NCBI GenBank assembly: GCA_001769125.1
Contig: MEOG01000017.1
Span: 1-41,800 of the forward strand
Source of the DNA: Bacteroidetes bacterium GWF2_35_48
Lineage (GTDB): Bacteria > Bacteroidota > Bacteroidia > Bacteroidales > GWF2-35-48
Direction of reading: 5' to 3'
Length of the DNA stretch: 41,800 bases
In this document: positions 1-41,800 of the stretch, one piece after another
Numbering within the stretch: position 1 is the first letter of the stretch
Layout: the number at the start of each line of letters is the position of its first letter
Program-made: the position numbers and the translations under genes
The notes under the pieces: model-generated
Database searches by the model: none
Told to the model about the DNA's origin: nothing
Seen by the model: the letters and a program-made list of their open reading frames with translations, nothing else

Positions 1-91
1 AACTGAAACAGGAAAAACGGAATTAAATAGTTTGTTAACTTTAAATTTTCAATTATATAAAAACGCAATTTATAACCGAGCGTAGTATAAA

Positions 92-121
92 ACAAAAAAG
101 CCTTGAATAGCAAGGCTTTTG
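92..121 (-). terminator. Intrinsic terminator of tRNA-Pro
   Basis: A 6-bp GC-containing stem (GCCTTG / CAAGGC, loop AATAG, 100-116) is flanked by an A-run on the left and a T-run on the right. Read leftward it is a hairpin followed by six U residues, just downstream of the leftward tRNA-Pro gene. It could also work in the other direction for a gene lying to the left of the window. Confidence 0.75.
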
Positions 122-133
122 TCATTAAAAAAG

Positions 134-208
134 TCGGGGTGGGCAGATTCGAACTGCCGACCTCCACGTCCCGAACGTGGCGCGCTAACCGGACTACGCT
201 ACACCCCG
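134..208 (-). tRNA. tRNA-Pro (anticodon CGG)
   Basis: The minus strand folds into a full cloverleaf. The acceptor stem is CGGGGTG / CACCCCG with discriminator A, and the T-loop contains TTCGAAT. The anticodon arm is CCACG-TTCGGGA-CGTGG, which gives anticodon CGG, reading the Pro codon CCG. The 3' CCA is not encoded. A TTTG-N21-TAAATTTG promoter lies just upstream and an intrinsic terminator follows, so it is probably a single-gene transcript. Confidence 0.93.
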
Positions 209-234
209 AATAATTTTCGTTTTATAAAACGCTG

Positions 235-267
235 CAAATTTATTAATTTATGCTTGAAAGATACAAA
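235..267 (-). promoter_or_regulatory. Bacteroidota-type promoter of tRNA-Pro
   Basis: On the minus strand TTTG (264-267) is followed after 21 nt by TAAATTTG (235-242). This fits the Bacteroidota sigma-ABfr pattern TTTG / TAnnTTTG. The expected start near 228 would leave about 20 nt before the mature tRNA. The rest of 209-395 is AT-rich, with no other feature that I can support. Confidence 0.6.
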
Positions 268-395
268 TTTTATAAATAAATTATAAAATTGTTTTTTTCT
301 GAAACATACCTTTACAATACATACAAACAAGTGAGGACAACTTTATATAGGCAAGTGTGCGATTAGTCACTAATTGAAAAATTAATAAAACCTGA

Positions 396-1328
396 TTAAT
401 AGGTATCATTAACAATTGAAGAACGGAAAGAACTTACAAAATTTTTAATTTCCACAAGCTTATCTTTATCGAAAGTAACATTCTTCAGTCGTTGTTCTTT
501 ATCGCTGAACTCATACCGGATATTAAGCTCCTCGAATTGTTTTTGCAGTTTAACAAGACTTGCATTTAACTTTTGAATGTCTTCATCAGGATACATTTTA
601 AGCAAATCCAAAAGACTTTCAAGATACAATTTCTGCTGGAAAATTATATTGTTCAGATTGTTTGAATAAAAACTTGTAAACGTTTTATTTTTCATTAATT
701 TTTCGTAATGATTAGTGAGCATATACAAACCTTCTATATAAAAACCAGCAATAATAATAAGCGAAACTTCTTCTTTCTGGGATTCAAATAATTTCCTGTC
801 CATTTCATTTTGCAGGGTTAGCAAGGTATAAAAAAGAGAATCTTTATTTGTTATGAATTTTTTACATTTTGTGAGAACAGGAATGGTTCTGTTGTTCTGA
901 AGATCAAGCTCGCGGGTTAATTTTTCAATCTTATCAAAGTAAATAAGCGATGCCTGACTATTGTCATATATCACGACATAAGTAAGATCAACTAAATGAA
1001 TGCCCAGATTAATTGCTTTTGAAAAAGTTGAAACATAAGAAGTTTTATTATTTTTAGTTTCCTGAATGAATTCATCGGAATACTTAATATCTAATAATTT
1101 CAGGGCAGAAGTAATCTGAACCGGCGTGGGAACGGTATAAACAACAGCCTGATTGCTGTCTAAAAGCATTTCATTGTATGCATCCGAAGAATCAGAAATT
1201 CGCTCTGTAGTATCATTCTGACAAGATGAAATCAAACAAAAAGAAACGAGAATAACCAAAGCAGAAATGAAAGGCTTCAGAACCTTTTTTTCTGTATGCT
1301 TATATTTATTTCTTACAGATTGAATCAT
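396..1328 (-). CDS. Putative lipoprotein, helical, unknown function
   Basis: 310 residues. The N-terminus is a basic stretch followed by a hydrophobic segment ending in a lipobox (LISSC, Cys about residue 36), so the mature protein is probably a lipid-anchored envelope protein of about 275 residues. The rest looks largely alpha-helical and Lys/Leu/Glu-rich, with several YxxxL and KLxxQ heptad-like stretches near the C-terminus. I do not recognise the family. No internal Met closer to the signal segment offers a better start. It begins 3 nt after the stop of the gene before it in transcription order (1332-2063), so the two are almost certainly co-transcribed and probably translationally coupled. 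No clear terminator is seen after the stop. Confidence 0.75.
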   Translation of the reverse strand: MIQSVRNKYKHTEKKVLKPFISALVILVSFCLISSCQNDTTERISDSSDAYNEMLLDSNQAVVYTVPTPVQITSALKLLDIKYSDEFIQETKNNKTSYVSTFSKAINLGIHLVDLTYVVIYDNSQASLIYFDKIEKLTRELDLQNNRTIPVLTKCKKFITNKDSLFYTLLTLQNEMDRKLFESQKEEVSLIIIAGFYIEGLYMLTNHYEKLMKNKTFTSFYSNNLNNIIFQQKLYLESLLDLLKMYPDEDIQKLNASLVKLQKQFEELNIRYEFSDKEQRLKNVTFDKDKLVEIKNFVSSFRSSIVNDTY

Positions 1329-1331
1329 AAA

Positions 1332-2063
1332 TTATTTAACTATTTTAGTTTGTGTTTTGGTTAAAGATCTTGCTATTAAAACGCCCGATTGAAAATAATC
1401 TGTAGGATTATATTTTACATTAATTCTTGTCTTATTTAATCCGGGAAGGTCAACAGGGACAACATTTCCCATAAAATCAAGCATTAAAATCTTTTTATTT
1501 CCTTTAGCAATTTCATCAAGTGAGGCTTTTGAAATATTACACTTTCCAATGCATGGCTCTCCTGTTATCAGCAACCCGGAAATATCAACTTTTGTATTAT
1601 TTACAAGAAGTAAATCAAGATTATTATAAGTTCCATCTGATTTCTTTTGCTTTAACCGGTAAAAAAACTGCCCGGTAACAGAACAAGTATCAATAAAATT
1701 GTATACATTCTTTTCATTTTTTGATTTTCCTGCAACAAGAGCAAGCTCTTTAAATGCTATACCATTAAAACTTTTCTCAATTAAAAAAGAAACGGAATTA
1801 CATTCTTTTTCTGCCTCCCATGAAAGAATAACCTTACTATCTATTTTTTCTCCTTTAAAATATTTTAACTGAAATTCCTGAGAAGAACCTAAATCTTTAA
1901 CTTTTTCAGTTGGAGCACCACCCTGATTAGTTTCATTTAAGAAAGAACCAAAAAAAGTATTTTTAATAATAGCTTCATTTTTCAGAATAGTAAAATTACC
2001 TGCATGAAACAAAATGTGCAGTAACACAATAAAGGAAAAGATATATATATATAACAATCTCAT
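1332..2063 (-). CDS. Small exported protein with FN3-like domain and degenerate sorting-like tail
   Basis: 243 residues. A hydrophobic N-terminal segment (residues 3-20) suggests a signal peptide or membrane anchor. Residues about 65-150 match the fold often placed before the C-terminal domain of T9SS cargo: a V-x-L-S-W-E-A-E core, then F-L-I-E-K-S-F-N-G, then a YNFID segment and F-Y-R-L-K-Q-K-K-S-D-G. The last 70 residues (LLITGEP...IKIL-type strands, GVLIARSL, KIVK end) resemble a sorting domain but lack the usual YPNP motif, so export by T9SS is uncertain. It lies between the ABC transporter gene upstream and the lipoprotein gene 3 nt downstream, in one likely operon. Specific function is unknown. 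Confidence 0.7.
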   Translation of the reverse strand: MRLLYIYIFSFIVLLHILFHAGNFTILKNEAIIKNTFFGSFLNETNQGGAPTEKVKDLGSSQEFQLKYFKGEKIDSKVILSWEAEKECNSVSFLIEKSFNGIAFKELALVAGKSKNEKNVYNFIDTCSVTGQFFYRLKQKKSDGTYNNLDLLLVNNTKVDISGLLITGEPCIGKCNISKASLDEIAKGNKKILMLDFMGNVVPVDLPGLNKTRINVKYNPTDYFQSGVLIARSLTKTQTKIVK

Positions 2064-2135
2064 ATTTTCAGAGCGTAAATATATATTATATTATAAAAAT
2101 AACCAAATTATGATAAAAAATGCGACGGGCAAACA

Positions 2136-5100
2136 TCAGGAAATTGAATTTCTTCTTCTATACTTCCAAAACAATTTATAAAATTTATTATTCAGTTTCA
2201 AAAGAAGAATGACAAACAGCAATAAATTCAAAAACCATATAAGAAGTATGTTGAACAAAAATGTATCCATGTAAATGCCTGCAAAAGGTTTTCCCGAAGC
2301 GTAAAAATGCGCTCTTATAAAAGAAGCATCTGAATCTTTAAATACAGGATCTGCTTTTTGGATAAGAGTTTCTTCATTTTTAATAAGCATTTTTGTTATA
2401 TTGTAGGAATTAATACAAAGCTGCGCCACTTTTTCATTGTGATGCTGCAACATCAATAAATTCAAATCCTCTTTACTTCTTAATTTTGCAGCTATTTTTT
2501 CTTTTTTCTTTCTGTAATGAGAATATTTATTTTTGCAATATGTATGCAATTTATCAAGGTAGTGCTGCCATTCGCTTATCTGCATGTAATTTTTTCTTTC
2601 CTTTTCAGGAGAATCAATTTTATATTTGGTCTTTAATTTATTTACTTCCTGAAATAAAAGATGATAATTTTTGCTAATCTGAGAATCTGTCAATGCGCTT
2701 TTTGTCGTATCAAAAACAGCCAACCTGTCTGTGAGTTCGGGAATAACAAAATTTAACAGATATGAGTATCGGCTCATATTTTTTTCTATTTCGAAAAAAT
2801 GTTTTTCATAATTATTGTCTTTAAACTGCTTTACTATCAGAGCCTCATAAGCCCATCGCGAAATCATCATATCTCCAAGCAGTGGAACGTATTCATCAGA
2901 ACCAATATTCTTATGAAGCTTATCGTAATCTACCACAACACCGCAAAATAAAATCTGGGGGATTAATATAATCGGGATTAAAATATAAGCTACAACATTG
3001 TTTTTAATTAAAGACGAAATGAGAAGACCCAGTAAATTGGAAAAAGCAGCAGCAGAAAAAAGAACGAGCCAATAATCGGTATACATTCCTTTTATCTCAA
3101 GAATTGAATTACCGATTAAAACATACAGCAAGGTCTGAAATGCAGAAATAATTAACAATAAAAACAACTTAGAAAAAAGATAAGCAGACCAGCTAAGCTT
3201 TAAAAATTCTTCTCTTTGCAAAATTCTTTTCTCATTGATAATTTCATTCACACTTAATGTCATTCCCATGAAAAGGGCAACGATAACACTTACAAAAATG
3301 TAAACCGGAATATTTTCATTACTTGCAAAATAATACACGTGCCCCTGCTCTTCAGACCAGATGTAATAGCGCGCAAAATAAGCAATAATGAAAGCCAGCA
3401 ATGGAGCTTCAAGAATATTTATCAGCAGGTATTGAAGGTTGGTAATTTTGCGTTTTGCATCGCGAATAAAAAAAATCTTTGCCTGTTTCCATTTTGTTGC
3501 AACTTGCAAATTACTTAAAGGCAGCCATCCTGTATTGGATTCAATTTTTTCAGGAATAATTTTTTCTTTAAAAGCTTCTTTCCACTCATGAGGACTTATT
3601 TTACGGTATGATGTGGATCGTCCGTACTCATCCACAACTTTTGCATCAATAACATGAAGTATACTTTCGGGATTCAGATTTCCACACGATTCGCACTGTA
3701 CGGATGCTGTATCTGCATACTGACTTACCTGTCGTATAAAAGTCAGCGCTTCCACCGGATTACCGTAAAAAACAGTCTCCCCTCCCCTGTCTAAAATGAG
3801 AATCTTGTCGAACATTTTATAAATATCCGACGAAGGCTGATGAATAGTCGCAAACACCAGACGACCATTAATCGCTAGCTCTTTCAGCTTATCCATTATT
3901 TTTACCGAATCCATAGACGACAAGCCAGAAGTGGGCTCATCAGCAAAAAGAACATAAGGTTCATGAATTAACTCTATTGCCAGATTTAAACGTTTGCGTT
4001 CTCCACCGCTTATAAATTTATTCAGAGGAGAGCCTACAGGAAGGTTTCTTATTTCATGCAGATCAAATGCTTTTAATGTTTTTTCAGCTTTCTGAATTAT
4101 TTCATCTTCCGACAAATTATTAAAACATAATTTTGCATTATAATAAAGATTCTGGAAAACCGTCAGCTCTTCAATCAAAATATCTTCCTGCGCTACAAAA
4201 CCAATAATACCTTTCATCTTATCAGTTTCACGGTAAACATTTACATCATTTATTTTGACAAGACCTTTAGCAGGAATAAGTTTTCCGCTTAATAAATTCA
4301 GAAGCGTAGATTTCCCGACACCGCTCACTCCCATAATTCCAATCAGATTTCCGGAACGTTCCGTTAATGAAAAATCCCTGATACCGTTTGCATTTCCTTT
4401 ATACAAGTAGCTGACATTCTCTGCGCAAAAAGTAAGATTCAGAAAAGAAGCCGAATGAATAAACTTTTTAGAAATATCATTATAATATATAGTATTTATT
4501 TTTGGGCTTCTGATGGAAGAACCGGTATCAAAAAGGTAAACTCTTTCAGGCAGTACATTATGATTATTGAGGTAAATAATGTCACTCCCCATGTATTTCA
4601 TGAAAAATACCGAAGGCTGGCTCAAGTATAAACAAAATATATTTCCTGAAAGATTTTCTGTTAAAAGAAACTTATCTGTTGTATCTTGTTCCTCCGTATT
4701 ACAGCCTAGTGTAAGAACATCCTTACTTTTCTTGAAATCTGAATGAAAAACAAACTGAAAACAAATATCAAATTCGTGCTCCTCGATTTTAAAAACCTCC
4801 GCAACAGTCTTAACAAAATCAATTTCTTTATCTGTAACCGATTCGCCTCTTTTTATGAATTGCAATAATTCAATCAACACAATGTACTTCTGCGATTGCA
4901 ACAACTGATCATTTATTTTACTGCAAATTTTCAGAAGCCTTATACCGTGAAACGACTGGCGTGAAGATTGATTTTTAATATCCCCATGATATTCGAAAAT
5001 AAAACTATCAAAAACTTTCAGATAATAATCAACAAGATTTTGGGGTAAAAAACCTTTCAGGTAATCGCTTACCGAAAAACGGGAATCATCAGAAACCTGC

Positions 5101-5165
5101 TCCTTATTGACATTTGCAACAATAGCAAATAATTGGATAAGCGCACTAAGTAATGATTCGCTCAT
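2136..5165 (-). CDS. ABCG-like ABC transporter, fused ATPase and permease, with N-terminal TerB-like region
   Basis: 1009 residues. Residues 1 to about 150 are helical and acidic and resemble the TerB-like domain that precedes some Bacteroidota transporters; this is family recollection, not a computed match. The ATPase has Walker A GVSGVGKST (about 279-287), signature ISGGERKR (about 385-392), Walker B VLFADEPTSG (about 405-414) and H-loop His in ATIHQPSSD (about 442). The order ATPase-then-membrane and the ISGGERKR / TIHQPSSD wording are typical of ABCG (White/EPD-type) transporters. A small CxxC element (CESCGNLNPE, about 491-500) follows. Membrane segments run from about 575 to 805, then a long charged helical loop, then a last membrane segment near the C-terminus. 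This is the usual ABC-2 half-transporter plan, so it would dimerise. The substrate cannot be deduced. Confidence 0.88.
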   Translation of the reverse strand: MSESLLSALIQLFAIVANVNKEQVSDDSRFSVSDYLKGFLPQNLVDYYLKVFDSFIFEYHGDIKNQSSRQSFHGIRLLKICSKINDQLLQSQKYIVLIELLQFIKRGESVTDKEIDFVKTVAEVFKIEEHEFDICFQFVFHSDFKKSKDVLTLGCNTEEQDTTDKFLLTENLSGNIFCLYLSQPSVFFMKYMGSDIIYLNNHNVLPERVYLFDTGSSIRSPKINTIYYNDISKKFIHSASFLNLTFCAENVSYLYKGNANGIRDFSLTERSGNLIGIMGVSGVGKSTLLNLLSGKLIPAKGLVKINDVNVYRETDKMKGIIGFVAQEDILIEELTVFQNLYYNAKLCFNNLSEDEIIQKAEKTLKAFDLHEIRNLPVGSPLNKFISGGERKRLNLAIELIHEPYVLFADEPTSGLSSMDSVKIMDKLKELAINGRLVFATIHQPSSDIYKMFDKILILDRGGETVFYGNPVEALTFIRQVSQYADTASVQCESCGNLNPESILHVIDAKVVDEYGRSTSYRKISPHEWKEAFKEKIIPEKIESNTGWLPLSNLQVATKWKQAKIFFIRDAKRKITNLQYLLINILEAPLLAFIIAYFARYYIWSEEQGHVYYFASNENIPVYIFVSVIVALFMGMTLSVNEIINEKRILQREEFLKLSWSAYLFSKLFLLLIISAFQTLLYVLIGNSILEIKGMYTDYWLVLFSAAAFSNLLGLLISSLIKNNVVAYILIPIILIPQILFCGVVVDYDKLHKNIGSDEYVPLLGDMMISRWAYEALIVKQFKDNNYEKHFFEIEKNMSRYSYLLNFVIPELTDRLAVFDTTKSALTDSQISKNYHLLFQEVNKLKTKYKIDSPEKERKNYMQISEWQHYLDKLHTYCKNKYSHYRKKKEKIAAKLRSKEDLNLLMLQHHNEKVAQLCINSYNITKMLIKNEETLIQKADPVFKDSDASFIRAHFYASGKPFAGIYMDTFLFNILLIWFLNLLLFVILLLKLNNKFYKLFWKYRRRNSIS

Positions 5166-5202
5166 GGAAAATTAATTTTTTATAAAATGTAAATATAAAT
5201 AA

Positions 5203-5223
5203 AATTAAGAATTAGGAATTGAA
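5203..5223 (+). repeat. Degenerate heptamer run at the truncated 5' end of the ORF6N pseudogene
   Basis: Three consecutive 7-bp steps (AATTAAG, AATTAGG, AATTGAA) resemble the ATTACGA heptamer runs seen near 20.06 and 38.33 kb. They occupy the place where the 5' part of the ORF6N gene should be. Confidence 0.4.
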
Positions 5224-5798
5224 TCTTGCAGTAAAAAGAAACATTGAACGTTTCCCTGACGATTTTATGTTTGAACTGAATAAAAACGAAGTTAAAGTAT
5301 TGGAGAATAGTTCAAGGAGTCAAACTGGCACCTTGAATAGAGGAGGAAATTTAAAATATGCTTCTTTTGCCTTTACAGAGCAGGGTGTAGCCATGCTTTC
5401 AAGCGTATTAAATAGTGCCTGCAAGAAAACATCAATTTCATCGTTACGCTTGACCTGAAAAGTAGTCATGTACATTAGTACACTCCTAATTTTCAGGTCT
5501 TCGCAAGCCTTGAACTTGATGTTTTCTTATCAGGCACATACATTGTGAGCAAAAAACATGAGTTTTCTTGCTGGCACTAAATAGCAAACATGCTATTCAG
5601 GTAAATATTCAAATCATGCGGATATTTACAAAATTAAAGCAATATCTAGCTGATAACAAAGAAATACTTTTGGAACTCGAAAAGCTGAAAGCCAAATTAG
5701 GGGAACACGACAGGCATATTGATATTATTTTTGAAACATTAGACGAACTTATACAAAAGAAACAAGAACCAATGACACCGGTAGGTTATAAGAAATAA
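5219..5798 (+). pseudogene. ORF6N-domain protein remnant, 5' truncated and split by an insertion
   Basis: Two fragments in different frames (5219-5458 and 5568-5798) are halves of one protein of the ORF6N / KilA-N-associated DNA-binding family. The first holds [19 protein letters not shown] and [15 protein letters not shown]; the second resumes at LNSKHAIQVNIQIMR and ends in a coiled-coil tail (ILLELEKLKAKL). The start of the domain, which in relatives precedes NLAVKRN, is missing. Between the fragments lies a roughly 162-bp element with terminal inverted repeats and a 7-bp duplication. Removing the element plus one copy of the duplication restores the reading frame through V-L-N-S-K-H-A-I-Q. 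The family is common in Bacteroidota and in phage or accessory DNA. The gene is now certainly non-functional as a full-length protein. Confidence 0.88.
5416..5577. mobile_element. MITE-like element, 162 bp, with terminal inverted repeats and TAAATAG target duplication
   Basis: The left end GTGCCTGCAAGAAAAC (5415-5430) and the reverse complement of the right end (5562-5577) agree at 15 of 16 positions. TAAATAG occurs immediately outside both ends (5409-5415 and 5578-5584). Inside, a second inverted copy of the left end lies at 5516-5537 and pairs with 5415-5435, and a further dyad (CTGAAAA / TTTTCAG) lies around a loop at 5461-5490. The element encodes no protein, so a transposase acting on it would have to be supplied in trans. 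The G at 5415 could belong to the element, making the duplication 6 bp. Confidence 0.8.
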
Positions 5799-5830
5799 TG
5801 CATCAGTTAATAAGCAGTGTTTCTAAAAAG

Positions 5831-5903
5831 AGCCACTCAGGAGACTCGAACTCCCGACCCGCGCATTACGAATGCGCTGCTCTACCAACTGAGCTAAAGT
5901 GGC
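5831..5903 (-). tRNA. tRNA-Thr (anticodon CGT)
   Basis: On the minus strand the acceptor stem is GCCACTT / GAGTGGC (one G-T pair), the D-arm has AGCTCAGTTGGTAGAGC and the T-loop TTCGAGT. The anticodon arm is GCGCA-TTCGTAA-TGCGC, giving anticodon CGT, which reads the Thr codon ACG. No CCA is encoded. The gene lies 37 bp downstream of murI on the same strand and 32 bp from the ORF6N pseudogene. Confidence 0.92.
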
Positions 5904-5914
5904 TTTTTGTTTTG

Positions 5915-5922
5915 CAAAAATA
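5915..5922 (-). promoter_or_regulatory. Possible -7 box of tRNA-Thr
   Basis: TATTTTTG on the minus strand fits TAnnTTTG and lies 12 nt upstream of the tRNA. No good TTTG -33 element is seen, and read-through from murI is an alternative. Confidence 0.4.
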
Positions 5923-5940
5923 ATATTTTTTTAACAGAAA

Positions 5941-6732
5941 TTATTTTATTGGAATTATTTCTGATGCTTCCGCATGAATAAGCGGAAGAAGCGCTGAAAA
6001 AACAGAGGGGTCGCCGTTGACATAAAATGTATGTTTCCCTTTTTTTGATGAAGGGTTCAATAAATCCCCTGAATGCAGCAAATCGGAAACCCTGCGTGCA
6101 ATCGCAGGTGCCGGGTCAATAATTTCAGCTTTTCCTTCAACAATTTTTTCAATCAATGGAAGAAAAAATGAATAATGTGTGCAACCCAACACCAACTGGT
6201 CAACATTATTTGCAAGCATGGGTATAATATATTTTCTGAGGATTATTTCGGCTTCTGTAGAATTATGCTTTCCCTGCTCCACCAGTTCAACAAGACCTTC
6301 GCCTACCTGAATCATTATATTGCGATTCTCTGCCCATTTTTTTGAAGTTTCGCGAAACAAGCGACTCTGAAAAGTTCCCTGAGTAGCAAGTATGCCAATG
6401 TTTCCTGTTTTTGTATTTATCGCGGCTGGTTTCACGGCAGGCTCCATACCAACAAAATTTATCTTATATTTTTTCCGTAAATGATCAATTGCAGCTCCCG
6501 TAGCGGTATTACAGGCAACAACAATCAGCTTGACATTTTTCTCCAATAAAAACTCCACAATATTTTCAGAAAACGCTATAACTTCTTCCTGCTTTTTTAC
6601 TCCATAAGGACAGTTTCGCGTATCAGCATAGTAAACACAATTTTCTAAAGGTAAAGAAATGACAATTTCCTTAAAAACAGAAAGACCTCCTGCACCAGAG
6701 TCAAAAATACCGATTGGGTTTTGTGATAGCAT
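5941..6732 (-). CDS. murI: Glutamate racemase
   Basis: Converts L-glutamate to D-glutamate for peptidoglycan synthesis in the cytoplasm. In the 263-residue form the signature FDSGAGG is at residues 10-16, the two catalytic cysteines lie in ACNTAT (Cys74) and LGCTHY (Cys184, with His186), and the YADTRNCPYG motif is at about 35-44. The frame is open 15 codons further upstream (to 6777), but those residues are hydrophobic and not conserved. A TATTTTTG box at 6746-6753 would put the transcript start inside that extension, so I choose the ATG at 6732. Length is normal for the family. It is divergent from the secreted protein gene at 6905. Confidence 0.95.
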   Translation of the reverse strand: MLSQNPIGIFDSGAGGLSVFKEIVISLPLENCVYYADTRNCPYGVKKQEEVIAFSENIVEFLLEKNVKLIVVACNTATGAAIDHLRKKYKINFVGMEPAVKPAAINTKTGNIGILATQGTFQSRLFRETSKKWAENRNIMIQVGEGLVELVEQGKHNSTEAEIILRKYIIPMLANNVDQLVLGCTHYSFFLPLIEKIVEGKAEIIDPAPAIARRVSDLLHSGDLLNPSSKKGKHTFYVNGDPSVFSALLPLIHAEASEIIPIK

Positions 6733-6745
6733 TCTTTTTTTGAGA

Positions 6746-6753
6746 CAAAAATA
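6746..6753 (-). promoter_or_regulatory. Possible -7 box of murI
   Basis: TATTTTTG (TAnnTTTG) on the minus strand. The implied start near 6739 would leave only about 7 nt before the ATG at 6732, which argues for that start codon. The -33 element is poor. Confidence 0.4.
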
Positions 6754-6841
6754 ATGTAAAAATAAAGACAATTTCATCCTTTCTTAATAAACTTTATAAA
6801 TAATATTCTTATTTTTACATTTATTATTAAATAAAAAGTAT

Positions 6842-6849
6842 TATTTTTG
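6842..6849 (+). promoter_or_regulatory. Possible -7 box of the secreted protein gene at 6905
   Basis: TATTTTTG fits TAnnTTTG, about 55 nt upstream of the start codon. The -33 region is T-rich without a clear TTTG. Confidence 0.35.
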
Positions 6850-6904
6850 AAACCCATTTTTGAAATATATTAAGAAAAATAAATATTAATTAAATTCTAT
6901 TTTT

Positions 6905-9034
6905 ATGAGAAAATTTTTACTATCTTTTTCAGGATTATGCATGGCAATTATGTTATTAACATCTGCCAAAGCACAGGTAACTTTACCTGCTTATGAAGCA
7001 TTCAATTACACAGTTGGTGATTCTTTACCTCCCGCGACCTGGTCAGGACTTAATTCAGGCGACCAGATTTTAATTGCAAGTGGTAATTTGTCTTATCCAG
7101 GATTTGCTACACCCGCCGGCAATAAAATATCTTTTGCAGGAGGAGGTCGCGATTATTTTTATGGGTTTACAACACAATATTCCGGTACAGTTTATTTTTC
7201 ATTTATAATGGATGTAACTGCATTAGGTACTCTTGATGCTACCGGTGGATATTTCTTCGGTGTTTGTGATTCAGCAACTAATTTTGGAGCAACCATCTGG
7301 GCAAAACTGAATGGTACAGGTTATAATATCGGCATCAATTCCAGAACCACGCTTGCTAACGCACAGTGGGGAACTACCGTTTATGACATAAACACTCCGG
7401 TTTTAATCGTTGGTGCTTATGAAATCGTTTCAGGAGCGGCAAATGATATTGTTAAATTATGGGTAAACCCGGCTTCTGGTTCATTCGGAACAACTGCGCC
7501 TACACCTGATATTACTTATACGAATACAGGTACAGATCTTATTTCTCTTTCAAGAGTATTTGTAAGACAGGATTCGAATAATGAAACGCCCAATATTGAT
7601 TTTGACGAAATGCGTGTAGCTACAAATTGGGCAAGCGTTACACCAGCTGGCATAGCAGTTATTCCAGTAACTTCAATTACTGTTACTGGTGCAGGAAATG
7701 CTACCACTATTACAACAGCTGCCGGAACATTGCAGATGAATGCTGCCATATTACCAGCTAATGCTACAAATCAAACTGTAACATGGTCTATTACCCCAAC
7801 TACTGGTGTTGCTTCTATCAGTACATCTGGTTTACTAACAGCTATAGCAGACGGAGTAGTATCTGTTAGAGCTACAGCTAATGATGGTTCTTCTGTTTTT
7901 GGCACAGTAGACATTACTATTTCAAATCAACCTGCATTTGTACCTGTTACCGCTATTACAGTTACGGGTCAGGGTGGAGCTTCTACTATTACAACTTCAG
8001 GTGGTACATTGCAAATGAGCGCAGCGATTACTCCCGCAAATGCAACGATTCAAACTATTACATGGTCTATGACTCCAACAACAGGAATGGCAACTGTAAG
8101 TACATCAGGTCTTGTAACTGCTCTTGCTAACGGCAGTTTAACTGTTAGGGCAACTGCTAATGATGGTTCTAATGTATATGGTGAAACAATTCTTACATTA
8201 TCAAATCAGGGACCTGCACAAGTTTCTATTTACAACATTCAGTACACAACAAATGTTTTAGGAGATTCTCCATATAAAGATTCAACAATTACCACTAGCG
8301 GTATTTGCACTGGTACATATTCAGGAGGTTATTTCCTTCAAGATGGAAACGGAGCATGGAATGGTGTTTATGTTTATGATAATGTACATCACCCGGTTTT
8401 AGGAGACAATGTTACTGTTTCTGGTCTTGTTGATGAATATTATAATCTTACAGAAATAAAGAACGTTACTACCTATGTTGTTACTTCACAAGGAAACCCT
8501 CAACCTACTTCAGAAATTGTAACTACAGGAGCTGCAAAAAGCGAACAGTACGAAGGTGTTCTTATTAAAGTTCAAAGCGCACGTTGCAATTATTATAATG
8601 CAACCGGCTGGTGGGAAGTTCTTCAGGGAACAGATACTTTAACAGTTGATAAATTATTATACACTTACGCTACTCCTATTGTAAATAATTATTATGATGT
8701 TACTGGTGTAATTTATTACAGTTTTTCAAAATACAGGATTGAACCACGTGAACTGAATGATATTTTTGTTAACACGGGTATAGAAAGTGCATCTCAAAAT
8801 GCAGGTATTACAGCATATCCTAACCCTGCCAGCGATGTAATTACTGTTACCAACCTGAAAAATAATTCAATTGTTGAAATTTCAAATATCCTTGGTCAGA
8901 AAATATCAGCTTATTCAAATGTTAAATCTACTGAATTAGCTCTTGACCTATCAGGTTTGAACAATGGTATATACTTTATTTCTGTTAAAGAAAACGGAAA
9001 AATAGCGAAGACTATAAAAATCTCGAAGAAATAA
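6905..9034 (+). CDS. Secreted multidomain protein, T9SS type A cargo with Ig-like and OB-like domains
   Basis: 709 residues. A signal peptide ends near residue 23 (SAKAQ). Residues about 25-250 form a beta-rich region of the concanavalin/LamG-like sort. Then two consecutive bacterial Ig-like (BIG2-type) repeats follow (about 258-343 and 349-433), nearly identical to each other in pattern (SITVTG, TLQM-A-I-PANAT, TWS-TPTTG, STSGL-TA, VRATANDGS). Residues about 440-625 resemble the OB-fold domain seen in secreted nucleases and DUF5689-like proteins (GDNVTVSGLVDEYYNLTEI). The last 75 residues are a T9SS type A sorting domain (AYPNPASD, then LDLSGLNNGIYFISV and a Lys-rich end). No catalytic domain is seen, so it is more likely a surface or matrix protein than an enzyme. 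It ends at a strong shared terminator. Confidence 0.87.
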   Translation: MRKFLLSFSGLCMAIMLLTSAKAQVTLPAYEAFNYTVGDSLPPATWSGLNSGDQILIASGNLSYPGFATPAGNKISFAGGGRDYFYGFTTQYSGTVYFSFIMDVTALGTLDATGGYFFGVCDSATNFGATIWAKLNGTGYNIGINSRTTLANAQWGTTVYDINTPVLIVGAYEIVSGAANDIVKLWVNPASGSFGTTAPTPDITYTNTGTDLISLSRVFVRQDSNNETPNIDFDEMRVATNWASVTPAGIAVIPVTSITVTGAGNATTITTAAGTLQMNAAILPANATNQTVTWSITPTTGVASISTSGLLTAIADGVVSVRATANDGSSVFGTVDITISNQPAFVPVTAITVTGQGGASTITTSGGTLQMSAAITPANATIQTITWSMTPTTGMATVSTSGLVTALANGSLTVRATANDGSNVYGETILTLSNQGPAQVSIYNIQYTTNVLGDSPYKDSTITTSGICTGTYSGGYFLQDGNGAWNGVYVYDNVHHPVLGDNVTVSGLVDEYYNLTEIKNVTTYVVTSQGNPQPTSEIVTTGAAKSEQYEGVLIKVQSARCNYYNATGWWEVLQGTDTLTVDKLLYTYATPIVNNYYDVTGVIYYSFSKYRIEPRELNDIFVNTGIESASQNAGITAYPNPASDVITVTNLKNNSIVEISNILGQKISAYSNVKSTELALDLSGLNNGIYFISVKENGKIAKTIKISKK

Positions 9035-9057
9035 ATAATTTGAGAAGAAGATTTAAA

Positions 9058-9087
9058 AGAGGCTGGCACTGACAGCCTCTTTTTTTT
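9058..9087. terminator. Bidirectional terminator between convergent genes
   Basis: The stem AGAGGCTG / CAGCCTCT has a 7-nt loop and is followed by a 9-nt T-run on the plus strand and an A-rich left flank. It serves the rightward gene ending at 9034 and can also stop the leftward gene ending at 9086. Confidence 0.85.
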
Positions 9088-10918
9088 ATTTAAAGATAGT
9101 GTACCGCATTCCGGGAACATCCATGATTAATGCAATACGTTTATTGTTTTTATCGTAAACCGCAATAAATGCATCATCAATTTTATATTTTTCCTTACAC
9201 TTCATTTGAACTTTGGCAGCATCTTTAAGGACTTTGTTATTACTGTCGAATAAATTACTGCCTCCTTTATTATAAAATTTCTTTTTGATAATAAATTTGT
9301 TCAATTCGCCCTCTTTTTCAATGTAAACAGGATATTCATCAAAATTATATTTATTGCGGAATTGCTTTTTAGTTGAAATCTTTGTAAAGGCTCCTACCTG
9401 AACCACACAATACGCAATTTCAGATTTAATTTCACGGGTAATAGATTCAATTTTATCTGAAGAATTTTTTACTTCTACTTCGTTTTTCGTATCTGATAAA
9501 ACCTCTTTTTTCTCTTCTTTTACTACATCAGCAACTGTTTCAACCTCTTTAGCAGGAATTGTATCAGCAGCAATTTCTTTCTGCACAGTATCCGATATTA
9601 ATGAATCATTTTTCTCTGCAATTTCTTCTTTTATTTCTTCAGGAATTGATTCGGTGTAGATATCAAAACCCCCATTACCCGGTCTGTTTGACGAAAAATA
9701 ATATTTGTTATTCATATCTTTTACATAAAAAAGATCATCGTAAGGCGAATTAATCGGAAAGCCTAAATTTTCTGGCTTTGTCCATTGCATATTTCTAAAA
9801 TAAGATTTGAAAACATCATATCCACCGCAAGAATTATGACCTTTGGATGAAAAATAAAGTGTGTCGCCCATAATAAAAACGCCTTCTTCGTCATACTCTG
9901 TATTTACAGGCTTTCCAAGGTTTGTAAGTGACTCCCATTTGCCTTTTTCATTTTTATGAGTGATATAAATATCTTTCCCGCCAACCCCACCCGGAATATC
10001 GGCAACGATAATTATCATTTTACATTTCGGGCATAACCAGCCTGATGTTTTTGAAAAATCTGCATTTAAATTCAGGTATCTTGGGATAGACCATTTTCCA
10101 TTCTCATAATTTGTTTCAAGAATATTAAGATTTTGAAATAAAAGAATGCTTTTCCCGTCCGTTGAGCCTCCTGCTACTGCAAAATGCTGATCGAAATCTG
10201 AAAATCTTGATACTTCTGGTTTCTTCCATTCATTATTAACTAAAGAGGATTTAAAAACACTTTCAAAATATTTCTGATCTTTTAAATCTGTAGTTGTTGC
10301 TTTAACATGCCGACGTGAAGTAAACAGCATGGATGAATCTGCTATAAAAACACAGGAATGGTCATCGTATTCAGAATTTATGTTTTTTACAGGTTCAACT
10401 GAAAACAAATTTAGCGTAATATTTTCAGCATTTCTGCACTCTTCTATTTTTTTCCTTACAACATTTTTCAATTCATCAGATTCGTTTGAAGAAATTTCAG
10501 ATAGATATTTTTCATAAAAAAAAAGAGCCTCACTCCACGCTGCATTATAATGAGAGGCAAGTCCAAGATAATAATTCAATTCAGGAAATTCTTTTTTCGC
10601 ATCTGTTGATAAAGCAAAAACTTTTTTAAAAAATGTAACAGATGCAGGTTTATTCTCTGTATTCAGATAAGAAAACCCGATTTTAAAATTCAATTCCGCA
10701 TTATCGGGATTGAATTCATTAGCCTGAAGAAAAAAAGGAATAGCTTCGTTGTAACGTCTTGTGTCGAAAAAATAATTTCCCTTCTCGTATTGCCGGACTG
10801 CTATTTTAAATTCTTTTTTTTTGTCGGGGAAATTCTTTTTAGAAAAATCAATATTCTTTACCGGTTCTCCGTGAAGGAATAAAGTGAAGAAAAATATTAT
10901 GTAAGGGTATAGAAGCAT
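9086..10918 (-). CDS. TPR and PD40 (WD40-like) envelope protein, PorE-like, with SPOR-like tail instead of OmpA
   Basis: 610 residues with an N-terminal hydrophobic stretch (about 1-17), probably a signal sequence. Residues about 35-150 hold three TPR-like helical hairpins (GNYFFDTRRYNEAIPFF; AELNFKIGFSYLN; NYYLGLASHY). Residues about 180-430 hold PD40 beta-propeller repeats (SSMLFTSRR; DTLYFSSKGHNSCGGYDVF; YYFSSNRPGNGGFDIY). Then comes a Glu/Lys-rich linker and, at about 500-555, a SPOR-like stretch (YCVVQVGAFTKI) plus a basic tail. TPR plus PD40 is the plan of PorE and related T9SS-associated lipoproteins, but those end in an OmpA peptidoglycan-binding domain, which is absent here. It is last in a leftward block after a type B cargo and a PorP/SprF gene, so a role in T9SS or cell-surface assembly is likely. 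Confidence 0.78.
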   Translation of the reverse strand: MLLYPYIIFFFTLFLHGEPVKNIDFSKKNFPDKKKEFKIAVRQYEKGNYFFDTRRYNEAIPFFLQANEFNPDNAELNFKIGFSYLNTENKPASVTFFKKVFALSTDAKKEFPELNYYLGLASHYNAAWSEALFFYEKYLSEISSNESDELKNVVRKKIEECRNAENITLNLFSVEPVKNINSEYDDHSCVFIADSSMLFTSRRHVKATTTDLKDQKYFESVFKSSLVNNEWKKPEVSRFSDFDQHFAVAGGSTDGKSILLFQNLNILETNYENGKWSIPRYLNLNADFSKTSGWLCPKCKMIIIVADIPGGVGGKDIYITHKNEKGKWESLTNLGKPVNTEYDEEGVFIMGDTLYFSSKGHNSCGGYDVFKSYFRNMQWTKPENLGFPINSPYDDLFYVKDMNNKYYFSSNRPGNGGFDIYTESIPEEIKEEIAEKNDSLISDTVQKEIAADTIPAKEVETVADVVKEEKKEVLSDTKNEVEVKNSSDKIESITREIKSEIAYCVVQVGAFTKISTKKQFRNKYNFDEYPVYIEKEGELNKFIIKKKFYNKGGSNLFDSNNKVLKDAAKVQMKCKEKYKIDDAFIAVYDKNNKRIALIMDVPGMRYTIFK

Positions 10919-10946
10919 TTATACAACTCTTTTTTTAAATAATATT

Positions 10947-11031
10947 CAACCCTTTCAGGGTTGTGGTATCCGTTTTATTATAACCATCGGTAAAACCGAT
11001 GGTTATTTTATATTAAAGGCCTTCGGACTTT
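10947..11031. repeat. Three consecutive small hairpins between PorP and the TPR/PD40 gene
   Basis: Three separate perfect or near-perfect hairpins fill the gap: CAACCCT / AGGGTTG (10947-10963, loop TTC), TAACCATCGGT / ACCGATGGTTA (10981-11005, loop AAA), and AAAGGCC / GGACTTT (11015-11031, one mismatch, loop TTC). The middle one, with an 11-bp perfect stem, could attenuate transcription or protect the mRNA end. No long U-run follows any of them, so I do not call them terminators. Confidence 0.65.
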
Positions 11032-11034
11032 TTA

Positions 11035-11928
11035 TTACAATTGAGCAACTTTAGGTTTCTGTGGATTAATTTTGTAACCCAGAATAATTTCGTGCGTACC
11101 ATTGGCATAATTTGTCAATCCTGAAATCATATAATCATAAGCATATCCAACAATAATATTATCCTTGCTGAAACCGAAAGATGCGCTGATTGCATCGTCT
11201 GTTCTGAAAGAGGCTCCTATCCAGACATAGTCATATTTAAACTTTGCGCCAATATCTACCTGAAAAAAGCTTTGTGGCATATATTTTACCAATACATTTG
11301 GTTCAACAGAAAACTTATCGTTTATGATAAAATTATATCCTCCATGAACTAATAAATGCGTAATCTGTTTTTGGTCAAGAGTAGAAACCATCATGTCAAT
11401 TTTTCTATTCAAAAGTTGTAAAAAAGAAATTCCGATATAAGCTTTTTCTGTATAAAAACAAGTTCCAAAATTAAAATCAGGAATAATCATTTTGTCTGAA
11501 AGGCGCACGAGCAGCGGCTCTTTAGGATTTTCAAAACTTACCTTATTCTTATCAATGGCATACTGGTAAATAGAACCGGATAATCCGAAAGATAATTTTG
11601 CACCAGATGCGCTTACAGGAATATGATACGCATAGGCAATTTCAGCACCCGATTTATCTAATGGACCGGTATAATAGCTGAAAAGCTTCACTCCAACTCC
11701 CACTCTGCGTGAAATAATTCCATGCGCACTCAGGTTCTGGAAACGCGGTGCATCATTAAATCCTGTCCAGTATTGTTTATATGAAAATAATACCGGAATA
11801 TACGACTCACTACCGGCAGTTGCAGGATTTACAGCAAAGCGATTATGAGAGTGCAAGCTGAATTGTGTAAGTTGCTGCGCAGATGCTACAGTGCTTGCGA
11901 TTAGAAAGATTAGCAGAAGTGGTTTCAT
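11035..11928 (-). CDS. PorP/SprF family outer-membrane protein (T9SS)
   Basis: Predicted outer-membrane beta-barrel of the PorP/SprF family. In Flavobacterium johnsoniae SprF is needed for surface delivery of the adhesin SprB, and PorP is part of the Porphyromonas T9SS. The open frame extends 20 codons further upstream (to 11988), but the ATG at 11928 starts a proper signal peptide (KPLLLIFLIASTVASAQ), so I prefer it. The extension also runs through a 36-bp repeat array. The mature part opens with the family hallmark (QLTQFSLHSHNRFAVNPATAG), followed by SYKQYWTGF and alternating strands, and ends with HEIILGYK. It follows the SprB-like type B cargo gene directly, which is the classical sprB-sprF arrangement. 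Confidence 0.9.
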   Translation of the reverse strand: MKPLLLIFLIASTVASAQQLTQFSLHSHNRFAVNPATAGSESYIPVLFSYKQYWTGFNDAPRFQNLSAHGIISRRVGVGVKLFSYYTGPLDKSGAEIAYAYHIPVSASGAKLSFGLSGSIYQYAIDKNKVSFENPKEPLLVRLSDKMIIPDFNFGTCFYTEKAYIGISFLQLLNRKIDMMVSTLDQKQITHLLVHGGYNFIINDKFSVEPNVLVKYMPQSFFQVDIGAKFKYDYVWIGASFRTDDAISASFGFSKDNIIVGYAYDYMISGLTNYANGTHEIILGYKINPQKPKVAQL

Positions 11929-11942
11929 TACTTTTATATTAA

Positions 11943-12050
11943 TGTGAGACGTGCGTGCTACGTCTTTACTTGAGATTATGTGAGACATACGTGTACGTCT
12001 TTACTTAACGATAACGTGAGACGTAGCATATACATCTTTACTTGACAATA
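11943..12050. repeat. 36-bp tandem repeat, three copies, each an imperfect hairpin
   Basis: Copies start at 11943, 11979 and 12015, exactly 36 bp apart. Each begins (T/C)GTGAGAC and contains ACGTCTTTACTT or a close variant. Each is an imperfect dyad, for example AGACGT...ACGTCT in copy 1. There is no spacer, so it is not a CRISPR array. Copy 3 covers the stop and final codons of the SprB-like gene. Confidence 0.8.
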
Positions 12051-13525
12051 GTAACGGCACCTTTGTACGGTTTATAGCGACTATCGCCAAGAGTTACAAC
12101 ATAATAATATGTTGCAGCCGGAAGAGACTCGCCACTAAAAACACCATCCCAGGGAACCGAATATCCTTTTGATTTAAAAAGTTCCTGACTCCATTGATTG
12201 TATATTAAAACTTCGCATGCAGGATACAAATGAATATTTTTAATATTCCAGACATCATTGAAACCGTCGTTATTTGGAGAGAAGCAGGTATAAATTTCAA
12301 TACAATCAATATCCGGTACGTTTACAATAAAAGTATCTATTAATTGGCAATTATTAGCATCTGTTATAGTAAACATATAAGAACCTCCGTCCAGATTATC
12401 AATAAAATTTTCTGTTTTGGAATTTGACCAGAGAAGCTGACAAGGCTGTGTTGCATTATCAATATAAGAAACATTTATCATTCCATCATGCTGATCGCGG
12501 CAAGAAACATCTGTAACCTCTACATCTGCAAGAATTCCTTTGAATGGCTCAAGAATATCTATACTTTGTCTTACAGAACAACCATGCGCATCACGAATTA
12601 CAACCGTATAAGTTCCCGCGGACAGTCCAGTAACAGTAGACCCTGTTAGACCATTTGACCAGCTATAAGAAAATCCGCCGGAACCACCCTGTGCCCATGC
12701 AGTAATAGAACCGGAACTTCCTTTTTTACAAATATTATTTACATGCGTTTCACCGGCAGAAATTGCAGAAGGAGAAATCAGTTTATATTGTTTTGATATG
12801 GAACAACCAATACTGTCGGTAATTGTAACATAAAACGTTTTTACATTTAAAGAATCTACTATAGACCAAACGCTTGCAGTATCTGTAAAAACAGAATCTG
12901 TCATGTCCCAAACAAAGACATAGGGGAAAGTTCCGCCTGTTGCTGTTATATTGATAATCCCATCGCCACCCGCCCAGCACGAAATGTTTCTTATTGTATC
13001 TATAGTTGTTAATTCCTGATCAGTTTCAACAATTGCTTCAGCGTAAGCAGGGCAGCCCAAACTGTCTGTAACTGTAACGGCATACATTCCTTCTTCAATA
13101 TTCAACATTGAAGTGCTAACTGCCCCGGAAGCCCACGAATAGCTATAAGGTGGCACACCTCCACTGACCGTTGTTTGAATTTGTCCATCTGCCTTCCCGC
13201 TGCATGATGTATTGTGGGGAAATAAATTTAAAATAACAGGAGTATTATCGGGTAAAAAAACTGAATCAATTTCCTGACCCCCGGAATGCGTTAAAGTAAG
13301 ATAATAATAGCCTACAGACAAACCTTGCAAAACATTTGTATCGGCAGCACCCGGAACTGACCATTCATAATGCAACGGAGGCATAGCACCTGTAACATTA
13401 ACCGTTATTTCTCCATTTAGACCGCCATAACAAACAGGAGAAGTAATATTGTAAGTGAATACAACCTGTGCGCTCAAAGAAAAATGAATAAAAAAAACAA
13501 GTATAAAAATTAAAATTATTTTCAT
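12038..13525 (-). CDS. SprB-repeat adhesin-like protein with T9SS type B (gliding-associated) sorting domain
   Basis: Surface protein, 495 residues from the ATG at 13525. That start gives a clean signal peptide (MKIILIFILVFFIHFSLSAQ); the open frame extends 33 codons upstream in hydrophobic/basic sequence. The body is five or so consecutive SprB-type repeats, each about 75-80 residues and each with C-xxG-xxG-xI, then GG-PPYxYxW, then G-Y-xVTVTDxxGC. The last 85 residues form the type B domain (CFSPNNDGFNDVWNI, then VLIYNQWSQELF, WDGVFSGESLPAATYYYVV, KGAVTIVK). SprB of gliding flavobacteria is far longer, so this is a short relative. The next gene is a PorP/SprF homologue, its likely export partner. 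Confidence 0.9.
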   Translation of the reverse strand: MKIILIFILVFFIHFSLSAQVVFTYNITSPVCYGGLNGEITVNVTGAMPPLHYEWSVPGAADTNVLQGLSVGYYYLTLTHSGGQEIDSVFLPDNTPVILNLFPHNTSCSGKADGQIQTTVSGGVPPYSYSWASGAVSTSMLNIEEGMYAVTVTDSLGCPAYAEAIVETDQELTTIDTIRNISCWAGGDGIINITATGGTFPYVFVWDMTDSVFTDTASVWSIVDSLNVKTFYVTITDSIGCSISKQYKLISPSAISAGETHVNNICKKGSSGSITAWAQGGSGGFSYSWSNGLTGSTVTGLSAGTYTVVIRDAHGCSVRQSIDILEPFKGILADVEVTDVSCRDQHDGMINVSYIDNATQPCQLLWSNSKTENFIDNLDGGSYMFTITDANNCQLIDTFIVNVPDIDCIEIYTCFSPNNDGFNDVWNIKNIHLYPACEVLIYNQWSQELFKSKGYSVPWDGVFSGESLPAATYYYVVTLGDSRYKPYKGAVTIVK

Positions 13526-13615
13526 AATCAATAAATTTACAGTAAAAATACGTATCCGTTTTATCAAAAAAAAGACAGTTTGTAAGAAAGAAATCAACGG
13601 CTTTATTAACAACAA

Positions 13616-13656
13616 AAAACGCAAGTACCCTTGTAAAATAGGAGTTCTTGCGTTTT
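13616..13656 (-). terminator. Intrinsic terminator of the 1532-aa gene
   Basis: A 10-bp perfect stem AAAACGCAAG / CTTGCGTTTT with a 21-nt loop is followed leftward by T-rich sequence. It lies 27 nt after the stop of the leftward gene ending at 13683. It sits inside the upstream extension of the next open frame, again favouring the shorter start for that gene. Confidence 0.75.
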
Positions 13657-13682
13657 CAAGCTTTAACTATAAAATAAATTAA

Positions 13683-16600
13683 CTATTCGTCTTCTTCAGA
13701 TTTCTTCTTTTTCTTCTTGCCTCCTTCTTCTTCCTCATCCTCCTCCTCTTTAACATCTTTAGTATCTGTTTCCATTCGTTTTAAAAACTTCTTGACCTGT
13801 CCTTCTGTAGCAATATAATATCTATAAGGCGCTTCACCTTTTTTCACATCAAGAGAGAGTTTGTCTTTCTTTGTTTCAGTTATGGCACGATTAAATTCCC
13901 CATCACTCGACAATGCAAGCATTTGCCCGGAACGGTATGTAAAGAAAAACCAGATATAATCATTAACTTTAAGATACATTGTAAAAATATCTCCTCCTCT
14001 TTTCTTTTCGATTTCAATATATCCGTCAACGAATTTATTAACCTGCTTTTTATATATTGTTCCGATACCAATTAAATCAGTAGTTCTGTAAGATCGTGTT
14101 GAAGGATTCCATTTTAATTTTACATCAGGAAATATAATATATTCTTCTAGTTCATCCGGGTATTTTTTTAAATTTCCGAGTGCAACCTGAGCAATCCATT
14201 TTTCAGATTTTTCAACCCCAATCATCTCACTAATAGCTTTGCTGTAAAGCCTACTACTTAAATCTACTCCTTTCAAACCTTCTGCCTCGGTAATAATATC
14301 AGTAAGTTTTTTCAAAGAAGTTTCATTAAAATAAAATTGCATCGCGAGTACAATTTCGAGATCAGCTTCTCCTATTTCATAGTCTTTCGTGATAGTTCCA
14401 ATCGGACTTAATTTTAATTGCCCGAATTCACAACCGAAATTCATTTTACCTTCTCCATAGGTATTACAAATTGACCTGTGTATATGCAGATAATTACCGG
14501 GCATATTCATTTCAGTAAGCTTCTCTTTATTTGAAATTTTGTATTTACTATCTGATTTATCGAAAAACAAAAATCCATTCGCGCTTAGTATAGGAATATC
14601 ACTTACACTTTTTGGTCTTGTTAAAAATGCATTGTAAATGTTCATGGAATCAGCTTTAACAGGGAGCATAAGCGCAGCAATCATTTTATTATTATTTATG
14701 CTGAATAAATCTTCGGAAACAGGAATATAAATTTCATTAGGATTAATTTCAGCGGAGAAACGGAACCAGTCAGCTCCAATTTTTTCGCAATCATGTTTGA
14801 TTTTTACAGACCCTGTAAATGTTAAATACTCTTTACTCGCGAATAAGTCTACAAGACCCTGATATTGGTAATTTGGACTCAGGAAAAAATTATCAGGTTC
14901 AATAATACGACCTTTTGCAAACGTTTGCATGGAAGTATCCACTTTAATTTCAGAGAAGTGAATTTTAAATTTTTTCTCTGTTTCGTCGATATAATCGTAA
15001 TCTCCGAGTGCAGAATACTTCTTGGCACCAAAAATATTAACAGTAGAATTATAAATTGTATGAAATCGTGTAGCATTGTTAGCTATGATTTTTGCTTCCT
15101 CAAGTGGTTTTATCACTGCTCTTTTTTCGATAATAACAGGTTTTTCACTCGGATAAACTGTGGCATCGGCAACCTTGATATATTTCACATCATAAGCTGT
15201 TATAATACTTTTTATCAAATTAAATCGTGCTTTTGGCGAAACAAACCATAGCGAATCCTGGTCGGGATGTACAGAAATAAATTTCGGTCCTTCAATTTGC
15301 ACATCCTGCGCTTGTGTTGGGTCAGCATTTGGATCCTGAATCTGCTCTTTTCCTTTTTTAGAATCAACGCTCATTTCAATTTCAGACTTGTCCATATACC
15401 AATTTATCTGATCCATGAAGCAGATGTATTGGTTCTTTGGGAATTCAACAAAAGAAGCATCGCCATTGGATTTGAATCTTCCTACGCGTTCAGAAAAATC
15501 GACATGCGCATTAACATTATCTGTTTTGAACGCAAGATCGCCCAAATCCAAAGATTTTAACTCGAAAGCAGCCGTATCAGAATCAATTATATTTTCTTTA
15601 AAATAAAATAATTTTGAAGATAATTTTGAAGACTCAATATCTATTCTACCCCAGCCAGTCAAGCCTGTAGGCTCAAGCTTTAGAGTTCCATGATGATACG
15701 CCTGTTTTTCATATATAGTAAGAGGCTTTCCCCTGTCTGTTATAAAAAGCTGATCTTGGTAGGGCATCCAGTGAATAAAAGCATTATCCGATTCCACATG
15801 GGGATATTCAGGCGCACCACCCTGCTTGGTATTAATAAAATGTTGCGCAATGGTATTCATAGAATCGGGGTAATATATAAAATCATCAGAAGTAGTTGTT
15901 GATGTAATATAATGGAACGTACCAGAGCCTCTGAGTCCTTTATTACTAAGATTTATATCGTTTTTAAAAACCCCTTTTCCTCCATACATGGGATAACCCT
16001 CGGCAGGAGATTTTCTAGTAAAACCTAATGAATAATCTGGCTGGAGTACCAGTGTTTCATCAAACTCAGGCAAAATTCCGGCAGAGGAGAAATGACCTTT
16101 AAATTTAAGATTTTTATTTTCAAAATTATCAAGACTGTCAATGGAGTAAGGAAAAATCTGAAAATAAAATTTATCCCTTGCGTATACTCCGCCCTGAATA
16201 CTTTTACGATCGTAATACACATAAGATTCCTTCTCGCAGTTAAAAGTTGGGTATTGGGGAAGAACTTTTGCTCCAGATTTATTAAAAGGTCCGTCAATCA
16301 TAAGATTTCCACGAATGTTTTCAACAGTGCTTCTTACAATAACGTAGAGGGGTCTGCCCATCGCATCAACCTTATCTGCCTGCGCAAGAATATGCAAAGA
16401 GTCGCAGTTGGTAAGATTTATCTTAAACGCATCATAATCGAAAGAATGGTTTTTCCCGTAATACTGAAACCTCCCGGCTCGTATCCTTCCATCAAACTCA
16501 ATGTATCGATTTTTCTTCATGAGAATTTCATTCGGATAGGGGAAAACAGTAACATTTTGAGAGTCGCTCAACTGAATCTGTTTGATACCATAAATTTTTA

Positions 16601-18281
16601 AATCAAAATTTAAAAGATTCATCTTAGCATTCTCCATTTTATTCACGTAAGAATTAATTTTAATAACATCGTAATCACGTTTTTTTCCTCTTGATTCTAT
16701 ATACTCAAATAAGCGATCATTGCAAGTTACAAGACGAGTATCAGAATCGTAATGAATAAGATTGATATAAGAAAGACTCAGCAACATTTGTAAAACCTGA
16801 GCTAAAGAATAACCATAATCTGCGGCAAAATCATCAGCATAAAATTCCCGGGACATCATTTTTTCAGAAAATTTCTGCACAGCATGACAGGGATGCACTT
16901 CGTCATTATAGGCAAGCAAATCCCAGGTAAGAAGGTCAAAAAGATTTAAAGACTGAAAAAAAGTTTTATAATCGCCGGATAAAGTACGCGTCATTTTCAG
17001 CTCCATTCGCGGCTCATCAGTTTTCCACTCAATAACTTCAACGCCCATTTCAATTTTATGATAGGTGTTTATGAAAGGACTTTTTGACATTCCTTCATCG
17101 GCTCTGACAAGCTGTACTAATTTTTTATCTGCAAAATATTTAAACATCAGGCTGGGATGGTATAAAGAATCCTCAACCATTTGAAAAGCAATAGCAGTAT
17201 TATTCCCTACACATAAAGTCGGCTTGATTACAAAACTTTTTGAGCGGGCAATCAGAAAAACGGAATCTTTTTTATAAATAGATAAAATTGCAGGCTCTTC
17301 CCTTGTTCCGAAACCAATAAATTTAGAGCCCTCCATTGAAAATCCTCCATCAAAATCAACTCCTTCATAAATTTTCGGAATTTTAAATCGCTTGGTATAG
17401 GTGTTAAATTTCGGATACGTTGCTTTTTCAGGCTTTGTTACATCAGCCATAACTTTTTCTCTTAATTTCCCAGGTAAGGGTTCTTTAAAATATTTGTTAT
17501 AAAAATAAAAAACAGAATCGGCTTCAAATTCAGCTTTTGCAGCATTAATTGTATACTTTGTAAGGTTTGCAAACATTTCATCCTTTTCAAATCCTGCACG
17601 CTCCCAAGTAATTTTTCCGTTTACACCTTCCCAACGATAGTGCCTATCAAATGGATAATAGATGCCACTTGTATTGTAAATAATGGAACTGCTGTTTTTT
17701 GCAAAACAAATCAAAGTTATTTCGTCAAAAACTACTCTCATTATATTTTTACTGTCAGCCTTTATTTTATAATTTGGCTTATCGCTCTTCCATACAATAA
17801 CAGGGTTGGGGCTTTCAAAAATCGGAAACTTATAAATAATATTTTCGGCTAAAAGATTCGAGCTGAAAGCAAGAAAATATTCAATTTGTTTTATTTTATA
17901 TTTGTCATCTTTAAGAAGATTGTTTAATATTTTTTTCCAATCTGAATAGTTTTCCTGTCCTATTGTAGTACCTTTCAATAGCTGAATACATAAAATGTAA
18001 TCTTTAATATGAGGAAACGGAACAGCTCTTTTTGACTGAAGATTGCTCAAATCATTGACGATTTTTTTTCTGTCTTCCATGCTTAATTCGATCCAGAATT
18101 TTTTTAAATCGGGAATCAATTTTTGTGTTTCTTTTTTATGCCCGCCTTTACTCATGAAACGACTAAATTCTTTAATAAACTTAACAGAGTCAGTCGTAAA
18201 CGTTTTTATATTCTGGGCGTCAGAATCAGAAAAAAGAAAAAAGAAAAAAAGAAATGGTATGATAAAAATAATTCGAATCAT
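13683..18281 (-). CDS. Very large exported beta-rich protein, family not recognised
   Basis: 1532 residues, the largest gene here. Residues 1-22 are a strong signal peptide (long Phe/Ile core, ending SDSDA). Residues about 25-200 look helical; most of the rest is a long series of short alternating beta strands with aromatic residues (for example about 600-1000), reminiscent of repetitive barrel- or solenoid-type envelope proteins. No catalytic motif, sorting domain or OmpA domain is seen. The extreme C-terminus is a striking low-complexity acidic then basic tail (runs of Glu, then six Lys, ending SEEDE), which is not a T9SS signal. It starts 6 nt after the prmA stop and is followed by its own terminator, so it may share the prmA transcript. 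I cannot assign a function. Confidence 0.8.
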   Translation of the reverse strand: MIRIIFIIPFLFFFFLFSDSDAQNIKTFTTDSVKFIKEFSRFMSKGGHKKETQKLIPDLKKFWIELSMEDRKKIVNDLSNLQSKRAVPFPHIKDYILCIQLLKGTTIGQENYSDWKKILNNLLKDDKYKIKQIEYFLAFSSNLLAENIIYKFPIFESPNPVIVWKSDKPNYKIKADSKNIMRVVFDEITLICFAKNSSSIIYNTSGIYYPFDRHYRWEGVNGKITWERAGFEKDEMFANLTKYTINAAKAEFEADSVFYFYNKYFKEPLPGKLREKVMADVTKPEKATYPKFNTYTKRFKIPKIYEGVDFDGGFSMEGSKFIGFGTREEPAILSIYKKDSVFLIARSKSFVIKPTLCVGNNTAIAFQMVEDSLYHPSLMFKYFADKKLVQLVRADEGMSKSPFINTYHKIEMGVEVIEWKTDEPRMELKMTRTLSGDYKTFFQSLNLFDLLTWDLLAYNDEVHPCHAVQKFSEKMMSREFYADDFAADYGYSLAQVLQMLLSLSYINLIHYDSDTRLVTCNDRLFEYIESRGKKRDYDVIKINSYVNKMENAKMNLLNFDLKIYGIKQIQLSDSQNVTVFPYPNEILMKKNRYIEFDGRIRAGRFQYYGKNHSFDYDAFKINLTNCDSLHILAQADKVDAMGRPLYVIVRSTVENIRGNLMIDGPFNKSGAKVLPQYPTFNCEKESYVYYDRKSIQGGVYARDKFYFQIFPYSIDSLDNFENKNLKFKGHFSSAGILPEFDETLVLQPDYSLGFTRKSPAEGYPMYGGKGVFKNDINLSNKGLRGSGTFHYITSTTTSDDFIYYPDSMNTIAQHFINTKQGGAPEYPHVESDNAFIHWMPYQDQLFITDRGKPLTIYEKQAYHHGTLKLEPTGLTGWGRIDIESSKLSSKLFYFKENIIDSDTAAFELKSLDLGDLAFKTDNVNAHVDFSERVGRFKSNGDASFVEFPKNQYICFMDQINWYMDKSEIEMSVDSKKGKEQIQDPNADPTQAQDVQIEGPKFISVHPDQDSLWFVSPKARFNLIKSIITAYDVKYIKVADATVYPSEKPVIIEKRAVIKPLEEAKIIANNATRFHTIYNSTVNIFGAKKYSALGDYDYIDETEKKFKIHFSEIKVDTSMQTFAKGRIIEPDNFFLSPNYQYQGLVDLFASKEYLTFTGSVKIKHDCEKIGADWFRFSAEINPNEIYIPVSEDLFSINNNKMIAALMLPVKADSMNIYNAFLTRPKSVSDIPILSANGFLFFDKSDSKYKISNKEKLTEMNMPGNYLHIHRSICNTYGEGKMNFGCEFGQLKLSPIGTITKDYEIGEADLEIVLAMQFYFNETSLKKLTDIITEAEGLKGVDLSSRLYSKAISEMIGVEKSEKWIAQVALGNLKKYPDELEEYIIFPDVKLKWNPSTRSYRTTDLIGIGTIYKKQVNKFVDGYIEIEKKRGGDIFTMYLKVNDYIWFFFTYRSGQMLALSSDGEFNRAITETKKDKLSLDVKKGEAPYRYYIATEGQVKKFLKRMETDTKDVKEEEDEEEEGGKKKKKKSEEDE

Positions 18282-18287
18282 TTCAAT

Positions 18288-19121
18288 TTAATATTTACGG
18301 AAAGATAAAACAATCCAGTTTGAATTTCCACTGATAGTTTCAAAAGTCAGAAAATGTTCGGAACACAGCTTCTCTATTGCATTTCTGTCTTCAGAATAAA
18401 AGCCGCTTAAAAGCAATACCGCATTTTTACGCATGGCATTTGAATAAACAGGAATTTGCTCAAGCAATACATTTCTGTTAATATTGGCAATAATCACATC
18501 AAATGCTTCTGAATGGTTCACGAGTTCTATTCCACCCGTAAAAATATTTATATTCTGAACTTTATTTAATGATACGTTTTCAACAATATTCTCGTAGCAC
18601 CAATCATCAATTTCGATTGCAGTAACAGAAGCAGCGCCCAGCATTGATGCGGCAATTGACAGAATCCCAGTACCAGAGCCCATATCAAGTACATTCTTGT
18701 TCTCAAAATTCATTTCAACCATTTGCTCCAACATCAGGCGGGTAGTAGGATGATGACCTGTTCCAAAAGACATTTTAGGTGTTATCAGCAAGTCAAGTTT
18801 GTATCCAATCTTTTTTTCATGAAATGGCGCACGTATTTGATAAAAATTTTTTATGTAAACAGGTAGAAAATTCTTTTCCCACTCCTCGTTCCAGTTCTTT
18901 TTTTCTACTCCTGAAAAAGAATATGTAAACTGAAAATCTATTGATTTCTGAATTTCGATAACAGCTTCTGCTGAAAAAAAAGATTCAAGAATATATGCTG
19001 CAATGCCATTTTCAGAGTATTCAAAACTATCGTAGCCTATATCGCCAAGAAGCGCAGTTAGTATTTCCTGTTTTTCTTCTGTGGGTAATTCTAGTGAGCA
19101 AATAAGTTCTATGTAATCCAT
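18288..19121 (-). CDS. prmA: Ribosomal protein L11 methyltransferase
   Basis: SAM-dependent trimethylation of ribosomal protein L11. 277 residues, normal length. An N-terminal L11-recognition part (1 to about 90) includes NWNEEWEKNFLPVYI (about 76-90). The segment SFGTGHHPTTRLML (about 117-130) precedes the SAM-binding motif I VLDMGSGTGILS (about 143-154); motif II has AIEID, and the post-motif part contains DVIIANINRNVL, the PrmA equivalent of the NPP(Y/F)-like motif. The 1532-aa gene begins only 6 nt after its stop. A repeat-filled 132-bp gap separates it from tpiA. Confidence 0.93.
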   Translation of the reverse strand: MDYIELICSLELPTEEKQEILTALLGDIGYDSFEYSENGIAAYILESFFSAEAVIEIQKSIDFQFTYSFSGVEKKNWNEEWEKNFLPVYIKNFYQIRAPFHEKKIGYKLDLLITPKMSFGTGHHPTTRLMLEQMVEMNFENKNVLDMGSGTGILSIAASMLGAASVTAIEIDDWCYENIVENVSLNKVQNINIFTGGIELVNHSEAFDVIIANINRNVLLEQIPVYSNAMRKNAVLLLSGFYSEDRNAIEKLCSEHFLTFETISGNSNWIVLSFRKY

Positions 19122-19144
19122 TTTTTAGTAATTTGTTGTTGCAC

Positions 19145-19229
19145 GTTGCAGGTTGCAGGTTGCAGCCGTAGACTGAGCGCCTGCCTGTCCGGTAGGCAGG
19201 GAGTCGAAGTCAAGGTTGCAAGTTGCAAG
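19145..19229. repeat. GTTGCAG heptamer runs flanking a CCTG...CAGG palindrome
   Basis: Runs of GTTGCA(G/A) in 7-bp steps occur at about 19145-19166 and 19214-19229. Between them lies ACTGAGCG, then a 21-bp palindrome (CCTGCCT / AGGCAGG, 19180-19200), then GAGTCGAAGTC. ACTGAGCG...AGTCGAAGT is a common intergenic repeat in Bacteroidota genomes (from general familiarity), so the palindrome looks inserted into it. Confidence 0.65.
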
Positions 19230-19253
19230 TAAAATTAATTGATTCTTCATTTT

Positions 19254-20012
19254 TTAAAACGAAGTAATGATTGTATAAAAATCAGCTGCTTTAAGAGATG
19301 CGCCACCAATAAGACCTCCGTCAATATCTGCTTGTGCAAATAATTCGTTTGCATTTGCAGCATTGCAACTACCACCATATAAAAGACTGGTTTCATCTGC
19401 AATCTGTTTTCCGTATTTTTCGGTAATCAGATTCCGTATAAACGCATGCATTTCCTGTGCCTGCGCCGGACTTGCAGTTACGCCAGTACCAATAGCCCAA
19501 ACAGGTTCATAAGCTATTATTATTTTTGAATAGTCATCTGCACTCAAATCAAATAGTGCTTCGCTGATTTGTGATTTTATCACTTCAAACAATTTGCCTT
19601 CCTCGCGTTCTTTCAAAACTTCTCCGCAGCAAAAAATGGGTGTGATTCCTGCCTGCAATGCAAGTTTTACTTTTTTATTAAGCATTGCATTGTCTTCGTG
19701 ATAATACGACCTCCTTTCGGAATGGCCGATTAAGCAATGCGAAACTCCAATAGATTGAAGCATAGCAACAGAAACCTCTCCGGTAAAAGCGCCTTTCAGT
19801 TCGTTCGCACAATTCTGAGCCGATACTTTTATAACACTATTTTTTGTTACATTAATAATTTCAGATAAATGAGTAAAGGGAGGAGCAATAATAACATTTG
19901 CTGAACCAATATTTCCATCATGAATTAATTTCTGTAACTCATTTACCAAAGCAATACCTTCCTGAATCGTGGTATTCATTTTCCAGTTTCCGGCAACAAT
20001 TTTTTTTCTCAT
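19254..20012 (-). CDS. tpiA: Triosephosphate isomerase
   Basis: Interconverts dihydroxyacetone phosphate and glyceraldehyde 3-phosphate in glycolysis and gluconeogenesis. 252 residues, normal length, one TIM barrel. Visible catalytic residues are Lys11 in GNWKMN, His97 in IGHSERR and Glu169 in AYEPVWAIGTG (the last includes the flexible loop 6). The phosphate-binding stretch YGGSCNAAN and the end GLIGGASLKAADF are intact. A TATATTTG box (20035-20042) lies 23 nt upstream of the start codon and a repeat array lies further upstream. Confidence 0.97.
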   Translation of the reverse strand: MRKKIVAGNWKMNTTIQEGIALVNELQKLIHDGNIGSANVIIAPPFTHLSEIINVTKNSVIKVSAQNCANELKGAFTGEVSVAMLQSIGVSHCLIGHSERRSYYHEDNAMLNKKVKLALQAGITPIFCCGEVLKEREEGKLFEVIKSQISEALFDLSADDYSKIIIAYEPVWAIGTGVTASPAQAQEMHAFIRNLITEKYGKQIADETSLLYGGSCNAANANELFAQADIDGGLIGGASLKAADFYTIITSF

Positions 20013-20034
20013 AATTTTAGTTTTTTACTTTATG

Positions 20035-20042
20035 CAAATATA
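20035..20042 (-). promoter_or_regulatory. Possible -7 box of tpiA
   Basis: TATATTTG on the minus strand fits TAnnTTTG and is 23 nt from the tpiA start codon. The -33 position is AT-rich and lies next to the repeat array, with no clear TTTG. Confidence 0.45.
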
Positions 20043-20056
20043 ATGATTACTATTTA

Positions 20057-20206
20057 AATTACGAATTACGAATTACGAATTAGAAATACAATAGAAATAC
20101 AATAGAAATACAATTGTACATCTACTGAACATCTACTGAACATCTATTGTAGCACTATTGAACATCTACTGAACATCTATTGTAGCACTATTGAACATCT
20201 ATTTAT
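20057..20206. repeat. Composite short-repeat array: ATTACGA heptamers, AGAAATACAAT x3, and 11-bp units
   Basis: From left: about three ATTACGA-type heptamers (20057-20081), three copies of the 11-mer AGAAATACAAT (20082-20114), then about eight 11-bp units (ACATCTACTGA, ACATCTATTGT, AGCACTATTGA in varied order) to about 20206. Two adjacent 33-bp higher-order blocks of the same three-unit order are visible. The array fills the gap between anmK and tpiA. Confidence 0.8.
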
Positions 20207-20226
20207 TTTCTATTCTATAAAAACAA

Positions 20227-21300
20227 TCAAACAAAATATACAATCCCACCGCAGTTATCCTTTTCTGCTCCGGTAACTGAAGAAAGGCAATTATTAATTC
20301 CGAGATAACGTAAAAGCCCTAGCAGCGCAAAAATCAAAGCTTCTTTGAAATCAACAATCTGAGAATCCGGAATAATAATTTTCACTTTTGTTTTCTTTTT
20401 TAACAGTTGTATTAAATATTTATTATGCGCTCCACCGCCTGTAATCAAGACCTTTTTAGCAGTATCAGATCGCATGGTTTTTGAAATCTGGCAGGCAATA
20501 TGCTCGTATATTGTTCTCAATTTATCTTCTACAGAAATATCAGATTGTAAAACATGAGGTAAAAAAATATCTTCTAACCACTCTCTGCCTAATGATTTTG
20601 GAAATTTCGCTGAATAAAAATCAAGTGAATTTAATTGAGATAATAATTTTTTATTTAATTTTCCTTTTTCTGCAAAATGACCATCCTTGTCAAAATCTAA
20701 TCCCAGATTATTTGCAAGCAGATTAATAATTATATTTACAGGGCAAATATCAAACGCGATACGTTTCTTTTTGTCCTCAAAAGAAATATTGGCAAAGCCA
20801 CCAAGATTGAGGCAATAATCGTATTCGGAAAATAAAATCCGGTCGCCAATAGGAACTAAAGGAGCTCCCTGCCCACCAAGTGCAACATCCAGTGATCTGA
20901 AATCGCAAATTGTTGTAATGCCACTTGCAGCTGCAATACTAGCACCGCTTCCAATCTGGCAGGTTATTTTTTTTTTAGGCTGATGAAAAATTGTATGTCC
21001 GTGTGAAGCTATGAAATGCGCTTCCAGCTTATTCTTATTTAAAAATTCTTTTGCTAAAGACCCGGTGTGTTTTCCAAAATAATTAGAAAAATCAATCAAT
21101 TGAAGAGCATTGAAGCTTGAAGCAATTTTCAATTGTTCTTTCATTTCTGATGAATAAGAAAAAGTCTCAGCCTGATTAATTTTCCAGTCAGAAATTGAGT
21201 TTTCAGAATCAAGATAAAAAGAACAATGAGCTATATCCAATCCGTCTAAGGAAGTTCCAGACATTAAGCCAAGTATATTAAATCGTTTTTTCTTTTTCAT
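20227..21300 (-). CDS. anmK: Anhydro-N-acetylmuramic acid kinase
   Basis: Phosphorylates and hydrolyses 1,6-anhydro-N-acetylmuramate to MurNAc-6-phosphate in peptidoglycan recycling. 357 residues, normal length. The N-terminal nucleotide motif GLMSGTSLDGLD is at about 11-22, followed by SHGHTIFHQP (about 99-108), QIGSGASIAAASGI, DFRSLDVALGGQGAPLVP (about 137-154, catalytic region), NLGGFANIS (about 170-178), and the adenosine-binding ITGGGAHNKYL near residue 300. It is divergent from siaB; tpiA lies downstream beyond a repeat array. Confidence 0.96.
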   Translation of the reverse strand: MKKKKRFNILGLMSGTSLDGLDIAHCSFYLDSENSISDWKINQAETFSYSSEMKEQLKIASSFNALQLIDFSNYFGKHTGSLAKEFLNKNKLEAHFIASHGHTIFHQPKKKITCQIGSGASIAAASGITTICDFRSLDVALGGQGAPLVPIGDRILFSEYDYCLNLGGFANISFEDKKKRIAFDICPVNIIINLLANNLGLDFDKDGHFAEKGKLNKKLLSQLNSLDFYSAKFPKSLGREWLEDIFLPHVLQSDISVEDKLRTIYEHIACQISKTMRSDTAKKVLITGGGAHNKYLIQLLKKKTKVKIIIPDSQIVDFKEALIFALLGLLRYLGINNCLSSVTGAEKDNCGGIVYFV

Positions 21301-21343
21301 TTTGTAATAATAGTATAAAACAAGACATCCATTATTTGAATTA

Positions 21344-21351
21344 CAAAAGTA
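21344..21351 (-). promoter_or_regulatory. Possible -7 box of anmK
   Basis: TACTTTTG on the minus strand fits TAnnTTTG and would give a leader of about 37 nt. ATTG, 22 nt further upstream, is a poor -33 candidate. Confidence 0.4.
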
Positions 21352-21459
21352 AAAGTGAGATTTTTTTTTCTTTCAATCAAAAAAATTTTTAATATTTAAA
21401 ATAATTCTTATAATTGTAAAAAAAATATGTAACAATATCATTTTTTCAAGATTATTACG

Positions 21460-21467
21460 TATTTTTG
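21460..21467 (+). promoter_or_regulatory. Possible -7 box of siaB-siaC
   Basis: TATTTTTG fits TAnnTTTG. The implied start near 21474 lies after the TTG at 21465 and before the ATG at 21486, which supports the ATG as the start of siaB. No clear -33 TTTG. Confidence 0.4.
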
Positions 21468-21485
21468 TATTTTATTGTTAAATTA

Positions 21486-22055
21486 ATGGGCTTTAATCCA
21501 AACGATTGGTACAATTCGGTAAAGAAGGAAAACACGTTGTTTGCTTATAAAGGTGCTATTTCTTCCGAAAAAATCGGAACTATTCTTGAAACAGTTGATA
21601 AAAAACTGTCAGAAAAGAATGAAAGCAATAAATTAAAAAGAAAATTTTATAACGTTCTTGTAGAAAGTTTGCAAAATATCTATCATCACGCAGAGCCAAT
21701 AGATTCACAAACTATTGAATTCAGCGATGATAAGGAAATGAAGGAAAGCAAAAAATTCGGAATGCTCATTCTTAATCCCAGCAATGTGGGGTATAAAGTA
21801 ATACTTGCGAATTTTATTAAAAAGCACAAACTTCAGATGTTGAAAGACAGAGTTGATCAGCTCAACGCGTTAGATTCGGAAGAAATAAAAGCGCTGTATA
21901 AACTAGTGCTGAATAATCACGAATTTTCGAACAAAGGAGGCGGAGGGCTTGGAATAATAGATATAGTAAAAAGAACAGAATCAAAGCTGGAGATAGAAGT
22001 ATTCCCTTTTAATCAGGAATATTCTTTTTGTAGCACAAATATAAACGTGTATTAA
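21486..22055 (+). CDS. siaB: SiaB-family protein kinase (DUF6272, GHKL-type)
   Basis: 189 residues from the ATG at 21486; an upstream in-frame TTG at 21465 overlaps the likely promoter box. It resembles the SiaB kinases, GHKL-fold enzymes which in Pseudomonas aeruginosa phosphorylate the regulator SiaC and so control a diguanylate cyclase. The N-box-like stretch ESLQNIYHHAE (about 62-72) carries the Asn and His expected for nucleotide/Mg binding, and the glycine-rich NKGGGGLGIIDIVKRT (about 150-165) is the lid/G-box. No membrane segment. siaC begins 31 nt after its stop, so the two are one operon. Function by family; the downstream target in this organism is not visible. Confidence 0.87.
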   Translation: MGFNPNDWYNSVKKENTLFAYKGAISSEKIGTILETVDKKLSEKNESNKLKRKFYNVLVESLQNIYHHAEPIDSQTIEFSDDKEMKESKKFGMLILNPSNVGYKVILANFIKKHKLQMLKDRVDQLNALDSEEIKALYKLVLNNHEFSNKGGGGLGIIDIVKRTESKLEIEVFPFNQEYSFCSTNINVY

Positions 22056-22086
22056 AGTATAGTAATTAATAAATAAATTAAATTGT

Positions 22087-22467
22087 ATGGAACCAATTTC
22101 AATTGAAGGAACCCAAAAAACTCCAACTGTAAATTTTAATCATGAAACCGGAAAAATTGAAATTAAAGGAAGATCAATTCCTGAAAATTCTATTGAATTC
22201 TACAAACCTTTGGTTGATTGGCTGGAGCAATATGGTGCTGCGCCACAGAAATTAACTGAAGTAAATGTTCAGCTTGAATATTTCAATACCAGTTCCTCAA
22301 AATGTATTCTTGATGTTTTCAAAAAATTAGAAGCTATTTACAAAGGAGGAAATGAAGTTGTTATCAACTGGTATTACGAAGAAGATGATGAAGATATGCT
22401 GGAGGCTGGTGAAGATTATCAATCTATCATCAAAATCCCTTTCAAAATGATTGAAATAGCTGAGTAA
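22087..22467 (+). CDS. siaC: SiaC-family regulatory phosphoprotein (DUF1987)
   Basis: 126 residues, the normal size. Family hallmarks are the N-terminal TPTVNFNHETGKIEIKGRSI-type strand pair (about 12-31), YKPLVDWLEQY (about 39-49), and the central NVQLEYFNTSSSKCILDVF (about 60-78), which holds the conserved Thr/Ser residues where P. aeruginosa SiaC is phosphorylated. The C-terminal half has WYYEEDDEDMLEAGEDY. SiaC is the switch protein: in the unphosphorylated state it binds its partner. Here it is directly preceded by the kinase siaB and faced by a SpoIIE phosphatase gene, which supports the role. No siaD-type GGDEF cyclase is in the window. Confidence 0.9.
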   Translation: MEPISIEGTQKTPTVNFNHETGKIEIKGRSIPENSIEFYKPLVDWLEQYGAAPQKLTEVNVQLEYFNTSSSKCILDVFKKLEAIYKGGNEVVINWYYEEDDEDMLEAGEDYQSIIKIPFKMIEIAE

Positions 22468-22529
22468 AAGTTTATTTAAAACTTTTTGGGGTTAAAATAA
22501 ACCTTTTACCTACGCATAATATTGATGTT

Positions 22530-22556
22530 AGCAGGATATTTCCTGCTTTCTTCTTT
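22530..22556 (+). terminator. Terminator of siaB-siaC
   Basis: Stem AGCAGGA / TCCTGCT with a 4-nt loop, followed by a T-rich run (TTCTTCTTT). An additional weaker AT stem lies right at the siaC stop (about 22467-22485). Confidence 0.65.
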
Positions 22557-22604
22557 AGTGAACATAAAAACTTAAAAGTCCAAAATAAATTTTGTTTGTA
22601 TACC

Positions 22605-22636
22605 AAAAAGGGCGGAAATAATTACGCTCTTTTTTA
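22605..22636. terminator. Terminator between the convergent siaBC and SpoIIE genes
   Basis: AAAAAGGGCG pairs with CGCTCTTTTTT over a 10-nt loop (one G-T pair), flanked by an A-run and a T-run. It can stop the leftward SpoIIE transcript ending at 22688 as well as any rightward read-through. Confidence 0.7.
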
Positions 22637-22687
22637 TAATACATTGAGATAAGATTATATAAACTAAAATTGTGATAATACTTTTTA

Positions 22688-25096
22688 TTATATTTTAATT
22701 CCCACAATTGTAATATCATCAACCTGCTCATTATTACCTTTCCATTCATTTAAAGCATCAATCAATAACTGTTTTTGCTCTGACAAACTTAAATCTGAAT
22801 TTGCTAATAACAATTTTTTTAAATTTTTAGATAAAAACTTTTTATTTTTAGGACCTCCAAACTGATCCTCAAAACCATCACTTGAAAGGTAAAGAATATC
22901 TCCTCTTTGCAATTGAAAAACATAATCTGCAAAAGAGTTCATTGTTTCATGTATTCCTATCGGCATTTTTGACGGTTTAAATTCAATCAGGCATGACTCA
23001 TCATTATTAATAATATTAACGTTAGATAAGCCATTCACTTCAGTTGAGCATTTATCATTTTTCCGAATTAACCATAAAGGGTTATTTGCGCCAGCAAAAT
23101 GCATTGTGTAAGTTTCTAGATCAACAGCAATAAAAACAATATCCATTCCATCTTTTTGTTCACCGGTCATGCCCTTTTGCTGTAGAGATTTTATAACATA
23201 TTCTCTTAACTCATTTAAAACGCTTCCTGCTGTTGTAATATCTTCTCTGGCTACAATTTCATTCAGAAAAGATATCCCCAACATACTCATAAATGCACCA
23301 GGAACACCATGACCAGTGCAATCTGCAACAGTAACCAACAACCAATTTTTTCGAATGATAGTCCAATAAAAATCTCCGCTAACAATATCTTTAGGCTCGA
23401 ATAAAATAAAATAATTGGCAAGAAACATTTCTGTTAAATCATCAGCAGGCAGTACTGCTTTTTGAATTCTTCTTGCATATAATATACTATCTTTTAATTC
23501 TGTATGAATTTCTTCAATATGTTTTTTTTGAGTTATTACAATTTCGTGTTGCCCTGCTATTTCATCGCGTTGCGCTTCAATTTCCTCTTTCTGTTGATTC
23601 AGAATTTCATTTTTCTGATCAACTAATTTTTTTTGATTTTCTATAATTCTCTTTTGTCTTCGAGTAATACGAAGCCTTTGAATGATAAAAATTGTAAATA
23701 TAGCCAGAAGTGCCAAACCGGCAATTATTGAAAAAATAATAATTTGCTGTCTTTTATTCTCAAGAACCTGTAATGCTTTTTCTTTTTCGAGGAGATCAAT
23801 TTTGAAGTCGAACTGCATTTTCGCTGCATGGGTCGAAAGCTTTTTAAAATTATTTATATCATTTAACCTGTCTTGCGCTTCTTTAAATTTTTTATAAAAA
23901 GACAAAGAGTTAGTTAAATCTCCCTTTCCTTCATAAGAAACAGACAATAAATAAAAAATGCTCTGCTTATAATAATCCGACTTTAAATCTTCAGCAAGGG
24001 TTAAACTTTTATCTAAATACTGTAAAGCATTGTCATACCTTTTCTGATATATATAAACTTGAGCAATCTGATTATAAAAAAGGATTAATGTCGCTTTCTG
24101 ATTTAGTTTCACAGCTACATCCATTCCCTCTTTTAACAAATCCAAAGCTTTATCATATTCTTTTTTCTCTGTAAAAATTATACCTGCATTCAATTTTCCA
24201 GATGACAATCCTGAATCATTACCAATTTCATGAGAAATTTTTATTGTTTCTTCATTATAAAAAATAGCAGAATCTAAAAACTGCATTCTTGCATCAACAT
24301 TAGTAGAGTTAATATATTTCTCATAAAAAACAGAATACAATTTCAAAAAGCATTCTAACATTCTTTTTTTATTATCTACTTCTTTAGAAATTTTCAAAGC
24401 ATTAAAGGCGTATTCATAAGCCAAATCATAAGACTTAAGATTCATTTGAATACCCGCAATATTATTCATACAGGCAGCGCTGTTATCTTTATCTCCGATT
24501 TCGTTTTTTATTTTTAATGACATGTGGAGAAAATCTAAAGCTTTGGGTAATTCACCAATTTTATCATATACATTACTTATATTATTATACACATCTGATA
24601 CCCCTTTTTTATCCTTTATTACGATTCGTATATCAATAGATTTTTGATACGACAACATTGCATTTATATAATCTTCTTTGTAATAATATATCAAACCAAT
24701 ATTCGAAAAATTTTTTGCAATTAGAGAGGAATCTGATATTTGTTCTGAAATTACTAATGATTTATTGTAGAAAAATAATGAAGAATCATAATTATTTTTT
24801 CTTGAATAATATTTTCCAATACAGCGATAAGAAATGACTGAATACATTTTTTCATTCAATTCTTTTGCAAGTGATAATGCTTTATAATAGTAAAAAACAG
24901 CCGTGTCTTTTTTTTCATTTAAATAATAATCCCCGGCTGCAATAAAAGTGCTGATTGTTGAAGTATCTTTTTTTACTTTAATTAAAATTTCAATAATACT
25001 GTCAATTTTATTTTTTTTCTGCGCAACAGCTCCAGTAATAGAAAAGAAAAAACAAACAACAAATAGAAGTGAAATAAGAATACTATTTTTAACCAT
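22688..25096 (-). CDS. TPR-sensor SpoIIE/PP2C phosphatase, SiaA-like
   Basis: 802 residues. A signal/anchor at the N-terminus (about 6-25) is followed by roughly eight TPR-like repeats (about 40-430; examples DTAVFYYYKALSLAKEL, NISNVYDKIGELPKALDFL), so the TPR part would be periplasmic. One membrane segment lies at about 455-477, then a coiled coil rich in Gln/Lys/Glu (about 480-550), then the phosphatase domain. Metal-binding Asp residues appear in VSGDFYW (about 579), VADCTGHGVPGAFMSMLG (about 596-613), LSSDGFEDQFG (about 744) and DDITIVGIKI at the very end, so it should be active. Its architecture matches envelope-sensing SiaA proteins in function though not in sensor type. It is the last gene of the leftward T9SS block (45 nt after the previous gene) and converges on siaBC. 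Confidence 0.88.
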   Translation of the reverse strand: MVKNSILISLLFVVCFFFSITGAVAQKKNKIDSIIEILIKVKKDTSTISTFIAAGDYYLNEKKDTAVFYYYKALSLAKELNEKMYSVISYRCIGKYYSRKNNYDSSLFFYNKSLVISEQISDSSLIAKNFSNIGLIYYYKEDYINAMLSYQKSIDIRIVIKDKKGVSDVYNNISNVYDKIGELPKALDFLHMSLKIKNEIGDKDNSAACMNNIAGIQMNLKSYDLAYEYAFNALKISKEVDNKKRMLECFLKLYSVFYEKYINSTNVDARMQFLDSAIFYNEETIKISHEIGNDSGLSSGKLNAGIIFTEKKEYDKALDLLKEGMDVAVKLNQKATLILFYNQIAQVYIYQKRYDNALQYLDKSLTLAEDLKSDYYKQSIFYLLSVSYEGKGDLTNSLSFYKKFKEAQDRLNDINNFKKLSTHAAKMQFDFKIDLLEKEKALQVLENKRQQIIIFSIIAGLALLAIFTIFIIQRLRITRRQKRIIENQKKLVDQKNEILNQQKEEIEAQRDEIAGQHEIVITQKKHIEEIHTELKDSILYARRIQKAVLPADDLTEMFLANYFILFEPKDIVSGDFYWTIIRKNWLLVTVADCTGHGVPGAFMSMLGISFLNEIVAREDITTAGSVLNELREYVIKSLQQKGMTGEQKDGMDIVFIAVDLETYTMHFAGANNPLWLIRKNDKCSTEVNGLSNVNIINNDESCLIEFKPSKMPIGIHETMNSFADYVFQLQRGDILYLSSDGFEDQFGGPKNKKFLSKNLKKLLLANSDLSLSEQKQLLIDALNEWKGNNEQVDDITIVGIKI

Positions 25097-25141
25097 AATA
25101 AAAGGGGCTAATTAGCATTGAATACAACGCTATTTTTAAAA

Positions 25142-26941
25142 TTATCTGTTATAAATAAAAACACTTCGGTACTGTGTGACGTCATTTGTACCAAACATAA
25201 AATAATATACTCCATTTGAAAGCTGTAAAGTTTTTAAATCAATCTTCAAATGGTGTTTCCCAGGTACTATTTTTTCATTTTCAAAATTCGCTATTTTCTC
25301 GCCAAGTGCGTTTAATATGACTATTTGAACATTCGATTTTTTTTCTATTTGGTATTCAATATTGATTAAATCAAATGCTGGATTTGGATAAATTTTAAAT
25401 ATGCTGCTATTTTCAATTTCATTAACCGCATCGTCCATTTTTTCTTCAATATTTGATTGTGATTCGGCATAAGGACCTCCCATTTCCTTGCTTTCTCCCA
25501 TGGAAATACATGAATTTAATAATTTTACTCTTACTTCGTAATAATAATTACTTGAAACTCCCGTATGGGAATACCCCGGAGCCAATACTGACGTTAACGA
25601 ATCCATATTTTGAGGATCTAAACCATACATGACCTTATAATATTCGGGAATAAACTCACCTGTCGAATCAACATAAGCATTCCAATTCAAATTAATTGTG
25701 GTTGCAGGTACCCCCTGTGAAACCTGCAGAAACATTGTCCTGTGATGCGGGCAACGGGGACTTTCAATACCAAAAGAATCCACAGAAGTTAATGCATAAT
25801 AATCAGAATTATTATGAGGGGTTGAAGTAATATCAACATATTCACTTAATTCATGAAAATAGACCGTATCTAAAGCCTGAAAATTTGAGCCGGGGATAAA
25901 TTTATAAATTTTATAAAATGCTGTACCCATATCCCATAGTCGTTCCCATACAATTTTATTTTTATGAAAAAGTGTATCAACTGTAACAAAACATATTTTT
26001 TGCAACTCATAATTTTTCAATAAAGTACTATTCGAACCTGCAATCCAACCCGCTTTTTCATTGGGAAAATTTATGCTTTTCAAATAGGTATTGACTCCGG
26101 AATTGACAGATAGCCAATTATTGCCCCCATTTGTAGTATGAAACAGAACTCCATCCTGACCACAACACCAGCCTTTTAATGAATCTATAAAGAAAACAGA
26201 GTAGAGTGGTTTTGTTTGTGAAAATTGATCTGACCAATTATTTCCTCCATCTAAAGTTCTTTTTATTAAACCATCACTTCTGCAAATCCATCCCCTTAAT
26301 GAATCTGTAAAATAAATGCTATGATTAGTTATTGAAGGGGTTGTACTACCGATTTGATTCCATGTATTTCCGCCATTTGTTGTTTTTATAAGCTGAGCAT
26401 AATTCCCAACTGCCCAGCCTATCTGATTGTTGATAAAAAATACTTTGTATAAAGCCTGTGTTATCGGAATTGCGCTTTGAGTGACCCATGTTGCGCCACC
26501 ATTAGTAGTTTTAATTATAGTGCCTACAGCCCCCAAACCTACAGCCCATCCTGTTGTATCGTTAATAAAAAAAACAGATTTCAATTCATTATTCGTTCCT
26601 GAATTTTGCGCGACCCAATTTTGTCCACCATTACTTGTTGCTAATATTTTACCACCAGTCCCTACCACCCATCCATGAAGTGTATCCGTAAAACAAACTC
26701 CGTTCAAGCTTGATGTAGCAAGGGGAGAACTTTGATTTATCCATGTATGACCCGCATTATATGTTCGTAGAATAGTGCCACTGCTCCCGACAAGCCATCC
26801 ATCATGGGAATTAACAAAGCAAACATCATTAAAGTCTATAGTTGTAAAACCTGTTTGAATTTCAACCCAATTATTTTGTGTAAAAACATTCTTACAAAAA
26901 AATAATACTGCTACTAAAAAAATAATTTTTTTCATATTCAT
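25142..26941 (-). CDS. Secreted seven-repeat YCF48-like propeller protein, T9SS type A cargo
   Basis: 599 residues. The signal peptide ends at about residue 22 (MKKIIFLVAVLFFCKNVFTQ; a Met at residue 3 is the alternative start). Residues about 25-325 hold seven repeats of the pattern FF-N/D-xxxGWxVGxxGxIxxTxNGGxxW, as in YCF48/BNR beta-propellers. Then comes a double FN3-like module (about 330-520) that starts KICFVTVDTLFHKNKIVWER and is shared with the two DUF1566 proteins of this cluster. The end is a type A sorting domain (FKIYPNPAFDLINIEY; LSNGVYYFMF). YCF48 in plants helps photosystem assembly, but that function is not expected here; the propeller is more likely a binding scaffold. The SpoIIE gene follows 45 nt downstream. 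Confidence 0.88.
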   Translation of the reverse strand: MNMKKIIFLVAVLFFCKNVFTQNNWVEIQTGFTTIDFNDVCFVNSHDGWLVGSSGTILRTYNAGHTWINQSSPLATSSLNGVCFTDTLHGWVVGTGGKILATSNGGQNWVAQNSGTNNELKSVFFINDTTGWAVGLGAVGTIIKTTNGGATWVTQSAIPITQALYKVFFINNQIGWAVGNYAQLIKTTNGGNTWNQIGSTTPSITNHSIYFTDSLRGWICRSDGLIKRTLDGGNNWSDQFSQTKPLYSVFFIDSLKGWCCGQDGVLFHTTNGGNNWLSVNSGVNTYLKSINFPNEKAGWIAGSNSTLLKNYELQKICFVTVDTLFHKNKIVWERLWDMGTAFYKIYKFIPGSNFQALDTVYFHELSEYVDITSTPHNNSDYYALTSVDSFGIESPRCPHHRTMFLQVSQGVPATTINLNWNAYVDSTGEFIPEYYKVMYGLDPQNMDSLTSVLAPGYSHTGVSSNYYYEVRVKLLNSCISMGESKEMGGPYAESQSNIEEKMDDAVNEIENSSIFKIYPNPAFDLINIEYQIEKKSNVQIVILNALGEKIANFENEKIVPGKHHLKIDLKTLQLSNGVYYFMFGTNDVTQYRSVFIYNR

Positions 26942-26954
26942 AGATTTTTATATG

Positions 26955-26969
26955 CTTTGCATGCAAAAG
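26955..26969. other. Palindrome upstream of the propeller gene
   Basis: The perfect 12-bp palindrome TTTGCATGCAAA (26956-26967), within CTTTGCATGCAAAAG, lies 15 nt upstream of the start codon at 26941. It could be an operator or simply part of a leader. No TAnnTTTG promoter accompanies it, so regulation is speculative. Confidence 0.3.
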
Positions 26970-27059
26970 ATTTATTATCACTCAAGGATTAGCACAAACA
27001 TAATTAAAATAAATATCAGAAATGGTATGGAAAAAAGCTTATACTCATTTCATAATATT

Positions 27060-28037
27060 TTATTTAAACTCACATCCAACCGCTTTTAATTTATTAACCA
27101 TTAAATAATGAAATGATATTTCAAAAGCTCCCCTCCCATTGCTGGCTACAATTAAATCTGATAGCTGAATATCATAACTCATTTCAATGATATATGTATC
27201 TGTAAGTTCATACCTTAAACATGGGATTAAAGCATCTCCCCATCTAAAACCACAACCAAAAGATACAATATTTTTTGTATTTATAGGATACTTCAATAAC
27301 ATTCCAGCTATTATCTCTTTACTTACACCTTGCTGAACATATATTAAAGAAGGGCAAAGAGCTGTTTCATTTTTATTCAGATTAATCTTAAAATCAGTAT
27401 GGGCTATATATTTGGGATTTAAAATATCATTTGATGCTTTGTAAAATCCTATACCGGGAAAATTGAAGTGAGATGCAGAAATACCAAAATTAAAACTTGT
27501 ATTTTCGCTATACTTACAATGCCACAATAACCCAATCCCTAAATCCAGATTGTAAAAAGTTTCAGAACCTAAAAGTTCATCCGAAACAATATCAGGATTA
27601 TAACCAGATTGGTCAAACTGGTTGCCCCATTTTATCTTAGAAAAATCTATACTTCGCTGAACTAATCCTGCAAGAAAACCCGCCGCAAGCCTATTCTTGT
27701 CTGAAACAGGTTTGTTAATTGCAGCAGTAAAATTCAATTGAGTAATCCCCAAAGATGCATCACCGGCTCTGTCTCCAAATAAATTTACTCCAATCCCACT
27801 ATAACTTTTCGCTGATTTTTTAAAATCATACGCAGCACTAATTGTTCTGAAAGGAGTAGTAATGCTGCTCCATTGATCACGATAATTTAACATTATCCTA
27901 TGATTTCCATAAAAATTGCCTGTAAATGATGGATTCAATAACAATGGAGATGAATTCATTTGAGAAAAATGAATATCCTGAGCAAACCCAAAGAATACAA
28001 AGCTAAAAACAAATAAAATAAAACATAAAATTCTCAT
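27060..28037 (-). CDS. PorP/SprF family outer-membrane protein (second copy)
   Basis: 325 residues with a signal peptide (MRILCFILFVFSFVFFGFAQ), then the family start DIHFSQMNSSPLLLNPSFTGNF and NYRDQWSS, a set of alternating amphipathic strands typical of a 14- to 16-strand barrel, and the late motif YELTDTYIIEMSYDIQLSDL before ISFHYLM. It starts 4 nt after the stop of the Gly-rich type B cargo gene (28042), the same cargo-then-PorP order as at 11-13.5 kb. It is clearly divergent in sequence from the first PorP protein, so this is not a recent duplication. The likely role is export or surface retention of its neighbour. Confidence 0.92.
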   Translation of the reverse strand: MRILCFILFVFSFVFFGFAQDIHFSQMNSSPLLLNPSFTGNFYGNHRIMLNYRDQWSSITTPFRTISAAYDFKKSAKSYSGIGVNLFGDRAGDASLGITQLNFTAAINKPVSDKNRLAAGFLAGLVQRSIDFSKIKWGNQFDQSGYNPDIVSDELLGSETFYNLDLGIGLLWHCKYSENTSFNFGISASHFNFPGIGFYKASNDILNPKYIAHTDFKINLNKNETALCPSLIYVQQGVSKEIIAGMLLKYPINTKNIVSFGCGFRWGDALIPCLRYELTDTYIIEMSYDIQLSDLIVASNGRGAFEISFHYLMVNKLKAVGCEFK

Positions 28038-28041
28038 AACA

Positions 28042-30615
28042 TCATCTCACTAAAGTAATATTTCCTTTTTCATAATATTGCCTTTCGTTTCTGTAAAAAT
28101 GTATCCACAAATTGTACACAAATACCGCGGTGTTTAATTGCTTTCCCTGATAGGTACCATCCCATCCATCGTCCAAGGATTCTGTTTCAAAAACCCTTAC
28201 CCCCCAACGATCATAAATGGTTAATCTTACATCCTTTATTCCAAAACCCTGTACTTTTAATACATCATTCCTACCATCATTGTTCGGAGAAAATCCATTG
28301 GGCACAAATACAATATCTTTATCTTCTACATATACAATTACAGTATCACTATTCTTACAGCCATTATTGTTAATTGATTCGACAATATATTCGATGGTTT
28401 CTTTTGGCGATGCGATAGGATTAGCAATAGTGGTTGAAGACAACCCTTCTGCTGGATACCATAAATATTGTTGTCCGCCTACAGCTTGTAGTTGCGCCTG
28501 CTCTCCAACTAAAATAATTGTATCAAAACCCGCATTCACTACAGGCAATTCATCTACAAATACCCATACACTATCTGTAGAAGAACAACCATTACTATTG
28601 GTTACTGTAACTGTATATATTTCTGTTTCCTGCGGATAAAAAACTAATCCCTGAGATATATTATTATTCCATAGATAATTTTCACCTCCTGTTGCTTCAA
28701 GTATTACTCCTTCTCCAACACAAATCCTTTGGTTTTCTCCGGCTTCTGCTGTTGGATGTGAGTTTACTTCTACACTAATAAATATCTTCCCACTTGTACA
28801 ACCACGCGAATCTGTTGCGGATATATTATAATTTGAGGATACTAATGGTTGAACTGTATATGGAATATTTTGCTCAAAAGTATTCACATAATAACTGTAA
28901 GGGGGAGTTCCTCCTGTTGCAGATGAGCTGAACTGCACACTTTCTCCGCTGCATATTATGTAGCTTGTATCACCAGTTATCAGCACAGGTAAGGGTTCTG
29001 TTATTATTAAATCGTTTATGGTATCGCAATTATGAGAATCGGTTACTGTTATTGATAAATTACCTGCCGGTAAATTTTCAACACTTGGATTTGTACTTGT
29101 GGGAATAGTATTCCAATAGTAGAAATAAGGTGGAGTGCCTCCCCCGGCTATAACACCCGCTGTTCCATTACTCCCGTTAAAACAGGAAACATTCGTTTGT
29201 GAAGGTGTGCCTGTTAACAATGGTGGCTCTGTTATTGTTACGGATGCTGTTTTCGTGCAATAATGCGCATCGGATACGATTAAAATATATGGGCCACCAA
29301 AAACAGCACTTGAAAATAAATTCAACAGAGAATCAGAAGTGTTATTGGCAGATGTATTCCACTGATAAGTATAACCCGGAGTACCTCCCGTTACTGCTGC
29401 ATGAACCCATCCATCGTTGCTATGCCAGCATAAAGAATTGAATTGCGTAGTGGTTATTACAGGTAATGGATAAACTACAACTTCTTGTGTTATATCATCA
29501 GAACAAGGACCTGTTGTATTTATAGTTAAAGTTACGTTATAAGTTCCGGGTGCAGAAAATTGATGAGATGGATTTAGAGCTGTACTTGTTGTGCCATCTC
29601 CGAAATTCCAATAATACGAAAGGATTGTACCATTTATACATGAAGACAGATTTGAAAAGTCAGTATTATTTCCTAAACAAACTGTGGTATTAGTGAAAGA
29701 TGCTGTTGGCTGAACAACATTGTATGTAATCAGGACATAACCATTTTTTCCATCAAAACCAGAACCTCCGCTTGATGCAGCACCACCAAAGGCATAATTC
29801 GTTGAAAATCCAGGATAAGTACTATTTCCAGGAATTTGACCATTACCGTTTATTCCATTAGGCCAAGATGTTCCACCACCACCACCACAACCTCCAAAAT
29901 CATAATCATGGGAAACACCACCACCTGTACCACCAGAAGAACCACCACCACCGCCGCCGCCACCACCACCATCATCACCAAATGGATATGTCATATTTCC
30001 GCCTTGTGTACCACAGCCGTTAGAGCTAGCACCTGCTATACCAGAAGAAAAACAAGTCGTATAAGAAAAACCATTTTGACCACCACCTCCACCTGTGGAT
30101 CCATTCCCGCTGGCTCCTCCACCTCCTGCTCCACCCCCTCCACCTGCAACAATAATCAGTGAAGAATTAAATAATACAGCAGTAGCGCCACCACCTCCAC
30201 CGCCACCACCCGAATAGCCATGACTTCCAGCCTGGCCACCCTGACCACCATTATAGTTGTTATTGCCCCAACCACCTGCTCCTCCCAATGCTTCAGAATG
30301 ACAACACTGTCCTCCCTTTCCTCCCTCTCCTGCCCTTATTGTAAATACATCCCCAGCAGCAACCGAAATTACTCTTTGAACAAAAGCACCACCGCCACCA
30401 CTTCCTCCATTGTACACATCATATCCACCACCACCACCACCTGCACCCCATGCACTGATAGTAACAGAACTTACACATGGAGGAACCTGAAAAGTTTGCG
30501 AACCTCCATTATATGTATATCCTATTGAAGTTTGTGCTATGACTAATGACGTTGAGTAAATTAAAAAAAGTAAAAAAACACTAATAAATACTTTATATGG
30601 TAATAATCCCTTCAT
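28042..30615 (-). CDS. Gly-rich (ALK-GRD-like), PKD and SprB-repeat surface protein with T9SS type B sorting domain
   Basis: 857 residues from the ATG at 30615, which gives a signal peptide (ending LVIAQ); the open frame extends 10 codons upstream. Residues about 30-300 are a Gly-rich domain with long GGGGGG tracts between short hydrophobic strands (VTISAWGAGGGGGG; SSLIIVAGGGGGAGGGG; NGYVLITYN). This pattern resembles the glycine-rich domain best known from ALK/LTK receptors, with bacterial relatives. Then come a PKD domain (YYWNFGDGTTSTALNPSHQFSAPGTY, about 335-375), two or three SprB-type repeats, two Ig-like domains ending in CSSTDSVWVFV and CKNSDTVIVYV, and the type B domain (FVPNGFSPNNDGRNDVL; WGVRVFETE; QLNTAVFVYNL). 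The next gene is a PorP/SprF homologue 4 nt away. Likely an adhesin or matrix-forming surface protein. Confidence 0.88.
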   Translation of the reverse strand: MKGLLPYKVFISVFLLFLIYSTSLVIAQTSIGYTYNGGSQTFQVPPCVSSVTISAWGAGGGGGGYDVYNGGSGGGGAFVQRVISVAAGDVFTIRAGEGGKGGQCCHSEALGGAGGWGNNNYNGGQGGQAGSHGYSGGGGGGGGATAVLFNSSLIIVAGGGGGAGGGGASGNGSTGGGGGQNGFSYTTCFSSGIAGASSNGCGTQGGNMTYPFGDDGGGGGGGGGGSSGGTGGGVSHDYDFGGCGGGGGTSWPNGINGNGQIPGNSTYPGFSTNYAFGGAASSGGSGFDGKNGYVLITYNVVQPTASFTNTTVCLGNNTDFSNLSSCINGTILSYYWNFGDGTTSTALNPSHQFSAPGTYNVTLTINTTGPCSDDITQEVVVYPLPVITTTQFNSLCWHSNDGWVHAAVTGGTPGYTYQWNTSANNTSDSLLNLFSSAVFGGPYILIVSDAHYCTKTASVTITEPPLLTGTPSQTNVSCFNGSNGTAGVIAGGGTPPYFYYWNTIPTSTNPSVENLPAGNLSITVTDSHNCDTINDLIITEPLPVLITGDTSYIICSGESVQFSSSATGGTPPYSYYVNTFEQNIPYTVQPLVSSNYNISATDSRGCTSGKIFISVEVNSHPTAEAGENQRICVGEGVILEATGGENYLWNNNISQGLVFYPQETEIYTVTVTNSNGCSSTDSVWVFVDELPVVNAGFDTIILVGEQAQLQAVGGQQYLWYPAEGLSSTTIANPIASPKETIEYIVESINNNGCKNSDTVIVYVEDKDIVFVPNGFSPNNDGRNDVLKVQGFGIKDVRLTIYDRWGVRVFETESLDDGWDGTYQGKQLNTAVFVYNLWIHFYRNERQYYEKGNITLVR

Positions 30616-30646
30616 AAATTTTGTATTATTATTAATGGATACCAAG

Positions 30647-32938
30647 TTATTTTTTAATTAATATTGTTCTATATTTCACATTGGCTATTGCTTCTATTAT
30701 ATAAAAACCAGAGTTAAGATGATCAATATAAAAGGTGTATTCATTTTGATAAATATTGTTATAAGTCTTTACTGTTTTTCCTGTCAAATCTTTAATTTCA
30801 ATATTCTTAATTTTCTCTAAATTTTCTTTTTCAATTAGTTTAACTGTAATTATATCTGATGTAGGATTTGGATAGACAGAAATGCCTTTATTAAAATTAA
30901 TACCCTCTACACTTTCAGGAAAATTTTGAACCAGATTAGAACTGGGTTCTATCAAAGAATCCTGTCCTTCCACATTGCAAATAAAATCTCTTTTAATCCC
31001 AACCTTGTAGTAGTAATTTCCAGCTGCATTAGGGTCAGTATAATACAAAACATTCTCGTTAGCTCCACCGGGTAAATACTCAATAGAATCCATTTGTTCA
31101 GGAGTAGTGCCTTTATAAATTATATAATAAGGAGGAATAAAACTTCCGCTCTCATCCTTATATGGTGTTAAAGATAAATCAGACACATTACCATCAACCA
31201 GTATATTAAGCTTCATTGTTTTGTGGTAAAAACTTTGTTGAGATTCATTACCGCATGAGTCAACAACAATAATTTTATATTTCTCTGCTTTTACTTCTGG
31301 TTGACTATAATAATCAATGAAAGCTGAAATAGAATCGTAAGAAACAATTCCTATACTATCAAATTGAGAAGTAGAACTTTCTTTACAAATAAGATAAGCA
31401 GCAGTGCCAACATCAGGCACTTTTTCCCATAAAATTTTATTTTTTTTAGATATTGGATCTATAGTAATAAAACACAATTCCTGATCTTGGAAAGGATGTT
31501 TCACTAAAATTAATACAGAATCTTTTTTATTACATCCATTACTATCAGATATAATAATCGTATAATTTGTTGTTGAATCTGGATTTGCAATTGGATTTGA
31601 AATAAAGGCATTTGAAAGAGAATAAGATGGCGACCAAATATAATTTAATGTACCTGAAATAGCAGGATAATTACTACTTGCTGTTGCTTGTAAATTTGAT
31701 GATTGACCACTACAAATTGTAGTATTTAAACCTGCATCAGCTACAATTGAAATCACTTTCAAGCTGGCTTCATTACTATTAATGCTCCCACAAGCATTGG
31801 AAATTTCACAATAATAATTCCCTTCATCAGAATTTGACAAATCAGTTATAGTTATAGTATTAAATGTTTCACCTGAAATAGCCTGAGCATTTTTGTACCA
31901 TTGATATGTTAATGGTGTTGAGCCTGTGCAAACAATTTCCATCGTAGATGATTCGCCAAAACAAACATTTTGCGATGATGGCTCTGAAGAAATATTAATA
32001 GCTGTGGGTTGATTCTCTACAATAGCTGTGCAAATTGTTTTACCATTACTTTCACTGAGATTAAATTGCCTTATTGCTCGGACATAATATTTAAATCTTA
32101 CTTTAGGGCTAGTACCTGGAACATTATTAATATGTATAAACCATGCTTCATAAATTGTATATATAACATAATATGTATGAGGAATACTATCTTCTGTTGA
32201 GCTCCAGTAATGTAAATCACCATTAAAGCCACCGACAATATCTTTTTGTTCTCCCAATTTTATTAATTGGTTAATAGCAGGCAAAAACCAATCATTATAG
32301 CCAAAAAGGGTCAATGTATCGCAAAGCTTTGCAGCGAGCGATCCATCATTTGGAAAAATAGCAAGACTGCATTGCCCCGGATTACCATAATAATTAACTA
32401 AATTATCGTGATAAGCGACAATCGCTGCTGTGTTTGCAGCACCATCATCTTTACTCCAGGCAGAAGGAATAGAAGCAGTGCAACAACCCCACTCAAAAGT
32501 TGTAGAATCACCAGCAACCTGATTGAAAGGAGGTGCTATTAAGCCACCGCCAGAACTATCTATAAAAAACACAATACCACCATGAAACCAATCACCAACC
32601 TGTACTTCATTCGTACTTGATATAAGTTTACAACAAACCACACTACTAAAAGAAGGAGAAAGATTTGCACATAATGTATCCACAATTTCCAACCTGTAAT
32701 ACCATTTATTTGTTGGTGATATTGTTATCTGAAAGGCATAATTATTTTGAGTTGCGCCAACGATATTTGACCAGATAGTGCTATCCGAACTAACTTGCCA
32801 TTGTAATTCACCATGAGTAACAGATGCATTTAAAATCACTGTGTCGCCAGATAGAACTGTATATTGATAATTCTGTCCAAAAGATATTTGAGCAAAATAA
32901 ATCAACATTCCTACTAAAAAAATAATTTTGGTTTTCAT
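30647..32938 (-). CDS. DUF1566/Ig multidomain surface protein, T9SS type A cargo (paralogue 1)
   Basis: 763 residues with a signal peptide ending at FGQ (about 21). An N-terminal Ig-like domain (about 22-105) is followed by a DUF1566 (Lcl C-terminal, adhesin-type) domain at about 110-292 with GDWFHGGIVFFID, GLIAPP, EWGCC, DWFLPAINQL, YWSSTE and YYVRAIRQF. Two further Ig/PKD-like domains (about 308-480) include NSDEGNYYCEISNACG. Next is a double FN3-like module starting QELCFITIDPISKKNKILWEK, containing DSCGNESQQSFYHKTMKL, then a type A sorting domain (ISVYPNPTSDIITVKL; LNSGFYIIEA). DUF1566 relatives in Legionella Lcl bind glycosaminoglycans, so adhesion is a reasonable guess. It is a paralogue of the next gene upstream (32962). 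Confidence 0.87.
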   Translation of the reverse strand: MKTKIIFLVGMLIYFAQISFGQNYQYTVLSGDTVILNASVTHGELQWQVSSDSTIWSNIVGATQNNYAFQITISPTNKWYYRLEIVDTLCANLSPSFSSVVCCKLISSTNEVQVGDWFHGGIVFFIDSSGGGLIAPPFNQVAGDSTTFEWGCCTASIPSAWSKDDGAANTAAIVAYHDNLVNYYGNPGQCSLAIFPNDGSLAAKLCDTLTLFGYNDWFLPAINQLIKLGEQKDIVGGFNGDLHYWSSTEDSIPHTYYVIYTIYEAWFIHINNVPGTSPKVRFKYYVRAIRQFNLSESNGKTICTAIVENQPTAINISSEPSSQNVCFGESSTMEIVCTGSTPLTYQWYKNAQAISGETFNTITITDLSNSDEGNYYCEISNACGSINSNEASLKVISIVADAGLNTTICSGQSSNLQATASSNYPAISGTLNYIWSPSYSLSNAFISNPIANPDSTTNYTIIISDSNGCNKKDSVLILVKHPFQDQELCFITIDPISKKNKILWEKVPDVGTAAYLICKESSTSQFDSIGIVSYDSISAFIDYYSQPEVKAEKYKIIVVDSCGNESQQSFYHKTMKLNILVDGNVSDLSLTPYKDESGSFIPPYYIIYKGTTPEQMDSIEYLPGGANENVLYYTDPNAAGNYYYKVGIKRDFICNVEGQDSLIEPSSNLVQNFPESVEGINFNKGISVYPNPTSDIITVKLIEKENLEKIKNIEIKDLTGKTVKTYNNIYQNEYTFYIDHLNSGFYIIEAIANVKYRTILIKK

Positions 32939-32961
32939 AATAATTGGTTTAAATGTTAATG

Positions 32962-35136
32962 TTATTCAACGATTAAAATATTTCTATACAAATTATCAGA
33001 GTAGACTTCTATTAAATAAATACCAGATGTCAAATTTTCATTATAAAGTTTTACTTCTCTCTGGTTAATATTTGAATAATCTTTTACAATTTTTCCTGTA
33101 ATATCTTTTATCAAAATTGATTTTATCATTTTATCATTTAAATCTACAGTTGTTTCATCATGAAAAGGGTTTGGGTAAATATTGATTTTATTATAAAAAA
33201 GTATTTCACTGACACCATTTGCACCCTTTTTATAGTTTGAAAAAGAAATAACACTTTCATTTTCTTTAGAACTATTACATCCGTCTGTTTTTTTAACACC
33301 AACCATATAATAATAAAGACTAGAACCATTAGGATCAGTAAAATTAATAAAACCTTCACTTCCTGGAGTGTAATTTATAGAGTCAAAAGTGGTTGTTGAT
33401 GTACTTCTATAAATAATATAAATCTCAGGAACATAAGTACCACTTTCATCAATGTAGCTAGACCACTGTAAATTAGCATTCGTGGAATTTGTATTAACAA
33501 TGAGCTTCATTGTTTTGTGAAAAAAAGAATAATCAGACTCGTTACCGCAAGTGTCAATTACAGATATTTTATATTTATAAGCTTTTACTTCAGGGCTACT
33601 TGTTACATCAACATAATTGGCAGGGTTATCATGATTTACACAAGCCAATCTCTCATAGTGTTCTGTTGTTGTTTCAACCCAAATACAATATGAAGCGATA
33701 CCAACTCCGGGTGTTTTTTCCCAAATAATTTTGTTTCTCCATGTTATTGTATCAACTGTAACATAGCATAATTGTTGATTAGCGAATGGTATACGAACCG
33801 TAATTAATGTTGAGTCAATACCTGAACATCCGGTTTGTTCTGTTGCACTAACAACATAATTTGTAGATGCAATTGGATATGCATTCGGATTTTCAGAATT
33901 AACATTACTTATTCCCATTGAAGGAGACCAGTTATACACTAAAGTGCCCGATTCAGCCGGATGATTAGAAACAGCTGTAACAAGTAAAGCACTCGTATCT
34001 CCTTTACAAATCACGGTATCAGGTGAAGATACTATTGAAATATCAATAACTTTTAATTCAGCGCTATTTGTTAAAACAGACCTGCAAAGATTTGAAACTT
34101 CACATGAATAAAAACCTTCATCTGAGACACTAATATTTTCAAGCTGTAAAACACTTTCATTTGCATCTGATAACATAATACCGTCTTTTATCCACTGATA
34201 AGAAAATGGCTCACTTCCATCAGCATCGACTGTAAAATCAGTGCTACTACCTTTACATTTTAATTGGCTCAAAGGATTTTGATTGATTGTAATTGTTACA
34301 GGTTGATTTATTATTGTATCAAAATAATTATAATGCCCGATACTTTCAGAATTAGTATAATTTCTAATACAACGAACTGAAAGAATATTATTTTTTGCGC
34401 CAGTAACAGGATAAGGAGGATAGCCTACTAAATAAGATATAGTCAAAGCACTATTTGCATCAGATTCAGACGAACTCCACATAGAACCCGAATAAAAACC
34501 ACCAACAATATCTTTCAAATCCCAAAGAGTGTCTAATTGATTTATTGCAGGTAAAAACCAATCATCAAAACCATTTAAATTTAAAGTATCACAGACACTA
34601 GCAGCAATAGGTCTTTGATTGCATTTCAACACAATGGTATCGGTATTAGAAGCCCCATCAGATAAACTTACCGCCCCAAGCAACAGGTTATTAGAATAAC
34701 ATCCCCATTCTGCAGCATGTTCTTGATTTACCTGAGGTGCGATCAATCCGGAACCATTACTGTAAGTATTAAAAACAATTCCTCCATGAAACCATTCTCC
34801 TATTTGCACCTGACTTGTATTTGAAATAATTTTATATTTAACACAATTACTATAATAAGGAGAAGCATTCGGACACAATGAATCTATTATTTCTGCTCTG
34901 TAAAATTTATAACCCGTAACACTTGAAGGAACAATTATTTCAATAGAAGATAGTGTTTCATTCAGAATATTTAACCAGGTTAAACTATCAGTACTTTCCT
35001 GCCACTGGATTGTACCATTTACACCTTCAACATTTATATTTAATGTATCGCCAACAAGTAAATCGCACTGAATTTGCTGAGCATTTACAGTTAAATAAAA
35101 TAAAAAAAAAAGCAAGAAAGAGTATAGACGTTTCAT
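32962..35136 (-). CDS. DUF1566/Ig multidomain surface protein, T9SS type A cargo (paralogue 2)
   Basis: 724 residues, with the same domain order as the downstream neighbour at 30647. The parts are: signal peptide (ending LTVNAQ), Ig-like domain, DUF1566 (GEWFHGGIVFNTYSNGSGLIAP, DWFLPAINQLDTLWDLKDIVGGFY, MWSSSE, VRCIRN), Ig-like domains (DEGFYSCEVSNLC; SGTLVYNWSPSMGISNVNSE), double FN3-like module (QLCYVTVDTITWRNKIIWEK; DTCGNESDYSFFHKTMKL; YIDESGTYVPEIYIIY), and a type A sorting domain (KINIYPNPFHDETTV; LTSGIYLIEV). Alignment by eye suggests they diverged well after gene duplication but are not recent copies; the DUF1566 loops differ most. The 23-nt gap to the downstream gene indicates one operon. 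Likely a surface adhesin. Confidence 0.87.
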   Translation of the reverse strand: MKRLYSFLLFFLFYLTVNAQQIQCDLLVGDTLNINVEGVNGTIQWQESTDSLTWLNILNETLSSIEIIVPSSVTGYKFYRAEIIDSLCPNASPYYSNCVKYKIISNTSQVQIGEWFHGGIVFNTYSNGSGLIAPQVNQEHAAEWGCYSNNLLLGAVSLSDGASNTDTIVLKCNQRPIAASVCDTLNLNGFDDWFLPAINQLDTLWDLKDIVGGFYSGSMWSSSESDANSALTISYLVGYPPYPVTGAKNNILSVRCIRNYTNSESIGHYNYFDTIINQPVTITINQNPLSQLKCKGSSTDFTVDADGSEPFSYQWIKDGIMLSDANESVLQLENISVSDEGFYSCEVSNLCRSVLTNSAELKVIDISIVSSPDTVICKGDTSALLVTAVSNHPAESGTLVYNWSPSMGISNVNSENPNAYPIASTNYVVSATEQTGCSGIDSTLITVRIPFANQQLCYVTVDTITWRNKIIWEKTPGVGIASYCIWVETTTEHYERLACVNHDNPANYVDVTSSPEVKAYKYKISVIDTCGNESDYSFFHKTMKLIVNTNSTNANLQWSSYIDESGTYVPEIYIIYRSTSTTTFDSINYTPGSEGFINFTDPNGSSLYYYMVGVKKTDGCNSSKENESVISFSNYKKGANGVSEILFYNKINIYPNPFHDETTVDLNDKMIKSILIKDITGKIVKDYSNINQREVKLYNENLTSGIYLIEVYSDNLYRNILIVE

Positions 35137-35152
35137 TAATACAAAGATTTAG

Positions 35153-36286
35153 TTAATACTGTTTTGTATATGTATAATTTTTAATTTTATTAGTGATTAC
35201 ACCGGAACAATTTTCTACATCTGTAATATGCAAGACCACAATAGTACCAACACCACCAGAACCGGTTATTGTGCCATTTCCGGAAATTAAATGTGAACAG
35301 GTATCATTCTGCAGTGTTGTATTCGGGACAATAATAGTAGATCCGTTAACAATACCCGGAACTCCAATATTTTCAAAAACTATTTTATTATTTGTAGTTG
35401 TTGAAATATAAATTAATGAACCACCGTTTGCAGTTTCTCCATTATACACTTCTATATAATTATAATAGCCTCCAAGATAATTCGCAGCATTGGTAATTGA
35501 AATGACTTGAATTTTCGAATTACTACCAAAAGAATTTGTTGCAGTGAGTGTAACATAATAAAGACCTGTTGTAGCATAAATATGAACAGGGTTTTGCGAA
35601 AAAGAGTTTCCGCCATCCCCGAAATTCCATAACCAAGTTGTAGGAATATTTTGCGATAAGTCAGTAAAAGTAATATGTTCATCTACATAAGTATTCGTAG
35701 GATAAACACTAAAATTACCCATTGGCGCCATACCCACAACTGAAATATAATTTATTTTGATAATAGTATCGTTTCCTATTTTATTTGTGGCTTTAAGTGT
35801 AACTGTATAAGAACCCAGTGAATTATAACTATGAGCAGGGTGCTGCAGAGTAGACGAAGTACTATCCCCAAAATCCCAGTACCACGAGGTGGGTTTGTTT
35901 TGACTCAGGTCAAAAAAAGAAACTGCCTGCCCAACATTAACAAAAGTTGCATTAGAAGAAAATTCAGCTATTGGAGCTAAGGCTCTTACAGTAATCGTTT
36001 TTGATGCAACACTTTTAGATTTATCTTCCTTTGAATATACTTCTAAAACGACCAGAAAAGAACCCTCTTGGGTGTAAGTATGACTAATCGTTGAAGAAAA
36101 AGATACAAAGCCATCACCAAAATCCCACACACATCTTGATGCATCCTGTGATGTATTTTTAAACAAAACAGAATCACCGACATTTACTGTTTCAGGAGCA
36201 TCAAAAGAGGCAATTGGTTTTTTTTTACAGGAATCCGAAATTATACAAATAGCAACAAGAATGATAAAAAGAAAAATGGTTTTCAT
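35153..36286 (-). CDS. Lipoprotein with three PKD domains
   Basis: 377 residues. The signal peptide ends in a lipobox (IISDSC, Cys about 20) followed by KKK, so it is lipid-anchored rather than carried by T9SS; there is no sorting domain. Three PKD repeats follow, each with the hallmark WDFGDG/S or WNFGDG core and a closing HTY/HSY/HIY...Y-V-TL pattern (about 26-100, 105-185, 190-270). The C-terminal 100 residues are a Gly/Thr/Asn-rich beta domain without a recognised family. It is the first gene of the long leftward block, 35 nt after a predicted promoter start, and the next gene follows after 16 nt. Likely a surface-exposed or periplasmic binding scaffold. Confidence 0.85.
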   Translation of the reverse strand: MKTIFLFIILVAICIISDSCKKKPIASFDAPETVNVGDSVLFKNTSQDASRCVWDFGDGFVSFSSTISHTYTQEGSFLVVLEVYSKEDKSKSVASKTITVRALAPIAEFSSNATFVNVGQAVSFFDLSQNKPTSWYWDFGDSTSSTLQHPAHSYNSLGSYTVTLKATNKIGNDTIIKINYISVVGMAPMGNFSVYPTNTYVDEHITFTDLSQNIPTTWLWNFGDGGNSFSQNPVHIYATTGLYYVTLTATNSFGSNSKIQVISITNAANYLGGYYNYIEVYNGETANGGSLIYISTTTNNKIVFENIGVPGIVNGSTIIVPNTTLQNDTCSHLISGNGTITGSGGVGTIVVLHITDVENCSGVITNKIKNYTYTKQY

Positions 36287-36327
36287 AAGAAAATTGGTAA
36301 TTAATTTGGCAAATTGATATCCTCATA

Positions 36328-36358
36328 CAAAATTAAATAAAACAAATGATAAAACAAA
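36328..36358 (-). promoter_or_regulatory. Promoter of the second T9SS/SpoIIE block
   Basis: On the minus strand TTTG (36355-36358) is followed after 19 nt by TAATTTTG (36328-36335), a full match to the Bacteroidota TTTG / TAnnTTTG pattern. The expected start near 36321 leaves a leader of about 35 nt to the PKD lipoprotein start. The seven genes down to 22688 follow without a clear terminator, so this may drive up to 14 kb. Confidence 0.6.
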
Positions 36359-36394
36359 CTATTATATAATAGCTATCCAACTAATAAAAACCAT

Positions 36395-36434
36395 AAAAAA
36401 ACCCGATCTGTTATCCAAATCGGGCTATTTTTTT
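36395..36434 (-). terminator. Terminator of the DHOD-like gene
   Basis: Stem CCCGAT / ATCGGG (36402-36407 with 36419-36424), with an A-run on the left and a T-run on the right. Read leftward the hairpin is followed by seven U. It separates the DHOD-like operon from the T9SS block promoter. Confidence 0.8.
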
Positions 36435-36449
36435 CTAAAATTCCATCAC

Positions 36450-37442
36450 CTACTCCAGGCTCGAAGCAAATTTTAAATATTGTGTACGATAGAAAAGAGT
36501 AGCGTCTTCTATGTTTTTGTAATTCATTTTTCCTCTGAAATCTGCGATGGATGCAAATTTGTGTTTGTCCATCCATACAGCGATATCCTGATTGATGCGA
36601 CTGATTAATTCTGATCCGTGCTTATACAAAGCAGAGCAAACCTGAACGCCTTCTGCGCCCGCGAGTAGAAGTTTTATTGCAGCTGCGGCATCATGCACTC
36701 CGGTAGAAGCAATAAGCCCGCAACGCATTTTATCTTTATCAGACAAAAGCGCAATCCAGCGTAATGTTGCAGCAATTTCTTCAGGCGAACTTAACGCATT
36801 TTTAGAAGGAGCTGCATCAAATTTTTCAATATCAATGTCGAAAGAAAGAAACCTGTTAAACAAAACGATTCCTTCAATTCCTGTAAATGAAAGTTTCTGA
36901 ATAAAATTTGCCAAGCCTGAAAAATGAGATCCGATTTTTACTGCAACAGGAATTTTTACTTGTTTTTTTATTGCAGAAATAATATCAAAGTACACGTTTT
37001 CGTATTCTCCACCCTGCTTTGAAAAATCAGAAGGGAGCATAAAAATATTCAGCTCCAGAGCATCGGCTCCAGCTTTTTCTATTTCGGCAGCAAATGCAGT
37101 CCATTCTGAGGATGAAGTACAATTAATACTTGCAATAACCGGAATTTTCAATGCAGCTTTTGCTTTCTGAATCAGAATCAGATACTCGTAAATGCTGTTA
37201 TGTTTAATATAATTGAGAAAATAATCTTCAACGCCGGGATAATAATTATCTCCTGCTGCATGTTCAAGTTTATGCGTTTCTATCGCGATTTGTTCTTCAA
37301 AAAGCGATTTAAGCACCACTGCTCCGACACCATTTTTTTCAAGCTTTAAAAGCGTGTCAATGTTTTTTGTAAGTCCGGAACTACCGGCAATTATTGGGCT
37401 TGGAACATTCAGCCCGAGATAGCTTGTTGATATGTTTGCCAT
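36450..37442 (-). CDS. Dihydroorotate dehydrogenase-like flavoprotein, canonical SCPN loop absent
   Basis: 330 residues, TIM barrel of the DHOD-like family. The N-terminal NISTSYLGLNVPSPIIAGSSGLTKN and the late GLIASTGVHDAAAAIKLLLAGAEGVQVCSALYKHG (FMN phosphate-binding region) are intact. The catalytic loop of true PyrD enzymes, which contains a Cys or Ser in a NxSCPN motif, is replaced here by ELNIFMLPSD (about residue 130), as I recall for the DHOD-like subfamily of Bacteroidota and others. The protein probably binds FMN, but pyrimidine synthesis is not supported. The gene overlaps the stop of the upstream SirB1-like gene by one base (TAATG), indicating translational coupling. Confidence 0.82.
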   Translation of the reverse strand: MANISTSYLGLNVPSPIIAGSSGLTKNIDTLLKLEKNGVGAVVLKSLFEEQIAIETHKLEHAAGDNYYPGVEDYFLNYIKHNSIYEYLILIQKAKAALKIPVIASINCTSSSEWTAFAAEIEKAGADALELNIFMLPSDFSKQGGEYENVYFDIISAIKKQVKIPVAVKIGSHFSGLANFIQKLSFTGIEGIVLFNRFLSFDIDIEKFDAAPSKNALSSPEEIAATLRWIALLSDKDKMRCGLIASTGVHDAAAAIKLLLAGAEGVQVCSALYKHGSELISRINQDIAVWMDKHKFASIADFRGKMNYKNIEDATLFYRTQYLKFASSLE

Positions 37443-38314
37443 TATATAGATTTTAAAACGGTTAATATTTCTTCTAAATCACTTACTTTATCATTGTATG
37501 AAAGCTTCTCGTAGGAAGCAATTAAATTATTAATCAATCGGATTATTATTTCTGCATTTGAACAGGGAACGTAAAAACTTTTTTCGGGTGATAATTTCTG
37601 TTGTTTCAAAAAATAATCAATTTCTTTTCTTCCAAATACGGCTCCTTTATTTGAGGGATTAATGTAAAACAACACTGCTTCGCTTTCTTCTTCAAAGGCA
37701 AATAAAGCACTTATTTCTTCTTTATAGGCAAGAATGAAATTTTTCGGAAGATTCACACCATATATAGGAAGCCCCAGACTCTGCGCTATCAAAGCATAAA
37801 TAATAGATAAGGATAAAGGATTCCCTTTTTTTGTTTCTAATACAATATTAATATATGAATTTTGCGGAGAATAAAAATTTGCATTATTAAGTGAGAATTT
37901 GTGAATGTCAAAAATTATGTGGTTCAATATTTTCACCTTTTCTAAGGCTGTAAGGTTTTCATTTAACTCAAGCCAAACATCTTTCTTAACAATTTCAATT
38001 TTCTCCCTGACGTCTTCAAATCTTAAATCCGGGTACTGGTACTTTGCAATCAGATAGACGCCTTCGAGCAAATCATTTTTCTCTGAATGCGCCCAAACTG
38101 AAAAATTATTTTTTATAATTTTAAGCTGAATATTGCGGATAATATCTTCGATTCTTGATTGCAAAACCAATTCCTGAGAAAGATCCCAGGCCTTTTCAAG
38201 TTCAGGAATAGCCTCTACTCCCTCATCGAGAAGCGTTTGCTTGACGGTGGTGAATATTTCTTCATTCGGGTCGTCAAGAAGATTTATAAGAGCTTTTATT
38301 TTTTCTGGCTCCAC
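37442..38314 (-). CDS. SirB1-like transglutaminase-fold protein
   Basis: 290 residues, cytoplasmic, with no signal peptide or membrane segment. The N-terminal half is helical (HEAT-like opening, KIKALINLLDDPNEEIFTTV). The middle and C-terminal part matches SirB1 N-terminal / transglutaminase-core-2 proteins: NHIIFDIHKFSLNNANFYSPQNSYINIVLETKKGNPLSLSIIY (about 140-182), GLPIYGVNLPKNFIL. The cysteine expected in catalytic transglutaminases is replaced at that place, so it is likely a scaffold or protein-binding domain. The precise function is unknown. It is the first gene of a two-gene operon with the DHOD-like gene (1-base stop/start overlap); upstream is a repeat-rich gap. Confidence 0.78.
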   Translation of the reverse strand: MEPEKIKALINLLDDPNEEIFTTVKQTLLDEGVEAIPELEKAWDLSQELVLQSRIEDIIRNIQLKIIKNNFSVWAHSEKNDLLEGVYLIAKYQYPDLRFEDVREKIEIVKKDVWLELNENLTALEKVKILNHIIFDIHKFSLNNANFYSPQNSYINIVLETKKGNPLSLSIIYALIAQSLGLPIYGVNLPKNFILAYKEEISALFAFEEESEAVLFYINPSNKGAVFGRKEIDYFLKQQKLSPEKSFYVPCSNAEIIIRLINNLIASYEKLSYNDKVSDLEEILTVLKSI

Positions 38315-38324
38315 TGGTTTTTTT

Positions 38325-38480
38325 ATTACGAATTACGAATTACGAATTACGAATTATAAATTTGAAAATTTGAAAATGATTCAATTTGAAAATTTGAAAA
38401 TGATTCAATTTGAAAATTTGAAAATGATTCAACCTGCCTTGCCAACCTCAGTTGGTAAATCGGCAGACAGGTTTGAAAAT
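38325..38480. repeat. ATTACGA heptamers, 24-bp repeats, and a 39-bp palindromic insertion
   Basis: From left: four exact ATTACGA heptamers (38325-38352), then three near-identical 24-bp units starting GATTCAA (GATTCAA at 38378, 38402 and 38426). The third unit is interrupted after GATTCAA by a 39-bp palindrome (38433-38471; ends CCTGCCTTGCC and CGGCAGACAGG), after which TTTGAAAAT resumes. The palindrome thus sits exactly inside a repeat unit. The remaining bases to 38548 hold nothing that I can support. Confidence 0.85.
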
Positions 38481-38548
38481 TAAGATTTAATACGTTCTTC
38501 ATTAAAAAATTATCTCCAAAACACAAAATGTCATTAAATTTATCTATA

Positions 38549-39427
38549 CTATGATGTTAAGCGTTCGAGTGTAAGCCTGATGAGATTTTTCATGTGTGGC
38601 TTATAGTCTTTGCTGAATTCTTTTTTCTTTCTGTTTGCAATAATAACACAACAGGTTGCTGCATGATGGCCTAAAAGTTTAGACAAGCCATAAATCGCTG
38701 AACACTCCATTTCGTAGTTTGTTATTTTCTGCCCCTGAAAATTAAAATCTGTAATTTTATCATTGATATCCATATCAACAATCGGAAGCCTCAAAACCCT
38801 ACCCTGTGGGCCATAAAAGCCGGGAGCAGATATTGTAATCCCACTAAACATTCCTTCGCCAAGTTTTTCAAAAATATCATTGCACCCATTTACAAAATAG
38901 GGCGAAGTTAAAAGCGGACTCCATGATACATGTTTTTTGAAAGCCTCCTCAATCTCCGTAAGGCAAACATTGTTTCTGTCTCTGTAAAAATTTAACAAGC
39001 CGTCAAAACCGCATGCAGTCTTTGAAATCAGAAAAGAATCCACCGGAATTTCCTCTTGCAGACCGCCGGAAGTACCAAGACGCACAAGTGTAAGCGCTGT
39101 GTGATTATCTTTAATGGTGCGGGATTCCATATCAATATTCACGAGAGCATCCAATTCGTTCACTACAATATCAATATTATCAGTTCCAATGCCTGTTGAA
39201 ATAACCGAAATGCGTTTTCCGTTGAATGTTCCGGTATGGGTTAAAAACTCGCGGTTCTGAATCGAAAATTCAACTTTATCAAAATTATCTGATACAGTTT
39301 TTACACGCCCCGGATCGCCCACTAATAAAATAGTATCGGCAATATTTTCAGGTTTCAGATGGAGATGGAAAATAGACCCATCGTTGTTGATGATTAATTC
39401 TGAAGGCGCTATTTGTTTCATTTTCAT
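38549..39427 (-). CDS. Nucleoside phosphorylase (uridine-phosphorylase type)
   Basis: 292 residues of the NP-I / uridine-phosphorylase superfamily, cleaving nucleosides to base and ribose-1-phosphate in the cytoplasm. The family features are intact: a phosphate-binding DPGR in LLVGDPGRVKTVSD (about 35-48), STGIGTDNIDIVVNEL (about 76-91), LVRLGTSGGLQ (about 112-122) and YEMECSAIYGLSKLL (about 238-252, the ribose-binding Met-Glu). Size and motif set suit either uridine or a broader nucleoside specificity; I do not choose a symbol. A TTTG-N20-TATATTTG promoter (39484-39515) lies upstream and overlaps the start of the divergent stress gene. The leader of about 50 nt contains a small GCCC/GGGC stem. 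Confidence 0.88.
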   Translation of the reverse strand: MKMKQIAPSELIINNDGSIFHLHLKPENIADTILLVGDPGRVKTVSDNFDKVEFSIQNREFLTHTGTFNGKRISVISTGIGTDNIDIVVNELDALVNIDMESRTIKDNHTALTLVRLGTSGGLQEEIPVDSFLISKTACGFDGLLNFYRDRNNVCLTEIEEAFKKHVSWSPLLTSPYFVNGCNDIFEKLGEGMFSGITISAPGFYGPQGRVLRLPIVDMDINDKITDFNFQGQKITNYEMECSAIYGLSKLLGHHAATCCVIIANRKKKEFSKDYKPHMKNLIRLTLERLTS

Positions 39428-39483
39428 ATTTTTTTGTTAATTTTGCGATATAAATATGCCCTATTTCTCGGGCAAAACAAGGT

Positions 39484-39515
39484 CAAATATATAAATAAAT
39501 GAATAACCGGACAAA
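39484..39515 (-). promoter_or_regulatory. Promoter of the nucleoside phosphorylase gene
   Basis: On the minus strand TTTG (39512-39515) is followed after 20 nt by TATATTTG (39484-39491), a full Bacteroidota-type match. It overlaps the start codon region of the divergent universal stress protein gene at 39499. Confidence 0.55.
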
Positions 39516-40353
39516 TAATATTTTAGTACCGATTGATTTTAGTGAACAATCGCTGATTGCATTAGATCAATCGTATAATATTGCAAAAATTTCTGAATCT
39601 GAAATTACATTATTAAATGTTTTAACGGTTCATGGCCCCATGTGGAGTCTTTTTTCTGAAAATGAAAAAGATGATATAGAACAGCGGTTGTCATCGAGGT
39701 TAAATAATTTAGGGGAAGAGATAACAAATCAATCGGGTATTAAAGTTAATATTATAATAAAAAAAGGAAAAGTTGTTGATACGATTTTAGAAACTGCCAG
39801 AGAAATTAATTCTCGTTTTATCATAATGGGAACAACTCCATCCAATGATATCAAAAAAAAGGTTGTAGGAACTATAGCTTCCCGAATTCTTAAAGAAGCG
39901 ACCTGCCCTGTTATTACGATAAAAGGGAAACATCACAGAAACGGATGTGAAACGATTCTACTACCGCTTGACCTATCGAAGCAAACAAAACAAAAAATTA
40001 ATCTTGCTATCTGGCTGGGGAAACATTTTAAATCAACCATACATGCAGTAACTATAACAGCTTCCAACGATTTTTTTGTACTAAATGATATCGAATCTCA
40101 GTTAAAAAAAGTTAAAGAAAAAATCGAGACACAGGGAGTTAAGTGTACTATAAGGGTTCTGGCATTAAATCACGGGGGAAATGAAAATTTCTGCAAAGCA
40201 CTGTTAAGCTACGGTCAGGAAACATTAGCAGACCTGATAATGATAATGACGCAGCAGGAGTTTGAGGTAAAAGATTTTTTTATTGGCACATTAGCCAGTG
40301 AAATTATAAATAGCTCGGATATTCCGGTGCTGAGTTGCATTCCCACAAAATAG
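39499..40353 (+). CDS. Two-domain universal stress protein (UspA family)
   Basis: 284 residues made of two tandem Usp domains (about 1-145 and 150-284). Domain 1 opens with NILVPIDFSEQSLIALDQS and closes with IIMGTTPSNDIKKKVVGTIASRILKEATCPVITIK, where the G-T-x8-9-G-T-x-A pattern corresponds to the nucleotide-binding loop. Domain 2 opens with ETILLPLDLSKQTKQKINLA and ends with FIGTLASEIINSSDIPVLSCIP. Such tandem Usp proteins are common in Bacteroidota and are linked to stress survival; the exact role is unknown. It is divergent from the nucleoside phosphorylase. No convincing promoter of its own is seen and no terminator lies close to the stop. Confidence 0.92.
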   Translation: MNNRTNNILVPIDFSEQSLIALDQSYNIAKISESEITLLNVLTVHGPMWSLFSENEKDDIEQRLSSRLNNLGEEITNQSGIKVNIIIKKGKVVDTILETAREINSRFIIMGTTPSNDIKKKVVGTIASRILKEATCPVITIKGKHHRNGCETILLPLDLSKQTKQKINLAIWLGKHFKSTIHAVTITASNDFFVLNDIESQLKKVKEKIETQGVKCTIRVLALNHGGNENFCKALLSYGQETLADLIMIMTQQEFEVKDFFIGTLASEIINSSDIPVLSCIPTK

Positions 40354-40391
40354 TGTTTGTCCATAATGTCCGAGCATTGCACCAGCTGGCT

Positions 40392-40560
40392 CAAACAACC
40401 ACCGGTTGTTTGCCCTGTTACTCTCGAATTGAAAACAGTTGCTTCGACTATGCTCAGCACATCGCATTTACCAAAGTAAATCTACCTGTCGGTAGACAGG
40501 CTCCTTGGTTTTCAATTCTTCGAAAGCCCTGCCTACCGGCAAGGCAGGCTTGCTCTCGAA
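40392..40560. repeat. Cluster of palindromes downstream of the stress gene
   Basis: The 306-base gap 40354-40659 has no gene that I can support. It contains a perfect hairpin CAAACAACC / GGTTGTTTG (40392-40412), GCTTCGAC..GCTCAGCA (the common Bacteroidota repeat in reverse orientation, about 40441-40459), a 16-bp CCTGTCGGTAGACAGG palindrome (40485-40500), and a 21-bp CCTGCCT / AGGCAGG palindrome (40528-40548). A dyad GAATTGAAAAC / GTTTTCAATTC (about 40427-40517) encloses the middle part. Short open frames here translate palindromes and are not genes. Confidence 0.75.
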
Positions 40561-40612
40561 CATTCTGAACTAAACACAGACTTTATAGTCGTTGCGGCGA
40601 CAGGCACTAAAT

Positions 40613-40646
40613 AAAAAAGGCTGTTTCAACAGCCTTTTTTATTTTT
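40613..40646. terminator. Terminator of the DUF2795 gene
   Basis: Stem GGCTGTT / AACAGCC with a 2-base loop, flanked by six A on the left and six T on the right. It lies 14 nt after the leftward stop at 40660 and would also stop any rightward transcript. Confidence 0.85.
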
Positions 40647-40659
40647 ACATTTTAAATCA

Positions 40660-40881
40660 TTAATACTCTTCTTCGTTAAAAAAGAAATCTTCTTTGCTCG
40701 GATAGTCAGGCCAAATATCCTCGATACTTTCGTATATCTCACCTTCATCCTCAATCTCCTGAAGATTTTCAATCACTTCAAGGGGAGCTCCCGAACGAAT
40801 GGCAAAATCAATAAGTTCGTCTTTAGTTGCTGGCCAGGGCGCATCTTCAAGTTTCGACGCAAGTTCAAGTGTCCAATACAT
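40660..40881 (-). CDS. Small acidic DUF2795 protein
   Basis: 73 residues, strongly acidic, ending in FFFNEEEY. The pattern YWTLELASKLEDAPWPATKDELIDFAIRSGAPLEVIENLQEI, then IEDIWPDYP, matches the short DUF2795 proteins widely kept in Bacteroidota. Its function is not known; the helical WPATKxELIDFAxRxGAP motif is the most conserved part. A TATTTTTG box (40914-40921) lies upstream, giving a leader of about 26 nt, and a strong terminator follows, so it is probably transcribed alone. Confidence 0.87.
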   Translation of the reverse strand: MYWTLELASKLEDAPWPATKDELIDFAIRSGAPLEVIENLQEIEDEGEIYESIEDIWPDYPSKEDFFFNEEEY

Positions 40882-40913
40882 AACTTTCCGTTTAGTTCAT
40901 AAATTAAAGGTCG

Positions 40914-40921
40914 CAAAAATA
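40914..40921 (-). promoter_or_regulatory. Possible -7 box of the DUF2795 gene
   Basis: TATTTTTG fits TAnnTTTG. TTTG is 23 nt further upstream, slightly more than the usual spacing. The rest of 40922-41150 is AT-rich with no feature that I can support. Confidence 0.45.
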
Positions 40922-41150
40922 TAAAAACATCTCACTAAAATACACAAATCAGGCATAAAAAATATTAACAAGTTTTTAATAATTGCAACAGGCTATAAAT
41001 CAAAGAGAGAAGAATTTCAGTTTGAGAAAATAAGTCTGCCATTACAAATTTCTGTTACAGATTTGTACAGATTTTTATTCTGAATGTGTTGTATTTAGAA
41101 TAAATGCTATAAATAAATACTTTTCGGAGCGGAATCAAATTTCAATCCTC

Positions 41151-41690
41151 TTATTTCGGAACAAAAACAAGGGTTAGTTTTGTATTGGGCTGCATCGTTA
41201 TCATAGAGCTAAGACCTGTTGTATCTGTATAAATTGCCAGATCGCCAATAGAATTCAGTGTTTGCCTTAATGAAATTTTATCTTTAGTAATTTCATCTAT
41301 TACAAAAGTAAAAGTACCTTCTACCCCATTAAAATTGCTAAATGTTATGCTTGTTTCGTCTGAAGAAAAACTCCAAGTTCCTGAATAAGAATCAGCGGAA
41401 GCGGAGTCACATTTCAACGCACCTTCATAAGAAATAAAAGTACTATTTGTGTAAAAGTCGGTATAATTATCTTTTATACATTCCGGTAAAAAAGGATAAA
41501 TGTCTGATACACCAAAAGGCATAGAGCTGACAGTAATAGCAGGGTTGCAATTCATAGCAGACATTTTCCATGAATTTCCTGTTATAATTTCCAATTTGGT
41601 AGGTACTTTGTTTTCTTTTTTACAAGCGGCAAGACCAATTAACAAAATTATTATCGCGATAAAAATGCCAGATGTTTTCTTTCCTTTCAT
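41151..41690 (-). CDS. Lipoprotein, lipocalin-like fold predicted
   Basis: 179 residues from the ATG at 41690, which starts a signal peptide with lipobox (IGLAAC, Cys about 23, then KKE). The open frame extends 11 codons upstream without a better signal. The mature part is beta-rich, with NSWKMSAM near the start and GTWSFSSDETSITFSN in the middle, the pattern of the lipocalin-like domains found in many Bacteroidota lipoproteins that begin with a G-x-W motif. Ligand and role are unknown. No partner genes are visible, and the sequence after the stop shows no clear terminator. Confidence 0.75.
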   Translation of the reverse strand: MKGKKTSGIFIAIIILLIGLAACKKENKVPTKLEIITGNSWKMSAMNCNPAITVSSMPFGVSDIYPFLPECIKDNYTDFYTNSTFISYEGALKCDSASADSYSGTWSFSSDETSITFSNFNGVEGTFTFVIDEITKDKISLRQTLNSIGDLAIYTDTTGLSSMITMQPNTKLTLVFVPK

Positions 41691-41800
41691 GGGGCTTGGT
41701 ATTAAATGACTAACATTTCTCACTTGGTAATTAAGCTGAAAAATATAGTCTTAATTACGTTTATTAATATTTTATTTTTCTTGAAACTTTTTTTTTGATA

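Follow-up and report, generated by a model that had tools for sequence, protein, structure and literature searches.

A MITE with ISNCY-type ends and a conserved, apparently ERIC-type hairpin interrupts an ORF6N-type gene in a Bacteroidales genome

An ORF6N-type gene of Bacteroidetes bacterium GWF2_35_48 is broken by a short insert whose left end seems to occur a second time, inverted, inside the insert itself. What is this insert, what moved it, and does it really possess three ends? The window, i.e. the whole 41,800-nucleotide stretch that was analysed (contig MEOG01000017.1), had been read from its letters as holding a MITE-like element at an exact and restorable site within the gene. The features on which our answer is built are as follows.

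5219–5413, + strand: left part of the ORF6N gene, the start of the domain missing (Pfam PF10543, E 1.5e-17, profile 29–86 of 86)
5409–5414, no strand: left copy of the target-site duplication, TAAATA, of the TANNTA type (duplication survey of copies)
5415–5577, + strand: whole mobile element, 163 bp (4 identical full-length copies with different flanks)
5415–5430, + strand: left terminal inverted repeat (TIR), GTGCCTGCAAGAAAAC (arm pairing, TIR pattern scan)
5415–5537, + strand: conserved imperfect hairpin of 123 nt, apparently ERIC-type (fold z, covariation, 74/290 genomes of the order)
5452–5499, + strand: apical stem-loop with the fixed internal loop TCA / CTCC (arms 5452–5473 / 5478–5499; alignment A4)
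5516–5537, − strand: inner inverted copy of the left end, i.e. the closing arm of the hairpin, GATAAG replacing GCAAG (arm comparison)
5538–5561, + strand: tail that joins the hairpin to the right end and contributes to another small inverted repeat (fold; compare the 36-bp palindrome L080)
5562–5577, − strand: right terminal inverted repeat, GTGCCAGCAAGAAAAC when read inward (arm pairing, copies)
5578–5583, no strand: right copy of the target-site duplication, TAAATA (duplication survey of copies)
5580–5798, + strand: right part of the ORF6N gene (adjoins the left part in 23/29 other homologous loci kept)

The insert has the termini GTGCCTGC..GCTGGCAC and is bounded by TAAATA on both sides. 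Its exact ends stand as predicted, but the length is 163 bp instead of 162, and the duplication is the 6-bp TAAATA instead of TAAATAG because the seventh base on the left, a G, belongs to the element as its first base. The inverted arms (5413–5430 / 5562–5579) are 94% complementary and agree at 15 of 16 positions within the insert, just as had been noticed from the letters, and the 163 bp hold no transposase, in keeping with the lack of coding capacity also noticed there. Its small size, the absence of a transposase and the 15/16 TIR make the insert a MITE.

The split of the gene and the exactness of the site are confirmed by homologous loci. The right part of the gene was searched against 119 genomes, 24 of which gave a match (the genome of the window included), and the left part was then placed on the 29 other loci kept. 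Of these, 23 have the two halves side by side without an insert (22 at −3 nt and one at −4), and the left half was not found on the remaining six. The one-codon overlap arises because the duplicated site is read in both halves. Since the halves are contiguous elsewhere, the insertion is real; what had been called direct evidence of transposition is accordingly an insertion at an exact site, from which we infer the act of transposition itself. The gene was split by the element as proposed but is not otherwise intact: it is, or became, a remnant by another route as well, because its profile match starts only at position 29 of 86 and the beginning of the domain is missing. A tRNA gene is located just downstream of the interrupted gene, at 5831–5900 (−), and one may guess that the ORF6N remnant was perhaps left behind by an element integrated at this tRNA.

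The original prediction had proposed to look for further copies with their flanking duplications, and both are abundant. A BLAST search of the genome of the window (5.98 Mb, 142 contigs), in which 40 out of 128 candidates were scored, gave 54 matches to the element, a few of them weak antisense hits caused by the palindrome. The terminal pattern, when up to three mismatches are allowed, occurs 257 times, versus 56 for a reversed control pattern. Four further copies are identical across the 163 bp and lie between duplications of TAATTA, TAAGTA, TATATA and TAGTTA. Among the 68 distinct copies examined in this genome, an exact 6-bp duplication borders 47 (124 to 250 bp long), and 43 of these 47 follow TANNTA with a variable NN. 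Exact duplications flank 64 of 106 copies from other genomes, 62 of them with TANNTA; the named genomes carrying the TIR of the window belong to Bacteroidales and relatives. At the lower extreme, L080 in the same genome is a 36-bp palindrome made of two ends plus 4 bases, with TAAATA on each side, and L125 and L129 of Paludibacter UBA5753 are 37-bp palindromes with exact TANNTA duplications (two more 37-bp palindromes of this genome, L130 and L132, have unequal flanks). Given such elements of 36–37 bp with two TIRs and exact duplications, the ends alone therefore seem sufficient for movement and the hairpin seems not to be needed. Two stretches of Plebeiobacterium marinum D04 (L136, L139), which end before the other element terminus, carry this terminal repeat next to an insert that is unrelated and lacks the hairpin core.

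A transposase with matching terminal repeats, also suggested as a check, was found outside the genome of the window in complete form. A pattern scan of species genomes gave 17 stretches in which an element end is followed by TCG, and one of these (L135, Salinivirgaceae MAG GH45) contains a complete IS of 1848 bp (2689–4536) with the duplication TAACTA. One terminus fits the TIR pattern perfectly and the other with 2 mismatches, and the two have the same base at 13 of 16 positions. The 493-aa transposase of this IS matches the NCBIfam ISNCY family with an E-value of 1.7e-121. A search of this protein against 295 genomes of the order gave a match in 24 and led to two further complete ISs: L143 (1849 bp, duplication TATATA, ends alike at 16/16, TIR variant GTGTCTGAAAGAAAAC) and L144 (1844 bp, duplication TATTTA, ends alike at 15/16, TIR variant GTGTCTCTAAGAAAAC), whose transposases are 57% and 56% identical to that of L135, respectively. 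Paired ends were not found at most of the other loci scanned from this search, many of which are fragments or lie at contig ends.

In the genome of the window, the IS with its TIR is present only as broken ends at contig borders. Contigs C81 and C53 end with GTGTCAGCAAGAAAAC and then a common longer sequence, after TAAATA and TAATTA, and contigs C103 and C19 start with the other end, GTGCCTGCAAGAAAAC, and a different common longer sequence next to the same two duplications. These four borders fit two copies of one unassembled IS, whose body is not among the assembled sequence. The same genome does contain one IS with a sister TIR (L142: 1642 bp, duplication TAATTA, ends GTGTCTGTCCATAA, ISNCY E 4.8e-99). 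All four transposases exceed the curated NCBIfam ISNCY (NF033593) cut-off of 325 bits, at 406, 384, 377 and 332 bits, the last one (L142) narrowly. When 40 stretches were scanned for a partner by pairing element ends, equal duplications marked short elements, with the exception of two pairings of 4902 and 665 bp, each of which starts with a complete short element. The mover of the MITE is thus very probably an ISNCY-family transposase, since four full-length ISs combine this TIR, a close variant or the sister TIR with a TANNTA duplication and an above-cut-off transposase. Like the MITE, these ISs have such terminal repeats and TANNTA duplications; unlike them, it has no transposase, and the ends of MITE and IS have little in common beyond the terminal 16–17 bp.

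The apparent third end turned out to be something else. The internal inverted copy exists (arms 5423–5440 / 5511–5528), but rather than a third end it is better read as the paired arm of a conserved, imperfect hairpin spanning 5415–5537. Folding of 5415–5577 gave an RNA energy z-score of −9.9, and none of 200 shuffles was as good. The comparison of the arms was made on 40 copies from the genome of the window with a verified right end (42 minus two that were repeats or had no verified end). Over its first 7 bases the left end is the same as the inner arm in 29 of the 40 and differs from it by one mismatch in the other 11; with the true right end it agrees fully in only 4 of 40. Likewise, among 18 copies from other genomes, the left end equals the inner arm in nine, with one difference in eight and two in one, and it equals the right end in none. 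Bases 7–16 (GCAAGAAAAC in the main type) are largely common to the two outer ends and are altered in the inner arm, which carries GATAAG. Bases 1–7 of the left end thus follow the inner arm and bases 7–16 follow the right end, so that two separate constraints can be seen apart, namely recognition at the outer ends and pairing of the left with the inner arm. The inner copy is probably not usable as a transposon end, because GATAAG stands in place of GCAAG. As a third working end it was rejected: GCAAG is absent from the inner arm in all copies of this genome except two (L007 and L008).

Conservation of the hairpin extends far beyond the ends. A first alignment of 13 sequences from several genera has 42 pairs, 22 of them with matched changes; 94.7% of the cells are paired versus 81.3% in shuffles, and the covariation score is 0.353 versus 0.124 in shuffles and at most 0.080 in slid versions. 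In alignment A4 (23 sequences, some of them from distant sources such as Comamonas, Proteus and a virus contig), matched changes across phyla affect 25 of 30 pairs, with a score of 0.609 versus 0.183 and at most 0.147 for slides; in both cases the structures were predicted on the alignments used for counting, which favours the predicted over the slid versions. The short motifs CGTT, TCA..TAC, GTA..CTCC and GCCTTG are fixed in A4, and the mismatched loops contain most of the positions that are invariant across classes and phyla. Stem exchanges are mostly Watson–Crick (2504 of 2785 cells). Over 67 distinct sense rows (8 antisense rows and duplicates removed), G-U numbers 21 versus 48 for A-C once three doubtful pairs are omitted, and 153 versus 48 with them. 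Since there is no excess of G-U over A-C, pairing may be kept at the DNA level with a weak RNA role, and selection acting on RNA only is weakened as an explanation. The two strands of the element are distinguished by tens of bits in model scores.

Searched over the order, a narrow model of the hairpin (R1) matched with E ≤1e-4 in 74 of 290 genomes, several of them with at least 12 matches (12 candidates scored in each). Across the phylum, sampled with 395 genomes, there were 18 with a match: the genome of the window, G497 (E 2.9e-16) and 16 genomes of f136, a family of another class (2.9e-8 to 7e-5). All E-values of R1 and of the two models introduced below are rough, as the tool itself states. 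The same core also stands behind the sister ends GTGTTTGTCCATAATG in this and other genomes, both arms having changed jointly; this type accounts for 6 of the 68 copies, and 3 more have no assignable TIR type. Copies in G497 (L202, L220) and f136 (L203–L215) have the same core with other ends, and in L215 an inverted pair is found near CACCTCTAAAAA. No Rfam family scored above the gathering threshold over the element, the best two being microRNA models with E 0.4 and 0.48. Pattern scans of viral contigs gave two stretches in one case, with the same sequence in the compared part, and none in the other; blastn of the plasmid collection with a Bacteroidales copy gave no match.

With an f136 member as query, the plasmid collection returned 16 records, 75–88% identical over 45–76 bases, from Escherichia, Proteus, Salmonella, Comamonas, Aeromonas and Klebsiella, several of chromosome size. 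The apical core was reminiscent of the ERIC primers, and ERIC has served for the typing of bacteria for decades. A 44-base query joined from the two primer sequences matched 5375 of 5426 E. coli genomes. Models built without ERIC were then compared with it. With R1 the match to ERIC keeps the full register, though its score is low (11.2 bits, E 0.015 in 644 bases). R2, which includes Proteus, Comamonas and virus sequences, reached 31.0 bits (E 9.9e-7 in 3162 bases) at positions 260–384, the ends of ERIC itself. Across the whole E. coli KE47 record (4.9 Mb), R2 gave 8 matches with E ≤10 under stricter filters by which weak matches were possibly lost, and all 8 carry the ERIC core or a related repeat core. 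At 10 further ERIC-core loci of KE47, seven had E <2e-5 and the other three scored 19.0, 14.6 and 13.0 bits. R3, made from Bacteroidota only, matched at the ERIC position in 11 of 11 loci, eight with E <0.005 and three at 13–15 bits, one of these over the core only. Its matches with E <1 off the ERIC position were two: one at E 0.9 and one in a Proteus mirabilis stretch (L234, 1007–1087, −) at 19.3 bits and E 0.008. The latter, where there is no known element, lies above the three weakest ERICs and gives 15.4 bits with R1.

Folded alone, ERIC adopts an arrangement similar to that of the Bacteroidota hairpin, and the same fold with the fixed loops in register was recovered with R2, R3 and this fold, weakly with R1. 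ERIC therefore appears to be one member of the superfamily of the window hairpin, because models built without it place their matches on the very ends of E. coli ERIC, with low scores for some copies; the link rests on the intermediates, since R1 alone is weak. The family that the original prediction did not recognise would thus have a known relative. ERIC (also IRU or RU-1) has a hairpin of about 125 bp with conserved loops in the same order (TGCGT, CAGTCA.TTAC....GTAA.CTCCTG, GCCTT), and a TIR and TSD are reported for it in the available text of Delihas (PMC2229807). The two differ in the sequence of their stems and in their hosts, which for ERIC are enterobacterial (Enterobacteriaceae and Vibrio/Vibrionaceae in the available part of PMC10969869). 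They also differ in their termini: ERIC ends TATACTC..GAGTATG in L237 and GAGTATA in other copies, unlike GTG..GCAAGAAAAC of our element. Compared with L237, strict ERIC terminal repeats (TATACTC..GAGTAT) are absent from the window element, and past the hairpin of L237 there was no sign of another outer right end. A second E. coli repeat (L233, L238, L240, L242), which we take to be possibly an RU-2-like family, has the apical core TCACGTAC....GTACGCTCC, but its lower stem is shorter and the TGCGTT / GCCTTG loop is missing.

Where the copies lie relative to genes was examined with simple open frames of at least 100 codons, defined without a gene caller, and a window of 12 bases from the stop codon. 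In the genome of the window, whose copies are not fully independent of each other, the left end lies at the stop codon of a gene of the same direction in 20 of 68 cases, and the right end at that of an opposite gene in 1 of the 51 in which a right end was found. The sample from other genomes comprised 80 stretches picked from the R1 list before their genes were viewed plus 28 loci of the same search, copies from one genome again being only partly independent. Here the left end was so placed in 42 of 106 distinct copies and the right end in 2 of the 60 whose duplication is exact and whose flank is long enough (p 4e-8); within the 60 copies with both sides known, the counts are 21 versus 2 (p 6.6e-5). 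For comparison, 54 of 1066 non-coding TANNTA sites counted in the 80 stretches, those of the elements among them, have such a position. The left end thus exceeds this background about eightfold, and the right end stays close to it. Some junctions form TAG from the TA of the target and the first base, G, of the element; in 16 of 17 such cases, counted among the 101 copies with exact duplications (copies cut by contig ends excluded), a stop codon had stood there before the element arrived. The element thus lands on a stop codon and re-makes it. Directly after the right duplication, 81 of these 101 copies continue with G or A. In a further mode, with the stop codon on the far side of the target (−6), we found 7 left ends in the genome of the window and 17 in others, and no right ends. 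Ten ERIC-core loci of E. coli, with approximate ends, had 3 left and 1 right end within 12 bases, which gives no clear bias.

Together, these observations are best explained, with a probability of about three in four, by a non-autonomous MITE that is moved by an ISNCY transposase, carries a conserved ERIC-type hairpin and lodges at stop codons. An IS that shares the ends of the MITE would provide the ISNCY-family DDE transposase in trans; the enzyme would cut at the GTGYYWGCAAGAAAAC ends and insert into TANNTA with duplication of 6 bp. Selection would keep the short mismatched loops CGTT / GCCTTG and TCA..TAC / GTA..CTCC, and the stems change mostly in matched pairs. In this genome the hairpin module is combined with two or more TIR types, and elsewhere with others, as if the superfamily changed its ends to suit different transposases. 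Copies would lodge or persist preferentially with the left end on a same-direction stop codon, which places the hairpin at the start of the 3' UTR, where it may form a 3'-end structure on the mRNA that is either harmless or useful; the copy in the window is an exception, caught in a gene remnant. Besides the orientation bias, such a role is favoured by the effect of ERIC on mRNA levels in Yersinia (available parts of Delihas, PMC2229807, and of a 2024 review, PMC10969869), which depends on orientation according to the former. We also lean slightly towards a wider view in which ERIC is a branch of a phylum-crossing superfamily of mobile hairpins, whose core is itself selected, swaps TIRs among ISNCY/IS5-like transposases, and settles one-way on stop codons, re-making the stop and becoming the 3' end of the gene.

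Could this be an ordinary MITE only, its hairpin an accident whose arms are alike through template switching at forks, with no selected function and a likeness to ERIC that reflects convergence of AT-rich hairpins? The dominance of Watson–Crick exchanges and the lack of a G-U excess over A-C without the three doubtful pairs are what arm-to-arm copying of DNA would produce, and the 36–37 bp elements reduced nearly to two TIRs (L080, L125, L129) suggest that the hairpin is dispensable for movement. Yet arm copying should erase the mismatched loops, which hold most of the invariant positions; the strands are told apart by tens of bits, and R2 hits an ERIC-type or related core with 8 matches out of 8 in an entire E. 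coli chromosome. We regard this possibility as unlikely. A stronger competitor, still doubtful in our eyes, is that the hairpin serves transposition as DNA, as a cruciform or a lagging-strand fold that brings the left end near the right end or attracts a host factor, with the placement at stop codons being an insertion preference instead of an mRNA function. The mainly Watson–Crick exchange agrees with it, as do the covariation of the left arm with the inner arm instead of the right end and the retention of the core across the change of TIR type; moreover, the G or A that follows the right duplication in most copies means that the target itself is asymmetric. Against it speak the hairpin-free elements (the minimal palindromes and the unrelated inserts behind the same end in L136 and L139) and the persistence of the bias in the −6 mode, which the G/A preference does not explain. 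The strong fold with its fixed loops and the sense orientation downstream of genes would also suit a structured or regulatory RNA gene merely bracketed by transposon ends, but the Rfam search, the absence of a G-U excess and the transposon ends with exact duplications on most copies (47/68 in this genome, 64/106 elsewhere) make it the least probable of all.

We therefore return to the reading of a MITE of ISNCY elements with an ERIC-type core, as which we file the element. Among the closest known MITEs are Correia/NEMIS, RUP and BrickBuilt, for which an IS with similar ends is likewise taken to act as the mobiliser in trans (for RUP, available text of PMC2229807), and BrickBuilt elements occur in Porphyromonas (available text of PMC4596501). 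Their descriptions, as far as accessible, set them apart by other ends (BrickBuilt: PMC4596501), and no ERIC-type core is reported in them. The Bacteroidota family is apparently undescribed, as the literature searched, with few subscription papers covered and sources available in part, held no description of it or of its ERIC link. In the available parts of PMC2229807 and PMC10969869, no transposase is named for ERIC, and no relatives beyond Enterobacteriaceae and Vibrionaceae are mentioned. Should ERIC have the same core, these Bacteroidota elements would offer it a candidate transposase family, a TANNTA target rule, a partner whose ends match and a clear rule for its placement relative to stop codons, and both the mover of ERIC-like repeats and the role of the hairpin would become directly testable. 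The element is also a case of a mobile element that is conserved inside, beyond its ends.

Finally, several loci show elements in close association. At L006 / L104 (3240–3425), L011, L017, L021 and L025, the 6-bp TANNTA that borders one element is directly followed by the end of another, as though an insertion, by creating TANNTAG, attracted the next one. Small hairpin-like repeats of about 20–40 bp (CCTGCCTACCGGACAGGCAGG, CATTTCGGCAAGCTCAATGTATCAC and others) sit within the MITE hairpin at a few recurrent places, and such hairpins within hairpins are found in the genome of the window at L016, L022, L014, L037, L091 and L118. L091 also contains, near 6638 (−), an 18-bp remnant, GTGTCAGCAAGAAAACAC, between copies of TATCTA, which is apparently the smallest left-over of an element.
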